Assembly: GCA_039030075.1 (NCBI GenBank)
Contig: JBCCEW010000010.1
Span: forward strand, 62,001-126,000
DNA length: 64,000 nt
Origin: Myxococcota bacterium
GTDB taxonomy: Bacteria; Myxococcota_A; UBA9160; SMWR01
Reading direction: 5' to 3'
Part shown: positions 1 through 64,000 of the stretch, piece after piece
How the letters are laid out: the number at the start of each line of letters is the position of its first letter
How positions within the stretch are numbered: position 1 is the stretch's first letter
Made by a program: the position numbers and the translations under genes
Notes under the pieces: generated by a model
The model's database searches: none
What the model saw: the letters and a program-made list of their open reading frames with translations, nothing else
What the model was told of the DNA's origin: nothing

Positions 1-928
1 CGGCCGGATCCCCGCGTACCTCTTTCCGGTAGAGCTCGAAGTTCTGGTGCGCGAAGGCGATCTGGGCCCCGAAGAGCACGACGGCCCAGAAGACGTACAT
101 CCAGGCGAAGAGCAGCGGGATCAGCGCGAAGCCGCCGAAGAACATCTCCGCCCGCGCCAGCCCGACGCTGAACTCGATGTAGATCGCCTGCACGATCGTG
201 ACGGCGATGCCCGCCACCACCCCGCCGATGGCGGCCGAGACTTGATTCACGCGTGTGTTCGGCAGGAACCAGTAGAGGAAGGTGAAGGTGATCGAGAGCA
301 GGAAGACGGGCACCAGGGCCCCGCCGAGATCGTCGAGCCAGCGGAGCGCCGGGACCTCGAAGAGCCAGGTAGACGCCCACCTCGTGCGCAAGGTCGTCGC
401 GAGGGAGAGCGCCACACCGGTGAGCACCGGCGCGACGATCAGCACGGCCAGGTAGTCGGAGAAGCGGCGCAGCCAGCTGCGCCCTGCGGCGACGCCCCAG
501 ATGTCGTTCAGCGTGCTCTCGATGCTGCTGATCGCGAGCACCGTGGTCAGGAAGAGCACGCCGGCACCGAGGGTCCCGATGCTCGCGAAGTCGACCCCCT
601 CGATGACGCCGCGGATCTGTGCGGCCGCGCCCGGCGCCCCGGCGGCGAGGGTGCCCACCACCCAGTCGACGAAGGTCCCGCTGCCCACGCCGACCGCGCT
701 GGCGATCGCGACGGCCACCGCCAGCAGCGGCACCACCGAGAGCACCGTGAAGTAGGTGAGCGCGCTGGCGCGCAGGAGCAGCTGGTCGCGGACGAAGCCC
801 TCGCCGAGCATGATCGAGAACTGCAGAAAGCGCAGTGCCGAGAGCCGGGAGCGCTCCTCGGGCTCGATCTCCCAGAGCTTGTGGGAGAGGAAGTCGCGGA
901 TTCGCGCGGGCCAGTCGAGCCACTTCAC
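1..928 (-). CDS. YihY/BrkB family inner-membrane protein (3' end cut by window edge)
   Basis: This frame is open from a GTG at 928 to the left edge, giving about 309 residues with the C-terminus outside the window. After a short charged N-terminus it reads as a polytopic membrane protein with several hydrophobic helices separated by short loops. The opening segment SALTYFTVLSVVPLLAVAVA and the later RVNQVSAAIGGVVAG and IEFSVGLARAEMFFGG segments are typical of the YihY/BrkB family, once misnamed ribonuclease BN. Function in this family is not settled; transport or envelope roles are proposed. The GTG start overlaps the TGA stop of the helix-hairpin-helix gene (GTGA, 925-928), so it is the third gene of a lysC-led operon. 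The family call is firm; the substrate is unknown. Confidence 0.85.
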   Translation of the reverse strand, partial: MKWLDWPARIRDFLSHKLWEIEPEERSRLSALRFLQFSIMLGEGFVRDQLLLRASALTYFTVLSVVPLLAVAVAIASAVGVGSGTFVDWVVGTLAAGAPGAAAQIRGVIEGVDFASIGTLGAGVLFLTTVLAISSIESTLNDIWGVAAGRSWLRRFSDYLAVLIVAPVLTGVALSLATTLRTRWASTWLFEVPALRWLDDLGGALVPVFLLSITFTFLYWFLPNTRVNQVSAAIGGVVAGIAVTIVQAIYIEFSVGLARAEMFFGGFALIPLLFAWMYVFWAVVLFGAQIAFAHQNFELYRKEVRGDPA

Positions 929-1404
929 GGCGCTGTCGCCTCCCCGCCCCCTGGTTTCGGCCGTCGCACGCCAGCGCTGGAGCCGCCGTCGGGTTCCGGA
1001 AACGCCAGCCAGTCTGCCATGCGTTCGAGCGTCACGGGCCCGATGCCAGGAACCCGCGCGAGGTCCGCCAGCCGCTCGTACGGTCCGGTGGCCCGCCCCG
1101 CCACGATGGCGGCCGCCCGCGCCGGACCGATGCCCGGAAGCGCCTCGAGTGCCCCTGCCGTGGCCTGATTGGGATCCAGCCCCTGGCCGAAGAGCGCGCG
1201 CGCGGGGCCACGCAGCGGTGGACCCGCCGGGTCGCCGCAGCCCACCGCGGTGCTCCCGTCGGGGTTGCCCGCCTGCTCGAAGGGCGCGGCGCAGGGGTCC
1301 AGGGGCGTGACGCCCTCGGGTCCCTGGCTGACGTGTACGAGGGCCCAGGCCGAGAGCGCCAACCACCAGGCGCCCCGCGCGGCGTGGGACGAGGGACGCC
1401 TCAG
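925..1404 (-). CDS. ComEA-like helix-hairpin-helix protein with N-terminal hydrophobic segment
   Basis: This is a roughly 159-residue protein. Its C-terminal half carries a pair of helix-hairpin-helix motifs: ALEALPGIGPARAAAIVAGR, then LARVPGIGPVTLERM. Each has the GIG hairpin typical of ComEA-type sequence-independent DNA-binding domains. The N-terminus (RRPSSHAARG followed by WWLALSAWALVHV) looks like a signal peptide or membrane anchor, so the domain may face the periplasm as in competence proteins. The start is uncertain: no ATG or GTG lies in frame. Candidates are a CTG overlapping the lysC TGA (1404) and a TTG at 1362. The gene sits between lysC and the YihY gene and overlaps both. The DNA-binding fold is clear; a role in DNA uptake is only an inference from the family. 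Confidence 0.7.
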   Translation of the reverse strand: MRRPSSHAARGAWWLALSAWALVHVSQGPEGVTPLDPCAAPFEQAGNPDGSTAVGCGDPAGPPLRGPARALFGQGLDPNQATAGALEALPGIGPARAAAIVAGRATGPYERLADLARVPGIGPVTLERMADWLAFPEPDGGSSAGVRRPKPGGGEATAP

Positions 1405-2642
1405 GACTCGGCCACCGGCTCGGCGGCGCCGGCTTCCACGAAGGCCGCGTGCAGCGCGCGCACCGCCAGCTCGGTGTATTTCTCTTCGACCACCACCGAC
1501 ACCTTGATCTCGCTGGTGGAGATGAGCTGGATGTTGATGGCTTCGTCGGCGAGCACCTGGAACATCTTGCTCGCGACGCCCGCGTGATCCTTCATGCCCA
1601 GGCCCACCACCGAGATCTTGGCGATCTCCGGATCGCCGTCGACGGCCACCGCACCCAGTTCGCTGCAGGTGCGCGTCGTGACTTCGAGCGAATGGGTGTA
1701 GGCGTCCCGGGGCACGGTGAAGGTGAGGTCCGTCGCGCCATCCTGCGAGAGGTTCTGAATGATCATGTCGACCACCACCCCATCGCCCGAGAGCGGCGAA
1801 AACACCTTCGCGGCGATTCCCGGTACGTCCTTCACGCCGCGCACGCGGATCTTCGCCTCGTTGCGGTTGTAGGTGACGCCGGAGACGACCAGCTGCTCCA
1901 TCACTTCCTCCTCCGGGACCACCCACGTGCCCGTCGTGCGCTCGAAGGACGACCGCACGTGGAGCGGAACGCCGTAGCGCATCGCGAACCGGACGGAGCG
2001 GATCTGCAAGACCTTCGCTCCCAGGCTCGCCATTTCGATCATCTCGTCGTAGCTCACGCGCTCGAGCTTGCGCGCGGCGGGCACGATCCGCGGGTCGGTC
2101 GTGTAGACCCCTTCGACATCGGTGTAGATCTCACAGACGTCGGCCTCGAGGGCGGCGGCCACGGCGACGGCCGTGGTATCCGATCCGCCGCGTCCGAGCG
2201 TCGTGATGTTCGCGTCGTCGTCGATTCCCTGGAAGCCGGCGAGCACCGCGACTTCGCCGCGGGCGAAGGTCTCGCGAAGGACGGCGGTATCGACCGATTC
2301 GATCCGGGCGCGGGTGTGGGCGCCATCGGTGCGCATGCCCATCTGCCAGCCGGTGAACGAGCGTGCCGGCTGGCCGAGCTGCTCGAGGGCCATCGAGAGC
2401 AGCGCGATCGTGACCTGCTCCCCCGTCGAGACGAGCACGTCGTACTCGCGCGGGCTGGGCACCTCGCCGCCGAGCTCGCGGGCTAGCGCCACCAGGTGGT
2501 CGGTCTGGCCGCTCATCGCCGACACGACGACGGCGACCTGATTGCCTTCCTTGACGGTCTCGGCCACACGCGTCGCGACGTTTCGGATGCGCTCCGCATC
2601 GCCCACACTCGTGCCGCCGTACTTCTGGACCACCAGAGCCAC
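1401..2642 (-). CDS. lysC: aspartate kinase
   Basis: It phosphorylates L-aspartate in the first step toward lysine, threonine and methionine. The 413-residue protein starts with VVQKYGGTSVGDAERI, the kinase signature, and has the substrate motif FQGIDDDANITTLGRGGSDT near residue 160 and the YTDVEGVYTTDPRIV segment. Two C-terminal ACT domains follow: the first around VKDVPGIAAKVFSPL, the second around MKDHAGVASKMFQVLADEAIN, which ends ISTSEIKVSVVV, a pattern typical of feedback-regulated enzymes. I chose the GTG at 2642 because an AGGAGGAG Shine-Dalgarno lies 8 bases upstream; the ATG at 2669 would place that site inside the gene. It leads a minus-strand operon and is divergent from the dehydrogenase at 2873. 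In many delta-proteobacteria it follows tsaE directly, but here about 14 kb separates them. Confidence 0.96.
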   Translation of the reverse strand: MALVVQKYGGTSVGDAERIRNVATRVAETVKEGNQVAVVVSAMSGQTDHLVALARELGGEVPSPREYDVLVSTGEQVTIALLSMALEQLGQPARSFTGWQMGMRTDGAHTRARIESVDTAVLRETFARGEVAVLAGFQGIDDDANITTLGRGGSDTTAVAVAAALEADVCEIYTDVEGVYTTDPRIVPAARKLERVSYDEMIEMASLGAKVLQIRSVRFAMRYGVPLHVRSSFERTTGTWVVPEEEVMEQLVVSGVTYNRNEAKIRVRGVKDVPGIAAKVFSPLSGDGVVVDMIIQNLSQDGATDLTFTVPRDAYTHSLEVTTRTCSELGAVAVDGDPEIAKISVVGLGMKDHAGVASKMFQVLADEAINIQLISTSEIKVSVVVEEKYTELAVRALHAAFVEAGAAEPVAES

Positions 2643-2872
2643 GTCGTGACTCCTCCTCTGCGAGACCATCTGAAGGGGGAATTTCGAGCAGAATCCCGGA
2701 CCGGAGGCCTGGGCACCCGAGCGGCGTAGCTTCGCACGAGACGGGTCGCGCCGCGAGCGGCGCCCGAGGCCGCAGGAGCCGCCACGCGGTCAAGTCGCCC
2801 CCACCGGCGATCCGACAAGGAAGGCCCAGCTCGGAGGCCCCTGCGACCTTCGGCAGCCGCCCGAGAGGCCCG

Positions 2873-3988
2873 ATGCCCGACCGCGCCACACCCCATCGCT
2901 TCCCCGATTCGGGATCCACCGCGGGCGCGACCGGGTTGTTCGAGCACCCGGAATTCGACGGCCACGAGCAGGTCGTCTTCTGCCACGACCCCGAGGCCGA
3001 CCTGCGGGCGGTGATTGCGATCCACAGCACCCGCCTCGGGCCCGCCGCCGGTGGCTGCCGGATGTACGACTACGCGTCCGTCGAGGACGCGGTGCACGAC
3101 GTATTGCGCCTGTCCCACGGCATGACCTTGAAGAGTGCGGTCGCGGGACTGCCTCTCGGAGGGGGCAAGGGCGTGATCCTTGCCGACCCGCGCGCGCCCG
3201 GGAAGGCCGAACGGCTGCGCGCCTTCGGGCGACACGTGCAGCGCCTGGCCGGGCAGTACTGGACGGCGATGGATGTGGGCGTCGGGCCGGCGGACGTCGA
3301 AGGCATGGTCGACGTGTGCGACTACGTCTTTACCTGCACCTCCCACTATCCCGACGGCTTCGATCCGTCCCAGTTCACCTCGCTGGGCGGCTTCACCGGG
3401 ATCCGCGCGGTCGCCGCGCACGCCTTCGGAAAGGATGACCTCGAAGGCCTGCGGGTCGCCGTGCAGGGGGTCGGCAGCACGGGCCGCGATCTGTGTCGCC
3501 AGCTCCATGCCGCCGGCACCCGTCTCGTCGTCGCGGACGTCGACCCCGCGGCCACGGCGTACGCAGTCGACCACTTCGACGCGATCCCCGCCGAGCCCGA
3601 CGCGATCTACGACCAGGACGTCGACATCTTCGCGCCGTGTGCACTCGGCGGCGTCATCAACGACGCCACCCTGCCCCGCCTCCGCGCGCGGGCCGTCTGC
3701 GGTCTCGCGAACAACCAGCTCGCCGAGCCCCGACACGGCGAAGAGTTGCGCCGTCGCGGCATCCTCTACGCCCCGGACTTCGTGGTCAACGCAGGGGGCA
3801 TGATCGGAGCGTCGCGCATCATCTATGCGGAGATGGACCGCGAGCGGTCCTTCCAACAGATCCACGGGATCGCCGACACCCTGCGCGAGATCTTCGAGCG
3901 CGCCGACCGGAGCGAACGTGCCCCCGAGACGGTCGCCCTGGACGTGGCGCAGGAGGCCCTGGAGCGCGCCTCAGAGACCGGCAACTAG
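2873..3988 (+). CDS. Glu/Leu/Phe/Val dehydrogenase, leucine/valine type
   Basis: A 371-residue NAD-dependent amino-acid dehydrogenase that interconverts a branched-chain amino acid and its 2-oxo acid with ammonia. The N-terminal domain has GPAAGGCRMYDY, the substrate lysine in MTLKSAVAGLPLGGGKG (K87) and the catalytic lysine K99. The C-terminal Rossmann domain has GVGSTGRDLCRQL and the downstream FAPCALGGVIND and ANNQLAEP motifs. The length and the GLFEHPEFDGHEQVVF opening match leucine/phenylalanine/valine dehydrogenases rather than the longer glutamate dehydrogenases. It stands alone on the plus strand. The 230-bp gap to lysC (2643-2872) must hold both divergent promoters; I see no clear -35/-10 pair there. 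Substrate preference cannot be read from sequence. Confidence 0.92.
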   Translation: MPDRATPHRFPDSGSTAGATGLFEHPEFDGHEQVVFCHDPEADLRAVIAIHSTRLGPAAGGCRMYDYASVEDAVHDVLRLSHGMTLKSAVAGLPLGGGKGVILADPRAPGKAERLRAFGRHVQRLAGQYWTAMDVGVGPADVEGMVDVCDYVFTCTSHYPDGFDPSQFTSLGGFTGIRAVAAHAFGKDDLEGLRVAVQGVGSTGRDLCRQLHAAGTRLVVADVDPAATAYAVDHFDAIPAEPDAIYDQDVDIFAPCALGGVINDATLPRLRARAVCGLANNQLAEPRHGEELRRRGILYAPDFVVNAGGMIGASRIIYAEMDRERSFQQIHGIADTLREIFERADRSERAPETVALDVAQEALERASETGN

Positions 3989-4074
3989 GCCCACCAGCCA
4001 TTCAACTCCGGCCGGGATTCGGCCGATTCAAGGGCTGGAACGGCGCTCGGAGCGCCGAGGGGTCCAGCGAAGCG

Positions 4075-5655
4075 ATGCACGAGCGAGATCGGGAGTCCCA
4101 GGCAGGGGCCACCGGGACGGTCCCGTCCGTCCCGAGCGCAACCGTGCAGTCGGACGCGATCGACCCGTTCTCGCCCCGCTCCGACCTCCACTTCCGCCAG
4201 ACGTCGGTCCGAGGCGGCTCTCACACCATGCTCGCCCAAGGGGTGAAGTACGGCGTGGACGTCGTCGCGATCATGGTTTTCGCGCGGCTGCTCCAGCCCG
4301 AGGATTTCGGCCTGATCGCCATGGTCACGGCCGTGGTGGGCTTCCTCGCGATCTTCAAGGACGCGGGCCTCACCTTCGCCACCGTGCAGCGCGAAGAGAT
4401 CCACGAGGCCCAGGTCAGCGGCCTTTTCTGGATCAACGTGAGCGTCGGTGTGTTGCTCGCGGGCGGCGCCGCAGCCGTGAGCCCCAGGGTCGCGGGGTTC
4501 TTCGGCGACCCGCGGCTGGTGGGGCTCACCTGGGCGTTGGCCGGATCCCTGGCCCTCGCCGGGCTCGAGGCCCAGCACGCGGCCCTCCTCCGGCGCCAGA
4601 TGCGCTTCGGTACGGTCGCGACGATCCAGACGGTGTCTCAGCTGGTCGGTACGGCCGCCGGGCTCGGCGCCGCCTTCGCCGGTCTGGGCGTCTGGTCCCT
4701 GGTGGTGCGCACGCTCGCGACCGCGGCCCTCTCCTGGATCGCCACCTGGATCGCGTTGCCCTGGCGACCGCTCGCGCCGTGGCACGCGCGAGACGTCGGC
4801 CCCCTTCTCCGGTTCGGCGGTTGGGTCAGTGCCTTCGGTGCCTTCAACCACGTCGGGCGCAACCTGGACAACGTCCTGATCGGCCGGTTCTTCGGCGGCG
4901 CCGCACTCGGGCTCTACACGAAGGCCTACGCGTTGTTGCTCCTACCCGTCCAGATGATCAACACGCCGGTGAGCGCCGTCGCGATCCCCGCGCTTTCCCG
5001 ACTGCGCGCGAATCCGGAGCACGCCCTCCGCTACTACTACCGCGCGCTCGCGATGGTCGCGTCGCTTGCGATGCCGGTCGTCACTTTTCTGGCGGCCGTG
5101 TCCGACAGTTTCGTGTTGACGCTGCTCGGCCCCCAATGGAGCGACGCCGCCGGACTCTTCCGCATCCTCGCGATCCCGGCGTTCATCGGCACCCTCAACG
5201 TCGCGACCGGCTGGGTGTTCTTGTCCGAGGGCCGGGTCCGCCAACAGTTCGTGGCGGGCGTGGCCAACACGCTCGTCGGCAGCGCCGCGATCGTGATCGG
5301 TCTCCAGTGGGGCGTCGTCGGCGTCGCCTGGGCCCTCGCGATCAGCGCTCTGATCCGCCGTCCGCCCACCATCTGGTACTGCTACCGCGGGACGCCGTAC
5401 CGCGTGTCGGGTCTCCTCACCGCCGTGTGGCGACCCGCCTGCGCCGCGGGAGTTTCAGGCGCGCTGGCCGCGATCGCGCATGCACTCCTGGCTGCCGAAC
5501 TGCCCGCCCCGGTCGTGCTCGTCATCGCGGGACCACTGTTCGCGCTCAGCTATCTCGCCGCGCTCTACACGCTGCCCGGTGGGCGCGCCTGGGTGGGGGA
5601 CTGGCTCGGCAACTTGCGCTGGTTGCGTTCCTCACCCGCACAGGTGGCCGCATGA
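4075..5655 (+). CDS. WzxC-like polysaccharide/lipid-linked oligosaccharide flippase
   Basis: A 526-residue integral membrane protein of the MATE-like polysaccharide exporter superfamily. After a roughly 45-residue hydrophilic N-terminus come about a dozen hydrophobic helices. FARLLQPEDFGLIAMVTAVV, DAGLTFATVQREE and LDNVLIGRFFGGAALGLYTKAY are the characteristic WzxC/AmsL-type segments. Such proteins move undecaprenyl-linked sugar units to the outer face of the inner membrane. It is the first gene of the plus-strand half of the glycan island and overlaps the next gene by ATGA (5652-5655). The start at 4075 is the first ATG after the preceding stop. No dedicated polymerase or ligase was recognised in the window, so the exported unit cannot be defined. 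Confidence 0.88.
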   Translation: MHERDRESQAGATGTVPSVPSATVQSDAIDPFSPRSDLHFRQTSVRGGSHTMLAQGVKYGVDVVAIMVFARLLQPEDFGLIAMVTAVVGFLAIFKDAGLTFATVQREEIHEAQVSGLFWINVSVGVLLAGGAAAVSPRVAGFFGDPRLVGLTWALAGSLALAGLEAQHAALLRRQMRFGTVATIQTVSQLVGTAAGLGAAFAGLGVWSLVVRTLATAALSWIATWIALPWRPLAPWHARDVGPLLRFGGWVSAFGAFNHVGRNLDNVLIGRFFGGAALGLYTKAYALLLLPVQMINTPVSAVAIPALSRLRANPEHALRYYYRALAMVASLAMPVVTFLAAVSDSFVLTLLGPQWSDAAGLFRILAIPAFIGTLNVATGWVFLSEGRVRQQFVAGVANTLVGSAAIVIGLQWGVVGVAWALAISALIRRPPTIWYCYRGTPYRVSGLLTAVWRPACAAGVSGALAAIAHALLAAELPAPVVLVIAGPLFALSYLAALYTLPGGRAWVGDWLGNLRWLRSSPAQVAA

Positions 5656-7328
5656 GCGGAGCGACGGTCGCGATCGTGCCGGTTCGGGGTGGCTCCGTGG
5701 GAATCCCCCGCAAGAACGCCCGCCTCCTGTGTGGGAAGCCTCTGCTTGCCTACTGCCTCGAGGCAGCGCGCGCCGCGCGATCGATCGACGCCCTCTACGT
5801 CTCCACGGACGACCCCGAGCTCGCCGAGATCGCCCGGCGCTTCGGAGCCGAGGTGCTGGAACGACCCGCCGCGCTGGCGGGCCCGGACTCCACTCTCGAC
5901 GAGGTGATCGTGGATGCAGTGCCGCGCATCGAAGCGTCCGGCACGCCGGTCGGCCATGTCGTCACGCTGCAGGCGACCTCCCCTCTGCTGCGCCCCGCCA
6001 CGATCGACCGCGCGGTCGCGGCGTGTCGCGAGCAGGCCCTCGACACCGTGCTCAGCGTGGTCGATGCCCGGCACCTCCACTGGACCCAGACCCAGAACGG
6101 CGACTTCTCTCCCCTCTACGCGGCGCGGGTCAACCGACAGCAGCTCCCGGCTCAGTTCCGCGAGACCGGTGGTGTCGTCGTGTGCCGCCGCGAGATCCTC
6201 GACACCGGCAGCCGCTTCGGCACGCGCGTCTCGGCAGTCGAGCTGGGCGCCACCGAGTCCCTCGACATCGACGATCGCTTCGACTGGTGGCTGGCCGAGA
6301 AGTCCCTACAGCGTCGTCGGATCGCCTTCCGGGTGGTCGGCAACCGCGAGACGGGGCTCGGCCACGCCTACCGCGCCCTCACCCTCGCCGATCGCCTGAT
6401 CGATCACGAGCTCCACTTCTTCGTGCGACCCGACCACGGTCTGGCCGCCCAGCGGATCGAGACGCGGCGGCACCCCGTCCACGTCGTCGGTCAGTCGGAA
6501 GAACTCGAGGCGCTGCGCGCCTGCGCGCCCGATCTGATCGTGAACGACGTCCTCGACACCACCAAGCGCGAGATGGAAGCGTTCCGCAGCCTCGGGGCGG
6601 CGGTGGTGAACTTCGAGGACCTCGGGCCGGGCGCGGCGTTGGCCGACGCCGTGGTGAACGCCCTGTACGACGTCCCCGGCGGCGGTTTCGATGGGAACGT
6701 CCATCAAGGCGTCTCCCACTGCGTGCTGCGCGACGAGTTCTACAGCGTCGAACCGATCGCCGTGCGCGAAGACGTCCGCGAAGTGCTGGTGCTCTTCGGC
6801 GGCACCGATCCGAACGACCTGACGGCGCGCTGCCTGCCGTGGATCGACGCCCTCCCCGGCGACTGGCGCCTCACCGTGGTCTCTGGTTTCGGTTATCCGC
6901 GACCGGAAGCGCTCCGGGCCATCGCGGCAGACCTGCGCCACGACACGGAAGTCGTGGTCGATACGCCGATCGTGAGCCGCTACATGGCGCGTGCCGACAT
7001 CGCGATCACCAGCGCGGGCCGCACGGTCTTCGAACTCGCGAGTCTCGGCGTGCCGATGCTCGTGATCCCGCAGAATGCCCGCGAGTGCCAGCATCGCTTC
7101 GCGCTCGAGTCGCCCGGCGTCGTCTCGCTGCCCCCGGCGCACGACCTCGACCCGCTGGAATTCAGCGGTGCGCTCCACGAGCTCCTCTCCGACCACGCCC
7201 TGCGGCAGCAGCTCCACACGGCGCTGCTCGCAGCCGACATCCGCGGGGGCATCGATCGCACCCTCGACGTACTCGAAGGCGCGCTGCGCGTCGCTCCCAA
7301 GCCCCGCGAAAGGCAGGAACCCGTATGA
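5652..7328 (+). CDS. bifunctional CMP-nonulosonate cytidylyltransferase / PseG-like sugar-nucleotide hydrolase
   Basis: A 558-residue fusion. Residues 1-220 form a NeuA/PseF-type cytidylyltransferase that activates a nonulosonic acid with CTP: IVPVRGGSVGIPRKN at the N-terminus, LQATSPLLR at 106-114 and LDIDDRFDWW near 205. Residues 222-558 resemble PseG, which removes UDP from a 2,4-diacetamido-trideoxyhexose just before the NeuB-type condensation. The GLGHAYR motif at 235-241 carries the expected catalytic His238, and FGGTDPND and TSAGRTVFELASLGVP are GT-B-type nucleotide-binding segments. Fusing the steps before and after the synthase is economical because the synthase is the next gene, overlapping by ATGA. 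The PseG half favours a pseudaminic-type product over sialic acid. No PseB, PseC or PseH homologue was recognised in this window. Confidence 0.87.
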   Translation: MSGATVAIVPVRGGSVGIPRKNARLLCGKPLLAYCLEAARAARSIDALYVSTDDPELAEIARRFGAEVLERPAALAGPDSTLDEVIVDAVPRIEASGTPVGHVVTLQATSPLLRPATIDRAVAACREQALDTVLSVVDARHLHWTQTQNGDFSPLYAARVNRQQLPAQFRETGGVVVCRREILDTGSRFGTRVSAVELGATESLDIDDRFDWWLAEKSLQRRRIAFRVVGNRETGLGHAYRALTLADRLIDHELHFFVRPDHGLAAQRIETRRHPVHVVGQSEELEALRACAPDLIVNDVLDTTKREMEAFRSLGAAVVNFEDLGPGAALADAVVNALYDVPGGGFDGNVHQGVSHCVLRDEFYSVEPIAVREDVREVLVLFGGTDPNDLTARCLPWIDALPGDWRLTVVSGFGYPRPEALRAIAADLRHDTEVVVDTPIVSRYMARADIAITSAGRTVFELASLGVPMLVIPQNARECQHRFALESPGVVSLPPAHDLDPLEFSGALHELLSDHALRQQLHTALLAADIRGGIDRTLDVLEGALRVAPKPRERQEPV

Positions 7329-8410
7329 AGCTCGCGCAGATCGGCCCGGTCGCGCTCACGCCCGAGCGCCCCTTCGTGATCGCCGAAGCCGGCGTCAACC
7401 ACGAGGGATCGCTGGCACGGGCGATCGAGATGGTCGACGCCGCCGCCGACGCCGGTGCCGACATGATCAAGTTCCAGAGCTATAAGGCCGGCCGCCTCGC
7501 CAGCGTCCACAGTCCGGCCTATTGGGACCGGACCGCAGAGCCCGCCGAGAGCCAGTACGCCCTGTTCCAGCGCTACGACGCGCTCGACGTCGTTGACTAC
7601 GAGAAGCTCGCCGAACGCTGCGAAGCGCGCGGGATCCTGTTCAGCACGACCCCCTTCGACCTCGACTTCCTCGATGCCCTCGACCCGCTGCTCGTGTGCC
7701 ACAAGGTGGCGTCGGCGGACATCACCAACCGGCCGCTCCTCGAACGGGTCGGCGCGAAGGGGAAGCCCGTGCTGCTCTCGACCGGCGCATCGACCCTCGG
7801 CGAGGCGGAAGCCGCCCTGGGTTGGCTGGAAGCGGCCGGAGCCCCCGCGGTCGCGCTGCTCCACTGCGTCCTGCAGTACCCGACCGAACCGGCGAACGCG
7901 TCGCTCGGCGCGATCCGTCACCTCGCCCAGGTGTTCCCCGACTGCACGATCGGCTGGTCCGATCACGTTCCGCCCGAAGACGCCTGCCTCGCGCTGTACC
8001 TCGCCTGGCTCGAGGGCGCTCAGATCCTCGAGAAGCACTTCACGTTGGACAAGTCGCTCCCAGGCAACGATCACTACCACGCGATGGATCCCGACGATCT
8101 CCGCGCCTTTCGCACGCGCTGTGAGCGCACGGCGCTCTTGCGTGGCGAAGCACGGAAGCGCGTGCTGCCGTGCGAGGAACCGGCCCGCGTCCAGGCGCGC
8201 CGCAGCCTGGTGCTGAACGAGGCACTCACCGCCGGGGACGTACTCCGGGAGCGCCAGCTCGTGCCGAAGCGTCCCGGCCACGGCATCTCTCCCGCGGATC
8301 TCGATCGCGTGGTGGGGCGACGCCTGGCCGTCGACAGACCTGCCGACCACGTCCTGTCGTGGGACGACCTGATGCCGCCCGCCACTCCATCGGATCTGGA
8401 GGAAGACTGA
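7325..8410 (+). CDS. N-acetylneuraminate/pseudaminate synthase family protein (NeuB/PseI/LegI)
   Basis: A 361-residue enzyme expected to condense phosphoenolpyruvate with an acetamido-hexose to make a nine-carbon nonulosonic acid. The TIM-barrel part shows VIAEAGVNHEGSLARAIEMV, DMIKFQSYKAGRLAS, STTPFDLDFLD, KVASADITN and the metal/substrate region EKHFTLDKSLPGNDHYHAMD. A C-terminal SAF/antifreeze-like domain (about 295-355, LVPKRPGHGISPADLDRVVG) closes the active site in this family. Start and stop overlap the neighbouring gene upstream (ATGA, 7325-7328); the next gene begins four bases downstream. Paired with the upstream PseG-cytidylyltransferase fusion, the likely product is a pseudaminic or related acid for surface glycan. 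The exact sugar cannot be told from the sequence. Confidence 0.92.
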   Translation: MKLAQIGPVALTPERPFVIAEAGVNHEGSLARAIEMVDAAADAGADMIKFQSYKAGRLASVHSPAYWDRTAEPAESQYALFQRYDALDVVDYEKLAERCEARGILFSTTPFDLDFLDALDPLLVCHKVASADITNRPLLERVGAKGKPVLLSTGASTLGEAEAALGWLEAAGAPAVALLHCVLQYPTEPANASLGAIRHLAQVFPDCTIGWSDHVPPEDACLALYLAWLEGAQILEKHFTLDKSLPGNDHYHAMDPDDLRAFRTRCERTALLRGEARKRVLPCEEPARVQARRSLVLNEALTAGDVLRERQLVPKRPGHGISPADLDRVVGRRLAVDRPADHVLSWDDLMPPATPSDLEED

Positions 8411-8413
8411 TTC

Positions 8414-9910
8414 ATGCGCCGTGAGGATCTCACTGCGAAGCTCTCGGGCTTCGACGGGAAGGCCGACGTCCACGATTGGACCTGGCATGGATGGCACCCG
8501 TGGCCGCTGTTGCGCACCCGCCTGCTGCTCGCTCTGCATGGCGAGCCGGCGGTGCCCGCCGAGAAGCCGAAGTTCGGGGCCCGTGCGCGGGCCGCGCTCG
8601 ATTGGCGCCGACGTCAGCGCCATCGTCGGTCGCGCTACGCGCGTCAGAAGCGGGGTCCCGAGGCGAAAGCCGACGTCGTATTCCTGAGCAACGCGAATCG
8701 TTCGGAGCGCCTGGGCACCACCGACTACAACACGGTGGTCGACCCCTGGAACGAGGCGCTCACCGCGGGCGGACACGTCGTCAGTGTCTGGAATCTCGGG
8801 GACCCGGTGGCGCGGCCCCTGCCCGGCCACGTCACGATCCAGGCCGCGCTCGACGAGATCCGCCGCCAGCCCGAGCCGCCGGTCGAGCCGGCGCCTGCCT
8901 GGTTCCTGGGACTCGCTGACTTCGTGGCCGACGAGCTCGATTCCGAGCTCAGCTGGCGTGAGGTCTGGCGCGACCTGTGTCTGGTCGAAGCCTACGCCCA
9001 GCGCTTCGGCGAATGGCTCGCCGCAGCCCAGCCTCGCTCGCTGGTGGTCGACTGCTGGTACCTGTGCGAGATGCTCGGGGCCACCCTCGCCGCCCATCGA
9101 CAGGGCATTCCGGTCATCGATCTGCAGCACGGCATCCAGGGGCACGCCCACCCGGCCTACGCCGGCTGGAACCGTCCCCCGGAAGGCGGCTACGAGACCT
9201 TCCCGGATCGCTTCTGGGTGTGGGGCGACTGGGATGCCCAGTCGCTGCGCGACCACAACCCGGGCGCCTTCACCGAGAACGACGTGCGTGTCGTCGGCAA
9301 CCCGTGGATCGCCGACTGGAGCACCCTCGTCCCGCGTCGCGGTGGCGAGGAAGCGCGAGAGGCCACTCCGCCCCCGGGTATCTCGCGCACCGTGCTCGTG
9401 ACGCTGCAAAAAGGTGTGCCGTTCCGGGATTCCCTGGTCGAACTCGTACGCGCCTCGCCGACCGACTGGCACTGGTGGATCCGACTGCACCGCAACATGC
9501 GCGAACGCGCCCCCCAGCTCGAGCAGGAACTACGCAGCGCGACGGGCCGCCCGGTCGAAGTCGAGCGAGCCACCGAGCTTCCGCTCTACGCCCTCCTGCG
9601 CAACAGCTCCTGGCACGTCACGGCGTTCTCCACCTGCGCCCTCGAAGCCATGGCGTTCGGCGTACCGACCCTGCTCACCGATGCCAGCGGAAGCCATGCC
9701 TACGCGGAGTTCGTGGCCCAGGGCGCGATGCACGCTCCAGAGGACCTCGAAGCCCGCGTGGCGCTGTTGGCGCGCGACCCGGAACGCTTCGCCGAGACCT
9801 GCCGGCGCGGTGCGCGACGGGTGTTCGCGGGCCCCGACTGGCGCGCACTCTCCGAGGTGCTGGCGCCCGCCGCGGATCGACCGCCGGCGACGAAGGACGC
9901 GTCGTCGTGA
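8414..9910 (+). CDS. putative surface-carbohydrate biosynthesis protein, GT-B-like, function unknown
   Basis: A 498-residue soluble-looking protein with no signal peptide. The N-terminal part is unusual (DVHDWTWHGWHPWPLLRTRL), followed by a basic stretch RRRQRHRRSRYARQ. The C-terminal half resembles nucleotide-sugar or CDP-glycerol-type transferases: IDLQHGIQGHAHPAYAGWN, FWVWGDWDA, VVGNPWIADW, VTLQKGVPFRDSLVELV and the late STCALEAMAFGVPTLL segment, whose Glu and Gly-Val-Pro-Thr match the donor-binding end of GT-B enzymes. A Shine-Dalgarno GGAGGA lies inside the end of the synthase gene. The stop overlaps the following GT2 start (GTGA). By context it acts on the same nonulosonate-bearing glycan, perhaps as the transferase; I do not recognise a characterised homologue. 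Confidence 0.72.
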   Translation: MRREDLTAKLSGFDGKADVHDWTWHGWHPWPLLRTRLLLALHGEPAVPAEKPKFGARARAALDWRRRQRHRRSRYARQKRGPEAKADVVFLSNANRSERLGTTDYNTVVDPWNEALTAGGHVVSVWNLGDPVARPLPGHVTIQAALDEIRRQPEPPVEPAPAWFLGLADFVADELDSELSWREVWRDLCLVEAYAQRFGEWLAAAQPRSLVVDCWYLCEMLGATLAAHRQGIPVIDLQHGIQGHAHPAYAGWNRPPEGGYETFPDRFWVWGDWDAQSLRDHNPGAFTENDVRVVGNPWIADWSTLVPRRGGEEAREATPPPGISRTVLVTLQKGVPFRDSLVELVRASPTDWHWWIRLHRNMRERAPQLEQELRSATGRPVEVERATELPLYALLRNSSWHVTAFSTCALEAMAFGVPTLLTDASGSHAYAEFVAQGAMHAPEDLEARVALLARDPERFAETCRRGARRVFAGPDWRALSEVLAPAADRPPATKDASS

Positions 9911-10875
9911 GCGCGTTCAGCGCAGAGGCCCCGGCTGCGCCCCTGCGGGTCGACATCGCGATCGTCACCCGCGATCGCCCGGCGCTCCTGGCCCAGCTGC
10001 TCGAGAGCCTCGACACCCTCATCCTGGCCGAACCCGTCCCGGAAGTGCGTATCGTGGTCGTGGACAACGCGCCGGATGCCACCGCCGCCGAGGTGTGCCG
10101 CGAGGCCGCAGACCGCGGGCGCTTCCCGCTCCTCTACATCCACGAGAAGCGCTGCGGGATCCCACAGGCGCGCAACGCAGCGCTGCGGGCGGGGATCGCC
10201 GACGCGGATTGCATCGCTTTCATCGATGACGACGAGCTTCCCCACGAAGACTGGCTCGCCGCCCTGCTGTTTGCCCAGGCGCGTTGGGACGCCGACGTCG
10301 TGACCGGGCCCTCGGAGCCCTGGTTCGAGAACGGCGCGCCGGGTTGGATCGTGGCCAGCGGCTTCTTCGAGCCTCCCGCACATGCGGACGGTGCGGTGCT
10401 GACGACGGCCTACACGAACAACGTGCTCGTTCGTACACGCGCCCTGGCGAACCTCGAGCCGCTCTTCGACGAGCGCCTCGCGCTCACCGGCAGCAGCGAC
10501 AGCGAATTCTTCGGGCGCGTCGCGCGCGCCGGGCGATCGATTCGCTGGTGCGCAGGGGCCCGCACGCGCGAGCGAATCGGCCCGACGCGTGCCCGCGCGG
10601 GTTGGATCCTGCAGCGGAGCTTCCGCCACGGCAATGCGGCGGGCTTCGTCGGAACCCAGTGCCAGCAACCCGCCCGTTCCCGCTGGAGCGTGGCGGCCCA
10701 GGGCGTCTGGTGCCTGGTGCGCGGCAGCGCGTCACTCGCCTGGGCCGCGCTCCGCGGGCGCGCCGCCTGGGTGAAGCCACTGACCCTCGCCTCGGTGGGC
10801 TGCGGTCTGCTCGCGTCGTCCTGGGGCGTCGTCTACGAGGAGTACCGCCAGATCCACGGCGGCGACGACGCCTAG
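9907..10875 (+). CDS. family 2 glycosyltransferase
   Basis: A 322-residue GT-A enzyme beginning at a GTG that overlaps the previous stop (GTGA, 9907-9910). The N-terminal fold is plain: VDIAIVTRDRPALLAQLLES, VVVDNAPDA, GIPQARNAALRAG and the metal-binding DDDELPHEDWL. The later ERLALTGSSDSEFFGRVARAG segment is the acceptor-side ED-like region. A hydrophobic stretch near the C-terminus (VKPLTLASVGCGLLASSWGV) may anchor it to the membrane. It is the last plus-strand gene of the island and meets the convergent membrane-protein gene with the two stop codons sharing CTAG. Donor and acceptor are unknown. Confidence 0.88.
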   Translation: MSAFSAEAPAAPLRVDIAIVTRDRPALLAQLLESLDTLILAEPVPEVRIVVVDNAPDATAAEVCREAADRGRFPLLYIHEKRCGIPQARNAALRAGIADADCIAFIDDDELPHEDWLAALLFAQARWDADVVTGPSEPWFENGAPGWIVASGFFEPPAHADGAVLTTAYTNNVLVRTRALANLEPLFDERLALTGSSDSEFFGRVARAGRSIRWCAGARTRERIGPTRARAGWILQRSFRHGNAAGFVGTQCQQPARSRWSVAAQGVWCLVRGSASLAWAALRGRAAWVKPLTLASVGCGLLASSWGVVYEEYRQIHGGDDA

Positions 10876-12572
10876 GGCTCGGCCGTCGTCCGCCAGCGGC
10901 CTTCGTAGAGCTGGAGTCGCCAGGCCGAATCGGGATCCTCGAACGCGCCGCGCCAGCGCAGTCCACTGGCCTGGGCTGCCACCGGATCGATCTCCACGGC
11001 CGAGAGCACGTAGTCGGCGCCGAGCGCCTGCAACGCAGCGGGATCGAGCCGGAGAGCCTCGACCCTCCCTTCGCGGTCTGCGGTGTGGAAATAGTCGAGG
11101 CCGAGCTCGCGGGAGAAGACGTAGGCGCGGCTCCCCCAGCCATCGAAGTAGCGGGCGATCCGCGGCGCCGCCTCGAGCTCCGCGGCCATGACCCGCCGCA
11201 GCGCGTGCTTCTGTTCCAGTGCGTAGTTCGGGACGTAGCCGTCGGCCGTGTGAAAGCCGTTGTAGGCCGCGATCGTCGGGTGCAGTCCGAGACTCACCAC
11301 CCGATAGCTGCCTGCGGTCCGCCCGATCGCGTCGCGAATCGCCGAGAACTGGCTCTCGGCATAGAACGCGCGATACGAGATCCCACGCTCCGCGAACACC
11401 CGGAGTGCATCGCTCGCGAAGACCGTCGCCAACAGCTGGGCGCCGATCAGCGTACGGACCCAGAGGTCGCGCTGTTCCGGGGATCGTGCGCGATCGGCGA
11501 TCCCCGCGAGCGCCAGCCCGAAGCCCACGGTCCACAGCAGCGGCAGGAGCGTGTAGAAACGATCCGCCGTGAACCCGACGCCGAAGGAGAGCAGCGTACG
11601 GACCGGCCCGAACCCGCTCCACCGGTACAGCACGTAGAGCAGCACGATCGCGCCGATTCCGGCGAGCACGCCGGCGAGCGCGCGACGCGTCGCGCGACGA
11701 CCTCCCGGCAGGGCGAGGGCCAGTAGCAGCGTGGTCCCCATGACCGGCCAGGCGACGGGCAGCGCGTGGGTCGGACCCTCCCAGAATGCGTCCCAGCCCT
11801 TGCCGAGGGCCCAGCGGAAGGGCAGCAGACGGGGGTCGAACTCGGTGCGATGAGAGACGAAGGAAGCGCCGCTCAGCGCCTCGACGACGAGGCGGTAGTC
11901 CACGATCAGATGCAAGACCGCGAAGACCACCAGGCCGCCCCAGAACGGCGTGCGCAGCCGGCGCTCGCGCCACACGTCGCGCGCACCGAACGCCGCGAAT
12001 ACAGCGATGAAGAACGCCGTGGCAAAGATCAGGAAGCCGTAGAACGGGAGGGCGACGAGCACCGCCCAGTCTCGCCAGTGGCCGCCGCCGCGACGCAGCG
12101 CGAGCAGGGCGTGCGCCGCCCAGGGTTGCCCCGCGATCGCGGCGCCGCCCGACGGCCAGAACGGGAGCCAGGCCCAGACCAGCGCGACGAGCGCGCTCCA
12201 CTCGAGGCAGCGCTCCTCGCCGCGGAAGACCTCGTCCCGCAGGAGCAGGAACATGCCGACCCAGGCAATCCCCCGCAGCAAGAGCTGGTTGACCCAGCTG
12301 GCGGTGTACGGATCGAAGACCACGTAGAGCCAGAGCTGAAGGTTCCACTCCGAGGGAAGCACGGCCCTGGGGAGCCCGCCGAGCAGGTTCGGAACGACGG
12401 CCTCGTTGGGCGCGAAGATCCGCCCGCTCTCGGCGAGCACCTTCCACGCGACCAGCGTCGAGTCCAGGTGATCGTGGATGCGGACGAACCCGTCCTCGCC
12501 CATCGCGACCCACGGCGCGACGTAAAGAGCGACGCCCAGGAACCCCACGGCGCCACACGCCCACAGCGGCAT
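10872..12572 (-). CDS. polytopic membrane protein, DUF6044/YkoS-like
   Basis: A 566-residue protein with about ten to twelve hydrophobic helices in the first 400 residues and a soluble C-terminal domain of about 160 residues. The segments VRIHDHLDSTLVAWKVL near residue 30, LGLHPTIAAYNGFHTADGY near 435 and SRELGLDYFHTADREG near 500 recall the DUF6044/YkoS family, predicted GT-C-like membrane proteins that help modify surface glycans. The early His-Asp-His cluster on a predicted outer loop fits a GT-C active site but is not proof. It follows the aminotransferase gene after a single base, so it belongs to the minus-strand half of the island. Family assignment is from memory of the motif pattern. 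Confidence 0.7.
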   Translation of the reverse strand: MPLWACGAVGFLGVALYVAPWVAMGEDGFVRIHDHLDSTLVAWKVLAESGRIFAPNEAVVPNLLGGLPRAVLPSEWNLQLWLYVVFDPYTASWVNQLLLRGIAWVGMFLLLRDEVFRGEERCLEWSALVALVWAWLPFWPSGGAAIAGQPWAAHALLALRRGGGHWRDWAVLVALPFYGFLIFATAFFIAVFAAFGARDVWRERRLRTPFWGGLVVFAVLHLIVDYRLVVEALSGASFVSHRTEFDPRLLPFRWALGKGWDAFWEGPTHALPVAWPVMGTTLLLALALPGGRRATRRALAGVLAGIGAIVLLYVLYRWSGFGPVRTLLSFGVGFTADRFYTLLPLLWTVGFGLALAGIADRARSPEQRDLWVRTLIGAQLLATVFASDALRVFAERGISYRAFYAESQFSAIRDAIGRTAGSYRVVSLGLHPTIAAYNGFHTADGYVPNYALEQKHALRRVMAAELEAAPRIARYFDGWGSRAYVFSRELGLDYFHTADREGRVEALRLDPAALQALGADYVLSAVEIDPVAAQASGLRWRGAFEDPDSAWRLQLYEGRWRTTAEP

Positions 12573-12573
12573 G

Positions 12574-13713
12574 TCAGGGCTCGACGAGATCCAGGACGGC
12601 CTCGATGACCCGATCTTGCTCGTCCGCGGAGAGCTCGAAGTAGCAGGGCAACCGGATCAGCCGAGCCGCCAGCTCCTCGGTCACCGGGAGGTCGTCGGGC
12701 GCGTAGCCCATCGCCCGCCCCATGGGCGAGCTGTGGAGCGGTACGTAGTGGAAGACGGCTTGGATTCCTTCCTTCTCGAGCCCGTGCAGGATCCGGTTCC
12801 GATCGACCGCCGATTCCGCGATCAGGTAGAACATGTGCCCGTTGCAGGTGGTGTCGACGGGCACCGTCGGCAGGGTCGCCAGACCCGCTTCCTCGAGCGG
12901 CGCCAGCCCCACCCGATAGCGGGAGAAGATCGCGGCCCGCTTGTGGGTGATCTCGGCGGCCTCCTCGAGCTGGGCGTAGAGGAAGGCCGCGTTGAGTTCG
13001 GACGGCACGTAGGACGAGCCCACATCGACCCACGAGTACTTGTCGACGTCACCGCGCAGGAACTGGCTGCGATTGGTGCCCTTCTCGCGCAGGATCTCGG
13101 CGCGTTCGATCCAGGCCGGATCGTTCACCACCAACGCCCCACCCTCGCCGCAGATGAAGTTCTTCGTCTCGTGAAAGCTGAAGCAGCCGAGCTGCCCGAA
13201 CGTACCGAGCGGCCGACCCCGGTAGTTCGAGTTGACGGCCTGTGCCGCGTCCTCGACGACCCATAGATCGTGGTGATCGGCGATCTCGAGAATGCGGTCC
13301 ATCGCACAGCCCACACCCGCGTAGTGCACCGGCACGATGCCGCGGGTCCGCGGACCGATCGCCGCTTCGAGCTGCTCCTCATCGAGATTGAGCGTGTCAG
13401 GGCGGATGTCGACGAAACGCAGCCGCGCCCCCCGCAGCGCAAACGCGTTCGCCGTCGACACGAAGGTGAAGGACGGGAGGATCACCTCGTCCCCTTCCTC
13501 GACGTCGCAGAGCATCGCGGCCATCTCGAGGGCCGCGGTGCACGAGGTCGTGAGCAGCACGCGCGCCGCGCCCGTCGTCCGTTCGAGCCAGGCCTCACAG
13601 CGCCGGGTGAAGGCCCCGTTGCCCGCGAGCTGCCCTTCCAACACGGCCTGGGAGATGTAGAAGAGCTCCTTCCCCACGATGAACGGCTTGTTGAACGGGA
13701 TCCTCTCGGTCAC
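12574..13713 (-). CDS. wecE: dTDP-4-amino-4,6-dideoxygalactose transaminase (WecE/RffA type)
   Basis: A 379-residue DegT/DnrJ/EryC1 aminotransferase that converts dTDP-4-keto-6-deoxyglucose to dTDP-4-amino-4,6-dideoxygalactose using PLP and glutamate. It tracks E. coli WecE closely: RIPFNKPFIVGKELFYI, LLTTSCTAALEMAAML, LPSFTFVSTANAFALRGA, VVEDAAQAVNSNYRGR, then FSFHETKNFICGEGGA with the PLP lysine, and REKGTNRSQFLRG. The GTG at 13713 overlaps the stop of the formyltransferase gene (GTGA), which decides the start over the upstream ATG at 13740. The preceding gene is a sugar formyltransferase, so the amino sugar made here may be N-formylated. Genes for dTDP-glucose synthesis were not seen in the window. 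Confidence 0.93.
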   Translation of the reverse strand: MTERIPFNKPFIVGKELFYISQAVLEGQLAGNGAFTRRCEAWLERTTGAARVLLTTSCTAALEMAAMLCDVEEGDEVILPSFTFVSTANAFALRGARLRFVDIRPDTLNLDEEQLEAAIGPRTRGIVPVHYAGVGCAMDRILEIADHHDLWVVEDAAQAVNSNYRGRPLGTFGQLGCFSFHETKNFICGEGGALVVNDPAWIERAEILREKGTNRSQFLRGDVDKYSWVDVGSSYVPSELNAAFLYAQLEEAAEITHKRAAIFSRYRVGLAPLEEAGLATLPTVPVDTTCNGHMFYLIAESAVDRNRILHGLEKEGIQAVFHYVPLHSSPMGRAMGYAPDDLPVTEELAARLIRLPCYFELSADEQDRVIEAVLDLVEP

Positions 13714-14612
13714 GAAAACCTCACGCGCAGCGTCTTCCACGGCAGCAGGCTGCCCTCCGGGCCGGTCAGCCGGGTGATGCGCAGGAGCCCGGTGCCGCAG
13801 ACCACGACGGGCTCACCGCCCTCGGCGATCCGCCAGACCTTCCCGACCTGGCGCACCTCGAAGGGCAGATCCGGCTCCACCGTCACGGCCTCGATCTGGA
13901 CGACCTGGCCCGCGACGCGGGCGCGCGCACCACCGAGGGGTGGCCCCAGCGCGCGGACCGTGCGCTCGAGGCGCTCGGCGGATTCGGTCCAGTCGAGGAA
14001 ATAGTCTTCTTCGTCTCGCCACAGGCTGTAGGTCGCCTGGGAGTCGTCCTGGGGTGTCGCAACCAGGTTCCCCGCGACGAGCCCCCGGACACCTTCGCAA
14101 ACGCCCTCGACGTAGAGCGGGATCACCCGCGTCATCAGGTCGCCGATCGCGTGGTGCGCGCCCACCCGAGTCCGGTGCTGCGCGATGACGTCACCGGTAT
14201 CGACCTCGGGTTCGGCCAGGAACACGGTGACCCCGACCTCCGGATCGCCCTGGATCAGCGCGGTCGCCAGCGGTGCGAAGCCCCGATACTTCGGAAGGAG
14301 CGAATCGTGGGCGACGAGCACCCGTCGCGGCAGGGCGTCGAGCAACCACGGCGGCACCAGGTAGCGCCATCCGACCATCGCCATCGCGTCGACCTGATGC
14401 GCGTCCAGCGCGTCCGGTCCCGCGATCACGTCCCGCCACACCAGCACCGGCACGTCGGCCTTCGCCGCCCGATCGCGCAGCGCGGCGGCCGACGGGTCGT
14501 GCTTCGAGACGCTGAGCGCCAGCGGGAGGCGCGGGAAGCGCTCGAGCAGCGCATCGAACACCGTCTCCCCGCGCGCGCCCCCGAAACAGCAGAGCAGGCG
14601 ACGGATCGTCAC
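13710..14612 (-). CDS. formyltransferase-fold protein, probable amino-sugar N-formyltransferase
   Basis: A 300-residue protein of the methionyl-tRNA formyltransferase superfamily. The core has VAHDSLLPKYRGFAPLATAL, where the His and the SLLPKYRG loop bind N10-formyltetrahydrofolate and catalyse transfer, and EVDTGDVIAQHRTRV with the conserved Asp-Thr-Gly-Asp. Compared with Fmt, the Asn before the catalytic His is replaced and the C-terminal domain is short, as in sugar formyltransferases acting on dTDP-4-amino sugars. It lies between an ArnC-like glycosyltransferase and WecE, overlapping both by four bases. A natural reading is formylation of dTDP-Fuc4N. An unrelated formyl acceptor cannot be excluded. 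Confidence 0.85.
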   Translation of the reverse strand: MTIRRLLCCFGGARGETVFDALLERFPRLPLALSVSKHDPSAAALRDRAAKADVPVLVWRDVIAGPDALDAHQVDAMAMVGWRYLVPPWLLDALPRRVLVAHDSLLPKYRGFAPLATALIQGDPEVGVTVFLAEPEVDTGDVIAQHRTRVGAHHAIGDLMTRVIPLYVEGVCEGVRGLVAGNLVATPQDDSQATYSLWRDEEDYFLDWTESAERLERTVRALGPPLGGARARVAGQVVQIEAVTVEPDLPFEVRQVGKVWRIAEGGEPVVVCGTGLLRITRLTGPEGSLLPWKTLRVRFS

Positions 14613-15607
14613 GGTCGTCGCTCCCGCACGAGGAAGGCAGGCTTCCCGCTCTGTTTCAGGAAGATCTTACCGACGTACTCCGCCACCACGCCCAGGCACA
14701 CGAGCTGCACCCCGCCGAGGAAGAACACGGCCACCGCCAGGACGGCCACGCCCGACTCGACCGGATGGCCCGCCAGCGAGGCGCCCACGCTGCCCGCACC
14801 CACCGCGAGCGCGCCCGCCGCCACGGCGAGCCCCGCCAGCGAGATGGCGCGCAGCGGCAGCGCCGTGAACGTGAGAAGCGCGACCCCGAAGTGCCGCAGG
14901 AGCTTCCCGAGCGTGTAGTTGGAATCCCCGGACCAGCGCTCCTCGTGGGCGACCTCCACGGCGCTCGTGTGGTGGGTGATCCAGCTGATCAGACCGTCGG
15001 TGTAGAGGTAGTCGTGCTGCTGGCGCGCCAAGGCGTCGATGACCGGGCGGGCGATGAGGCGATAGTTGCTATAGCGCGGGTGGATGCCGGGAATGGCCAC
15101 GCGAATGAGCTGCCGCGAGAGGCGCGAGGTCCAGTTGCGGAACCGTGAGTGGCGCCGGTCCTCGAAGTAGCCGAACACCACGTCGAAGCCGCCACGTTCC
15201 TGCTCGGCGATGAGCTTCGGGAGTTCTTCGGGCGGATTCTGCAGGTCGTCGTCCAGCGTGACGACGAAGTCGCCGCGCGCGTGCTGGAAGCCACACATCA
15301 GCGCGTTGTGCTGACCGAAGTTCCGCATGAGGCGGAAGCCGCGGATGCGCGCGTCCTCGGAGGCCAGCCCCGCGACGACGTCCCAACTGGTGTCGCGACT
15401 GGCGTCATCGACCAGCAGGAGCTCCCAGGACACCGCGAGCGTCTCGAAGATCTTCTGGAGCCGCGCCACGAGCAGCGGGAGGATCCGCGCGCTCTGATAC
15501 ACGGGCACCACCACCGAGAACCGCGGTACCTCGATGGCGCACAGGGCGCAGGGCTCTCCCGGCGCCTGGGCCGGCGTCCCGCAGACATCGCACTCGAGCG
15601 AGCTCAC
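14609..15607 (-). CDS. ArnC/dolichol-phosphate-mannose-synthase-like GT2 with N-terminal zinc ribbon and two TM helices
   Basis: A 332-residue polyprenyl-phosphate glycosyltransferase. Residues 4-25 hold a CxxC...CxxC pair (CDVCGTP and CALCAIE), an unusual addition for this family. The GT-A domain follows: FSVVVPVYQSARILPLLVAR, LVDDASRDTS, LMRNFGQHNALMCGF and DDDLQNPPEELPKL. Two C-terminal transmembrane helices (about 265-318) match undecaprenyl-phosphate sugar synthases such as ArnC. The GTG at 15607 has an AGGGAGAGG about ten bases upstream; a GTG at 15643 would add 12 Gly/Arg-rich residues. Its product, an undecaprenyl-phosphate sugar, could feed a GT-C enzyme such as the DUF6044-like protein downstream. 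The stop overlaps the formyltransferase ATG. Confidence 0.88.
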   Translation of the reverse strand: MSSLECDVCGTPAQAPGEPCALCAIEVPRFSVVVPVYQSARILPLLVARLQKIFETLAVSWELLLVDDASRDTSWDVVAGLASEDARIRGFRLMRNFGQHNALMCGFQHARGDFVVTLDDDLQNPPEELPKLIAEQERGGFDVVFGYFEDRRHSRFRNWTSRLSRQLIRVAIPGIHPRYSNYRLIARPVIDALARQQHDYLYTDGLISWITHHTSAVEVAHEERWSGDSNYTLGKLLRHFGVALLTFTALPLRAISLAGLAVAAGALAVGAGSVGASLAGHPVESGVAVLAVAVFFLGGVQLVCLGVVAEYVGKIFLKQSGKPAFLVRERRP

Positions 15608-15740
15608 CCCGCGCGCACCTCTCCCTGGGCCCGGTCCAGCCACCGCGCCCTCTCCGTGCTCCTCTCATCGGTAGAGAAGCCGCAGAGCTGGACCCGAGAG
15701 GCCCGCCGTTGCGGGAGATTTCAGGAACCTCGCGGAATCG

Positions 15741-16733
15741 CTACCCGCGGGGAGGCCTGCGCGCCACGGCCACCCAGGAGCTTCCCCAGCGTGGCGCTCG
15801 GCCGGCCGCGATCTGCTTGCGTTCGCCCGCCAGACGCCGGTCGACCCAACGCCGCGCCCAGCCGGTCGCGTGGTGGTCCTGTCGCGTGCGGGCGGCATCG
15901 GCTTCCGCCGGCAGCGCGCCACCGCGAGCCCTGCGCCACCGGGACGGCAGGGACCGGCCGACCCAGATGGGCCCCACGAGCGCCCCGAAGCAGGCGCTCG
16001 ACCACTCGAGTTCGAGCCCTCGGCTGGCCAGAAGCTGCTCGAACTCTCCACGCCGATAACGCCGCTGGTGCTGGGCAATCTCGTCTTCATCACTCCAGAG
16101 CCAGGGATGCGCGGGGACCGTCGCATAGAGACGACCCCCCGGAATGAGCGCATCGACCGCCGCCTGCACGAGGGTGCCGGGATCCTCCAGATGCTCGAGC
16201 ACGTCGAAGAGCCCGACCGCTCCCACCGTTTCGGGACCGAAGCCGAGATCCTGCCAGTGGCCCTGGATCACCCAGTCGACGCCGCGTCGCCGCGCGATCA
16301 CACACCCTTCTGCTCCGGGCTCCACGAGAGCCGTCGAGAGCCCGAGACCTTCGAAGAAGCGCGCCTGATAGCCATTCCCACCGCCGACGTCGAAGAGCCG
16401 CCCCGGCGGAGGGAAACACTGGAGAAGGGACGCGAGCACCTGGTTTCGGTGCTCGAACCAGAAGCTCCCGTCCTCGACGGCCGCGAAGACCCCTCGGGCC
16501 TGGTCGGGATAGGCCACGGCCTCGTGGGAGTTCCGCGCTGGACGCCACACGCCCTCCGGCCCGGCAGAGAGCGCCAGGCCGCACGACCCGCAGGGCGCTG
16601 CGTCACGTCCGTGAAAGACGGCGCAGTCAGGTCGCTGACACAGAGCGGTCTCGCCGCCCCGGGGTTCCCGTTTCCCCACGCCGCTTCCCGTTTTCCCCAC
16701 GCCCCGTCCCGTTGTTTCCACACCACTTCGCAT
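15741..16733 (-). CDS. SAM-dependent methyltransferase with N-terminal zinc-binding segment
   Basis: About 330 residues if it starts at the ATG at 16733. The N-terminus contains three 7-residue repeats (GVETTGR, GVGKTGS, GVGKREP), then a zinc-ribbon-like run with CQRPDCAVF and APCGSCGLALS, as seen in the putative zinc-binding region of some sugar C-methyltransferases. The class I methyltransferase core follows: RLFDVGGGNGYQARFFEG (motif I), ALVEPGAEG, VGLFDVLEHLEDPGTLVQ and GGRLYATVPAHPWLWSDED. The C-terminal third is rich in Arg, Trp and Ala. It lies between tsaE (32-bp gap) and the ArnC-like gene (133-bp gap) and is probably part of the glycan island. The substrate is unknown. The start could lie after the repeats, at the in-frame GTG of the third repeat. 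Confidence 0.8.
   Translation of the reverse strand: MRSGVETTGRGVGKTGSGVGKREPRGGETALCQRPDCAVFHGRDAAPCGSCGLALSAGPEGVWRPARNSHEAVAYPDQARGVFAAVEDGSFWFEHRNQVLASLLQCFPPPGRLFDVGGGNGYQARFFEGLGLSTALVEPGAEGCVIARRRGVDWVIQGHWQDLGFGPETVGAVGLFDVLEHLEDPGTLVQAAVDALIPGGRLYATVPAHPWLWSDEDEIAQHQRRYRRGEFEQLLASRGLELEWSSACFGALVGPIWVGRSLPSRWRRARGGALPAEADAARTRQDHHATGWARRWVDRRLAGERKQIAAGRAPRWGSSWVAVARRPPRG
16662..16724. repeat. three 21-bp imperfect tandem repeats at the 5' end of the methyltransferase gene
   Basis: Units at 16704-16724, 16683-16703 and 16662-16682 read, on the minus strand, as Gly-Val-Glu-Thr-Thr-Gly-Arg, Gly-Val-Gly-Lys-Thr-Gly-Ser and Gly-Val-Gly-Lys-Arg-Glu-Pro. All three share a GTGGGGAAA-like core. 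The 21-bp period keeps the frame open, so the array can grow or shrink without breaking the gene. Confidence 0.8.
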
Positions 16734-16765
16734 CGGACGATCGCGCTGGGGGTCGGAGCCCGGCT

Positions 16766-17245
16766 TCACTCGCCCAGGGCGTCCCGCCAGCCCGCGAGCC
16801 AGGTCTCCGCCCGGGGCCCGCCCGCGCGGGCCTCGATCACGCGCTCGGCCTCCCCATCGCGATCGAGGGTGATCGCGAGATGGTCCGCGGGCCAGGCCTC
16901 CGGTACCCGTTCGCTCCACTCGACCGCGAGCACACGATCCGAGCCGAGCCAATCGAGCAAGCCCGCATTCTCGAGCTCCAGGGCGTCGGCCACGCGGTAG
17001 CAATCGACATGAACCAACCGGCCACCGTGTGGAAGCACGTGTTCTGCTGCCAACACGAACGTTGGACTCTGTACGCGCGCTGGATCGAGACCGAGACCCT
17101 CGGCAAGCCCCTTCACGAAGTGCGTCTTCCCGGCGCCCAGGGGTCCGCTCAGGCAGAGCACCGCACCGCGCCCGGGGTCGAGGGCCAGGGCGAGGCTCGC
17201 TGCGATCTCGGCGGTGCGCTCAGGAGTCGGGGAAACCCATCGCAA
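16766..17245 (-). CDS. tsaE: tRNA threonylcarbamoyladenosine biosynthesis ATPase
   Basis: A 159-residue P-loop protein that works with TsaB and TsaD to make t6A37 in ANN-decoding tRNAs. The Walker A motif is SGPLGAGKTHF (about 33-43). SPTFVLAAEHV, GRLVHVDCYRVAD and VLAVEWSERVPE are the usual TsaE segments, including the Glu-Trp-Ser-Glu block. The best start is a TTG at 17245 that overlaps the end of the upstream nnr gene by about 25 bases; no ATG or GTG is suitably placed. In many delta-proteobacteria the next gene is lysC, but here the next minus-strand gene is the island methyltransferase. Confidence 0.9.
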   Translation of the reverse strand: MRWVSPTPERTAEIAASLALALDPGRGAVLCLSGPLGAGKTHFVKGLAEGLGLDPARVQSPTFVLAAEHVLPHGGRLVHVDCYRVADALELENAGLLDWLGSDRVLAVEWSERVPEAWPADHLAITLDRDGEAERVIEARAGGPRAETWLAGWRDALGE

Positions 17246-18878
17246 GCGCGTGGTCCTCTTCCTGGAACGAGAAGCCGGGGACGCTCCGCTCCCGGAGCTC
17301 AGCGATCGCCGCCGGGAGCCCCTCGAGAAGGTCGCGGGCCTGGAGTCCCGCGTCCCCGAACTGGCGCGACCAGCGATCCGCTGCGGCCCCGTGCAGGTAC
17401 ACCCCGAGACACGCGGCGTCGAACACCCCGACGCCCTGGGCGAGCAACGCCGTGATGGCACCCAGCAGCACGTCCCCGGTGCCCCCTGTCGCGAGTGCGG
17501 GCCCCCCGGTCGGGTTGATCCGCTCGTATTCGTCGGGCGAAGCGATGACCGTGCCCGCACCCTTCAAGACGACGACCGCACCCGTACGCGCGGCGAGCTC
17601 GCGCGCTGCGCCGAGGCGATCCTCGTTGATGGTCGCGGCGGAGAGGTCGAGCAGCGCGCCCGCTTCGCCCGGATGCGGCGTCAACACCGTCGCGCCGGGT
17701 CGCCCCCGCAATGGCTCGAGGTCTCCGGCGAAGGCGAAGAGCGCGTCGGCATCCAGCGCGAGTGGAGACTCGATCCGCTTCGACACAGCGCGCACCCAGG
17801 CCAGCGTTTCTTCGCCTCGCCCGATGCCGGGGCCGAGCCCCACGGCGTCGCGGGTCCGCGCCAGCGAGACGACGCCCTCTTCGGCGGCTGCCGCGAAGAC
17901 GCTGCCGTCGAGATCCGGCAGGGGCTCCGTCATCGCTTCCAGGGTCTTCTCTTCGCAGACCTCGTGCACACCCGCCGGACACGCGAGGGTCACCAGCCCC
18001 GCCCCGGTCCGCCCGGCCGCTTCGGAGGCGAGGATCGCGGCCCCGGTCTTTCCCTGGGAGCCAGCCACGATCAGGGCGTGGCCGAAGCTGCCCTTGTGCC
18101 CCGATCGGGGCCGTTCGGGAAGCGCAGTTGCCGCACCCGTCTGGGTCCATGTGCTCACATGACGCGTGAGGGTTCTCGAAGTTCCGCCGTCGCCATCGGG
18201 AGCGTCCTGGGGGTCCGGAGCCGTATCGGCGATCCCGATCCGCGCGACCTCGATGCCCCCCGCGTGGGAACGCCCCGGCTCGAGCAGGTGCCCGGGCTTG
18301 GGGAGCCCGAGCGCGACCGTGAGATCCGCCTCGACCGCGGTCCCCTGGACTTGACCCGTGTCGGTGTGGATGCCGCTGGGAATGTCGACGGCGACCACCC
18401 GCACCCTTCCGCCGGACGCACCGCGCAGGAAGTTGAGCTGCTCGACCCACTGTGCGAGAGCGCCGGTGAGCGGGCGTGCGAGCCCGGTCCCGAAGAGTGC
18501 GTCGACGACGACGCCTTCCGTGGCCACGCCGCGCAGCGGAGGCTCCAGCGTGTCGGCGACGTCGACGCCGACGGCCCGGGCCCGCGCGCGCTGCACCGCG
18601 GCGTCCTCGCCGGGCGCGCCAGCCAGGGAAGCGAAGACGGGAACGCCGAGCAGCTTCAGCTGCCGCGCGATCACCAACCCGTCGCCGCCGTTGTTCCCGC
18701 GGCCACAGACGACGTGGACGAGCTCACCGGGACGACGCACCGACAGCACCAGACGCACGACTTCGCGCCCGGCGCTCTCCATGAGCACTTCCGCCGGAAT
18801 GCCCCACCCCTCGATCGTGTGGCGGTCGAGCGCGCGCATCTGCGCCGCGCTCGGGAGGGGCCAGCTCCGCCGTGTCAC
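17220..18878 (-). CDS. nnrD: bifunctional NAD(P)H-hydrate epimerase / ADP-dependent NAD(P)H-hydrate dehydratase
   Basis: A 552-residue repair enzyme for hydrated NADH and NADPH. The N-terminal YjeF_N epimerase half (1-220) shows VVCGRGNNGGDGLVIARQL, VDALFGTGLARPL, DIPSGIHTDTG and LGLPKPGHLL. The C-terminal kinase-fold dehydratase half (250-550) shows SHVALIVAGS-like ALIVAGSQGKTGAAILAS, VGLGPGIGRGEETL, LDADALFAFAG, VLTPHPGEAGAL, VVLKGAGTVIASP and ATGGTGDVLLGAI, whose Gly-Thr-Gly-Asp carries the catalytic Asp. It starts at a GTG four bases inside the end of the pdxJ-like gene and runs into tsaE. The common intervening acpS gene is absent from this string. Confidence 0.94.
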   Translation of the reverse strand: MTRRSWPLPSAAQMRALDRHTIEGWGIPAEVLMESAGREVVRLVLSVRRPGELVHVVCGRGNNGGDGLVIARQLKLLGVPVFASLAGAPGEDAAVQRARARAVGVDVADTLEPPLRGVATEGVVVDALFGTGLARPLTGALAQWVEQLNFLRGASGGRVRVVAVDIPSGIHTDTGQVQGTAVEADLTVALGLPKPGHLLEPGRSHAGGIEVARIGIADTAPDPQDAPDGDGGTSRTLTRHVSTWTQTGAATALPERPRSGHKGSFGHALIVAGSQGKTGAAILASEAAGRTGAGLVTLACPAGVHEVCEEKTLEAMTEPLPDLDGSVFAAAAEEGVVSLARTRDAVGLGPGIGRGEETLAWVRAVSKRIESPLALDADALFAFAGDLEPLRGRPGATVLTPHPGEAGALLDLSAATINEDRLGAARELAARTGAVVVLKGAGTVIASPDEYERINPTGGPALATGGTGDVLLGAITALLAQGVGVFDAACLGVYLHGAAADRWSRQFGDAGLQARDLLEGLPAAIAELRERSVPGFSFQEEDHALAMGFPDS

Positions 18879-19585
18879 GCGATGAGATCCCGCAGGTCGC
18901 GCAGGGCGCGGTCCAGACCGACGAGCACTGCGCGCGACAGCGCCGCGCGGCCGACCGCCACCCGCTCTGCAGCGGGCGCCGCTTCGACGACCTCCGGGAG
19001 CGCGCGGTAGTCGAGCCCACCCGACACCCCGACCCCGAGTCCGACCTTCGCCGCCAGGCGGGCGGCGTCCCCGAGCTGCTCGAGCGCCTGACGGCGCTCG
19101 TTGCCCGGCAGATCGACCAGCGCGCCGGTGTAGAGCTCTACGCGGGAGACGCCCGCGGCATGCGCCGCCTTCACCGCGTCGAGGTTCGGCGGAATCAGCC
19201 CCGCCACGACGAGACCAGCTTCGCGCAGGCCCCGAATCGCTCCGGCGATCCCGTCGGCGTCCTGGCGCAGATCGAGCGGGCTCGCCGCCGCGCGTCCTTC
19301 CGCACGGTCGCCGGCGAGCAGCACGGCATCGGGGCGCAGCTCCAGAGCCGCGCGCAGCAGCGTCTCGAGGGCGGGCATGCGCAGCTCGAGGCGTCGCGCC
19401 GCGCGTCGCGTATCCCGCAGGTCCTCTTCACTGACCGGCTTGCCGTCGACGTTAACGCCGAGGCGCACGGCATCGACGCCCGCGAGTTCCGCCAGGGTCG
19501 CGGCCGCCGCCAGGTCGACTTCACTCGCCGCCGTCGCCTCTCGCAGGCTCGGCAACGCATCCAGCTCCAGAATCAAGCTCCGCAC
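18875..19585 (-). CDS. PdxJ-family protein lacking the catalytic residues
   Basis: A 236-residue TIM-barrel protein in the usual pdxJ position after glmM. It aligns along its length with E. coli pyridoxine 5'-phosphate synthase: AELAGVDAVRL, LRMPALETLLRAALELRPDAVLL, AGVSRVELYTGA and VAVGRAALSRAVLVGL. The active-site residues are not kept. By my hand alignment the equivalent of His45 is Gly43, Arg47 is Asn45, His52 is Pro50, Glu72 is Arg69, and His193 (normally GHGL) is Gly189 within VSGGLDY. The N-terminal VNIDH motif is also lost. It therefore probably does not make pyridoxine phosphate by the known mechanism. It starts at a GTG sharing one base with the glmM TAG (TAGTG). Substrate or partner is unknown. 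Confidence 0.8.
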   Translation of the reverse strand: MRSLILELDALPSLREATAASEVDLAAAATLAELAGVDAVRLGVNVDGKPVSEEDLRDTRRAARRLELRMPALETLLRAALELRPDAVLLAGDRAEGRAAASPLDLRQDADGIAGAIRGLREAGLVVAGLIPPNLDAVKAAHAAGVSRVELYTGALVDLPGNERRQALEQLGDAARLAAKVGLGVGVSGGLDYRALPEVVEAAPAAERVAVGRAALSRAVLVGLDRALRDLRDLIA

Positions 19586-20949
19586 TAGTCCACCTCTCCC
19601 AGACTCTGCTGCAACGCGCCCGCCAGCTCATCGGCTGCCGACCGCACCCGCTCTTCGTCGTCTCCTTCGACCATCACCCGCGCCTTGGGCTCGGTGCCGC
19701 TGTACCGCACCAGGACGCGGCCACGGCCCTGGAGCTCGGACTCGACCCGGGCAAGCACCTGCTGAAAGCGCGGCAGCTCCTCGACCGCACGCTTCTTCGC
19801 CACGGTGACGTTCACGAGCACCTGGGGGACCGGCTCGAAATCCGCGACGAGTTCGGAGAGCCGCTTGCCGCTGCGGCGCAGGATCGCGAGCACCTGGAGC
19901 GCCGTCAGCAGCCCGTCGCCCGTCGTGTTGTGATCGAGCAGCACCACGTGGCCCGACTGTTCGCCGCCGAGATTCAGCCCCTGCTCGCGCATGGCCTCCA
20001 CGACGTAGCGATCGCCCACCGCGGTTCGCACGAGTTCGAGTCCGAGACCGGCCAGGCCACGCTCGAGCCCGAGATTGCTCATCACGGTTGCCACGACCTT
20101 CCCCGCACGCAGGGCGCCGCGGGAATGGAGATCGCGCGCCAGGAGGAGCAGCAGCGCGTCGCCGTCGACCGTCTGACCGCGCTCGTCGATCATGATGCAG
20201 CGGTCGGCATCTCCGTCGAGGGCGATGCCGACGTCGGCGCGCAGCTCCTCGACCTTCGCGCCCGTGCGCTCGGGATGGAGCGCACCGAAACCATCGTTGA
20301 TGTTGCGACCGTTCGGGTCGACGCCGAGCGCGAACACCTCCGCCCCCAGCTCGTGTAGCACCGTCGGACCGACCTTGTACGCCGCGCCGTGACCACAGTC
20401 GAGCACGACGCGCAGGCCGTCGAGCTCCAGGTCGCGGGGGAAGCTGTTCTTCAGGAACACGACGTAGCGCCCTTCGACGTCGTCGATCCGCCGCGCAGCG
20501 CCAATCGCGTCGGCAGGCGCGCGGTGCTGCGCGAGTTCGCCGCTCGCGATCAGCTCCTCCATCCGCATCTCGAGGGCGTCGGGAAGCTTGAAGCCGTCGC
20601 GCGAAAAGAACTTGATGCCGTTGTCCTGATACGGATTGTGACTCGCCGAGATCATCACGCCGGCGTCGCAGCGCATGTCCGCCGTCAGGAAAGCCATGCC
20701 CGGCGTGGGCATCGGACCCACCTGCAACACGTCGACGCCCATCGAGCACACGCCCGCCGCGAGGGCATCCTCGAAGAGGTAGCCCGAGAGCCGGGTGTCC
20801 TTGCCGATGATCACCCGGGGCCGGTCCTTCCCCCGGCTCGCGAACACGTGGGCCACGGCCTGCCCCAGAGCCAGGGCGGTCTCGGCGGTCATCGGGTGCT
20901 CATTGGCGCGGCCGCGCACCCCGTCGGTCCCGAACAAACGCTCGCTCAT
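19585..20949 (-). CDS. glmM: phosphoglucosamine mutase
   Basis: A 454-residue enzyme that converts glucosamine-6-phosphate to glucosamine-1-phosphate for peptidoglycan and LPS precursors. It opens with RLFGTDGVRGRANEHPMTAE, carries the phosphoserine loop GVMISASHNPYQDNGIKFF (Ser103), the metal loop ALDGDADRCIMIDE, the sugar-binding LGGEQSGHVVLLD and the phosphate-binding RYSGTEPKARVMVEG near the C-terminus. The length fits the family. The ATG at 20949 overlaps the ybbR stop by four bases. Lying next to cdaA and ybbR is typical, since GlmM can bind and inhibit CdaA in other bacteria; whether that happens here is not shown by sequence. Confidence 0.96.
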   Translation of the reverse strand: MSERLFGTDGVRGRANEHPMTAETALALGQAVAHVFASRGKDRPRVIIGKDTRLSGYLFEDALAAGVCSMGVDVLQVGPMPTPGMAFLTADMRCDAGVMISASHNPYQDNGIKFFSRDGFKLPDALEMRMEELIASGELAQHRAPADAIGAARRIDDVEGRYVVFLKNSFPRDLELDGLRVVLDCGHGAAYKVGPTVLHELGAEVFALGVDPNGRNINDGFGALHPERTGAKVEELRADVGIALDGDADRCIMIDERGQTVDGDALLLLLARDLHSRGALRAGKVVATVMSNLGLERGLAGLGLELVRTAVGDRYVVEAMREQGLNLGGEQSGHVVLLDHNTTGDGLLTALQVLAILRRSGKRLSELVADFEPVPQVLVNVTVAKKRAVEELPRFQQVLARVESELQGRGRVLVRYSGTEPKARVMVEGDDEERVRSAADELAGALQQSLGEVD

Positions 20950-21632
20950 GCGCTCGGATTCTCTCCTGCCGCGTCGGGGGAGACGACCGGCGGCTCCGGA
21001 ATCGCGACGATCTCGACCCGAACGGTGATCTCGTCGTCCTCTTCCATCCAGACGTGATCCACCAGCGAAAGCCGGACCTTCCGCTCCACCGATCCGCTGA
21101 GCCCACGAATGTCGATGGTCTCGGTGACGGCTTCTCGCATGCGCAGCACTTCGCGACGTTCTCCGGTCAGCCACACCTGGGTTGGCTCCACGTCGATCAC
21201 CCCGAGCTCGTAGCCCGCCGCCGGGTCTCCCGTGACATCGGCGCGCACGCGCAGCGACTTGCGCCCGCGGCGGGCGAAGCGCAGCTCGAGACTCGCGGGA
21301 GAACGGCTGACGATCCGGGCGCCGGTGGGGAGCTGCTCTTCGATGCGACCCGCGTCCACCTCGTAGATGGCGTCCCCGGCCTGGGCGCCCGAGACCTCGA
21401 CGGGGTAGTCGATCCGCGACGGCCCGACGTCGCGCAGCGCCGCCCGGCTCCCGAGGACGCGAATGTTCACCGCCCGCGCGCTCTGCCCGACCAGGACGAG
21501 GTCGTCCGGCACGCCCTCGAACACGATCGGGATGTCCACGCCGCGTTCGATCTCGGAGGTACCGTGGGCCATGCTCCACAGCGCCATCGCGATCAGCCAA
21601 GCGAGCAGCAGGGTTCCGAAGCGGATCGGCAT
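20946..21632 (-). CDS. ybbR: YbbR-domain protein (CdaR-like regulator of diadenylate cyclase)
   Basis: A 228-residue protein with one N-terminal membrane helix (FGTLLLAWLIAMALWSMA) followed by two YbbR-type beta repeats. The first covers about 30-110 (VDIPIVFEGVPDDLVLVGQS) and the second about 118-205 (VRADVTGDPAAGYELGVIDV, then VWLTGERREVL). Typical YbbR/CdaR proteins have four repeats; two to three are common in proteobacterial versions. It sits six bases after cdaA and overlaps glmM by ATGA. In Firmicutes CdaR controls CdaA across the membrane, and the gene order suggests the same partnership. Regulation in this lineage is inferred. Confidence 0.88.
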   Translation of the reverse strand: MPIRFGTLLLAWLIAMALWSMAHGTSEIERGVDIPIVFEGVPDDLVLVGQSARAVNIRVLGSRAALRDVGPSRIDYPVEVSGAQAGDAIYEVDAGRIEEQLPTGARIVSRSPASLELRFARRGRKSLRVRADVTGDPAAGYELGVIDVEPTQVWLTGERREVLRMREAVTETIDIRGLSGSVERKVRLSLVDHVWMEEDDEITVRVEIVAIPEPPVVSPDAAGENPSA

Positions 21633-21638
21633 CCTTCC

Positions 21639-22595
21639 CTAGACCGCCTTCTGCATCGAGCCGTCGTCGTCCGGCGCGGGAGGCGGCTCTTCCGGATCGG
21701 AAGACGCCTCTTCTTCGCCCTCGCCTTCCTCGCCCTCTTCGCTCTCGGGCAGCGGCTCGACGGCGAGCTCGGTCGCGGGGATGTCGCGCAGATCGCGGCG
21801 ATCGCCGTTCAGGATGTCCCGCAAGACCGCACGCAGCCTGGGCCCGTCGAGGCCCTGGGCCATCGCGCCGCCGAAGACGAGCGAGATCGCTCCGGTCTCC
21901 TCGGAGACGACGACCACGACTGCGTCGGTTTCCTCGGTGAGGCCCACCGCCGCGCGATGGCGCGTGCCAACCCCTTCGGGCAGGTCTTCGCGCAGCGTCA
22001 GCGGGAGGATGCAGCCGGCGTACGAGATGCGCCCGGCCTGCACGACCACGGCGCCGTCGTGGAGCGGCGAGTAGGGAATGAAGATCGAGACCAACAAATC
22101 CTTGGCGACCGTCGCGTCGAGCGCGGTGCCGGTCTCGGTCTCGATCTGGTCATCGAGCTGGGTCTCGCGCTCGAGGACGACCAACGCACCGATGCGCTTG
22201 CGGGCCAGCTCCTGACAGGAGCGCACCACTTCTTCGACGATCTGGGTCTCGCGCGCCAAGGAAACCGACGGGAAGAACCCGCGGCCCACCCGCGCGAGGG
22301 CGCGCCGGATGTCGTGCTGGAAGAGCACGATCACGATCAACACGCCGTACTGGACGAAGTTCTCGAGGACGGTGCGCAGCGTGACGAGCTGGAAGAACTC
22401 GGAGGCCAGGCTCGCCGCGAACAGCACGAGCAGCCCGAGCATGATCTGGAACGCGCGCGTGCCGCGGATCAGCAGCAAGAGCCAGTAGATCCCGATCGTC
22501 ACCAGCACGATGTCGATCACGTCGCGAACCGGGTCGAAGTTCGCGCCGAAGACCTCGATGAGATCCTGGATCCACTCCCAGATCGTCTCGATCAC
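21639..22595 (-). CDS. cdaA: diadenylate cyclase (c-di-AMP synthase)
   Basis: A 318-residue membrane enzyme that makes cyclic di-AMP from two ATP. Three N-terminal hydrophobic segments (about 25-90) precede the DAC domain. The catalytic DGA motif is at 180-182 (SPLHDGAVVV) and the RHR motif at 212-214 (GVGTRHRAAVGL), with VVSEETGAISLVFGG beyond. The last 45 residues are an unusual acidic, Pro-rich tail (ESEEGEEGEGEEEASS). It overlaps folP by ATGA (22592-22595) and leads into ybbR and glmM. C-di-AMP genes are common in delta-proteobacteria, unlike most other proteobacteria, which supports the lineage call. Confidence 0.95.
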   Translation of the reverse strand: MIETIWEWIQDLIEVFGANFDPVRDVIDIVLVTIGIYWLLLLIRGTRAFQIMLGLLVLFAASLASEFFQLVTLRTVLENFVQYGVLIVIVLFQHDIRRALARVGRGFFPSVSLARETQIVEEVVRSCQELARKRIGALVVLERETQLDDQIETETGTALDATVAKDLLVSIFIPYSPLHDGAVVVQAGRISYAGCILPLTLREDLPEGVGTRHRAAVGLTEETDAVVVVVSEETGAISLVFGGAMAQGLDGPRLRAVLRDILNGDRRDLRDIPATELAVEPLPESEEGEEGEGEEEASSDPEEPPPAPDDDGSMQKAV

Positions 22596-23455
22596 GCCGG
22601 GGTCCTCCCGGCGTCCGCATCACGGGCCGCTCGCAACGCGCGCGCGACGGCGACCACCCGGACCGCTCCGGCCACGTCGTGCACCCGCACCGTGTCGGCG
22701 CCCTCATAGACGGCGATCGCACACGCGGCGTGGGTGGCCGCATCGCGTTCGGGAGCGGGGTCCCCGGTGAGCGCGCCGAGAAAGGCCTTGCGCGAGGGTC
22801 CGACCCACACGGGGAAGCTCCCCCCCACGGCCCCGCGCAGCGCGCCGATGCGGGTCAGCAGCGCGTGGTTGTCTTCGGGGCGCTTTCCGAATCCGATCCC
22901 GGGATCGACCGCCAGCGCTGCGTCTGGCAGGCCGGCGTCGCGCGCCCAGGCGACCGACTCGCGGAGCTCGCCGGCCACCTCTTCGATCACGCGGTCGTAG
23001 TGCGGGTCGTCCTGCATCGTCTCCGGCGTACCGCGGGCATGTCCGAGGACCAGGCCAGCACCATGTCGCGACACGACCTCGGCGAGCGCGGGCTCGAAGC
23101 GCAGACCCGAGACATCGTTGACGACCTCGGCGCCCGCGGCGAGCGCGGCATCCGCCACCTCTGACTTGCGGGTGTCGACCGAGATCGGCGTGGCGAAACG
23201 CTTCGCGAGCGCCTCGATCAGCGGAACGGTGCGCGCGCACTCTTCGTCGACCGAGACCTCGCGAGCCCCCGGCCGGGTCGATTCGCCGCCCACATCGAGA
23301 AGATCGACGCCGGCTTCGACCTGCCCGGCCGCCAGTTCGAGCGCAGGCCCGAGATGGAGTCCGCCTCCATCGACGAACCGACCGCCGTCCGAGAAGGAGT
23401 CCGGGGTGGCGTTGAGTACACCGACCACCCGTGCCGTCTGCAGGATCGCCGACAT
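22592..23455 (-). CDS. folP: dihydropteroate synthase
   Basis: A 287-residue TIM-barrel enzyme joining p-aminobenzoate to hydroxymethyl-dihydropterin pyrophosphate for folate synthesis. The pterin/pyrophosphate signature VGVLNATPDSFSDGG is at 11-25. DLLDVGGESTRPGAREVSVDEE, ISVDTRKSEVADAALAAGA, VNDVSGL, DPGIGFGKRPEDN and the C-terminal RVHDVAGAVRVVAV motif are all present. It starts 12 bases after the ftsH stop and overlaps cdaA. Nothing unusual was seen in its active-site motifs. Confidence 0.96.
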   Translation of the reverse strand: MSAILQTARVVGVLNATPDSFSDGGRFVDGGGLHLGPALELAAGQVEAGVDLLDVGGESTRPGAREVSVDEECARTVPLIEALAKRFATPISVDTRKSEVADAALAAGAEVVNDVSGLRFEPALAEVVSRHGAGLVLGHARGTPETMQDDPHYDRVIEEVAGELRESVAWARDAGLPDAALAVDPGIGFGKRPEDNHALLTRIGALRGAVGGSFPVWVGPSRKAFLGALTGDPAPERDAATHAACAIAVYEGADTVRVHDVAGAVRVVAVARALRAARDADAGRTPA

Positions 23456-23467
23456 GCGGCGCTCCTC

Positions 23468-25387
23468 CTAGCCGGGAACGGGCTCGGGGTCGGGTAGCTT
23501 GTCTCCGGGGAAGGTCTCGGAGGGCTCCGCCTCGGCCCGTTTCCGCGGGGGGTCGTTCTTTTTCGCGGGGACGACGGGGGTGGGGAGCGGGGGCATCGGT
23601 CTGCCCTCGAGCAAGCACTTCAGCTCCTCGGCGTCGAGGGTCTCGCGCTCGAGAAGCGCTTCGCTGATGCGGTCGAGAATCTCCCGGTTCTCATCCAGCA
23701 GGTTGTAGGCCGACTTGTACTGGTTCGTCAGGATGTCACTGATTTCCTGATCGATCTGCATGGCCTTGTCGTTGCTGTAGTCCTTGCGGGCGACGAAATC
23801 GCGGCCCAGGAACACGTCGTGATCGTCGTCGGCGAAGGACACCGGCCCGATCTTGTCGCTCATGCCGTAGGTGCAGACCATGCGTCGCGCCTGCTCCGTG
23901 GCCTGCTTCAGGTCGTTCGAGGCGCCGGTGGTGAAGTGGCCGAAGACCAGCTCCTCGGCGGCCCGACCGCCCATGGCGTGCTTGATCTGAGCCAGGATCT
24001 CCTGCTTCGAGAGGCCGTAGCGGTCCTCTTCCGGCATGGTCATCGTCACGCCCAGGGCCATTCCGCGCGGGATGATCGTGACCTTGTGCACCGGATCGGC
24101 CTCTTCGGTGAGCATTGCGACCAGCGCGTGCCCGGCCTCGTGGTAGGCCGTCTCGCGCTTGTCCTCTTCGCTCATGATGAGGCTCTTGCGCTCGGTGCCC
24201 AGGATGACCTTGTCCTTCGCCGCTTCGAAGTCGACGATGTGGACCTGATCGGCGTCGCGACGGGCCGCGAGCAGCGCGGACTCGTTCACCAGGTTCTGGA
24301 GGTCGGCACCGACGAAGCCCGGGGTGCCCCGCGCGATGATCTCGAGGTCGACGTCGTCGGCCAGGTTCACGCGGTTGGTGTGGACCTTGAGGATGGCGAT
24401 GCGGCCGCGCAGGTCGGGGCGCGGCACCACCACGCGGCGGTCGAAGCGCCCGGGGCGCAGCAGCGCCGGGTCGAGCACGTCGGGCCGGTTGGTGGCGGCG
24501 ATCAGGATCACGCCTTCGTTGCTCTCGAAGCCATCCATCTCGACGAGCAGCTGATTGAGCGTCTGCTCGCGCTCGTCGTGACCGCCGCCCAGCCCGGCGC
24601 CGCGGTGGCGCCCGACGGCGTCGATCTCATCGATGAAGATGATGCAGGGAGCGTTCTTCTTGCCTTGCAAGAAGAGGTCGCGGACGCGCGACGCACCGAC
24701 GCCCACGAACATCTCGACGAAGTCACTTCCCGAGATGGAGAAGAACGGCACACCGGCCTCGCCGGCGACGGCGCGGGCCAGCAGCGTCTTGCCCGTGCCG
24801 GGCGGTCCGATCAGGAGGACGCCTTTCGGAATGCGGCCGCCCAGGCGGGTGAACTTCTTGGGCTCGCGCAGGAACTCGATGATCTCCTCGAGCTCGACCT
24901 TCGACTCTTCGACGCCTGCGACGTCCTCGAAGGTGACGCGATGTTGATTCTCGGTGAGCAGGCGGGCCCGGCTCTTGCCGAAGCTCATCGCCTTGCCCCC
25001 ACCCGCCTGCATCTGGCGGATGAAGAAGATCCAGAGACCGATGATCAGCAGCAGCGGGAACCACATGATCAGGATCTGGCGCCAGAAGCCGGCCTCGGGC
25101 TTCGGCCGGGCCTCTACGGTCCCGACCTTCGTGCGGAGATTCGCGATCAGGCCTTCGGTGATGGCCGGTGCGTAGGTGGTGAACTCGCTGCCATCGCTCT
25201 TCGTGCCGCTGATCTGGTTCTCCTCGATCACGACCGAGGAGATCGACTCGCGCTCGACTTCTTCGAGGAAGTCGCTGTAGGCCAGGGGCGGCGGCGGCTG
25301 CTGGCCCTGCCGCAGCATCGTCACCAGCAGGAGGATCATCACCAGGATGACGACCCAAAGAGCCATGTTTCGGTACTGGTTGTTCAC
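23468..25387 (-). CDS. ftsH: ATP-dependent zinc metalloprotease FtsH
   Basis: A 639-residue membrane-bound AAA+ protease for quality control of membrane and cytosolic proteins. TM helices lie at about 8-25 and 104-123 around a periplasmic domain. Walker A is GPPGTGKT (194-201), Walker [10 protein letters not shown] (248-256), and the second region of homology [15 protein letters not shown] includes the arginine fingers. The zinc site is HEAGH at 416-420, with a downstream NDLKQAT region supplying the third ligand. The Pro/Glu-rich C-terminal tail is poorly conserved. I chose the GTG at 25387 ([10 protein letters not shown]), with GGAG upstream, over an ATG at 25447 that would add a basic leader. 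The 81-bp gap to tilS contains an AT-richer stretch that may hold a promoter. Confidence 0.97.
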
Positions 25388-25468
25388 CCGATTCTCCGCT
25401 GGCCGCCGGCTGTGCGGCGGGCTCGACCCGCTGGGCGCTCGGGCCAAAAGCTGAGTGTTGAGAACAGT

Positions 25469-26533
25469 TTAACAGACGGATTCACCACTGCCGGGAAGCG
25501 GCCCCAGGGTGCACTCTCCGGCCCGCCCTTGGAGTGAAAGCCCCCCAGGCAGCTCGATGCGGCGACCGCCCCGGGGCTCCGCGAGAAACGCGAGCATCCG
25601 CTCCAGGTGGACGCGCTCAATGCTGCGCCCCGCCCCAGCCCGGATCAGCGCCTCGCGGGCAACCCGCCGGGCCAACGCGGCCGGCAGCGATCCCCAGTCC
25701 TTCACGTCGATCCGCAGCCATGCCCCCTCGACCACCAAACGCGCGCGCACCTCCTGCGCGACAGCCGCCTGGATCCATTCGGAATCCCTACGTTGTGCTT
25801 CGGCAAGCTGGGCGACGGTCTGGAGTAGCTGGGGGTTAAAGTCGGCCTGCAACCCGGGGATCCAGTGCCGGCGTAGGCGATTGCGTGCATAGGCATCGCT
25901 CGTGTTCGACGCATCCTCCCGCCATGCAAGGCCATGGAAGCCAGCGTAGGCGGCGATCTCGGCTCCGCTCTCCGCCAGCAGCGGCCGCCAGACGCGCCCG
26001 TCGACGGTGCGCTCGGGAATCCCGCCGAGCCCGTCGGGGCCCGTTCCCCGGAACAGACGCAGCAGGACCGTCTCGGCCTGATCGTCGGCGTGGTGGGCCG
26101 TCAGGACGATGTCGGCCTGGACCCGAGCCGCCAGCCGCGTGAAGGCCGCGTAGCGCAGCCGTCGCGCGGCTTCCTGGAGCGTCTCTCGGCCGCGCCCGGC
26201 TTGCCCTGCCCGCGCCGCCCGGGGATCGATGGCCTCCGTGGCGAAAGCGCAGCCCCACCGACGGGCGAGATCGGCCACGAAGGCCTGGTCCGCATCGGCC
26301 TCGGCTCCTCGCAACCCGTGGTGGACGTGGATCAGCGCCGCTCGGGCTCCCAGGCGCGCCGCCAGCCGCCACACCAGATGCGCGAGGACCGTCGAGTCGC
26401 GCCCTCCGGAGACGGCGACCGCCAGGCCCAGGCCGCGCGCCCCACCCTCGGCGAGCACGTCGGCCACGCGACGCTCGAACCGCTCGGCTCGGCGTTTCGG
26501 CGTATCCTCGTCGCGCTTGCGTCGGGTGGCCAA
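25469..26533 (-). CDS. tilS: tRNA(Ile)-lysidine synthase
   Basis: A 354-residue PP-loop ATPase that converts C34 of the CAU-anticodon tRNA-Ile to lysidine. The P-loop SGGRDSTVL is at 42-50. IHVHHGLRGAEADADQAFV, LQEAARRLRYAAF, LTAHHADDQAETVLLRLFRGTG and the AYARNRLRRHWIPGL block are diagnostic. The C-terminal region is shorter than in E. coli TilS, as in many non-gammaproteobacterial enzymes. It is the first minus-strand gene of the ftsH block, divergent from the ParB-like gene; the 86 bp between their starts (26534-26619) must hold both promoters. The CAT-anticodon tRNA at 41.9 kb looks like elongator Met, not the TilS substrate. Confidence 0.95.
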   Translation of the reverse strand: MATRRKRDEDTPKRRAERFERRVADVLAEGGARGLGLAVAVSGGRDSTVLAHLVWRLAARLGARAALIHVHHGLRGAEADADQAFVADLARRWGCAFATEAIDPRAARAGQAGRGRETLQEAARRLRYAAFTRLAARVQADIVLTAHHADDQAETVLLRLFRGTGPDGLGGIPERTVDGRVWRPLLAESGAEIAAYAGFHGLAWREDASNTSDAYARNRLRRHWIPGLQADFNPQLLQTVAQLAEAQRRDSEWIQAAVAQEVRARLVVEGAWLRIDVKDWGSLPAALARRVAREALIRAGAGRSIERVHLERMLAFLAEPRGGRRIELPGGLSLQGRAGECTLGPLPGSGESVC

Positions 26534-26619
26534 GGGAAACTCCGCACGGGTACCCCCCTAGTGTGGCCCCGACCGCGGCGCCGAGCCATTTCCCCGCGGC
26601 GCCGCGAACCGGAGGAAGC

Positions 26620-27621
26620 GTGGCTGCGAAGAAGTCGACCGCCAAGAAGACGACGGCGAAGAAGACCACCAAGAAGAAGGCCACGCGCCGCAAGAAGGTC
26701 GCCGCCGATTCACGCGGCCTGACACCGGCCGAGGTCGAAGCCGGCGGCGGCGCAGCCGCGCTGGAGCCGCTGGCGAAGCGGGTGGAATCCGTCGGCGGTC
26801 AGGTGCTCGCGCGCTACGCCGACCCGCTCGGCGGCACCCCTCTGCTGCTCGCGGTACTGCCGATCGCCGAGGTGATGCCGACCCCGTTCCAGCGCGACCT
26901 CTCCGACGCCCATGCGAAGCGCCTCGCCGACGTCGTCGACAAGGTGAACATCTTCCTCGACCCGGTGATCGCCGTGGAAGCAGGGGAAGCCTCGGGGCCT
27001 TCCTTCTGGACGCCGAACGGGCTGCATCGTCTGACGGCGCTGCAACGCATGGGCGCCCGCAGCATCACGGCCCTGGTGTCGCCGGACCCGGGCCTCGCGT
27101 ACCGGATCCTCGCCCTCAACACCGAGAAGGCGCACAACACCAAGGAACGCTCCCTCGAAGCGGTGCGCATGGCGCGCGGCCTCGCCGATCTCGACCCGAG
27201 CAAGCCCGAGAAGGAATACGCCCTCGAGCTCGAGGACGGTTCCCTCATCACGCTGGGCTGCGCCTACGAGCAGCGCGCGCGCTTCGCGGGCGGTGCCTAC
27301 GCGCCGGCACTCAAGTCGAGCGACGCCTTCCTCGACGACCCGCTCCCCGAAGCCCTCGCCCGTCGCGAGGCCCGGGCCGAGAAGCTCCTGACCATCGAAG
27401 ACCGCGTGGCCGAGATCGCCAAGGGCCTGAAGGAACGCGGCTTCGACAGCCCCTACCTGCGCAACTTCGTGGTGGCGCGCATCCGCCCGTTCCGGCCGCG
27501 CGGGAAAGCGGCACCCGACGCCGACGCGCTCCTCGACCACATGCAGACCGCCGCCGAAAAGTTCGACGTGGGCAAGGTCAACGAGAGCCAGGTGGCGAAG
27601 ACAGCGGGCGGCAGGGACTAG
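26620..27621 (+). CDS. ParB/Srx-like domain protein with lysine-rich histone-H1-like N-terminus
   Basis: A 333-residue protein starting at a GTG just after a GGAGGA. Residues 2-28 are almost wholly Ala, Lys and Thr with repeated TAKKT-type units, like bacterial histone-H1-like tails that bind DNA. Residues about 70-150 resemble the ParB N-terminal nuclease/CTPase-like fold (LPIAEVMPTPFQRDLSDAHA, DPVIAVEAG, NGLHRLTALQRMGARSITALV). The C-terminal half is helical and charged and has no recognisable HTH of the KorB type. It has no ParA neighbour, so it is unlikely to be the segregation ParB. A role in nucleoid organisation or a ParB-derived sensor is possible but unproven. Its stop shares CTAG with the convergent HAF-repeat gene. 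Confidence 0.75.
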   Translation: MAAKKSTAKKTTAKKTTKKKATRRKKVAADSRGLTPAEVEAGGGAAALEPLAKRVESVGGQVLARYADPLGGTPLLLAVLPIAEVMPTPFQRDLSDAHAKRLADVVDKVNIFLDPVIAVEAGEASGPSFWTPNGLHRLTALQRMGARSITALVSPDPGLAYRILALNTEKAHNTKERSLEAVRMARGLADLDPSKPEKEYALELEDGSLITLGCAYEQRARFAGGAYAPALKSSDAFLDDPLPEALARREARAEKLLTIEDRVAEIAKGLKERGFDSPYLRNFVVARIRPFRPRGKAAPDADALLDHMQTAAEKFDVGKVNESQVAKTAGGRD

Positions 27622-28628
27622 CGGCCGCCGCGCGCGCGAGACCGCTTTGCGGCCGCGAGCCCGAGGAGGCCCAGGTCCGCGACCGCGACGATAGCCGGTT
27701 CCGGGATCGTCGCGACGAACAGGGAGCTCTGACCCGAGAGCGGATTGGTCGCAGGGTCCCCGACCTCCTCACCGACGCCCACGAAGACCCGCCCGGTGCC
27801 CGACACGTCGATGAGTCGGAGCAGGCGTCGGTCGCCGATGTCGAGGCCCTGCGCCCCGAGCAGCGCTTCGAGGGTGATCATGCCCGGGTTCTCGTACCAG
27901 ACGAACGCCTCGGAGCCGCGATCGCAAGTGGCCTCCCCGACGATCACGCTGCCGTCGAACGAGACCCCGTTGACGCGGCTCGCAAAGCCACCCCCATCGA
28001 GGTCGCCCAGGCCGAGGAGCTGGCCGTCCTTCCAGACCGCCGCTTCCGTCCCCAGGGCCGAGGTTCCCTCCCCCACGATCGTCGAGCCATCGAGGGAGAT
28101 GTCGAAGGCTTCGCTGCCGAAGCCGCCGCCCGCCAGGTCACCCAGGGGCACCTCGGAGGTGCCATCGAAGAGGAACGCCTGGGTACTCCCCTGATTGCCG
28201 ACATAGGTGAAGCCGTCGACGCTGCTGGCCGTCGGGTCCGCGTTCCGATCGGAGAACGTGGTCAAGAAAGAGTTCGTTCCAGCCGTGAACGGGCGCCCCT
28301 GCCGGGCCAGGTAGCGCCGCTGTCCCAGACGACTCAAGGACCCCACCACGCGGGTGCCGTCGCCATTCGGGATCGGTGTCGTCGCGAAGTCGCGTTGGAG
28401 CAGCTGCTGATTCGCGAAATGATTGATCGTGACGTCCGCGTCGACCCCGTACAGCCAGGCAAAGTGGCCCAGCACGCCATAGTCGACAGCGACCCCAACC
28501 AGCTCGCCGTTGGCCGACACCCGCGCGTCGTACTGGGCCCCCGGGGCCACATCGAGCACGCTGAAGGTCGGCGCAGCCGCCGCGGGAAGTGCACAACACA
28601 CCGCGAACACGAGGGATTGGATTCGCAC
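27618..28628 (-). CDS. secreted HAF-repeat protein with PEP-CTERM tail
   Basis: A 336-residue exported protein with a signal peptide (SLVFAVCCALPAAAAP) and HAF-like extracellular repeats. Recurrent units such as FGSEAFDISLDGSTIVGEG, ASRVNGVSFDGSVIVGEA and YDARVSANGELVGVAV each pair an aromatic or Ala-Phe motif with an S/D-G-S/T-x-I-V-G strand, suggesting a propeller-like fold. The end IPEPAIVAVADLGLLGLAA followed by KRSRARGGR is a PEP-CTERM sorting signal: Pro-Glu-Pro, hydrophobic helix, Arg-rich end. It would be processed by an exosortase, which is not in this window. It starts at a GTG. Ligand and role are unknown. Confidence 0.83.
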   Translation of the reverse strand: MRIQSLVFAVCCALPAAAAPTFSVLDVAPGAQYDARVSANGELVGVAVDYGVLGHFAWLYGVDADVTINHFANQQLLQRDFATTPIPNGDGTRVVGSLSRLGQRRYLARQGRPFTAGTNSFLTTFSDRNADPTASSVDGFTYVGNQGSTQAFLFDGTSEVPLGDLAGGGFGSEAFDISLDGSTIVGEGTSALGTEAAVWKDGQLLGLGDLDGGGFASRVNGVSFDGSVIVGEATCDRGSEAFVWYENPGMITLEALLGAQGLDIGDRRLLRLIDVSGTGRVFVGVGEEVGDPATNPLSGQSSLFVATIPEPAIVAVADLGLLGLAAAKRSRARGGR

Positions 28629-28689
28629 GGCGGGCCCCGCACTCGTGGCGCGAAATCGCCCGACTGGGCTCCTCCCGCCCGAGGACGCG

Positions 28690-29553
28690 TCAGCCCTTCA
28701 GCGCGCTCGCGTCGCCCACCAGGATCCGGGTGCCGTCGGTCTTGTCGACCCAGACCTCGCAGTGGACCCGCGTGTCCTGCCCTTCCGGAACCTCGTCCTT
28801 GATGCGTCCGTGGACGGTCACGCTCTCGTCGACCCACAGCACGTTCGTGAGCTTCACCGACATGCGACCGCCGCGGAGCCAGCCCATCCCGAAGTGGTTC
28901 TGCATGAGCTCCGAGACGAAGCAGGTGGACATCATCCCCTGCACGACGATGGTCGGAAAGCCGAGCTTCTTCGCCTGCTCGCGATCCGTGTGGTAGTTCG
29001 CGCCGGGACCCGAGAACATCCAGCAGCGCCGGTCGTCGATCGTCTTCGACAGGCTCGCGAGATCGGGCCCGGTGGCCGTCGGGAACGGCGGCGGCGGCGC
29101 CTTCTTCTTTGCCGTCTTCTCGTCGACGACGAAGCCGCCCTCCTCTTGCCCGTCCTTTGGAGGCAGGAAGCTCTGATGGGTATGGCCCCGCACCAGCAGC
29201 TCGCCGGTCTCGCCGTGCACGACATCGGTCTCGTTCACCACCCAGTCGCGCCCTCGGCGGTGGTAGCGCTCGATGATCGTGGAGCGCGTCTTCACCGGGG
29301 CGCCCACCGGGATCGGAGCAAACAGGAACCAGTCTTGCCGGCCGTGGAGGTTCCCGAACAGGTTCTTCAGGTACCACTCGCCGACGAACTCGTAGCACTC
29401 CGAGTGGTAGAGGAGCGGCGGGGCGTACTCGGCCTGCAGTTCGTGGCGGTCGTCGAGCGCGTCGGCGTAGAAGTCCACCACCTTGCGCGAGGCCTCGTAG
29501 CGGTTGCTGCCGCAGTGGCGGCCGACGTAGGCGGGCTGTCCGAGCAGATTCAC
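28690..29553 (-). CDS. MaoC-like dehydratase-domain protein (double hotdog)
   Basis: A 287-residue protein built from two hotdog-fold halves, as in MaoC/R-specific enoyl-CoA hydratases and FAS1-like dehydratases. The N-terminal half contains YHSECYEFVGEWYL and IERYHRRGRDWVVNETDVVH. The C-terminal half has the KTIDDRRCWMFSGPGANYHTD and GFPTIVVQGMMSTCFVSEL motifs near the hydratase active site, with Asn and His residues placed like the usual Asp/His dyad. It starts at a GTG with a GGAGGAGAG site and is divergent from an acyl-CoA synthetase with only 29 bases between the two start codons. Together they suggest handling of an activated fatty or aromatic acid. The true substrate is unknown. Confidence 0.83.
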   Translation of the reverse strand: MNLLGQPAYVGRHCGSNRYEASRKVVDFYADALDDRHELQAEYAPPLLYHSECYEFVGEWYLKNLFGNLHGRQDWFLFAPIPVGAPVKTRSTIIERYHRRGRDWVVNETDVVHGETGELLVRGHTHQSFLPPKDGQEEGGFVVDEKTAKKKAPPPPFPTATGPDLASLSKTIDDRRCWMFSGPGANYHTDREQAKKLGFPTIVVQGMMSTCFVSELMQNHFGMGWLRGGRMSVKLTNVLWVDESVTVHGRIKDEVPEGQDTRVHCEVWVDKTDGTRILVGDASALKG

Positions 29554-29582
29554 GCGTCTCTCCTCCGGCGCGGTCGTTTGCT

Positions 29583-31169
29583 ATGCCCCCGCGCGTGTCG
29601 ATCCCCGAGGCCGCTTCCCCGCTCCACAACGTCGGCGGCTGGCTGGGCCGGCGCGCCGCGACGGCGCCGGACCACCCGGCCGTGGTGGATGCCGAGCAGC
29701 GGCTGGATTATCGCACGCTCCACGAGCGCACGGGGCGCTGCGCCGCCGTCCTCCGCGAGCACGGGGTGGTACCGGGAGATCGGATCGCCCTGCTGCTCGG
29801 GAACTGCAGCGCCTACCTCGAGACGGTCTTCGCCGCGGCCCAGCTGGGTGCGATGGCCGTCCCGATCAACGCGCGGCTGACGGCGCCCGAGGTCGCGCGC
29901 ACCCTGCAAGACTGCACGCCGACGCTGATCGTCCACGATGCCGAGCGGGCCCCCGTCGCGACGGCCGCCAGCGCGGAGCTCCGCCCTTCCCCGCAGCGAC
30001 TCGAATGCCCGCGCGCCTACGAGGCCGCACTCTCCGCGACGAAGCCTCACTTCGACGTGGAGCCCGTCTCGCCCGAAGCGCCGATGATCCTGATGTACAC
30101 CTCGGGCAGCACTGGGGTGCCCAAGGGCGCGCTCCTCCCGCACCGGAAGACGCTCTTCAACTGCCTCAATGCCCAGCTCTTCTTCGGCCTGCGCCGCGAC
30201 GACCGGGTGCTGGTGGTCCTGCCGCTCTTCCATTCCTTCGGGCTGGCGATCCTCTCCCTCCCCACGCTCTACGCCGGAGGCACGGTGCATCTGGCCCCGC
30301 GCTTCGATGCGGACGCGGTCTGGCCCGCGGTCGAGCGCGAGGGGATCACGTTCCTGGGCGGCGTCCCCACCCAACTCGGCGCACTGCTGCGTTCGCTGGA
30401 AGCGAACCCGGGTTCCGACCTCTCCACGTTGCGGTTCCTCTTCGGCGCCGGAGCGGCCGTGCCGGTCGAGCAGATCCGCGCCTTCGAGAGCCAGGGCCTC
30501 GTCCTGAAGCAGGGATTCGGCCAGACCGAGACCTCCATCCTCTGCTGCCTCGATGCGCAGGATGCGGTGCGCAAGGCCGGCAGCGTCGGTCGACCGGTCT
30601 TCCACGCGGACGTTCGGGTCTTCGATCCCGAAACCCTCGGCGGCACATCCGATGCCTGGCGCGAGAGCGACACCGGTGAGACCGGCGAGATCGTGGTGCG
30701 CGGGCCGATCACCATGCTCGGCTACTGGAACCGCCCCGAGGCCACAGCCGAAACCCTGCGCGGGGAGTGGCTCCGCACCGGCGACCTGGCCCATCGGGAT
30801 GCCGAGGGGTTCCTGACCCTCGTGGGTCGCGCGCGCGACATGTACATCTCGGGCGGCGAGAACGTCTACCCCGCCGAAGTCGAAGCGGTCTTCGAAGAAC
30901 ACCCCGACATCGTCGAGATGGCGGTCGTCGGCGTCGCCGACCCTCGCTGGGGGGAGAGCGGACGGGCCTTCGTCGTCCTACGCGACGGCTGTCCCCTGGA
31001 CGCAGAGGCCCTGCGCGCCTGGGGCGCGGAGCGGCTCGCCGGCTTCAAGTTGCCCCGCGAGTTTCGTGCCCACGATGCGCTGCCGCGGACGGAGACCGGA
31101 AAGATCCAGAAGCACCGGCTCGACCGGGACCCCCGCGACCCGACCGAGTCCGACCCCGTCCGCGGATGA
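29583..31169 (+). CDS. AMP-dependent acyl-CoA synthetase/ligase
   Basis: A 528-residue adenylate-forming enzyme. The ATP loop is MYTSGSTGVPKGALLPHR near residue 175. FGQTETS, YWNRPEATAETL, WLRTGDLAHRDAEGFLTLVGR and the hinge RDMYISGGENVYPAEVE follow, and the C-terminal catalytic lysine lies in LPRTETGKIQKHRL. The overall pattern is that of medium/long-chain fatty-acyl-CoA ligases. No Shine-Dalgarno precedes the ATG at 29583, and the gap to the divergent MaoC gene is 29 bp, so the mRNA may be leaderless or the start may be the GTG at 29595. The acid it activates cannot be told. Confidence 0.91.
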   Translation: MPPRVSIPEAASPLHNVGGWLGRRAATAPDHPAVVDAEQRLDYRTLHERTGRCAAVLREHGVVPGDRIALLLGNCSAYLETVFAAAQLGAMAVPINARLTAPEVARTLQDCTPTLIVHDAERAPVATAASAELRPSPQRLECPRAYEAALSATKPHFDVEPVSPEAPMILMYTSGSTGVPKGALLPHRKTLFNCLNAQLFFGLRRDDRVLVVLPLFHSFGLAILSLPTLYAGGTVHLAPRFDADAVWPAVEREGITFLGGVPTQLGALLRSLEANPGSDLSTLRFLFGAGAAVPVEQIRAFESQGLVLKQGFGQTETSILCCLDAQDAVRKAGSVGRPVFHADVRVFDPETLGGTSDAWRESDTGETGEIVVRGPITMLGYWNRPEATAETLRGEWLRTGDLAHRDAEGFLTLVGRARDMYISGGENVYPAEVEAVFEEHPDIVEMAVVGVADPRWGESGRAFVVLRDGCPLDAEALRAWGAERLAGFKLPREFRAHDALPRTETGKIQKHRLDRDPRDPTESDPVRG

Positions 31170-31199
31170 CCTACCCTCCCGGGCTCGACGGGAGGACTC

Positions 31200-31415
31200 A
31201 TGCAACGACGCGTCAGCTACCACGACGTGGCCTGGAACCGCCGCACCCAGCAGGGAGCGCTGCGCCTGACCTTCGACGATCGCACCCACGCCGACCTGCG
31301 CGGCCTCTCTCAAGAGGAGCTGTCGCTGCTCTGCAACATGCTGCGCGCCGAGAAGCCGCTCTACTACGACGAGACTTCCGAGACGCTCACGACCGACGCC
31401 AGCTACAGCGCCTGA
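31200..31415 (+). CDS. small conserved-looking hypothetical protein
   Basis: A 71-residue acidic protein with a GGGAGG site six bases before its ATG. It begins MQRRVSYHDVAWNRRTQ, continues with LRLTFDDRTHADLRGLSQEEL, which reads like a beta strand pair plus helix, and ends with several Thr/Ser/Tyr residues. There is no signal peptide, Cys pair or membrane segment. It lies 30 bases after the acyl-CoA synthetase on the same strand and could be co-transcribed. I do not recognise the family. Good codon use and the ribosome site support a real gene. Confidence 0.6.
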   Translation: MQRRVSYHDVAWNRRTQQGALRLTFDDRTHADLRGLSQEELSLLCNMLRAEKPLYYDETSETLTTDASYSA

Positions 31416-31430
31416 GCCGAACCGCCGCGC

Positions 31431-32114
31431 CTAGAAGCGGTAGCGCACGCCGACGATCTCCCAGCTGAAGTAGGAATGATCGCCGAAGAGTCCGTTCGGC
31501 ACGAAGTTCAGCAGCATCTGGGAATTGACCGACACGTCCTCGTTGATCGCGTACTCGAGGCCGACGCCCGTGTTCCAGAGGAACTGGAGATCGTCGTCGT
31601 CGCGACGCGGGCGCGGACGACCGTCGAAATCCTGGTAGTTGAAGCCGAGGCCGACGTGGCCGTAGGCGCTCAGCTTGTCGACGGTGTCGTTCACGTCGAA
31701 GTCGCCGCCGAACAGGTGGTAGCGGCCGTAGAGCACCGGGCTCAGCAGGCTCTGGTCGTCGTCGACGCCAACGTGGATCTGGGCGCCCACGGAGACCGCG
31801 CGCAGCACGTGGTAGTCGACCTCGAGTCCCATCAAGAACGTGTCCGGGTCAGCGGTGAAGCCGATCCCGAACCGGGTCGACAGCGGGCGCCGCTCGCGGT
31901 CCGAACCGGTGTCCGCGCTCCGGTCGTAGCTGCGGGTGCGCTCGGGCTCGGGGGTGTCCCACGGGTCGAGATCCTGGGCGCTCGACGCACCCGCACCCGC
32001 CACGACAGCCGCGATCGCAACCGCAGCGCTACTCCGGAGTCCACTCCCCACGAAACCCACCCGACCCGTCGTGTTCCGACGGGCCCGGATCCAATCAAGC
32101 AAACGCATCCTCAT
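31431..32114 (-). CDS. predicted outer-membrane beta-barrel protein
   Basis: A 227-residue protein with a long N-region and signal peptide (SSAAVAIAAVVAGAGASSAQ). Alternating-hydrophobicity strands follow, such as FLMGLEVDYHVLRAVSVGAQI, LLSPVLYGRYHLFG, LSAYGHVGLGFNY and WNTGVGLEYAINEDVSV, and the protein ends in an aromatic residue (GVRYRF). This fits a small eight-stranded OmpW/OmpA-like barrel. Acidic loops (DDDDLQ, GVDDDQ) could bind metal. It converges on the small gene at 31200 with a 15-bp gap. Ligand and function are unknown. Confidence 0.75.
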   Translation of the reverse strand: MRMRLLDWIRARRNTTGRVGFVGSGLRSSAAVAIAAVVAGAGASSAQDLDPWDTPEPERTRSYDRSADTGSDRERRPLSTRFGIGFTADPDTFLMGLEVDYHVLRAVSVGAQIHVGVDDDQSLLSPVLYGRYHLFGGDFDVNDTVDKLSAYGHVGLGFNYQDFDGRPRPRRDDDDLQFLWNTGVGLEYAINEDVSVNSQMLLNFVPNGLFGDHSYFSWEIVGVRYRF

Positions 32115-32183
32115 CCCCTAGCCCAACCGTCCGTGCCGCGGACGATAGCCGTGGCGACGGCCGGCACACAACCAGGGCGCGCT

Positions 32184-32882
32184 CTACTCGCGCTCGAGAC
32201 TCTGCTTTGCGCGCTCCGAGGCGTAGACAGCCTCGTCGGGGTCGTGGACGCGCTCCATTTCGTTGAGCACATGTTGCACGTGGTTGCGCATGGTGCCTAT
32301 GGCGTCGTCGTCGCTGGGGGCACGTGGCTCTCCGAAGATGACGGTGACCTCCGAGAACGGCAGCGGAATCTGGAGCCGATCCCAGGCCCCCGTCACCACG
32401 AAGCGTCGGGAGGGAACGAGCACGACCGGCAGCAGAACCGCGCCCTCCACCTCCTGGGCGAGCACCACGGCGCCGCGGCGCACGTAGCTCCGCGGGCCTC
32501 TCGGCCCGTCGACCGCCAACAACACGGCGATGCGCTGCTCGAGCTGATCGCGCAGCGCATCCATCGCCTCCATGCCGCCCTTGTCCTGGCCGCGCTTCTG
32601 GGACGAGCCGCGGACCGGATGCACCCCCCGCGCTTCCAGGATCGGCGCCAGGATGTCGCCGTCCGCCGAGCGCGACACCATCGCGGCCAGGCGCTGAGGG
32701 GCTTCGTCGTTCGCGACCAGGGCGGACAGCTGATGCGCGTGCAAGAGTGCGTAGACATACGGAGTGCCCGCCTCGCGCAGCGCGGAGCGCGGGTCGTCGA
32801 CGTAGCGGATCCGACAGGTGCGACGCCAGACGCGCATCAACACGCCCAGCCCCCAACCGAGCCAATGGCGCGGTCCTGCCAT
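32184..32882 (-). CDS. DUF374 lysophospholipid-acyltransferase-like protein
   Basis: A 232-residue protein whose core matches DUF374: YVYALLHAHQLSALVA (the His-containing block), VSRSADGDILAPILEARGV, VRGSSQKRG, GMEAMDALRDQLEQ and LLAVDGPRGPRSYVRRGAVVLAQ. DUF374 proteins are related to LpxL-type acyltransferases and to acyltransferases of lipid A or phospholipid pathways. Several have HxxxxD-like or HxxQ sites, and here the site reads HAHQLS. The N-terminal hydrophobic WLGWGLGVLMRVW may be membrane-associated. The start at the ATG at 32882 is the first good one after the upstream gene's end. The acyl donor is unknown. Confidence 0.8.
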   Translation of the reverse strand: MAGPRHWLGWGLGVLMRVWRRTCRIRYVDDPRSALREAGTPYVYALLHAHQLSALVANDEAPQRLAAMVSRSADGDILAPILEARGVHPVRGSSQKRGQDKGGMEAMDALRDQLEQRIAVLLAVDGPRGPRSYVRRGAVVLAQEVEGAVLLPVVLVPSRRFVVTGAWDRLQIPLPFSEVTVIFGEPRAPSDDDAIGTMRNHVQHVLNEMERVHDPDEAVYASERAKQSLERE

Positions 32883-32938
32883 GCTTCGCGGCCTCCCCCA
32901 ACGACGCCGGCGCAGCCACCGCGCCTGGCCGGAAAAAG

Positions 32939-34510
32939 CTAGCGGATGCGCGCGCGGTCCCGCCGCGAGCGCGCGAGCACGAGCACCAACGCGACGCCCC
33001 AGCCGAATCCACCGGGCTCGGGCAGCGGAAGCACGGTGCTGCCTCCCGCGGTGAAGGCGTCGATGCGGGTCTGCGCGCGTCGGGCTCCCGTAGCCGCGTC
33101 GATGTGATCGATCTCGCTGCGCCCGAGCACGCTGCCCTGGCGGACCAACTCGTCGGTCCAGCCGTTGTAGGCGAGCGACGCAGGGTTGCGAAACACGGTG
33201 TCGACGAGGGTCACGGTGCAGAGGACACCGGTGCAGTCGTCCGGGTCGACGCGGGCAAGGCCGGCCTCGGAAGCGAGATAAAGCAATCCCCGCTTCGAAT
33301 CGAAGGCAAGGCCCGTCACCCCATCGGGGACGATGTAGGTGTTCAGCTCCCCGAGCGCGGTCGTCGCCAACGTGACCGGATGGATCCGCAGCAGCTCGGT
33401 GATGCAGGCCGCGGCGGCCCCACAGTTGTGGGGGTTGCCGAAGATCTCGGCGTCCACCTGGGCCGCGTAGAGCCAGTCTTCGTTCGGGTCGTAGGCCAGG
33501 GCCTCGAGGCCGTCGAAGCCCAGCGGGGCCACGGTCACGCGCTGCCCCGTGACCGGGTGGAGCGTCACCAGGCCATCGTTCCCCGCCTTCCGCTCCAGAC
33601 CGAAGACGACGTGGCGATTGGGGTCGTAGGCCAACCCCGAGAGCTCGACACCGCCTCCGAACCCACCCGTGGCGCTCCAGCTTCCGTGTCGAACGTCCTG
33701 GGCGAGCCGCTCGTCGGTGACGAGGCCGTTCGCGGCACCGGGTCCCGCCGCGAGCCAGAGCTGCAGGTGCGGCCCCACCGCCGGCCCTTCGCAGGTGCCA
33801 CCGCTGCACACCTCGAACCCGCCTTGCTCCACGCAGGCCGTCCCGTTGCTGGCCGGCGCGTCGCCGAAGACGTCGGGCAAGCAAGCGCAGCTGCCGCCGG
33901 TGCCGCTCGCTTGGCTCGTGTACGCGCCGCATTCGAGGGAGGTGAGACACCCGCCGCCACTCGCGTCGCTCATCAACTCGCAGGCGTTTGCGGAAACGTG
34001 CCCGAGGCCCGCGTTGTGCCCGCGCTCATGGGCGATCACTTCGTCGAGAAAGAAGTTGTCGTCGGCTTCGCGTCCGACGATCAGGACGTCGCCGGGCTGC
34101 TCGGCGCAGCCGCGGATGCCCGTGCTCGCCACGCCGCCGCAGAAGTGCACCGTGTCGACCAGATAGGCGCCGGGCGCCGACGCGAAGAGCGCTGCCACCT
34201 CGGCGCCACTCGTGATGTGATCGAAGCCGTCGCCGCAGACGCCGAAGGCGGAGACCGTCGCGGCCTCGAGCGTCACACAACAGCCGCCATCGACCGGGCC
34301 GTGCTCACCCTGCAAGAGCCCGCGGCCCTCGGCCAGGCGCGCGTCGATCAGGGCCTCGTAGTGCGGCAGCCCGTCCGCGTTCACCAGACACTGGTGGACG
34401 TAGAAGTCGATCGGGTCGGTCGCTTCGGTGGGTGCGGCGAACGCCGCCACACTTCCCGCGAACAGCGCCAGGAGCACCCACGCGCCGACGCGCATGCGAC
34501 GCGCACCCAT
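32939..34510 (-). CDS. secreted metzincin-type zinc protease-like protein with PEP-CTERM tail (module copy 2)
   Basis: A 523-residue exported protein. A signal peptide (1-26) is followed by a protease-like domain with a perfect HExxHxxGxxH zinc motif, HERGHNAGLGH at 161-171, and a candidate Met-turn at Met180 (NACELM). A Cys-rich linker comes next (about 190-245: SCACLPDV, NGTACVEQ, VCSGGTCEG), then a region with repeated LAYDPNR, LAYDPNE and LAFDSKRG strands that looks like a beta-propeller. The end LPEPGGFGWGVALVLVLAR plus a basic tail is PEP-CTERM-like. The start is fixed by TGATG: the ATG at 34510 shares a base with the stop of the helical-repeat gene, implying coupled translation. It is a paralogue of the gene at 35239. 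Substrate is unknown. Confidence 0.8.
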   Translation of the reverse strand: MGARRMRVGAWVLLALFAGSVAAFAAPTEATDPIDFYVHQCLVNADGLPHYEALIDARLAEGRGLLQGEHGPVDGGCCVTLEAATVSAFGVCGDGFDHITSGAEVAALFASAPGAYLVDTVHFCGGVASTGIRGCAEQPGDVLIVGREADDNFFLDEVIAHERGHNAGLGHVSANACELMSDASGGGCLTSLECGAYTSQASGTGGSCACLPDVFGDAPASNGTACVEQGGFEVCSGGTCEGPAVGPHLQLWLAAGPGAANGLVTDERLAQDVRHGSWSATGGFGGGVELSGLAYDPNRHVVFGLERKAGNDGLVTLHPVTGQRVTVAPLGFDGLEALAYDPNEDWLYAAQVDAEIFGNPHNCGAAAACITELLRIHPVTLATTALGELNTYIVPDGVTGLAFDSKRGLLYLASEAGLARVDPDDCTGVLCTVTLVDTVFRNPASLAYNGWTDELVRQGSVLGRSEIDHIDAATGARRAQTRIDAFTAGGSTVLPLPEPGGFGWGVALVLVLARSRRDRARIR

Positions 34511-35148
34511 CAGGGAAGCGGCGACCGCGCTGCTCGATCCCGCAACGCCGAAGCCGCGTGGTCCGGAGCCACGCCATCGCGGACCAGGCCCTCGAGCACG
34601 CCGTCCGCAGCGGCCGACCGCGACTGCCCCAGCCCGGCGATCGCCATCTCGGCGATCAAACGCTCGAGAGCCGGCCGGGCGAGGTGGCGATAGTGAGCTT
34701 CGACAGCGGGTTGCCGCGCCATCTTCGACAAATCTCTCAAGGCCCGCGGATCCTCCGCGGCGAGGTGGCCGAGGGCGATCGGTACCGCCAGGCACGCTCG
34801 GAACGCCGCGGGTTCGAGCTCGCCGGGACCGAGCTGGGCGGCGTAGGCCGAGATCGCCTCGTAGGCCCCCGGGTGCCCGGCCATTCCAAGGACCTCGAGC
34901 GCCGCCGCGTGGGTCTCGAGCTCGTCCGGATCGTCCAGCAGGGCCGTCAGCTGGGCGGTGTCGTCGGGGCGGAGCGCCGCAACCGCCTCGGCGGGGAAGC
35001 CCTCGTAGAACGGAGTTCGGACGAGCCACTCGGCCGATCCCTTGCCGCCGGGCTCGGCGCCAGCGGAGGCGCCCAGGAGCAACGCCAGGGCCATCGCCCA
35101 GCGGACGCACCCCTCCCGCAAGCCCCTGATTTTCCGCGACTCCGGCAT
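34510..35148 (-). CDS. secreted HEAT-like helical-repeat protein (module copy 2)
   Basis: A 212-residue protein with a signal-like segment VRWAMALALLLGASAGA and then paired amphipathic helices like HEAT repeats (LTALLDDPDELETHAAALEVL, GMAGHPGAYEAISAYAAQLG). It shares with the protein at 36867 the order YEG-P-E, LL-DP-E, HA-LG-G-PG, FRA, ALG-LA, DPRAL-L-M, so the two are paralogues. It ends in TGATG with the protease-like gene. The start could be the ATG at 35148 or a nearer ATG (WAMAL) closer to the hydrophobic run; neither has a strong ribosome site. It may be a chaperone, inhibitor or binding partner of the adjacent protein; this is inference from the repeated pairing. Confidence 0.72.
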   Translation of the reverse strand: MPESRKIRGLREGCVRWAMALALLLGASAGAEPGGKGSAEWLVRTPFYEGFPAEAVAALRPDDTAQLTALLDDPDELETHAAALEVLGMAGHPGAYEAISAYAAQLGPGELEPAAFRACLAVPIALGHLAAEDPRALRDLSKMARQPAVEAHYRHLARPALERLIAEMAIAGLGQSRSAAADGVLEGLVRDGVAPDHAASALRDRAARSPLP

Positions 35149-35238
35149 CAGGAGTGGGTGGTCCTGAACCCGTCGAAGCTCTCCGAAAATCGGCGCCGGT
35201 GGTTCGCTGGCGATCGATTTCCCGGGGCCCGGACTCCC

Positions 35239-36870
35239 CTAGGGGGTGCCGCGTCGCCGCCGCGCGAGCGCCAGCAGCAACCCCGCCCCGGCCAGCACCC
35301 CGCTCGCGGTACTCGGTTCGGGGAGCGCTGCCAGCGCACCCGGGAAGAACGGGTCGACGTTGTAGACCTCGGGGCTCGCAAAGGTGGTGGTGTCGATCGA
35401 CTGGACGAAGGTCCGCGTACCGCCGAAGCCCGTCCCGACCATGTACAGCCGGCCCGACACCGGCGAGTAGGCCAACCCGGCCTGGGCCCGGAACAGCCCC
35501 GCCCCGGACACCTGCGCGATGTTGCACGGCGAAGGCGGACAGTTCGCGATGTCGACTTCCCAGAGCCCGTCCGGCCCGAAGTTCGAGGACATGAAGAGCT
35601 TGTCCTGGATGCTGTCGTAGGCGAGCCCCCGGAACTCGGTGGCCGGGCCGACGAGCAAGGACCCGAGGAAGGTCGCCGTCGACGGCGACGCAGGGTCGAT
35701 CGACCGGAACTCCGAGGACCCCCCGACTTCCAGCACGATCAGCCGATCGTCAGTGGTGGCCGAGGTCGCGCCCGGGTCGTAGGCCATCGAGGTGATCTCG
35801 TCGGCGCCGTTCGCGATCGCGCCAACCGTCGCGAGGATCGCGCCGGTGGTCTTGTCGAGCGTCACGATCGCGTCGTCGGCGGCCGTCGGAACCACGCCGT
35901 AGAGCACGTCGGAGTCGAAGGCATAGGCCATGCCCTTGATCTCTTCGCTGGTCGCCGCGAAGGGTCCGAGCTCGGTCCAGTCGGCTGGGAGCGCCGAGAT
36001 CCGGACGGCATCGTCGGTGGTCCCCGACGACGAAGCCGAGCCCGTCGCGGCCGACGTGATCAGCTGCACCGCTGCGTCCCCGGTGGACACACCACAGACA
36101 CCGCCGCTGCAGACGCCGCTTGCGACGTCGGTGCAGGCCGTGCCATCCGGCTCGTTTGCGCCGGCGAGGGTGTGACAACCACAGGTGAGCCCACTCGAGG
36201 TCGTGGTGCGGCCGGCCTGCATGTTGGTGCACTCGCTGGCCGTGAAGCAGCCACCCAGGCCCGGGTTCGTGACCGTCGCCTGCATGATCTGGCAGGCGTT
36301 CGCCGCGACATGGTTGAGACACGCGTTGTGGCCCCGCTCGTGGGCGAGCACGGTGCCCAGGGTGCCGCTCTCGAAGGAATCGACGGTGACGATCAGCCAG
36401 CGATTCGGATCGTCGTTGCCGTTGCCGTCACAGAAAGGCGTCTCCGCGCAGCCGACCGCCGGACTCCCGCCACAGTTGGTGATGCTGTCGACGAGATACG
36501 CGTTCGAGCTCGGGACGGCCAGGGCATCGATCGCGGCGGTCTCCGCGGCGGAGTCGATGATGTCGAGCCCGTCGCCGGGAGTCCCGAAGGTGGCCACGGA
36601 CACCGTCCGGTTCATGCGCGTGCAGCAGATGTTGTCGAAGGGCCCCTGCCCGCCTTCGAGCAGCTTGTTGCCCGTCGTGGTGGCCTGATCGATCGCGGCT
36701 TCCCAGAACGCGAGATCGCGCCCGGCGCCGGCGTCGATGAGATCGACGTGAACGAACCAGCGCAGGGTATGGAGATCGACGTCTTGCGCCGTGGCCGTTT
36801 CCGGTGCCATCGCGCCGAACGCGGCGCACGCCGTCGCGAGGGTCGCTGCGAGTCGCGGGAACCGGCTCAT
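35239..36870 (-). CDS. secreted metzincin-like protein with altered zinc motif and PEP-CTERM tail (module copy 1)
   Basis: A 543-residue paralogue of the protein at 32939. A signal peptide ends near residue 29. The zinc-motif region reads HERGHNACLNH at 177-187: the three His and the Glu remain but the usual Gly is Cys184. A candidate Met-turn is Met196 (NACQIM). A Cys-rich linker (CGCHTLAGANEPDGTACTD, VCSGGVCG) and a propeller-like part (MAYAFDSDVLYGVV, LAYDSIQDKLFMSS, LAYSPVSGRLYMVG) follow. The end is a textbook PEP-CTERM signal: LPEPSTASGVLAGAGLLLAL then RRRRGTP. It overlaps the upstream helical-repeat gene by ATGA, and the gap to copy 2 is 90 bp. The Cys may bind zinc, pair with another Cys or mark loss of activity. 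Confidence 0.8.
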   Translation of the reverse strand: MSRFPRLAATLATACAAFGAMAPETATAQDVDLHTLRWFVHVDLIDAGAGRDLAFWEAAIDQATTTGNKLLEGGQGPFDNICCTRMNRTVSVATFGTPGDGLDIIDSAAETAAIDALAVPSSNAYLVDSITNCGGSPAVGCAETPFCDGNGNDDPNRWLIVTVDSFESGTLGTVLAHERGHNACLNHVAANACQIMQATVTNPGLGGCFTASECTNMQAGRTTTSSGLTCGCHTLAGANEPDGTACTDVASGVCSGGVCGVSTGDAAVQLITSAATGSASSSGTTDDAVRISALPADWTELGPFAATSEEIKGMAYAFDSDVLYGVVPTAADDAIVTLDKTTGAILATVGAIANGADEITSMAYDPGATSATTDDRLIVLEVGGSSEFRSIDPASPSTATFLGSLLVGPATEFRGLAYDSIQDKLFMSSNFGPDGLWEVDIANCPPSPCNIAQVSGAGLFRAQAGLAYSPVSGRLYMVGTGFGGTRTFVQSIDTTTFASPEVYNVDPFFPGALAALPEPSTASGVLAGAGLLLALARRRRGTP

Positions 36871-37508
36871 CGGGCGCTCTCCTGGCGGACGCGCAGATCG
36901 GCGCGCGCATCATCGAGATGGGAACGGAGCCCCGGGTCGGACGCGGCTTCGGACGCGCGCTGGAGCATCGCAGCGGCCGCGGGAAGCCCGGTGGAAGACA
37001 GGGCCGTCACCGCACCGCGCTTGCACTGCATCTGGATCCGTTCCGCCGTGTGGTGGCGGAAGCTCCAGCCCACCTCTTCGCCGTCGAGCATCGCGCCCAG
37101 GCGCTGCAGGGCGCGGGGATCGGACTCGGCGAGGGCTCCCAACGCGAAGGGCATGGCCTGCCAGGCGCGGAAGATGTCGCGGTCGACCTCGCCGCTGGGC
37201 GGGTTCCCGGCGTAGGCCAACACCGCTTCGGCCGAGCCCGGCTGGCCCGAGTAGCCCAGGGCCAGGAGGACGTTGGCGTGGATCGCCTTCTCGGCGGGAT
37301 CGGCCAGAAGGGTGGCCAGGTGTGCAGCGCCATCGGCATCGATCTGCGCGGCTTCTTCCTCGGGAAGCCCCTCGTACCAGGTGCTCCGCACCATGTTCTC
37401 GGCTTCATCCGGGCCCAGGGCCGTGGCAGGCGCCGTCGCGCCCAGGAGCCCCGTGACCAGGAGCACCGCGAACGCCCACCGCCGCGGCATGGATCGTGAC
37501 CTGCGCAT
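36867..37508 (-). CDS. secreted HEAT-like helical-repeat protein (module copy 1)
   Basis: A 213-residue exported protein. The ATG at 37508 has a GGAGGG site five bases upstream, and the signal peptide is MPRRWAFAVLLVTGLLGATA. The mature part is helical and Ala-rich, with HEAT-like pairs (HLATLLADPAEKAIHANVLL, ALGYSGQPGSAEAVLAYAG, DPRALQRLGAML) that match the protein at 34510 in order and spacing. Its stop overlaps the following metzincin-like gene by ATGA. It is the first gene of the four-gene block; the 145-bp divergent gap to coq4 (37509-37653) should hold its promoter. Function is unknown; the fixed pairing with a protease-like protein suggests a joint task outside the cytoplasm. Confidence 0.77.
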   Translation of the reverse strand: MRRSRSMPRRWAFAVLLVTGLLGATAPATALGPDEAENMVRSTWYEGLPEEEAAQIDADGAAHLATLLADPAEKAIHANVLLALGYSGQPGSAEAVLAYAGNPPSGEVDRDIFRAWQAMPFALGALAESDPRALQRLGAMLDGEEVGWSFRHHTAERIQMQCKRGAVTALSSTGLPAAAAMLQRASEAASDPGLRSHLDDARADLRVRQESAR

Positions 37509-37653
37509 GTTCCCTCCAACGCGTCCAGACATCCGCCCGGTCCGGACGCGCGCCAAGGTACCGCGGATCCCCACGCGATTCGGTGCCGAATCGCACCCCC
37601 GGCGGGCCCCGATCCCCTCGCTTTGGCTAGCGTCCAGCTTCCCAGGAGGTGAC

Positions 37654-38373
37654 ATGCCCGCGGCCCCGATTCATTGGTCGATTCCGTCCGGTTCTCGTTT
37701 CTGGCGAACCGGGCAGGCGATCACGCGGGTCCTCCGCGACTCGACGCGCACCGACGAGATCGTCGTGGCCGAAGAAATCCTGGCCCAGAGGCAGCTCCGC
37801 TATTGGGTCGAATCGGGGGTGTTCGAGTACGGAGAAGGTCGCGCGCTCTTCGAAGACCGCCCCGAGATCTGCCAGACCTCGGTCGACGACCTGCGCGCCC
37901 TCGCGGAGGGCACGTTGGGACGCGAATTTGCCCGCTTCCTCGACTTCCACGGGCTCGGCCTCGAGGCCCTCGACCTTCCCGCCCCCTACACGCCCGGCGA
38001 AGCCGAGGCCTATCTGATGAAGCGTCTGCGCGGCTGCCACGACATCTGGCACACGCTGATCGGCGCCGGGACGCACGGACACGAAGAGGTCCTCGTCCAT
38101 TGCTTCAGCGTGGCCCAGACCGGCCTGCCCTATTCCGTGGCAATCATCGGGCTCGGCGCGATCAAGCCCATGGTCCTGGAGGGTCGCTGGTCGACACTCC
38201 TGCGCGACACCCGTCGGGCGTACCGCTGCGGTCGCGACGCACGCTCCATCCTGACCGCATACTGGGAGCGACGCTGGGACCAGCCGCTGGACGAGGTCCG
38301 GCGCGAGTTCGGGATCGTGCCGCTCCAGGAACTCGCCTTGCCTTCCGACACGGCTCCGCGCGCCGCCGCCTGA
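37654..38373 (+). CDS. Coq4 family protein
   Basis: A 239-residue protein preceded by an ideal AGGAGGTGAC ribosome site. The metal-binding Coq4 motif HDxxHx11E is present: HDIWH at 129-133 with Glu145 (LIGAGTHGHEEV). Coq4 organises the ubiquinone-synthesis complex in mitochondria and was recently linked to C1 oxidative decarboxylation of the quinone ring. Bacterial homologues occur in alphaproteobacteria and scattered lineages, some in contexts unrelated to ubiquinone. No other ubi genes are in the window. It is alone on the plus strand, divergent from the secreted module, and ends 21 bp before the convergent anti-sigma gene. A role in quinone metabolism is likely but not shown. Confidence 0.83.
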   Translation: MPAAPIHWSIPSGSRFWRTGQAITRVLRDSTRTDEIVVAEEILAQRQLRYWVESGVFEYGEGRALFEDRPEICQTSVDDLRALAEGTLGREFARFLDFHGLGLEALDLPAPYTPGEAEAYLMKRLRGCHDIWHTLIGAGTHGHEEVLVHCFSVAQTGLPYSVAIIGLGAIKPMVLEGRWSTLLRDTRRAYRCGRDARSILTAYWERRWDQPLDEVRREFGIVPLQELALPSDTAPRAAA

Positions 38374-38394
38374 AGCTTCCGCCCCAACTCCGTC

Positions 38395-38655
38395 CTACGG
38401 AAGCGGAGCGGCGACGTCCCGCAGCAGGTCTCTCAGCAGGGCGTACTCCTCGGCGCACTCGGGGCACTGGGAGAGGTGGGTCTCGATGCGCACCAGCGCT
38501 TCGGGGATCGCTGCGCCCAGGAGCTTCGTCTCGGCGAACTCGGCGAGGCCACGCAGGCAGCCGTCGCAATCGAGTTCGTCCTCTCGGGTATCTACCACCC
38601 AGGAGAGGAGCGTACGGATCTTCGGAGCATCCAGTCGTCCCATGCCGTTCCTCAC
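38395..38655 (-). CDS. small zinc-finger anti-sigma-like protein
   Basis: An 86-residue soluble protein with a HxxxCxxC zinc-binding anti-sigma motif (HLSQCPEC, His60, Cys64, Cys67) and an extra CDGC pair (Cys30, Cys33). It has no transmembrane helix, so it would be a cytoplasmic anti-sigma factor, perhaps redox-sensing like ZAS proteins such as RsrA. The GTG at 38655 overlaps the sigma stop (GTGA), which supports co-translation; an ATG at 38643 is an alternative. It probably binds and holds the sigma factor encoded just upstream. The spacing of its cysteines differs from RsrA, so a redox switch is only a possibility. Confidence 0.8.
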   Translation of the reverse strand: MRNGMGRLDAPKIRTLLSWVVDTREDELDCDGCLRGLAEFAETKLLGAAIPEALVRIETHLSQCPECAEEYALLRDLLRDVAAPLP

Positions 38656-39317
38656 GAGAAGGCCGCGCGAATCGCGCTGGCGTCGAAGCCGGCGGCTTCC
38701 AGGCCATGCTTCAGCTTCTTGCGCGCGTCGAAGGTCAGTTTGTAGACGGCGTTCCGCGTGACGCCCAGCTGTTCCCCGATCTCGGCCTGGGGCATGCCCC
38801 CGAGTTCGGCCAGGATCGCCACCCGCTGTCGTTCGCTCAGCGCGGACTCCACGAGTTCTTCCAGTGCCCGCACGAGACGGGTCTGGTGGAGCCGCGCCTC
38901 GGCCTCGGGGGGCTCGACCGCAGCGTCCGCAGAGGCGCCTTCCGACAACAACGTATCGAGCGAGACGTCCTTCCAGCGCTTGCGACGCAGTTCGGTCAGC
39001 GCGAGACGGACCGCGATCGTGGCGGCCCAGGTCGTGAAGCGACTGCGGCCCTCGAAGGCGTCGAGCTGGTCGAGCACGCGCAGCAGCGCGTCCTGCACGA
39101 CGTCCTCGATCAGTTCGGTCGGCGCCGCGCCTTCGCGGCCGAGCCGCGAGGTCAGCGCGCGCCGCAGGTAGTCACCGAGCGCCTCGAGTGCCCGCGCCTG
39201 GACTGCGCCCTCCGTGCGTAGCGCGAGCAACCAGTCCGCGTTGTCCCGTACGGGTGCGTCCGATCCCGCGTGACCCGGAGTCGGGGTTTCCTTCGAGAGT
39301 GCAGAGAGAGAGTGCAC
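38652..39317 (-). CDS. ECF-type RNA polymerase sigma factor
   Basis: A 221-residue sigma-70-family factor with regions 2 and 4 only. Region 2 spans about 70-115 (LIEDVVQDALLRVLDQLDAF, RFTTWAATIAVRLALTELRR) and region 4 about 155-205 (LVESALSERQRVAILAELG, then the HTH AEIGEQLGVTRNAVYKLTFDA). It is followed at once by a zinc-finger anti-sigma-like gene, the standard arrangement. It starts at a GTG at 39317 without a strong ribosome site. It is divergent from the YHS-domain gene across 152 bp, which makes that gene a likely target. On the minus strand GTAACCC at 39345-39351 resembles an ECF -35, with CGAA about 17 bases further; this is weak. Confidence 0.9.
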   Translation of the reverse strand: MHSLSALSKETPTPGHAGSDAPVRDNADWLLALRTEGAVQARALEALGDYLRRALTSRLGREGAAPTELIEDVVQDALLRVLDQLDAFEGRSRFTTWAATIAVRLALTELRRKRWKDVSLDTLLSEGASADAAVEPPEAEARLHQTRLVRALEELVESALSERQRVAILAELGGMPQAEIGEQLGVTRNAVYKLTFDARKKLKHGLEAAGFDASAIRAAFS

Positions 39318-39469
39318 GCGCCTTTCGAAGCCGGCCGGCGCTTTGGGTTACGCCGAGGCGCGACACCGCCCGGCGAACTTTTCGACGAAAGATCCGCGAG
39401 CCCCACCGCATCGAAGAGCCGAACCCGAGGAGCGCCCTCCTCGCACTCAGAAACTCAGGAGACGCCACC

Positions 39470-39925
39470 ATGAAGCGTGTCATTCGTCTGCTGCCCCTCG
39501 TGGGCCTCGTTCTCTCTCTCGCCGCTCCGATCCTCGCGGCCGACTTCCGTCACAGCACTCCCGCCGTGTCGGGCTACGACGTCGTGTCGTTCCAGACCGG
39601 CGAGAAGCCGCTCCGCGGCAACGGCAACCACGTCGCGGTCCATGACGGTGCGACCTACCTGTTCGTGAACGACGCGAACAAGCGCACGTTCGAAAAGGAC
39701 CCGGAGCGCTACGCGCCGGCATACGGCGGCTACTGCGCCTACGGCGTGGCGGTGGGCAAGAAGTTCGTGGGCGACCCGGACGTCTGGAAGGTGGTCGACG
39801 ACCGCCTGTACCTGAACCTCGACACGAAGATCCAGGAGACCTGGTCGAAGGACATCTCCGGGAACATCCGCAAGGCCGACGGCCAGTGGACGAAGATCGA
39901 GGGTTCCGACCCGGCCTCGCTCTGA
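39470..39925 (+). CDS. exported YHS-domain protein
   Basis: A 151-residue protein with a clear signal peptide (VIRLLPLVGLVLSLAAPILAA) and the YHS domain of the exported type: VSGYDVVSFQTGEKPLRGN, YLFVNDANKRTFEKDPERYAPAYGGYCAYGVAVG read in two halves, and DRLYLNLDTKIQETW. The single Cys of GGYCAYG is the domain's hallmark; YHS domains are thought to bind copper or other metal. A CAGGAG site precedes the ATG. It is divergent from an ECF sigma factor and may belong to its stress regulon, for example a metal or oxidative response. That link is inference from position. Confidence 0.88.
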   Translation: MKRVIRLLPLVGLVLSLAAPILAADFRHSTPAVSGYDVVSFQTGEKPLRGNGNHVAVHDGATYLFVNDANKRTFEKDPERYAPAYGGYCAYGVAVGKKFVGDPDVWKVVDDRLYLNLDTKIQETWSKDISGNIRKADGQWTKIEGSDPASL

Positions 39926-39946
39926 GCCCGAGCCGCGAATCGAAAG

Positions 39947-39977
39947 CGAGGGGTGGTGCCGCGCGCGCCACCCCTCG
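39947..39977. terminator. candidate bidirectional terminator hairpin
   Basis: Perfect 10-bp arms CGAGGGGTGG (39947-39956) and CCACCCCTCG (39968-39977) flank an 11-base loop. The hairpin lies between the convergent YHS and methyltransferase genes. A short A-rich run upstream and GTTTCC downstream give weak U-tracts on both strands, so termination could work in either direction. Confidence 0.6.
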
Positions 39978-40010
39978 TGCCGTTTCCAAGGCACCTCGGA
40001 AAGAAGCGTC

Positions 40011-40838
40011 TCAGAAGCGGATCGCGTCGAGCTCCCAGTCGGGGCCGCGGTGGGTGCGGTCGCCGTCGCGGGCCACCACGCCGAAGCAGTTCATCTCGGC
40101 GGGCCAGGTCGTCTTGGTCAGCATCGCCTGGACGCCGCGCTGCTCGAGCTCGCCCGCCAGCTGGTTCGCGCAGAACGGGAGCAGCTCGCGAATGAACTGG
40201 GGCCGCGCGAGATAGGCCTTGTTGTGGCCGCACAAAAAGAGCTGGAAGCGGTCGGGGTTCTCTCGGACGTAGCGCAGCACCGCCTCGGTGATCTGCGGAT
40301 AGAGCCAGCTGAAGAAGTCGTCGACGCTGACGATGCCCCAGTCTCCGAGCAGGCTGTGGGCCACCGCGAGGTCCGACATCACGGCACGCGCCGTGTGCTC
40401 GCCGTCGATGTGGACCCAGCGGAACTCGCGATATCCGGTCGAGAGCAGCGGCGAGACCGGGAGCTTCATCGAGTCCATGCGGACCAGCTGGATGCTCTCG
40501 TCGACGGTTCGCCCGGCCCGGGTCAGCGCGTTGCGGACCTCGGCCTCGGCGAGGAACTTGTCGACGAAGACACAGGATTCGAAGCCCCGCTCCGCGTGCA
40601 TGGCCATCAGCGCAGCCGACTTTCCGTGGTGCACGCCGATCTCGAGCAGGTGCCCGCGCACGTTCGCGCGCCGCTGGAACGAGAGCAGCGCGTCCCAGAT
40701 GGCCGCCGACTCCACGCCGAACCAGCCATCGATGTCGGGGTAGATCCCCATGTAGCACTCGAAGGCCGACTCGGTCTCCGAGCCGGTCCGGCGGGTGGGC
40801 GCTGCACCGAGCTGGGTCGTTTCCACGGAAAGAGCCAT
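40011..40838 (-). CDS. TylF/cephalosporin-hydroxylase-like class I methyltransferase
   Basis: A 275-residue protein with a GAGGAGA site before its ATG at 40838. RGHLLEIGVHHGKSAALMAM is SAM motif I, FVDKFLAEAEVRNAL motif II, and FRWVHIDGEHTARAVMSDLAVA plus IVSVDDFFSWLYPQITEAVL are typical of TylF/CmcI-type enzymes, where the Asp residues bind a divalent cation. These act on sugars or small molecules; here the acceptor is unknown. The N-terminal 35 residues are probably disordered. It stands alone on the minus strand, upstream of the hairpin at 39947. Homologues often occur near surface-glycan genes, but none lie adjacent here. Confidence 0.78.
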   Translation of the reverse strand: MALSVETTQLGAAPTRRTGSETESAFECYMGIYPDIDGWFGVESAAIWDALLSFQRRANVRGHLLEIGVHHGKSAALMAMHAERGFESCVFVDKFLAEAEVRNALTRAGRTVDESIQLVRMDSMKLPVSPLLSTGYREFRWVHIDGEHTARAVMSDLAVAHSLLGDWGIVSVDDFFSWLYPQITEAVLRYVRENPDRFQLFLCGHNKAYLARPQFIRELLPFCANQLAGELEQRGVQAMLTKTTWPAEMNCFGVVARDGDRTHRGPDWELDAIRF

Positions 40839-41146
40839 CGGGTCTCCTCGGGCGTCATGCGACGCCAACGAGCCGTGGGTCGGTCGGGATCGCGCAGGCC
40901 TTGAGCAGCTGCGCGGCCAAGCCGAGCGGATCACTCGGGAATCGGCGTCGCCTCGCAATAACAAGAGCCCCGTCGGTCGATCTACCGAGGCGCACGGCAA
41001 CGAAACACCCGACGCCGAGACGCGTGACGGGGTCCATCGCAAAAGCAAAGAACACGCGCGCGTCGAGGCCTGCCTCAACCCCGCGCCGGGAACGCGACCC
41101 ATTTCCTCGCCCGAGCGGGATATCTTGCCCGCGAGGCTGTCACCCG
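40839..41146. other. 308-bp divergent intergenic region
   Basis: This gap separates the methyltransferase (minus) from the PEP-CTERM gene (plus) and has lower G+C than its surroundings. A minus-strand frame at 40855-41055 could encode 66 residues (MDPVTRLGVGCFVAVRLGR after a short lead) ending 17 bp before the methyltransferase start. It has no ribosome site and I do not call it. No other structure was evident. Confidence 0.5.
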
Positions 41147-41917
41147 ATGCGTTTCTATCTGCCGCCGTACGCTGCTCTCGCCCTGCTCCTGGCCGTTGCT
41201 GTCCACGCAGCCACCGCGAACGCCACCACCGCGGCGTACCTCCCCCTCGAGTTCGAGGTCACCCAGCAGGAGCTGAACTTCCCCGGGTTCACGACCTGCG
41301 GCACGAACACGACCGTGGGCGGCCCCGAACTCTCCGCGCCGATTGAATGCACCGGCCTCGGTGGCACCCTCAACACCAGCAATCCCGACGGAACGCTGCT
41401 CCTTCACTTCGATGGCGTGATCGGTGGGCTCGGGCAGCGCTTCGACAATCTCCACCGGCTGACGGTCACCGTGCCTGAAACGGGCGGGCCGACGTCGAAT
41501 CTCGCCGTGGCGATCGAAGTCGAGGCTCTTTCCCCACCCATGATCGTGCTGACCGCGACCGTCGTTCGGGGACCCGAGTCCTCATCCCAGATCGGAGGCG
41601 ACGGCTTCGAGCTCCTGGGGAATGCCACCGCGTCAGCCCGTGCCTGCGACGATCCAGCCTGCGTGTTCGACAACCGACGGGCCGTGGTCGCGTTACCTCC
41701 GCTCCCGGCGGGCGACACGTTCGAGACTTCGATCCTGACGCAGATCTTCCTCAGCAACGCGAGCGTCCCGCCCGAAGTGCTCCCGATCTCAGCGACCCTG
41801 CGTGTGAGTCTCCACTACCTGCCCGAACCGCCGGGCGACGCCGGCGCCGTTCTCGCCGCGACACTCCTGGCGGCAGCGTCCCGTACGCGGCACCGGCGGG
41901 CCTCCGCGCGCCGTGCG

Positions 41918-41923
<6 letters not shown>
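41147..41923 (+). CDS. exported protein with PEP-CTERM-like end, function unknown
   Basis: A 258-residue protein with a signal peptide (YAALALLLAVAVHAATANA) and a beta-rich mature part. It contains Thr-rich strands and two Cys pairs (FTTCGTN with IECTG, and RACDDPACVFDN). The C-terminus LPEPPGDAGAVLAATLLAA followed by SRTRHRRASARRAW is a PEP-CTERM-like sorting signal, shorter in hydrophobic length than usual. The family is not recognised. The last two codons, TGG TAG at 41918-41923, lie inside the convergent tRNA-Met gene: they are the complement of its CCA, discriminator and first acceptor bases. Any change in the C-terminus would therefore also affect the tRNA. Confidence 0.72.
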
Positions 41924-41994
<71 letters not shown>

Positions 41995-42079
41995 CCAGGC
42001 ACGTCGGGCCACCCGAAGGCGGCCCGCGCAACGCTTGCGCGTCGCCGAGGAAAGATAGCGCAGGCAAGGGTTTGGGCGA

Positions 42080-42679
42080 TCACCCCTCCGCCCGCCCACC
42101 CAGGAGCTGGAAGCAGGCTGCGAGCACTCGTTTCCGCCCGAAACGACCGTGGGCCTCGGCGATCAGGTGGTCGCCTACGAGCAGCGAATAGATGAGGAAC
42201 GCGCGCGCCTCGGCCGCCAGGGGCGAATGGCCGAGGTCGCGGAGCAGCCGGCGCAGGTAGGCCAGTCTCGCGGTATCGACCGACTCGACGACCTCCGCCA
42301 CCCGCGGCTCGGCCTCGCCCCAGCTCCGCAACGCCAGCTCGGTCCGCCCGTCGAACCCGCGGCTCGCGATCTCCACCAGGCGTTCGAGTCGACTGCCCGC
42401 CTCTTCACCCCCCGCCTGCGCCTGCTCGATCACCGCGTGGGTCGCGGTGGCGGCCCATTCCTCGAGCATCGCATCGTGAAGATCGCGGCGGTCCTTGAAA
42501 TGCCAATAGAAACTGCCCTTCGTAACACCGAGGTCCTTCGCCAGCGGCTCGACCCGCACGCCCTCGATGCCATGGCGCCCCAGGCGCGACAGGCCAGCGA
42601 GCACCCAGTCACGACGCGCCTTTTGCGAGTCGCGGCGCCCTTGCTGAGGGCTGGGGGCATCCTTGCCGGTGCGGGCCAT
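42080..42679 (-). CDS. TetR-family transcriptional regulator
   Basis: A 199-residue repressor. The N-terminal HTH is clear: VLAGLSRLGRHGIEGVRVEP, LAKDLGVTKGSFYWHFKDRR, DLHDAMLEEWA. The ligand domain (about 75-195) is helical with RSWGEAEPRVAEVVESVD and AFLIYSLLVGDHLI. The ATG at 42679 is preferred over an ATG at 42820 because the longer frame would read through the divergent promoter and both operator palindromes. It is divergent from a small membrane protein, and two copies of its probable operator lie between them, so it likely represses that gene and itself. The inducing ligand is unknown. Confidence 0.92.
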   Translation of the reverse strand: MARTGKDAPSPQQGRRDSQKARRDWVLAGLSRLGRHGIEGVRVEPLAKDLGVTKGSFYWHFKDRRDLHDAMLEEWAATATHAVIEQAQAGGEEAGSRLERLVEIASRGFDGRTELALRSWGEAEPRVAEVVESVDTARLAYLRRLLRDLGHSPLAAEARAFLIYSLLVGDHLIAEAHGRFGRKRVLAACFQLLGGRAEG

Positions 42680-42694
42680 GCCGCCAGGGTAACC

Positions 42695-42708
42695 ATACGG
42701 AAGCGTAT
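42695..42708. promoter_or_regulatory. probable TetR operator, proximal copy
   Basis: ATACGGAAGCGTAT: perfect 5-bp half-sites ATACG/CGTAT with a 4-bp spacer, 16 bp upstream of the TetR start codon. It matches the distal copy at 42739-42752 in inverted orientation. Confidence 0.7.
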
Positions 42709-42738
42709 TGACGAGACCAGCCGTCCCCGATAGCTTCC

Positions 42739-42752
42739 GTACGCTTTCGTAT
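42739..42752. promoter_or_regulatory. probable TetR operator, distal copy
   Basis: GTACGCTTTCGTAT: half-sites GTACG/CGTAT with a 4-bp spacer, one half-site base changed from the proximal copy. With its flank it matches the proximal copy's complement over about 15 bp with one mismatch. Centre-to-centre distance is 44 bp, close to four helical turns. It lies 27 bp upstream of the membrane-protein start. Confidence 0.68.
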
Positions 42753-42779
42753 GGACGCGCCCGCTGCCTGGAGCCTGTC

Positions 42780-43148
42780 ATGAACCCCCTGTACGGAGTC
42801 CTGGGCCTCGCGGCCCTCACCGCACTCGGACACTCCTACCTCTCCGAGACCCTCTTCCTGCGCCCGCTACGCGCTGCACCCTGCGCAACCGACCACGCGG
42901 GCCCGCCCGTTCCCCAGAAGCTCCTTTCTGCGATGTTTCATCTGCCTTCGCTCTTCTGGGTCGGCATCGCCAGCGCGATGCTCTTCCTCGACCCGAGCGC
43001 TGCCGGATATCGGGTCACACTCTGGATCTTCGCCGGGTTGTTCGCGGTATCCGCGCTCGGAAACTTCTGGGCCGTGGGTCGTGTCCACCCGGGCGGTCTG
43101 ATGCTCGCGAGCGCAAGCGCACTCACGGTGACCGCCAGCTACGCCTGA
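42780..43148 (+). CDS. small four-helix membrane protein under TetR control
   Basis: A 122-residue protein with about four hydrophobic helices (LYGVLGLAALTALGHSYL, LPSLFWVGIASAMLFL, VTLWIFAGLFAVSALGNFW, GLMLASASALTVTA) and a short polar loop with APCATDHAGPPVPQ. A His in the first helix (LGHSYL) and one in the second loop are notable. I do not recognise the family; some small four-helix proteins of this kind accompany TetR regulators and respond to membrane or solvent stress. It is divergent from the TetR gene and two operators precede it. No clear ribosome site is seen. Confidence 0.7.
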   Translation: MNPLYGVLGLAALTALGHSYLSETLFLRPLRAAPCATDHAGPPVPQKLLSAMFHLPSLFWVGIASAMLFLDPSAAGYRVTLWIFAGLFAVSALGNFWAVGRVHPGGLMLASASALTVTASYA

Positions 43149-43416
43149 GGCCCGACCGCAACGGCGGCGTTCCAGCGTCGGGAATCGCGCCCCGACGTTT
43201 CAGTTTGCACCTCAAGCGCCCTTCTCGACAGGACGTTAGGGCGGCGCTCGTTGGACCTGGAATGGCGCTCCGCGCACTCCGACAGCGGGCGACGTACGGC
43301 GAAACACCGCCGTGTGTCTGCGCACGAAGCGGTAGCGGAAGAGGTGGACGTGATGCGCGATGAACGGACGGCCCTGGCCGCTCGGTGGACCCTGCATGGA
43401 TGTGGAGACGCCGCCG

Positions 43417-46260
43417 ATGCGCGCGTTTGATCCGAGCCTGCGACCGACCGAGATCGACGCGGCCTACGCCCAGTTCCAGCGTGACCCGGGTGGCTGCACG
43501 CCCGCGTGGCGCGACTTCTTCGAGGCCCTCGCGCCCGAAGCCCGCGCCTGGCTCGACGATCGCCAGCACCGCCCCGTCTCGCCCCAGCAGGCTGCAACGG
43601 CGCCCAACGCCAGCGGGGAGGCCGGCGTCGTGGACGCGCTCGCCGCCCAGCAGCTGGTGCGCGCGTTCCGAGAGCGCGGCCACCTCGCGGCCGACCTCGA
43701 CCCGCTGAAGCTTTCGCCTCGGCAGGCCCTGCCCGAGCTCGCGCCGGAAACCCACGGCTTCGACGCCGCGCGGCTCGATCACCCGGTCTTCTTGAATGGC
43801 GCCCTCGGCCTCGAGAGCGCGTCGATCCGGGAGCTCACGACGCGTCTCCACGAGATCTACTGCGGCACGCTGGGCCTCGAGTTCATGCACCTGACCGAGC
43901 CCGAGCCGGTGGAATGGCTGCGCGAGCGCTTCGAGCTCGCGCGGCGCCAGCGCTGGAAGCCCGAAGCGAAGCGCGCCCTGCTCGAGATCCTGACCGCGGC
44001 CGAAGGGTTCGAGCACTTTCTCGACACGAAGTGGAAGGGCTCGAAACGCTTCGGCCTCGACGGCGGCGAGTCCACCATCCCCGCGCTCGAGCAGATTCTC
44101 TGGAAAGGCTCCGAGCTCGGCGTCGAAGAAGCCGTTTTGGGCATGGCCCACCGAGGCCGGCTCAACGTGCTCGCCAACGTCATGGGGAAGCCCCTCGAGG
44201 CGATCTTCGCGGAGTTCCGGGGTGCGGCCTCCCACCCGGACGACGTCGCCGGGTCGGGCGACGTGAAGTACCACCTGGGCACCTCGAGCGACCGCCAGCT
44301 CGACGGCCGCCCGCTCCACCTCTCGCTGGTCCCCAACCCGTCTCATCTCGAAGCGGTCGACCCGGTGGTCTGCGGCAAGGTGCGGGCCCGCCAGGAGCAG
44401 CTCGGCGACACGGACCGCACGCGCGTGCTGGGCATCCTGCTCCACGGCGACGCCGCCTTCGCCGGGCAGGGCCTCGTCTCGGAAGTGCTGCAGTGCTCGG
44501 AGCTCGACGGCTATCGCACCGGCGGCACGATCCACCTGATCATCAACAACCAGATCGGCTTCACCACCAACCCGGTGGCCGCGCGCTCGGGCCCATACTG
44601 CTCGGACGTCGCCAAGCAGGTGCAGGCGCCGATCTTCCACGTCAACGGCGACGATCCGGAAGCCGTGGTCGAAGCGGCCGAGCTCGCCCTCGCCTACCGC
44701 CAGACCTTCCAGCGTGACGTCGTCATCGACCTGTTCTGCTATCGCCGTCACGGCCACAACGAAGGCGACGAACCGGCCTTCACCCAGCCGCAGATGGTCA
44801 AGGCCATCCGGGCCCATGCCACCACGCGCGAGCGCTACGCCCAGCGACTCGACGAAGAAGGCGTCGTGGCGATGGCCGAAGCCGAGACCCTTCGTCAGCA
44901 GCACCGCGAGCTCTGCGTCGCCGCCTTCGAAGACTCGGAGAGCTACCAGCCGAAGCAGGCCGATTGGTTGGGTGCCCAGTGGTCCGGGCTCGAACCCGTG
45001 CAGGGCTTCGACGCGCGCCGGGGCAAGACCGGCGTGCCCCTCGAACGGCTCTCGCAGATCGGTCAGGGCCTGGTCACGGTGCCCACAGATCTCCACGTCC
45101 ACCGCAAGATCGAGCGCCACCTGAAGGCGCGCCGCGCGATGTTCGAGACGGGCGAAGGGATCGACTGGGCGACGGCCGAGGCGCTGGCGTTCGGCACGCT
45201 CCTCACCGAAGGGCACGGCGTGCGCCTGTCGGGCGAGGACGTGAACCGCGGCACCTTCTCCCACCGGCACGCCTCGTGGATCGACCAGGAAGACGAACGA
45301 CGCTACGTCCCGCTGGCGCACGTCCAGGAACAGCAGGGGCGCTGCCAGATCGTCAACAGCCCCCTGTCCGAGTTCGGCGTGCTCGGATTCGAGTACGGAT
45401 ATGCGATGGCCGAGCCGTCGGCGCTGGTCGTCTGGGAAGCTCAGTTCGGCGACTTCGCGAACGGCGCACAGGTCGTGATCGACCAGTTCCTCGCCGCGGG
45501 CGAATCGAAGTGGCTGCGGATGTCGGGCCTCGTGCTGCTCTTGCCCCACGGCTACGAGGGCCAGGGGCCGGAGCACTCGTCGGCCCGCCTCGAGCGCTTC
45601 CTGCAGCTCTGCGGCGAAGACAACCTCCAGGTCGTCAGCTGCACGACCCCGGCGAACTACTTCCACGTGCTCCGCCGTCAGCTGCACCGGGCATTCCGCA
45701 AGCCCCTGGTGGTGATGACGCCGAAGTCCTTGCTGCGGCACAAGCAGGTGGTGTCCCGTTTGGCCGACCTCGGCACGGACACCGAGTTCCACCGGGTGCT
45801 CCACTGCGATCGGTTGCCCTGCCCGCCCTCGGAGGCGCGTCAGGTCGTGCTCTGCACGGGCAAGGTCTACTACGACCTCGTGCAGGCGCGGCAGGAGGCG
45901 GGCATCGACGACGTCCACTTCCTCCGTGTGGAGCAGCTCTACCCCTTCCCCACCGACGCGCTGGCGAGCGAGCTGGCGCCCTACCGCCACTGCCACCTGG
46001 TCTGGTGTCAGGAAGAGCCCCGCAACATGGGCGCCTGGAGCACGGTCGGCGAAGTGATCGAGGAGATCGCGCGCGACATCGGCTTCGAGCGTCCCCAGGT
46101 TCGCTACGCCGGGCGCGAGAGCGCCGCCTCGCCCGCGACCGGTGTCCACGAACGCCACCTGGCCCAGCAGCGCGGGCTGATCGACGACGCGCTCACGGTG
46201 GGTCGCCCCGTCCTCGGACGCCTCGGCGCGCGCCGCGGTCGCACCCAGTCGTCGGCCTAG
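43417..46260 (+). CDS. sucA: 2-oxoglutarate dehydrogenase E1 component
   Basis: A thiamine-diphosphate enzyme of about 947 residues that decarboxylates 2-oxoglutarate and succinylates the lipoyl arm of SucB. The N-terminal docking region is [19 protein letters not shown] with AWRDFFEAL. The TPP domain has [72 protein letters not shown] and NGDDPEAVV with the metal-binding Asp/Asn. The transketolase-like domain has [20 protein letters not shown] and [20 protein letters not shown]. Start choices are ATGs at 43360, 43396 and 43417; only the last has a well spaced GGAG. It begins the sucA-sucB-lpdA operon; sucB starts 11 bp later. A divergent promoter region of about 270 bp lies upstream. Confidence 0.96.
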
Positions 46261-46271
46261 CAGGAGATCCC

Positions 46272-47546
46272 ATGATCGAAGTCACCGTTCCGGACCTCGG
46301 AGAATCGGTCACCGAAGCCACCGTGGCCCAGTGGTTGCGCGCCGTCGGTGAACCCGTCACGGCCGACGAGCCGCTCCTCGAGCTCGAGACCGACAAGGCG
46401 ACCCTCGAGGTCGTGGCACCGAAGGATGGCGTCCTGACCGAGATCCTGGTGCCCGAGGGCGAAGACGTAGAGGTCGGCGCCCTGCTGGCCCGCATCGACC
46501 CGACCGCGACGGCGTCGGCCGCGCCCCAGGAAACACCTCCCGCCCCCGCTCCCGCTCCCGTGCCCAGCGCCGCCGCGACCCCGGAGGCCTCCACCGCTCC
46601 CGCCGCGGGCGATCCCCAGATCTCGCTCCCCGACCTGCTCTCGTTCATGGGCAGCGGCGCGAACGAAGCGCTGGAGCGCTCGGGCCCGGCGGTGCGCAAG
46701 GCAGTGGCCGAGGCCGGGATCGACCCGGGCACGATCGTCGCGACCGGGCCCGACGGCCGCATTCGCCTCGAGGACGTCGCGGAAGCCCAGGTGCTGGCCT
46801 CCAGTCCGGCCGCGTCCGCGAGCGCGCCGGCCGCTGCGGCGGAAGTCCCGCGCGAAGAGCGCGTCAAGATGAGCCGCATGCGCCGCACGATCGCGACGCG
46901 GCTCAAGGAAGCCCAGAACACCGCCGCGATCCTCACCACCTTCAACGAGGTCGACATGACCCGGGTGATGGCGCTGCGCAAGCGCTATCGCGACGCCTTC
47001 GAGGAGAAGCACGGCGTGAAGCTCGGTTTCACGGGCTTCTTCGCCAAGGCCGTGGTCGCCGCGCTCCAGGAGATCCCGGCAGTCAACGCCGAAATCGAGG
47101 GCGAAGAGATCATCTACAAGCACCACTACGACCTGGGCATGGCGGTGAGCACGCCGACGGGCCTGGTGGTCCCGGTGATCCGCGATTGCGACCAGAAGAG
47201 CCTCGCCGAGATCGAAGACAGTCTGGGAGAGCTCGCGGGTGCTGCCCGCGACGGCAAGCTCAGCGCCGACCAGATGACCGGGGGCACCTTCAGCATCACC
47301 AACGGCGGTGTCTTCGGATCGCTGCTTTCGACCCCAATCCTCAACCGCCCTCAGAGCGCGATCCTCGGGCTGCACAAGATCCAGCCGCGCCCGGTGGCCG
47401 TCGACGGTGAGGTCGTGGTGCGCCCGATGATGTACCTCGCCCTCTCCTACGACCACCGCATCATCGATGGACGCGAGGCCGTGACCTTCCTGGTGAAGGT
47501 GAAGGAAGCCATCGAAGACCCGGAGCGGCTGCTCCTGGCGGTCTAG
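46272..47546 (+). CDS. sucB: dihydrolipoyllysine-residue succinyltransferase (E2 of 2-oxoglutarate dehydrogenase)
   Basis: A 424-residue E2 core protein with a CAGGAGA ribosome site. The lipoyl domain is at 1-76 with the modified lysine K42 in [12 protein letters not shown] long Ala/Pro linker (80-115) follows, then a peripheral-subunit-binding domain (about 130-165, [20 protein letters not shown]) and the catalytic domain (195-424) with [59 protein letters not shown] and the active-site [13 protein letters not shown]. It moves the succinyl group from E1 to CoA. It sits between sucA and lpdA in the usual order; the gap to lpdA is 92 bp. Confidence 0.96.
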
Positions 47547-47638
47547 GCCTTGGCATCGAACCCGACCGACCGGCTGGACCGATCGGCACCGAACCCGCAT
47601 CGCCTCCCGGCGCTGCTGCAGACGAGCGAGAGATCCTG

Positions 47639-49048
47639 ATGAGCGAGAAGTCCTACGACCTGATCGTGATCGGTGGCGGCCCCGCCGGGTACGTCGCCTC
47701 CATCCGCGCGGCCCAGCTCGGCATGCAGGTCGCCTGCGTCGACAAGCGTGCAACCCTGGGTGGCACCTGCCTGAACGTGGGCTGCATTCCCTCGAAGGCG
47801 CTGCTCCATTCTTCGGAACGCTTCGCCTTCGCCAAGGAGGAAGCCGCGGCCCATGGGATCGCGCTGCAAGGCGTCGAGCTCGACCTCGCGGCCATGATGG
47901 GTCGCAAGCAGAAGGTCGTGGACGATCTGACGAAGGGCATCGACTACCTACTCGACAAGAACAAGGTCGACCGCTTCCACGGCAGCGCGAGCATTCCTGC
48001 CGCGGGCAAGGTGCAGGTTTCGCTCGCCGATGGCGGCTCGGTCGAGCTGCCCACCCGAAACATCCTGATTGCCACGGGTTCGGAGCCGACGAGCCTCCCC
48101 GGCATCCAGATCGACGAGCGTCAGGTGGTGAGCTCCACCGGCGCGCTCGCCCTCGAGACCGTCCCCGAGCACCTGGTCGTCATCGGCGCCGGCGTGATCG
48201 GGCTCGAGCTGGGCTCGGTGTGGAGCCGGCTGGGCGCGCGGGTGACCGTCGTCGAATTTCTCGATCACATCCTGCCGGGCATGGACCGAGACGTTTCGAA
48301 GCAGGCCCAGAAGATCCTCGGCAAGCAGGGTCTCGACTTCCGCCTTTCCAGCAAGGTCACCGCACTCGTGACCGCCACTTCCGGCGTGGCCGTCCAGGTC
48401 GAGCCGAGCCAGGGCGGTGAGCCGGAGCAGCTCGATGCGGACGTCGTGCTCGTCGCGGTCGGCCGCCGGCCCTACACCGAAGGCCTGGGTCTCGAAGCAG
48501 TCGGCGTCACGCAGGACGAACGCGGCTTCCTCGCCGTGGATGGTGCGTTCCAGACGAGCGTCCCCGGGATCTACGCGGTCGGCGACTGCGTGCCGGGGCC
48601 CATGCTCGCCCACAAGGCCGAAGAGGACGCGATCGCCTGCGTCGAGACCCTCGCAGGTCAGGCCGGGCACGTGGACTACGACCGGGTCCCGGGCGTCGTC
48701 TACACGCACCCGGAGATCGCCGGCGTCGGCAAGACCGAGGACGCGCTCAAGGCCGAAGGCACGCCCTACCGCGCCGCGAAGTTCCCGTTCTCAGCGAACA
48801 GCCGGGCGAAGGCGACCGGTGAGACCGACGGCTTCGTCAAGGTGCTGGTCAGCGAGGAACACGCGCGCGTGCTCGGCATGCACATCATCGGCCCGGGAGC
48901 GGGTGACCTCCTCCAGGAGGCGGTCCTGGGCCTCGAGTACGGCGCCACCGCAGAGGACCTGGCGCGGACCTGTCATGCGCACCCCGGCATGGGGGAAGCG
49001 GTGAAAGAGGCGGCGCTCGCGGCGCTGGGCCGGGCGCTCCACATCTAG
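47639..49048 (+). CDS. lpdA: dihydrolipoyl dehydrogenase (E3)
   Basis: A 469-residue FAD/NAD flavoprotein that reoxidises the lipoyl group of SucB. The FAD-binding IVIGGGPAGYVASIRAAQ is at the N-terminus, and the redox-active disulfide is Cys44/Cys49 in GGTCLNVGCIPSKALL. The NAD site is VVIGAGVIGLELGSVWSRLG near 180, with IYAVGDCVPGPMLAHKAEEDA near 310 and the catalytic His in CHAHPGMGE near the C-terminus (the usual PTLSE is PGMGE here, a mild variation). It is the third gene of the sucAB-lpd operon and may also serve other 2-oxo-acid complexes. A GC-rich inverted repeat follows at 49063-49091 but has no U-tract. Confidence 0.96.
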   Translation: MSEKSYDLIVIGGGPAGYVASIRAAQLGMQVACVDKRATLGGTCLNVGCIPSKALLHSSERFAFAKEEAAAHGIALQGVELDLAAMMGRKQKVVDDLTKGIDYLLDKNKVDRFHGSASIPAAGKVQVSLADGGSVELPTRNILIATGSEPTSLPGIQIDERQVVSSTGALALETVPEHLVVIGAGVIGLELGSVWSRLGARVTVVEFLDHILPGMDRDVSKQAQKILGKQGLDFRLSSKVTALVTATSGVAVQVEPSQGGEPEQLDADVVLVAVGRRPYTEGLGLEAVGVTQDERGFLAVDGAFQTSVPGIYAVGDCVPGPMLAHKAEEDAIACVETLAGQAGHVDYDRVPGVVYTHPEIAGVGKTEDALKAEGTPYRAAKFPFSANSRAKATGETDGFVKVLVSEEHARVLGMHIIGPGAGDLLQEAVLGLEYGATAEDLARTCHAHPGMGEAVKEAALAALGRALHI

Positions 49049-49097
49049 GCGCGCCGAGGTGTGGCGGCGAGCGCTCGGTGCGCCCGCCGCCGATCCC

Positions 49098-50288
49098 TCA
49101 GTTACGGCACTGCTTCCGCACCGTATCGAACCATGGCCCGCCGGCCCCGGTACAGGTGCTCGTGTAGACCATCAGATGCGGATCGCAGCCCGTGCTGCAG
49201 GCGCAGCCCGAGCCGTCACAGTCGGTCTCCACGAACAGGTCCTGACCGTCGAGCGATTCGATCGCGGGCGGCTCGGCGCCCTGCTCCCACAAGAACGGGG
49301 CCTGGACGTTCTCCTGATTCTGGTTCAGGAGCGACGACAGCCGGTAGGCCGTGCCGCCGCTCCCTGCCTTCATCACGAAGGCGGTCTCCTTCGTGTCGAC
49401 CGACCCGGCGAAGTTGAAGAGCCCGGTAACATCCGTGCTGGGGCTCGCGGCCGCCAGCACGTTGATGATGCCCCCGTGCATCGTGAACGCCGGCTCGGCG
49501 TCGGTCGTGTTGAACACGCCCCACATGTGGTTGCTGCCCAAACCGCCAGTCGCGCGAACCCGAATGACCGTGCCGTACAGGTTCGCTTTGCCGCCCAGGT
49601 TCAGCACTCCGCCGAACAGGCTGGCGCTTCCGCCCGCCGCGGCCAGCTCGAGCTCACTGTCATAGACGAAGAGCTCGCCGCAAGCCGTGCGAACCGGAGC
49701 CACCAACGTCTCACTGCCGCTCGCGTGCAGCGTCCGGACCCTGGCCCAGTGCACGAAGTGCTGGCCGGTCTCCCCGGGCGTCGTGCACTCGTCGTCCCAC
49801 GCCAGCGTGGCCGGGTCGGCCCCGCCTTCCGCGCGCAGCTCGACGTTCGACCAAGAGCTGGAACCGGCCCCTCGCCAGCGGACCGCCCGGTCCTCGCCGT
49901 GGGCCCCGATGTCGATGAACGCCAGCTGATCGCAGTCGGTGACGTCGATCGCCACCGCGCCGTCGAAGGCCGAGATCTCCCGACCCGAGCCCCGCACCGT
50001 GACGTGGCTTCCCCCCGAGCAGGCGAAGGCCCCGAAGTCGGTTCCCGGGCCCACCATCACCAGCAGCGGGTTGCTGGCGCTGGGACTCGGCGTGCGGGTG
50101 TTCCAGACCCACCCGGTCGCCAGATCGAACAGAGCGGCAGCCGTCTCGAAGCAGTCATCGAGGACGACGCCGCCAACCGTGCAACTCTGGCGCAGGTGCA
50201 CCACGCTCGCATCGACCGCGGCGACCGCAGGTGCAGTCCAGCACAGCGCCAGACCGACCACCCAAAGGAGAGTGCGCATACGCTTCAT
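49098..50288 (-). CDS. exported protein of unknown family, possible right-handed beta-helix (tandem copy 1)
   Basis: A 396-residue protein with an AAGGAGAAAG site and a signal peptide (TLLWVVGLALCWTAPAVAA). The mature part has about ten Cys and many short beta strands with VTVRGSGREIS, FIDIGAHGEDRAVRW, GSSSWSNVELR and GKANLYGTVIRVRATGG, a rhythm like pectin-lyase-type beta-helices. It ends with LFVETDCDGSGCACSTGCDP, LMVYTSTC and GGPWFDTVRKQC. The same blocks occur in the same order in the gene at 50309, so they are tandem paralogues; the gap is 20 bp. There is no PEP-CTERM tail, lipobox or membrane helix. No domain is recognised. Confidence 0.72.
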   Translation of the reverse strand: MKRMRTLLWVVGLALCWTAPAVAAVDASVVHLRQSCTVGGVVLDDCFETAAALFDLATGWVWNTRTPSPSASNPLLVMVGPGTDFGAFACSGGSHVTVRGSGREISAFDGAVAIDVTDCDQLAFIDIGAHGEDRAVRWRGAGSSSWSNVELRAEGGADPATLAWDDECTTPGETGQHFVHWARVRTLHASGSETLVAPVRTACGELFVYDSELELAAAGGSASLFGGVLNLGGKANLYGTVIRVRATGGLGSNHMWGVFNTTDAEPAFTMHGGIINVLAAASPSTDVTGLFNFAGSVDTKETAFVMKAGSGGTAYRLSSLLNQNQENVQAPFLWEQGAEPPAIESLDGQDLFVETDCDGSGCACSTGCDPHLMVYTSTCTGAGGPWFDTVRKQCRN

Positions 50289-50308
50289 CGTCTTTCTCCT
50301 TTTGCGGG

Positions 50309-51619
50309 TTAGGGCAGCCGGCAGGCGGCGGTGACCGTGTTGAACCAGGGGCCACCTGCCGAGCAGTTCTCGGAGTAGACCATCAGGTGCGGCTCGTCCG
50401 CGGAGCCCCCACTGCAATCGCCCGTGCCGTCGCAGTCGGTCTCGACGTAGAGGTCGGCCCCCTGCTTCGAGATCACGGGCGGCGCGCTCGCGCCGGCTTG
50501 CCAGAGGAAGGGGGACTCGAACGTCGCGCCCCCTCGGAGCCGTTCCGCGGTGGCGGTGGGGTGCACGTTCAACACGAACGCAGTTCCCGGCGTATGCGCG
50601 AGCTGATTCGTACCGAGAGACACGATCCCGGCCACATCCAGCGGATCGCCTCCTTGCGGATCGACGTTCGCGTTCACGCTGATAATCGACCCGTGGCTGT
50701 GGAACACCCCGCCAGTTGCATTTCCGGAGAACTCGACCGCGCGGATCGGAGGCACGGAACTAGTGGAGTCGAAGTACCCCTTCACCGTCGCGCGAATCGC
50801 GGTCCCGAAGACGCGCACATCGCCTCCCACCGACCCGGATCCCAAACCGTTGAGATACAGCGTCGCGAAGTTGGCATCGATCGCTCCCGTCCCATAGTCG
50901 TCGTCCGGAACCTCGAGACTGATCTCGCCGCCGAAGAACCAGGACTCGGCGCACGCCGAGAATGCATAGAGCTGGCCGCCCTGGATGAGACCCACCCGAC
51001 GAATCCGCGACCCGTGAAAGTAGTGGACCGCGCGACCGTCACTGGTTCCGCACGACTCCACCCAAGCATTCGCCGCGGTCGGCGAGGCCAGGTCGTTGTC
51101 CTCGTGGCTCAAGATGTCGACGTTCGACCACGAAGAGCTTCCTCCCCGAATCCAGCGGGCGGCCTCGACGCCACCGTGAACTCCGATATCGATGAAAGAC
51201 AGGTTCACGCATCCGATACCTCGCACCCCCGGCCCCGTGAAGCCCGGCTCGCGCAGGATCGAGACTTCTCGCCCGCTCCCGCGAACCGTCACCCAGCCCC
51301 GGGTTCCTTCGGGCTCGGCGAAGCTGCCGCACTGAAACGCCTCGAAGGTCCCGGGCCCCACATCGATGATCAACGGGTTCGTGGCCGAAACGGGCGTTGA
51401 CTTCGTCCAGATCCAGCCGATCGGGGCGCTAGCGATTGGGAACTCCGACAGCGCAGTCATCGACTCGAAGCAATTCTCCATCGCTGGGTTCCCGCAGTCC
51501 TGGCGGAGATACACGACGGTGGCGTCCGGGTCGGGCGTCGGATCCGGAATGGCACTTCCGGGAGACGCGAGAAATACACTCATCCACAAGAACGAAACGA
51601 ACCGTTGCAGTCGAGACAT
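50309..51619 (-). CDS. exported protein of unknown family, possible right-handed beta-helix (tandem copy 2)
   Basis: A 436-residue paralogue of the gene at 49098. A signal peptide (FVSFLWMSVFLASPGSA) precedes PDATVVYLRQDC, which matches DASVVHLRQSC in the neighbour. Shared blocks include VTVRGSGREVS, FIDIGVHGGVEAARW, GSSSWSNVDI, LYVETDCDGTGDCSGG, PHLMVYSENCSAGGPWFNTV and a final Cys. The spacer regions differ in length, so duplication is not recent. It leads a two-gene minus-strand unit; CGAGG lies about seven bases before the ATG at 51619. Upstream, at 51661-51673, is a near-perfect palindrome that may be its operator. Function is unknown. Confidence 0.72.
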   Translation of the reverse strand: MSRLQRFVSFLWMSVFLASPGSAIPDPTPDPDATVVYLRQDCGNPAMENCFESMTALSEFPIASAPIGWIWTKSTPVSATNPLIIDVGPGTFEAFQCGSFAEPEGTRGWVTVRGSGREVSILREPGFTGPGVRGIGCVNLSFIDIGVHGGVEAARWIRGGSSSWSNVDILSHEDNDLASPTAANAWVESCGTSDGRAVHYFHGSRIRRVGLIQGGQLYAFSACAESWFFGGEISLEVPDDDYGTGAIDANFATLYLNGLGSGSVGGDVRVFGTAIRATVKGYFDSTSSVPPIRAVEFSGNATGGVFHSHGSIISVNANVDPQGGDPLDVAGIVSLGTNQLAHTPGTAFVLNVHPTATAERLRGGATFESPFLWQAGASAPPVISKQGADLYVETDCDGTGDCSGGSADEPHLMVYSENCSAGGPWFNTVTAACRLP

Positions 51620-51660
51620 GAGACACCTCGGTTGGTGAACGCAGCCATGCGCAACGCACT

Positions 51661-51673
51661 TGCGTGACACGCA
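51661..51673. promoter_or_regulatory. 13-bp palindrome upstream of the tandem exported-protein genes
   Basis: TGCGTGACACGCA: perfect 6-bp arms around a single A, 42 bp upstream of the start codon of the minus-strand gene at 51619. Position and symmetry suit a repressor site; the binding protein is unknown. Confidence 0.4.
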
Positions 51674-51816
51674 TCGCCGGTCTTATCACACCGATCCCCG
51701 TCCGAGTTCCACGAATCGGTGCCATGAAGATGGCTTCGCCAGAAGACACCATCGTTTCACCTGTTCCAGTGACGCTCGACACAATCCGACGCTGTTCATC
51801 GAAGTTTCCAAACGAG

Positions 51817-51832
51817 TGCAAGCCAACTTGCA
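51817..51832. promoter_or_regulatory. 16-bp palindrome in the divergent region
   Basis: TGCAAGCCAACTTGCA: perfect 6-bp arms TGCAAG/CTTGCA with a 4-bp spacer, in the AT-richer middle of the 51.6-52.1 kb gap. It could serve either divergent unit. No cognate regulator is seen. Confidence 0.35.
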
Positions 51833-52081
51833 TCGCCTGACGAAACAGGTTTCAACCCGAACGCGCACGAGAGAGCCTTGCTGCCGACACCCGCTCCGCG
51901 AACAAAGAGCGCGGACACGCGCGCATGGCCGCGACCGGGCGCTCGCTCGAAACGCACGGCCTGGAAACGCCGACCCTCTTGGCGGCGTCGGGTACGTGGA
52001 ATGCCGCACCCCTCGCGTGGGAACCGCGAAGTGGGCATTCCCCATCTCGCATCCCACATGGATTCGGCCGATGGGGATGTC

Positions 52082-53737
52082 ATGGCCGAGAGAACCTTGC
52101 GTTCGCGTTCGGACGTCGCACAACCGCCCCCTCTCCGGGGCCAAGCGCTGCTGAACGCTCCGGGGGCGACCAAGGGAACCGCGTTCTCCGAGGCAGAGCG
52201 AGACGCGCTGGGCCTGCGCGGACTGCTGCCGGCGCAGGTCGGCTCACAGCCGCTGCAGATGGAGCGCGTACTCGAGAATCTGAGTCGCAAGGACTCCGAC
52301 ATCGAGCGCTACATCTTCCTCACCGGGCTCCAGGCGCGGAACGAGCGGCTCTTCTACCGGGTGCTCATCGACCACGTCGACGACGTGCTATCGCTCGTCT
52401 ACACGCCCACCGTCGGCCAGGCCTGCCGCGAGTTCGCACACATCTTCCGCAAACCCCGGGGCTTCTACATCTCGGCGAACGACCGCGGTCGCGTCCGATC
52501 GATCCTCGACAACTGGCCCGAACGCGACGTTCGCATGATCGTCATGACCGACGGCGAGCGCATCCTCGGCCTCGGCGACCTCGGCGCCAACGGCATGGGG
52601 ATCCCGATCGGAAAACTCTCGCTCTACACCGCATTCGCCGGGATCGCCCCGGAGCAGTGCCTCCCGATCCAGATCGACGTCGGGACCGGCAACCAAGAGC
52701 TCCTGCGCGACCCGCTCTACCTCGGACTCAACCAGGAGCGCGTCAAGGGCGCCCCCTATCTCGCGCTCATGGACGAAGTGATGGAGGCGCTCCACGACGC
52801 GTTCCCCCAGGCGATCGTGCAGTTCGAGGACTTCCTCACCCCCAACGCCTACCGGCTCCTCGACCGCTACCGAGACCGCTACGCCTGCTTCAACGACGAC
52901 ATCCAGGGAACCGCGGCGGTCGCCCTCGCCGGCCTGCTCGCCTCGACGCGCACCACGGGGAAGTCGCTCCGTGAACAGACCTTCCTGTTCCTGGGCGCGG
53001 GCTCGGCGGCGACCGGGATCGCGGAGCTCCTCGTGGCCAGGCTCCGGCACGAGGGCCTCGCCGAGGAACAAGCCCGGTCACGCATCTGGTTCGTCGACGT
53101 CGACGGGCTCCTGGTGCGGAGCCGCGACGATCTGCTTCCCCACAATCACCGCTTCGCCCACGATCACGAGCCGCTGAGCTTCCACGCCGCCCTCGAGACG
53201 ATCGCCCCCGACGTCCTGATCGGCGCCACCGGGCACCCGGGCGTCTTCGACGAGGCGGCCCTCCGCACGCTCGCCCGCAAGCACGAACGCCCCGTCGTCT
53301 TTGCGCTCTCCAACCCGACCGACCGGTCCGAATGCACAGCGGAACAGGCCTTCGCCTGGAGCGGCGGGCGAGCGGTGTTCGCGAGCGGCAGCCCGTTCCC
53401 GAGCCTGGCGCTCAAGGACGGCGCGGAGTGGCGCCCTTCCCAGGCCAACAACGCCTACATCTTCCCTGGCATCGGGCTCGGCGCCCTCGCCGCCGAGGCG
53501 CAGCGTCTCAGTGACCCGATGTTCCTCGCGGCCGCGGCGGCGCTCGCCGGCGAGGTCTCCCCCGAGGAGATCTCCAACGGGTCGCTCTACCCCGACCTCC
53601 CGCGGATCCGTGAGGTTTCCGTCTCGATTGCGCGGGCCGTCGCGGAACAGGCCCACCGGGACGAGCTCGCTTCGGCTCCCGCCGAGCGCTGGAGCCCCGA
53701 TGCGCTTCGCCAGCGCATGTACGACCCGACCTACTGA
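52082..53737 (+). CDS. maeA: NAD-dependent malic enzyme
   Basis: A 551-residue oxidative decarboxylase of malate to pyruvate. LNAPGATKGTAFSEAERDAL and LRGLLPAQVGSQPLQMERVL mark the SfcA/ME1-type N-terminus. LVYTPTVGQACREFAHIFRK holds the catalytic Tyr, MTDGERILGLGDLGANGMGI follows, NDDIQGTAAVALAGLL has the metal-binding Asp residues, and FLFLGAGSAATGIAELLV is the NAD Rossmann motif. ALSNPTDRSECTAEQAF and NNAYIFPGIGLGAL complete the set. The start at the ATG at 52082 is supported by the family's usual N-terminus; the frame is open further upstream without homology. It is a single plus-strand gene linking the TCA cycle with pyruvate. Confidence 0.95.
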   Translation: MAERTLRSRSDVAQPPPLRGQALLNAPGATKGTAFSEAERDALGLRGLLPAQVGSQPLQMERVLENLSRKDSDIERYIFLTGLQARNERLFYRVLIDHVDDVLSLVYTPTVGQACREFAHIFRKPRGFYISANDRGRVRSILDNWPERDVRMIVMTDGERILGLGDLGANGMGIPIGKLSLYTAFAGIAPEQCLPIQIDVGTGNQELLRDPLYLGLNQERVKGAPYLALMDEVMEALHDAFPQAIVQFEDFLTPNAYRLLDRYRDRYACFNDDIQGTAAVALAGLLASTRTTGKSLREQTFLFLGAGSAATGIAELLVARLRHEGLAEEQARSRIWFVDVDGLLVRSRDDLLPHNHRFAHDHEPLSFHAALETIAPDVLIGATGHPGVFDEAALRTLARKHERPVVFALSNPTDRSECTAEQAFAWSGGRAVFASGSPFPSLALKDGAEWRPSQANNAYIFPGIGLGALAAEAQRLSDPMFLAAAAALAGEVSPEEISNGSLYPDLPRIREVSVSIARAVAEQAHRDELASAPAERWSPDALRQRMYDPTY

Positions 53738-53793
53738 CCCGCGCACGGACCTCGCACCTCGATGCGCCACAGGCCAGTCGAGGGACGCCGGCC

Positions 53794-55479
53794 TCAGCCG
53801 CTGAAGAGCGCGTCTTCCGACAGGGGCTTCGAGAAGAAGAAGCCCTGCATCCAGTGGCAGCCGTTCCGCAACAAGAACGCGCGCTGCGCCTGGGTCTCGA
53901 CGCCCTCGGCCACCACTTCGAGACCGAGCCCGTGGCCGAGCCCGATGATGGAGCGTGCCGTCATCGCGCCCTTGTCGTCGCGGGTCGCCGCGACCACGAA
54001 GCTGCGATCCACCTTCAGCTCATCCAGAGGGAGCTGCGGGAGCAGACTCAGGTTGCAGAAGCCGGTCCCGAAGTCATCGACGGCCACTCGCACCCCCCGG
54101 TCGCGGAGGCGACCCAGGATGCGGCGGCTCGTCTCGATCTCGCGCACCAGCGAGCTCTCGGTGATCTCCACCAACAGCTCCGACCCGGGCAGGCCGGCCT
54201 CCTCGAGGGCGTCGACCACCAGACGGTCGAAGTCTCCGTGGCAGAGCTGGCGCGGCGCGACGTTGATCGACACCGGGCCGAACGACTTCCCGCTCTCGAT
54301 CCAGCGCGCCTGGGCCAACAGGGCGTGCCGAAGCACCCAAGCACCCATCTCGTCGATCAACCCACTCTGCTCGGCGACCGGAATGAAGTCTCCGGGTGGA
54401 ACCAGGCCGCGCCGGGGGTGGTGCCAACGCAGCAACGCCTCGACGCCGATCTTGGATCCGGTCCGGCCATCGACGCGAGGCTGGTAGTGGAGCACGAACT
54501 CGTCGCGCTCGAGGGCACGGCGCAGGCCGGCCTCCAGGTCGGCGCGATGCCGCGTCTCTTCCTGCAGCTCGCGCGTGTAGTAGCAGCAGGCTTCGCCGGT
54601 GGACTTCGCGCGGTACATCGCGGCGTCGGCATTGGCGAGGAGCATCTCGGCGTCGGTCCCGTTGTCGGGGAACAGAGCGATCCCGATCGAGGCACCCACT
54701 GCGATGTCGCGCTCGGTGTCCGCAAAGCGCATCGGCTCCGAGAGTCGGTTGGCCAGCTTCGATGCGACCAGGAACGCGTCGCGCGGATGCCGAATGTTCG
54801 ACAACAGCACCACGAACTCGTCGCCACCAATGCGGGCGGAGGTGTCCGACTCCCGCAACTCGGCCTTCAGGCGCTTCGCGACCTCGACGAGCACGGCGTC
54901 ACCGATGCGATGCCCCGCCGAGTCGTTGATCAGCTTGAAGCCATCGAGGTCGATGAACAGCACCGCTATCGGCGCACCGCGACGCGCTGCGCCCTTCAAC
55001 GCATGCTCCAGCCGATCCATCAGCAGATACCGGTTCGGGAGCTCGGTGAGTCCGCAGTGGGTCGCGAGGAAGTGGACGCGCTCGTTCGCCAGCAAGAGGT
55101 TCTGTGCGAGGGCGTGGCGCTCCACCGCGTGGCGCAGGGCCTTCGCGAGAACCCGCGGCTCGTACATCCCCTTCGCGAGGTACTCCTGCGCACCGGCCTG
55201 AACGGCAGCGAGCGCCATCTCCTCGTCGTCGTGCCCCGTCAGCACCACGACCGGAGGCGGGCTGCCCGCTTCCCCCAGGAACGTCTCGAGCGTCTCCAAG
55301 CCCGTGCTATCGGAGAGATTCAGGTCCATGACGACGACGTCGGGCTCGCTCGTCTCGAGGACGGCGAGGCCTTCGCGCAGGGATCGGGCCTCGTGGACGG
55401 ACGCATCCACGCCGCTCGCAAGCCGTTTGCGAAACAGCAGCGCATCGGCCTCGTCGTCTTCGATCAGTAGGACGTCCAC
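53794..55479 (-). CDS. response regulator with REC, GGDEF and EAL domains
   Basis: A 561-residue c-di-GMP turnover protein. REC is at 1-120 with acidic Glu7/Asp8/Asp9, phospho-acceptor Asp52 (VVMDLNLSDSTG) and the usual Lys near 103. GGDEF is at 140-300 with an intact SARIGGDEF (218-222) and an RxxD inhibitory site at Arg209-Asp212, both pointing to an active diguanylate cyclase. EAL is at 315-555 with GVEALLRW (EAL 347-349), EITESSL, DDFGTGFCNL, KVDRSFV and AEGVET, the full set for phosphodiesterase activity. It starts at a GTG with GGAGATGAG upstream. No kinase is adjacent, but several lie 2-8 kb away. Which activity dominates cannot be told. Confidence 0.94.
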   Translation of the reverse strand: MDVLLIEDDEADALLFRKRLASGVDASVHEARSLREGLAVLETSEPDVVVMDLNLSDSTGLETLETFLGEAGSPPPVVVLTGHDDEEMALAAVQAGAQEYLAKGMYEPRVLAKALRHAVERHALAQNLLLANERVHFLATHCGLTELPNRYLLMDRLEHALKGAARRGAPIAVLFIDLDGFKLINDSAGHRIGDAVLVEVAKRLKAELRESDTSARIGGDEFVVLLSNIRHPRDAFLVASKLANRLSEPMRFADTERDIAVGASIGIALFPDNGTDAEMLLANADAAMYRAKSTGEACCYYTRELQEETRHRADLEAGLRRALERDEFVLHYQPRVDGRTGSKIGVEALLRWHHPRRGLVPPGDFIPVAEQSGLIDEMGAWVLRHALLAQARWIESGKSFGPVSINVAPRQLCHGDFDRLVVDALEEAGLPGSELLVEITESSLVREIETSRRILGRLRDRGVRVAVDDFGTGFCNLSLLPQLPLDELKVDRSFVVAATRDDKGAMTARSIIGLGHGLGLEVVAEGVETQAQRAFLLRNGCHWMQGFFFSKPLSEDALFSG

Positions 55480-55593
55480 CTCATCTCCATCGAGCCGCGC
55501 ATCCGCTTCCTTGAAGAGATTCGCGTGTCAATTAAACCCAGGAGATGGGCTCCGTACTTCCTCGAGCGCGCCAGGCGCCGATGCTGGGCGGGA

Positions 55594-57192
55594 TCAGTCC
55601 GCCTGGACGGCCGCATCCGACACCGTCGGGAACAGATCTTCCGCGGAGCGCGGTAGCTGCCCTTCTGCCCGCCAGACCGCGTGATGACGGCGGAACTCGG
55701 TGGGCGACTTCAAACCAGCCGCCGCCGCAAGCGCAGCGATCGAGGCCCGAAGGGTCGTCACGTAGTTCAGTACGCGGAACTGCTTCTCGTCCACGACCAG
55801 AGCCTCGATGAGCTTCTCGTCCGTGGTGGCCACGCCCACGGGGCACGTGTTCGAATGGCAACGCTGGGTTTGGATACAGCCCACCGAGATCATCATGCCG
55901 CGCGCGACATTGACGGCATCCGCGCCGAAGCAGAGCGCCAGCGCGATCCGATCGGCCGAGAAGAGCTTCCCGGAGGCGATGATCTTCACGCGATCGCGCA
56001 CGCCCGCCCGCCGGAGCGCGTCATCGGCCTCGATGATCGCCGCGCGCGAGGGCATCCCCACGCTATCGGCCATCTCGCGATAGGTCGCTCCGGAGCCGCC
56101 TTCTCCGCCGTCTACGGTGATCCAATCCGGACCATCGCCCCGCTGGGCCATCGCCAGGGCCAGCTCGTCGACCGAGCCCGGCCCGCCCACGACGATCTTG
56201 ATGCCGACGGGCTTCCCGCCCTCCTGACGCAGCCGCGCGATCCACTCGAAGAGATCGTCGACGTCCGAGATCATCGGGAAGCGGTTGGGCGAGTTGATCG
56301 TCTGCCAGGCAGGAACGCCGCGGATCTCGGCGATCTCCGGGGTGACCTTCTCGCCCTCCAGGTGTCCGCCGCGAATCTTGGCACCCTGGTGGAGCTTGAG
56401 CTCGAACCCGACCACAGCGTCGAGAGCGGCCTTCTTGCGGAACTCGGACCAGTCGAAACCGCCGTCTGCATCGCGCACCCCGTGCAGCCCCGGCCCGATC
56501 TGCACGACGATCGGCGCGCCACCCTTCAGGTGATGCGGCGACAGCCCGCCCTCGCCGGTGTTCATCCAGGACGAGCCGGCCATCGCCAGGCCAGAGCTCA
56601 GCGCCTCGATCGCGGTCCGACCGAGCGCGCCATAGGACATTCCGCCCATTCCGATCATTCCGCGCAGGACCCACGGATGCGGCAGGTCTTCTCCCATGCG
56701 AAGCGCGAAGTCTTCCGTGAGCGTCCAGGATGCGACGTCCACCTTTTCGACGTGCTCTCGGCGATGGAAGATGCCGTCGTGGTCCATCACGTAGCGCTGC
56801 GTCTCGATCGACGGCTTGTCGTCGATGCCCATCTCCTCCCGCAAGCTCGGGAGCAACGCGTTGCGGAGGTACCAGCCGGGCTCTTCGTAGTCGCGCTTGG
56901 AGCCGAACGACACCAGCGTATTGAGGTACTTCGACGCCATGACCATCGAGAGATAGTCCTCGCGCGAGAAGGGCTTCCCGGTACGATCGCCGTCGAACAA
57001 GTACTGCCGGAGCTCGGGTCCGAGGTGCTCGAGCACGTAGCGCATGCGTCCGAGGAGCGGGAAGTTCCGCAGCAGCGCGTGCTGCGACTGATTCCGCGCG
57101 CGCACGGAGAAGTAGAAGCCAGCGAAGAGAACGGCGAGGACGACGAAGATCCCCCCCGCCATCAGCCAATCCAAGATCTCACTCCAGCCCAT
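55594..57192 (-). CDS. membrane-anchored glutamate-synthase-like FMN protein
   Basis: A 532-residue protein with one N-terminal membrane helix (LMAGGIFVVLAVLFAGFYFSV) and a TIM-barrel domain related to the FMN-binding part of glutamate synthase: GMIGMGGMSYGALGRTAIEAL, NTGEGGLSPHH, VQIGPGLHGV, GIKIVVGGPGSVDELA, ITVDGGEGGSGATYREMADS, and CIQTQRCHSNTCPVGVATTD, whose Cys set fits the [3Fe-4S] cluster. It lacks the glutaminase and ammonia-channel domains of full GltB, so it is not a normal glutamate synthase. Such stand-alone proteins are widespread and of uncertain function. The ATG at 57192 starts at the family's usual MGWSEIL; an ATG at 57222 is possible. Confidence 0.9.
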   Translation of the reverse strand: MGWSEILDWLMAGGIFVVLAVLFAGFYFSVRARNQSQHALLRNFPLLGRMRYVLEHLGPELRQYLFDGDRTGKPFSREDYLSMVMASKYLNTLVSFGSKRDYEEPGWYLRNALLPSLREEMGIDDKPSIETQRYVMDHDGIFHRREHVEKVDVASWTLTEDFALRMGEDLPHPWVLRGMIGMGGMSYGALGRTAIEALSSGLAMAGSSWMNTGEGGLSPHHLKGGAPIVVQIGPGLHGVRDADGGFDWSEFRKKAALDAVVGFELKLHQGAKIRGGHLEGEKVTPEIAEIRGVPAWQTINSPNRFPMISDVDDLFEWIARLRQEGGKPVGIKIVVGGPGSVDELALAMAQRGDGPDWITVDGGEGGSGATYREMADSVGMPSRAAIIEADDALRRAGVRDRVKIIASGKLFSADRIALALCFGADAVNVARGMMISVGCIQTQRCHSNTCPVGVATTDEKLIEALVVDEKQFRVLNYVTTLRASIAALAAAAGLKSPTEFRRHHAVWRAEGQLPRSAEDLFPTVSDAAVQAD

Positions 57193-57455
57193 CACGGCCG
57201 CACCGCCCCCCTCACAAGGCATTCCGCCCCATTCCCACTGCTCTTCGTCCGTTCATGGAACAGTCACGAGAGCTTCGGCCGGGGCGCGGGCGCACGGCGG
57301 ACACCGATCGGGTGCAAGCCGATCGGTCGACGGCTTCTACGGAATCGCGGTTGGGCGTTTCACGGGTGTGCCGGCGAGAACGCGGCGGGCGCCCCGCCAA
57401 GGCCGGGCACTTCGATCCGCGTCAGGCGTTCCGATCCGGAACGCAGGGCTTGGAG

Positions 57456-57698
57456 TCAGTCGGACGGACGGCGGCTACGACGCTCGCGATCGACTTCGCG
57501 CGCCGCGTCGACCATGCGGCGGCGGGCCGCCACGCTGGGCGGAAAGGTCTCGCCGGCCAGTTCACGACCGGCGACCTCCATGAACGCGGCGAGGGATACC
57601 CCCGCGCGCGCACAGAAATCGCGCCAGCCGGCCGCGGCTTCCGGAGAGACCCGCGCGGAGAGCACTTCGCGGGCCCCCTTCTCGTCGCTAGCGCTCAT
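57456..57698 (-). CDS. small ribbon-helix-helix-like protein
   Basis: An 80-residue charged protein with AGGAGA seven bases before the ATG at 57698. VLSARVSPEAAAGWRDFCARAGVSLAAFM reads as strand, helix, turn, helix: the CopG/Arc-type ribbon-helix-helix with a Ser/Thr-Leu-Ala-Ala turn. The end RRRMVDAAREVDRERRSRR is a basic helix. No toxin gene follows within the operon, so an antitoxin role is not supported; a small regulator is likelier. Direct repeats of ATCAG...GCTTG around 57713-57740 just upstream could be its own site. Family assignment is tentative. Confidence 0.62.
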   Translation of the reverse strand: MSASDEKGAREVLSARVSPEAAAGWRDFCARAGVSLAAFMEVAGRELAGETFPPSVAARRRMVDAAREVDRERRSRRPSD

Positions 57699-57825
57699 CC
57701 TATCTCCTGCTATCATCAGCTTGCATCAGTGAGCTTGACCGACATTTCTAGCACACCTTCGATCCCGCGGGGCTGAATCCCTCCTTTCCCGCCTGCGCTC
57801 GGATCCGCTCAAGGAGGAGCGGCAC

Positions 57826-58920
57826 ATGAGCGAGTCGCACTTACGGCTTCCGCGTGCCTTCCACCTGGGAGACGCGTTGGCAGCCGTGATGGACTCCATT
57901 CCGGCCCTCGTCTTTCTCAAAGACGCCAACAACCAGATCCTCTACGCCAACCACGCTGTCGCCGAGGCCATGGCCACCACGCCCGAGGCCATGGTCGGCA
58001 CCGCGTCGGAACGCTGGTATCCCGCCGAGCACGCGGAGCGCTATTTCGCGGACGACCTCGAGGTCATGCGCTCGGGCCGCCCGCAGCTCGGCATCGAGGA
58101 ACCGAAGCGCACGCATTCCGGCGAGATCCGGCTGCAGACCGACAAGTTCCCGGTCTTCGATGACGCCGACAATCCGGTGGGCATCCTGGTGATCGCGCGC
58201 GACACCACCCACGAGAGCCAAGACCCGGGCCAATCGGCGCGCTTGGCGACGGTGGGTCGCCTGGCGGCGGGTGTGGCGCACAACGTCAACAACGCGCTCA
58301 CCCTCCTGCTCGGCCAGATCGACGTCGCCGAGCAGGCGCTCCAAAGCGACGACGACCCGACCGCCGCGCTCGAGCTGGCCCGCAATGCCATCCGCAAGAC
58401 CACCGCCTCTACTCGGAAGCTGATGTCGATTGCGCAGCCACACCCGGTCGCGCCGACCTGGCAAGCGCCCAACGAGATCCTCCGCGAAGTCGCCGCGCTG
58501 CTCGGCGGCGCGCTCTCCAACGTGGAGCTCCGCGTCTCGCTCGACAACGACGTGCCCCCGCTGTGCGTCGACGCCGACGGCTTGCTCGAGGTGTTCGTGA
58601 ACCTCGCGCTCAACGCGCGCGACGCCATGCCCGAGGGAGGCACGCTTCAGTTCTTGTCTCGCCTGCTCCCCGCCACAGCGAGCGAACCGGCGCGGGTGCG
58701 CCTGTCGGTGGCCGACACGGGAACCGGGATCCCCGAAGCGCTACGCCCGACCCTCTTCGAACCCTTCGTGAAGGGTTCGGGCTCTCACGGCCACGGTCTC
58801 GGATTGGCGAGCGCTCGTGCCCTGGTCGAGGATCAGGGCGGCGAACTCAGCTTCGAGACGCAGACGGGCCGGGGCACCACCTTCCACGTCACGCTCCCGG
58901 TGCCAACCGAGGACGGCTAG
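57826..58920 (+). CDS. PAS-domain sensor histidine kinase
   Basis: A 364-residue cytoplasmic kinase with an AAGGAGGAG site. A PAS domain (about 15-130: VMDSIPALVFLKDANNQILY, GMLVIARD-like GILVIARDTTHES) precedes the dimerisation helix with phospho-acceptor His152 in RLAAGVAHNVNNALTLLL. The HATPase domain (about 230-364) has LLEVFVNLALNARDAMPEGG (N-box), ADTGTGIPEALRPTLFEPF (G1) and GSHGHGLGLASARALV (G2). No transmembrane segment is seen. It converges on the TolB-N-like gene with shared CTAG stop codons. It is the nearest intact kinase to the orphan regulators in this cluster. Confidence 0.91.
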   Translation: MSESHLRLPRAFHLGDALAAVMDSIPALVFLKDANNQILYANHAVAEAMATTPEAMVGTASERWYPAEHAERYFADDLEVMRSGRPQLGIEEPKRTHSGEIRLQTDKFPVFDDADNPVGILVIARDTTHESQDPGQSARLATVGRLAAGVAHNVNNALTLLLGQIDVAEQALQSDDDPTAALELARNAIRKTTASTRKLMSIAQPHPVAPTWQAPNEILREVAALLGGALSNVELRVSLDNDVPPLCVDADGLLEVFVNLALNARDAMPEGGTLQFLSRLLPATASEPARVRLSVADTGTGIPEALRPTLFEPFVKGSGSHGHGLGLASARALVEDQGGELSFETQTGRGTTFHVTLPVPTEDG

Positions 58921-59597
58921 GACTCGGGCACCTCGGTGTCGACCTGCGCCGCGTTCGTGGTGGCGCCGTTCTGGTAGACCGCTTTCTCGAGCGCTTCCAG
59001 TCGGTCGACGAGGTCTCGCAGCAGAGCCGCATCGGCGCGCACGCCGGCCGCGGCCGGGTCGGGCGCAGGCGCGCCGGCCCGCATGGGCGGCGCCTGGGCC
59101 TGCACATAGAGCGCGACGCGATCCACGATCTCGTCGAGCTTGGGAATGATGTCGCCCACCGTGCCGCTCTGAATGAAGATGCGACGAGCGGCCGCGGCTT
59201 CGGCCTCGCTCGCCAGCACCGGCACGCAATGGATGTCGAGGCTGGCCCCGTCCCCGAACTGGGTGAAGGAGCCGAAGATCACGTAGTCGGCGCCCCGGGT
59301 TCGGCCCTGATCGAGGGCCTTAGAGAGCTCGGTGGTGCCCGCACTGGCGTCGTGCAGGCGGAGCGTCTGGGCGGTGCCGTCCTGCTCGAGACGCGAAGAG
59401 ATCATGTCGGAGATGCCGCGGCTCACGTAGCTGGCATCGGGTGCGGCGCTGTGGACGACGATCGGCAGGATCACCAACCGGACGGAGCCGCCGGCCAGTG
59501 CCGGCCCCGCCAACAGGAGGGCGGCGAGCCCGGCCAGGAACGCCCCCAGCAGGCGGCGATGCGCGCCCACAGGCGAATGGGAGTCTTGGGGCTGCAC
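58917..59597 (-). CDS. exported TolB-N/FlgO-like protein
   Basis: A 226-residue protein starting at a GTG with AGGAGAGAC upstream, and with a signal peptide (LLGAFLAGLAALLLAGPALA). The mature part has the TolB-N-like pattern: VRLVILPIVVHSAAPDASYV, SRGISDMISSRLEQDG, SKALDQGRTRGADYVIFGSF, TQFGDGASLDIHCV. These domains are seen in periplasmic proteins that assemble with lipoproteins or porins. The C-terminal 60 residues form a helix that could be coiled (LLRDLVDRLEALEKAVYQ). It stands between the two kinases on the minus strand and is likely envelope-facing. The partner is unknown. Confidence 0.78.
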   Translation of the reverse strand: MQPQDSHSPVGAHRRLLGAFLAGLAALLLAGPALAGGSVRLVILPIVVHSAAPDASYVSRGISDMISSRLEQDGTAQTLRLHDASAGTTELSKALDQGRTRGADYVIFGSFTQFGDGASLDIHCVPVLASEAEAAAARRIFIQSGTVGDIIPKLDEIVDRVALYVQAQAPPMRAGAPAPDPAAAGVRADAALLRDLVDRLEALEKAVYQNGATTNAAQVDTEVPES

Positions 59598-59773
59598 GGT
59601 CGCGTCTCTCCTTGCTTCGAAAACCCAGGCGACGATGTCCGCGCCTCGTGCCGCAGTGCCCCCGAAGGGCTGATGCGGCGGGTGGCCTGCCCCCACAAAC
59701 CCGCACGGGCCCGTGGGCTGCTGGCCGTCCCCTCCCCGGACGAGCGGGAGGAGCTTAGCTCAGCCGAGCCGGC

Positions 59774-61396
59774 TCAGGCGCCAGCGGTGTCCCCTACCGG
59801 CAGCCGCACCACGAATCGGGACCCTCGGCCCTCCCCGTCTTGCACCTCCAGCGTGCCACCGTGCTCGGTGACGATCCGCTGGCAGACCAGCAGACCGAGC
59901 CCGGCGTTCGCGTCGGCATCTTCTCCCGCCAGGAACGGGTCGAAGATCTGCTCGAGCTGTTCCGCCGCCAGGCCAGGGCCCGTATCGGTCACGGACAACT
60001 CGACGCCGCTCTCGTCGTAGGCGGCACGCGTGCGCACCGAGATTTCGCCGCCTTCCGGCGTGACAGCCAGTGCGTTCAGCACGAGGTTGAGCACCACCTG
60101 GTGGAGCTGGTCGCGTACGGCCACCAGCTTCGGCATGTCGGGTTCGCCCGTCCATCGCAGCATGATGCGGCCGAGATGGGCCTCCCGCTGCAACATGGAG
60201 ACGACTTCGCCCACGACGTCGCCGAGGCTCACGGCTTCGCGGCTGGTGCCCGCCGCGCCGCGCCCCACGCGCTGCATGGTGTCGACCAAGCGCTCGATCT
60301 TCGAAAGATCAGCCTGTGCCTGGGTCTTCTCTTCGCCCGACTTGCTCGTCTGCTCGACGAAGGTACGCAGCGACGTCAGCGGCTCTTCGATCTCTTGCGC
60401 GAGCCCGGAGGCCAACGTGCCGAGCCGGTCGGCCCGGCGCATCTGCTCACGGGAGCGACGCAGGTCTTCGACGAGACGGGCGTTCTCGACCGCAACCGAA
60501 GCCTGGCTGGCCAGCCCCTCGATCATGGTGACGTCGTCGGCGCTGAAGCGCGCCCCGCCACTGCGGTTGTCGACGGTGATGGCGCCGAGCAGGCCTTCCT
60601 TGCCGTAGAGCGGGGTGACGAGGATCTCGTCGGCCGCCACCTCGGTTACCCAGGTGCGCACCGCGCCGCGATACTCGAGGCCGCGGTCGCCCTTCAGTGT
60701 GAGCGACATGCCATCTTCGAGCTTGGTCAGGAAGTCGCCGGCGTTCTCGTGCGTGAAGGACAGGCCCTCGAGGCGCACATCGATCTCGTCGCGGGCGGTC
60801 GACGGCCGCGCCCAACTGAGGCTGCCGTTGCGGCGGTCGCGCAGCAGCACGCTCGCGCCGTCGAAGCTCATGTCTTCGCGCAAGGTGCGGATCAACAGGT
60901 CGAGCAGGCGCTCGATTTCGAGCTCGCGGTTCATCGCCGCCGAGACGCGGCTCAGGATCTGCAGCTCGTTGAGGAGCTGGGCACGCTCGCGGTCGAGGGC
61001 ATAGGCCTCGATGCCGCGCATGAGCGTGGCTCGCACGTCAGCCGGCTCCCAGGGCTTGGGAATGAAGCGGTAGATGGCGCCGCGGTTGATGGCTTCTTGC
61101 AGCGTGGCCACGTCGCCGTAGGCGGTGACCATGATCCGCACCGTGGCCGGGTCGAGCTCGGCAGCGCGCACCAGGAACTCGGTGCCGGTCATGCCGGGCA
61201 TGCGGTGATCCGAGAGCACGAGCGCCACGGGCTTCGTGGCGAGGATCTCGAGACCTTCATCGCCGCTCGTGGCGGTGTAGATGGCGAACTCGCGGCGGAA
61301 CGTGAGCTCGAAGATCCGTAGGTTGTCGGGCTCGTCGTCGACGTAGAGGATCGGGTATTCGCGGAAGTCGACGAGCGAATCGGGCTTAGGCTGCAT
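59774..61396 (-). CDS. REC-GAF-kinase protein with Gln in place of the phospho-acceptor His
   Basis: A 540-residue protein. REC (1-125) is intact: YVDDEPDN (Asp20/Asp21), LSDHRMPGMTG (Asp63) and FIPKPW (Lys114). A helix (130-160) leads into GAF (about 150-312, ITVDNRSGGARFSADDV). The kinase part has a DHp-like helix, but the H-box reads GLAQEIEEPLTSL with Gln334 where His is required and Glu replacing the usual Asn. The HATPase part looks intact (VVLNLVLNALAVTPEGG, TDTGPGLAAEQLEQIFDPF, GLGLLVCQRIV). It cannot autophosphorylate in the usual way, so it is probably a phosphatase, allosteric subunit or ATP-binding sensor. The ATG at 61396 overlaps the end of the hybrid kinase gene by 11 bases. 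Confidence 0.88.
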   Translation of the reverse strand: MQPKPDSLVDFREYPILYVDDEPDNLRIFELTFRREFAIYTATSGDEGLEILATKPVALVLSDHRMPGMTGTEFLVRAAELDPATVRIMVTAYGDVATLQEAINRGAIYRFIPKPWEPADVRATLMRGIEAYALDRERAQLLNELQILSRVSAAMNRELEIERLLDLLIRTLREDMSFDGASVLLRDRRNGSLSWARPSTARDEIDVRLEGLSFTHENAGDFLTKLEDGMSLTLKGDRGLEYRGAVRTWVTEVAADEILVTPLYGKEGLLGAITVDNRSGGARFSADDVTMIEGLASQASVAVENARLVEDLRRSREQMRRADRLGTLASGLAQEIEEPLTSLRTFVEQTSKSGEEKTQAQADLSKIERLVDTMQRVGRGAAGTSREAVSLGDVVGEVVSMLQREAHLGRIMLRWTGEPDMPKLVAVRDQLHQVVLNLVLNALAVTPEGGEISVRTRAAYDESGVELSVTDTGPGLAAEQLEQIFDPFLAGEDADANAGLGLLVCQRIVTEHGGTLEVQDGEGRGSRFVVRLPVGDTAGA

Positions 61397-64000
61397 GGCG
61401 GCCCGCCCCGACCACCGGCAGACGCAAGCGCGCGGTGGTGCCCTCGCCTTCCGTAGAAACGAGTTCGAGCGAGCCGCCGTGCTCTTCCGCGATGCGACGG
61501 CAGATGGACAGCCCGAGACCCGAACCCGCAGCGCCCTTCGAAGTGTGGAAAGGCTCGAACACGCGCTCCAGCATTGCCGGCGCGATGCCGGGACCGTTGT
61601 CGCGGACCTCCACCACCACCTCGCTCTCCTCTGTACCGGCTTCGACCCAGATCGAGCCACTCCGGCCTTCGAACGCTTCGGCGGCATTCTTCAGGAGGTT
61701 GAGGAAAACCTGATTGAGGGCGCGGGCATCGCCCGCCACTTGCGGAAGCCCCTCGGGGAGATCCGAGGTCACCTCGACCCCCTGGCTGACGAAGGTGTGG
61801 CCCACCAGCCGCAGCGTCATCCGGACCCCGCGCACGACGTCCACAGAGCCCCGCTCACGGGCCCCAGGGGCCGCAAAGTCGCGGAGATCGCCCACCAGGC
61901 CGGCCGTGCGCTCGAGGCCGTCGGTCACGATGCCGGCGAGCTCACCCAGGGTGTCGGCCGTCTCGTCGAAGTGGATGCGCTCCCGAAGCACCTCGAGCTG
62001 CTGCACCTGATCGGCCAGGTGCTCGGGCCCGGCCTTCCCCAGGGCGGCCATCTGCTCGGCCACCTCGCGCACCTCGTCGAGCGTGAGCTGCAGGGTGCGG
62101 GCCGCGTTCATGGCGAAGTTGACCGGGTTGTTGATCTCGTGGGCCACGCCGGCGGCGAGCTCGCCCACGGCCGAGAGCCGCTCGGCGTGCACCAGCTGAG
62201 CGCCCGCCTGCTTCAGCTCTTCCATGGTCTGCTCGAGCTCGAAATTGGTCGTGGTGAGCAGATCGTTCTGGGCGGCCAGGGCTTCCTGGGCCAGCCGCAG
62301 CTCGACTAGCGACCGCACCCGGGCCAACAGCTCACGGGGGTGGAAGGGCTTGGTGACGTAGTCGTCGGCGCCCAGCTCGAGGCCTTCGATCTTCATCTCG
62401 CGCTCGGCCTTCGAGGTGACCAGCACCACGGGCACATCGCGCAGCTCGGGCTCGCCCTTGATGGCGGCGCAGAGCTCAGTGCCCGACATCTCGGGCATCA
62501 TCACGTCGGTGAGCACCACGTGGGGCAGCCGATCGCGCACGGCCTCGAGCCCCTCACGACCATTGCTGGCCGTGCGCACCCGGAACTCCTGGCCCAGCAG
62601 ATGGGCCAACAGCCGGCGCATGTCGGTGTTGTCCTCGACCACGAGCACTTCGGGCGTGTCCGGGCGGTGGGGCGCGGCCTGGGCCGGCGCCGTGCTTCCC
62701 GTGCCCTCGACCCGCTCGACGTGGCGCTGCATCTCGGCCAGGCGCAGGCCTTCGCCGAACTCTTCGCCGTCGTCGTCGTGGGTGCTCAGGTCGGCACCCA
62801 GGCCTCCGAGCGCCCGCTGCAGCGATTCGCCCTGCCCCGCTTCCTCGGCCAGGGCTTCCGCAACCGCGTCGCGGGTTTCTTCGTCGCTCTCACCCACGGG
62901 CAGCACCACGTGCATCTGCGCGCCGTGGCCCAGGCCCTCACTCTCGGCCCAGATTCGCCCGCCGTGCAGCTTCACCAGCTCTTGCACGAGTGAAAGCCCA
63001 ATGCCGGTGCCTTCGTGCTTGCGGGTATTCGAGCCATCGACCTGGGCGAAGCGGTCGAAGATGCGGCCGAGCTGGTCGGCCTCCAACCCCTCGCCCGTGT
63101 CGGTGACCACCAGGTGCACGCCGGGGGCGTCGCCCTGGGCCTCTTCCCACCCTTTGACCCAGATCTCGCCTTCCGCGTCGGTGAACTTCAACGCGTTGCC
63201 CAGGAGGTTGACGAGGATCTTCTCGAAGGCCTCCGAGTCCGCGTGAACGACGGGGAGAGCCGAGAAGCCCTCGTGGTCGAGCAGGACTCCCTTGCGCTCG
63301 GCCAGCGGGCGCGCGCCAGAAACGATGTTGTCGACGAGATCGTGCAGCTGCACGGGGCGCCGACTGATGGTGAGCTGCTCGCCCTCGATCTTGGCGAGGT
63401 CGAGGAGGTTGTTGATGAGCTTGAGGAGCCGGAGCCCGTTGCTCTGAATGGTCTTCAGGTAGCCGCGCTGGAGCTCGGAAATCTCGCCGAAGTCGCCCGC
63501 AAGCATCGCTTCTACAGGAGCCAGGGTGAGCGTGAGCGGCGTACGGAGCTCGTGGTGGACGTTCGCGGTGAAACGGGTCTTGGCCGAGTCGAGTTTGCGG
63601 AGTTCGTCGCGCGTCTCGCGAATCTCTTCGCGCCGCAGGAAGTCAGAGAACCGCATCCGATCGAGCAGCGCCGTCGCAACAATCGACTCGATGCCAGCGG
63701 CCACTGGAAACGCCAAACCCAGCCAGTAAGAACGGCCTCCGAACTCCCCGGCCGAGAATGCTGGTAGCGCGGCAAGCCCAAGCGATAGAACCACCACCAC
63801 TAGCGCTGCCTGGCGCGCCGTCATCGGCAGAAGCACGGGCATCCCGAGGAAGAGCAGCATCAGCCCGGGCGCGTACTCACTACCCACGCCGCCAGCCACC
63901 CGGATGACATCCAGCAGCATCACCCCCGCACAAAGCGCGCCTGCGACGCAAGTCGCCACGGGTCGCGCGCTCCCTACACCGCACGCGATTAGCACCATCG
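61386..64000 (-). CDS. hybrid histidine kinase with HK-REC-HK order (5' end cut by window edge)
   Basis: An open frame of at least 870 residues running to the right edge; the first ATG at 63998 may be internal. About four to six hydrophobic helices (1-115) form a membrane sensor without a large loop. Kinase core 1 has H149 in ANVHHELRTPLTLTL and HATPase motifs (ILVNLLGNALKFTDAEGE, VTDTGEGL, GTGIGLSLVQEL). REC lies near 449-565 with Asp498 (VVLTDVMMPEMSG) and Lys550. A coiled helix leads to kinase core 2, with H620 in ELAAGVAHEINNPVNFAM, QVFLNLLKNAAEAFEG and VRDNGPGIAPAMLERVFEPF. Two full kinases in one chain is uncommon. It overlaps the Gln-kinase gene downstream, so the two are translationally coupled. 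Confidence 0.93.
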   Translation of the reverse strand, partial: MVLIACGVGSARPVATCVAGALCAGVMLLDVIRVAGGVGSEYAPGLMLLFLGMPVLLPMTARQAALVVVVLSLGLAALPAFSAGEFGGRSYWLGLAFPVAAGIESIVATALLDRMRFSDFLRREEIRETRDELRKLDSAKTRFTANVHHELRTPLTLTLAPVEAMLAGDFGEISELQRGYLKTIQSNGLRLLKLINNLLDLAKIEGEQLTISRRPVQLHDLVDNIVSGARPLAERKGVLLDHEGFSALPVVHADSEAFEKILVNLLGNALKFTDAEGEIWVKGWEEAQGDAPGVHLVVTDTGEGLEADQLGRIFDRFAQVDGSNTRKHEGTGIGLSLVQELVKLHGGRIWAESEGLGHGAQMHVVLPVGESDEETRDAVAEALAEEAGQGESLQRALGGLGADLSTHDDDGEEFGEGLRLAEMQRHVERVEGTGSTAPAQAAPHRPDTPEVLVVEDNTDMRRLLAHLLGQEFRVRTASNGREGLEAVRDRLPHVVLTDVMMPEMSGTELCAAIKGEPELRDVPVVLVTSKAEREMKIEGLELGADDYVTKPFHPRELLARVRSLVELRLAQEALAAQNDLLTTTNFELEQTMEELKQAGAQLVHAERLSAVGELAAGVAHEINNPVNFAMNAARTLQLTLDEVREVAEQMAALGKAGPEHLADQVQQLEVLRERIHFDETADTLGELAGIVTDGLERTAGLVGDLRDFAAPGARERGSVDVVRGVRMTLRLVGHTFVSQGVEVTSDLPEGLPQVAGDARALNQVFLNLLKNAAEAFEGRSGSIWVEAGTEESEVVVEVRDNGPGIAPAMLERVFEPFHTSKGAAGSGLGLSICRRIAEEHGGSLELVSTEGEGTTARLRLPVVGAGRHAA

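Follow-up and report, generated by a model that had tools for sequence, protein, structure and literature searches.

The window, the whole stretch of 64,000 nucleotides analyzed here, comes from a Myxococcota bacterium and contains two neighboring gene pairs, both on the minus strand and arranged as A1-B1-A2-B2 (Table 1). In each pair, the first gene (A) encodes a HEAT-like protein and the second gene (B) encodes a predicted metzincin. An earlier annotation made from the nucleotide sequence alone, henceforth called the sequence-only reading, had described four genes with overlapping A/B junctions in both pairs, and the positions of the open reading frames bear this out. The gap between B1 and A2 measures 90 nt. 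Signal peptides are evident by hydrophobicity in A1, B1, A2 and B2.

Just downstream of B2, and on the same strand, lie genes for a DUF374 protein (32184-32882) and for an outer-membrane beta-barrel protein (31431-32114), both possibly co-transcribed. The upstream neighbors are a Coq4-like gene on the plus strand (37726-38373) and, on the minus strand, genes for a small zinc-finger protein (38395-38655) and an ECF sigma factor (38652-39317).

Table 1. Genes and features of the two A/B pairs (positions in the window).
Feature	Position	Strand	Description and basis
A1	36867..37508	-	secreted HEAT-solenoid protein (predicted), 213 aa; signal peptide followed by a helical domain of ~181 aa; HEAT_2 E 2e-4, AlphaFold model
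A1, modelled part	36870-37412		helical domain
B1	35239..36870	-	secreted metzincin (predicted), 543 aa; Cys-rich stretch, propeller-like repeats, PEP-CTERM end
A1/B1 junction	36867..36870	-	4-nt overlap, ATGA
B1 zinc site	36310..36342	-	HERGHNACLNH (Gly8 to Cys); sequence, alignment of relatives
B1 Met-turn	~36283-36294	-	CQIM, after the zinc site
B1 Cys-rich stretch	36094..36249	-	C-terminal to the catalytic domain; conserved Cys in the alignment
B1 propeller-like repeat region	35335..36069	-	weak: SdiA-regulated E 0.009
B1 PEP-CTERM sorting end	35251..35322	-	TIGR02595, 16.6 bits, cut-off 16
A2	34510..35148	-	second, diverged HEAT-like secreted protein, 212 aa
B2	32939..34510	-	second secreted metzincin (predicted), 523 aa; PEP-CTERM-like end
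A2/B2 junction	34510..34510	-	1-nt overlap, TGATG
B2 zinc site	33998..34030	-	HERGHNAGLGH (canonical HExxHxxGxxH), then Met-turn CELM; sequence, alignment
B2 PEP-CTERM-like end	32942..33031	-	LPLPEP, hydrophobic stretch, basic end; by eye, below model cut-offs

Predicted folds of the A and B proteins

The B2 protein carries a full HExxHxxGxxH motif and a Met-turn; B1 carries the same elements with Cys in place of Gly at position 8. The His, Glu and His residues of the zinc site are kept in all 51 B sequences used for tree building, and position 8 is occupied by Gly in 31, Cys in 19 and Arg in one. The Met of the Met-turn is invariant in alignments A3 and A6 and is present in nearly all B relatives; one relative (L172) appears to lack the turn.

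When the catalytic domain of B1 was modelled with AlphaFold from a 24-row alignment, the mean pLDDT was 75, with the last 30 residues poorly modelled. The best PDB matches of this model are adamalysin, ADAM, ADAMTS and ulilysin. Foldseek returned E 1e-6 to ADAM-8, and superposition on atrolysin C with VIA gave Z 17.0 and an rmsd of 2.8 over 174 residues, with 14% identity. The sequence-only reading had called B metzincin-like, and the predicted fold of B1 agrees with that assignment. Judging from the zinc motif, the Met-turn and the model, B is a metzincin of clan MA(M). Profile searches, which had been proposed as a check, gave a divided answer: Pfam metzincin models do match B, but below their cut-offs. 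B2 missed the cut-off of the reprolysin model PF13583 (17.6 bits versus 22), B1 had no reprolysin match in Pfam, and some fused relatives lie just above the cut-off of PF13582. The likeness to adamalysin/reprolysin (M12B) and other metzincins extends over the predicted fold (Z up to 17), the HExxHxxGxxH motif, the Met-turn and a Cys-rich stretch after the catalytic domain. However, B shares 10-18% identity with these metzincins, the proteins of the window fall below the Pfam M12B cut-offs, one clade has Cys instead of Gly8, and a HEAT partner is present.

B1 and B2 had also been said to share a signal peptide, propeller-like strands and a PEP-CTERM end. The signal peptide, the zinc site and the PEP-CTERM-type end are seen in both proteins, with the provisos that Gly8 is Cys in B1 and that the end of B2 was recognized by eye; the propeller is a weak assignment, with weak matches only (SdiA-regulated, E 0.009; DUF6923, E 0.055). 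The PEP-CTERM end of B1 passed the NCBIfam model TIGR02595 (16.6 versus 16 bits) and just missed the Pfam model (20.1 versus 20.7 bits). A PEP/PAP motif followed by a hydrophobic stretch and a basic end was found in 17 of the 23 B proteins from split pairs with an intact end. Exosortase (EpsH, PF09721) has four matches in the genome that harbors the window and is present in 81 of the 91 genomes of the class. The C-terminal region of B differs from relative to relative (propeller plus PEP-CTERM, TSP3/dockerin-like or Cys-rich), whereas its metzincin domain and A are retained. No copy of B other than B1 and B2 was found in the genome. One protein encoded outside the window (G000:C10:141267-141833) gave a weak match limited to the propeller/PEP-CTERM part of B.

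All 19 sequences with Cys at position 8, B1 included, have one extra Cys in an insert that precedes the motif (PxCxGNxNDDP). The remaining sequences of the 51 lack the substitution and likewise lack the extra Cys, except for one (L137). Because the 19 carriers sit close together on the B tree, both changes are probably the result of a single event. A disulfide bond between Cys8 and the extra Cys, beside the zinc site, is predicted as likely.

For A1, the AlphaFold model (25-row alignment) is almost entirely helical and has a mean pLDDT of 97.2 and a pTM of 0.91. The predicted structure is a solenoid of antiparallel helix pairs, in keeping with the HEAT-like character previously attributed to A. 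In the PDB, it most closely resembles alphaRep and other HEAT-like repeats (VIA Z up to 13); values around 13 are common among helical repeats and thus support the fold of A, not a function. In Pfam, A1 missed the HEAT cut-off (21.8 versus 27.7 bits) and A2 had no HEAT match; a fused relative (L096) passes the HEAT model with 30.3 bits.

Linkage, fusion and ancestry of A and B

The B gene is present in 25 of the 91 genomes of the class, and A is also present in all 25. Except at loci broken by contig ends, A lies directly upstream of B in every one of them. Use of A as query retrieved 29 genomes of the class, and the four additional ones contain B-A fusions (G031, G061 and G062) or an A gene cut by a contig end (G032). 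A further metzincin match (G058) is the start of a protein of the B-A type, interrupted by a contig end. The 26 split A/B junctions, which include one pair from Acidobacteriota, overlap by exactly 4 nt in 24 cases (ATGA or GTGA) and by 1 nt in two. Linkage of A and B had been set beforehand as a test, as had the fold of B, and the outcome was 25 of 25 genomes and 26 of 26 overlapping split pairs, with fusions elsewhere.

Fusions in the A-B order within one open reading frame were found in other Myxococcota (G020, G262, G276 and G296). In Acidobacteriota, 11 of 247 genomes gave a match; nine of these are A-B fusions and one (G453) is a split pair. The B-A order is found in the three genomes of the class mentioned above and in a contig filed as viral (L137). 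Fusions have a single N-terminal export signal, with a lipobox in seven (partly judged by eye), and those of the A-B type have a sizeable linker after the N-terminal A. A tandem A-B-A'-B' arrangement was detected in G049 (L119:7926-10394, plus strand), where no stop codon separates B from A' and the two share one reading frame. This read-through may be real or may reflect a sequence error.

Relatives of B without detectable A were also found (L135/L183, and L182, which lies beside an assembly gap). Because such metzincins exist in the wider family, the catalytic fold does not need A in every lineage. In one of them (L183, from the Acidobacteriota genome G380), FG-GAP-like repeats precede the B relative instead. 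Two genomes with weak metzincin matches and no A (G150 and G349) were discarded as members, as their proteins look like other metzincins. A third conserved gene was also sought by comparing flanking open reading frames all-against-all. Among the clusters listed, only A and B (plus overlapping open reading frames) span many loci; the remaining clusters track closely related genomes, and many contigs are short. No plasmid-borne relatives of the module were found, nor were relatives found in GenBank phage records. Sequence searches of solved structures yielded none with both domains, and the metzincin parts alone were matched.

The similarity between the two pairs of the window is far beyond chance: B1 and B2 share 36-37% identity (E 2.8e-49), and A1 and A2 share ~40% (tblastn E 1e-22 to 6e-26). 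The split pairs of the class are monophyletic in the B tree (SH-aLRT 99); B1 is placed with pairs of another family and B2 with G039. In the A tree, A1 falls inside the matching clade of 12 genomes. AU tests rejected B1 and B2 as sisters (p 0.001) and also A1 and A2 (p 0.03). The sequence-only reading had described one duplicated pair; the relatedness of A1 to A2 and of B1 to B2 is upheld, but a recent local duplication of one pair is ruled out. Because the sister groupings are rejected, the tree topologies indicate that the neighboring pairs are old paralogs that now lie next to each other. Pair 1 may have been acquired whole from a source outside the family. The A and B trees correlate (mirror-tree r 0.77, 0/5000 shuffles), an agreement that partly reflects common species ancestry.

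A proposed two-part secreted metalloprotease

A and B are neighbors in almost every case, and other bacteria and one phage carry natural fusions of the two. It is therefore very probable that they function as a single enzyme, seemingly of an undescribed type. Cooperation between A and B had been proposed from the locus itself, and it now draws support from linkage, overlapping junctions and fusions in both orders. The view that A and B are merely co-expressed neighbors that make no contact is highly improbable, as all 26 split pairs overlap and fusions in both orders occur in two phyla and a phage.

Our main reading, to which we assign a probability of about 0.5, is that A and B are the two halves of a secreted metalloprotease, with A as a standing subunit whose task is to hold or gate the substrate. 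Translation from two coupled genes would permit that A is made first and in an amount equal to B. The HEAT solenoid would be exported together with B, which carries an adamalysin-like metzincin catalytic domain, and most B members would probably be anchored at the surface or sorted by exosortase. A would dock on the catalytic domain of B and stay there, and its solenoid surface might hold or gate a protein substrate. Since A is retained along with the catalytic domain whatever the C-terminal region of B contains, the domain that A serves is most likely the catalytic one. The existence of covalent fusions in both orders argues that A can remain attached in the mature protein, and such fusions favor a standing subunit.

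A chaperone or inhibitor role for A, as put forward in the sequence-only reading, is less probable, since a standing subunit accounts better for the permanent fusions seen in both orders. If A were a dedicated periplasmic chaperone or escort, it would bind B until secretion or sorting and would then be left behind. Several observations suit this possibility: A is always encoded first in split pairs and is coupled to B, export signals are found on A and B alike, and adjacent, specific chaperones of secreted metallopeptidases are known. CpaB of Acinetobacter, a chaperone anchored in the membrane and predicted to contain an SRPBCC domain, is required for secretion of CpaA (PMC4713064), and A/B resembles CpaA/CpaB in that a secreted metallopeptidase has an adjacent specific partner. 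Unlike CpaB, however, A is predicted to be a HEAT solenoid, has a signal peptide of the cleavable type but no other membrane anchor, gives no SRPBCC match in Pfam, and is also found fused to the protease. As fusions in both orders would leave A in the mature protein, we consider a CpaB-like role somewhat unlikely.

We deem it unlikely too that A acts on B as its cognate inhibitor, or as a prodomain in trans, in which case B would be silent until A is removed. A close parallel is provided by Mep72 of Pseudomonas aeruginosa, whose neighbor-encoded partner BamI binds Mep72 and relieves its toxicity (PMC4334185). As in A/B, Mep72 is a secreted metzincin with a binding partner from the adjacent gene and with extra non-catalytic domains. 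The two systems are set apart by description: Mep72 has two carbohydrate-binding domains, and the portion of the published account considered here describes neither a HEAT solenoid partner nor a fused form. The first position of A in split pairs would fit an inhibitor, and in A-B fusions A occupies the usual place of a prodomain, followed by the linker. In B-A fusions, however, A is C-terminal, which is unusual for a prodomain, and the A alignment contains no conserved Cys fit for a cysteine switch. The reading of A as a standing subunit is retained as the preferred one.

Helical domains beside zinc peptidases have precedents. M1 aminopeptidases have HEAT-like caps; in M9 collagenases, the peptidase is a gluzincin and the activator domain is HEAT-like. 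A/B may work in a way comparable to M9 enzymes such as ColG and VhaC, whose full activity depends on a helical non-catalytic domain that binds the substrate. In contrast with B, a predicted metzincin, the M9 enzymes have an unrelated peptidase fold, and they are made as one polypeptide. The role of their activator domain is to bind collagen and unwind it for the peptidase domain (PMC8799719, PMC11032491). A further comparison is Listeria Mtz/Tim, where a phage-derived metzincin adjoins its partner, just as one phage contig has the A/B module in fused form; Mtz appears to cleave Tim, a TIMP-like protein (PMC8235301), whereas A is a predicted HEAT solenoid.

Metzincins with a dedicated neighbor are therefore already known. 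In the open-licence papers searched, no metzincin was found whose HEAT-solenoid partner is encoded separately or fused to it in both orders, and nothing on this module came up when metzincins or metalloproteases were sought together with HEAT repeats and PEP-CTERM. A tentative proposal, to which we give a little less than even odds, is that the module represents an undescribed class of secreted metalloprotease, found in Myxococcota, Acidobacteriota and a phage, in which a HEAT solenoid acts as a detachable subunit that activates the metzincin or grips its substrate, either split or fused in both orders. Accessory parts often set what a metzincin cuts, and a separable helical-repeat partner that is fused on either side in nature would be a clean system for the study of solenoid control of a metzincin. 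Many surface proteins of environmental Myxococcota and Acidobacteriota that lack an annotation could also be named on this basis.

Use of the same enzyme by a phage is hinted at by the contig filed as viral (L137/L158, IMGVR_UViG_3300031991_000103). Because it encodes an integrase, a terminase, a portal, a head protease and a major head protein, it looks like a real temperate-phage record. Its B-A fusion is membrane-anchored and is encoded just upstream of the terminase (L158:10013-11374, plus strand).
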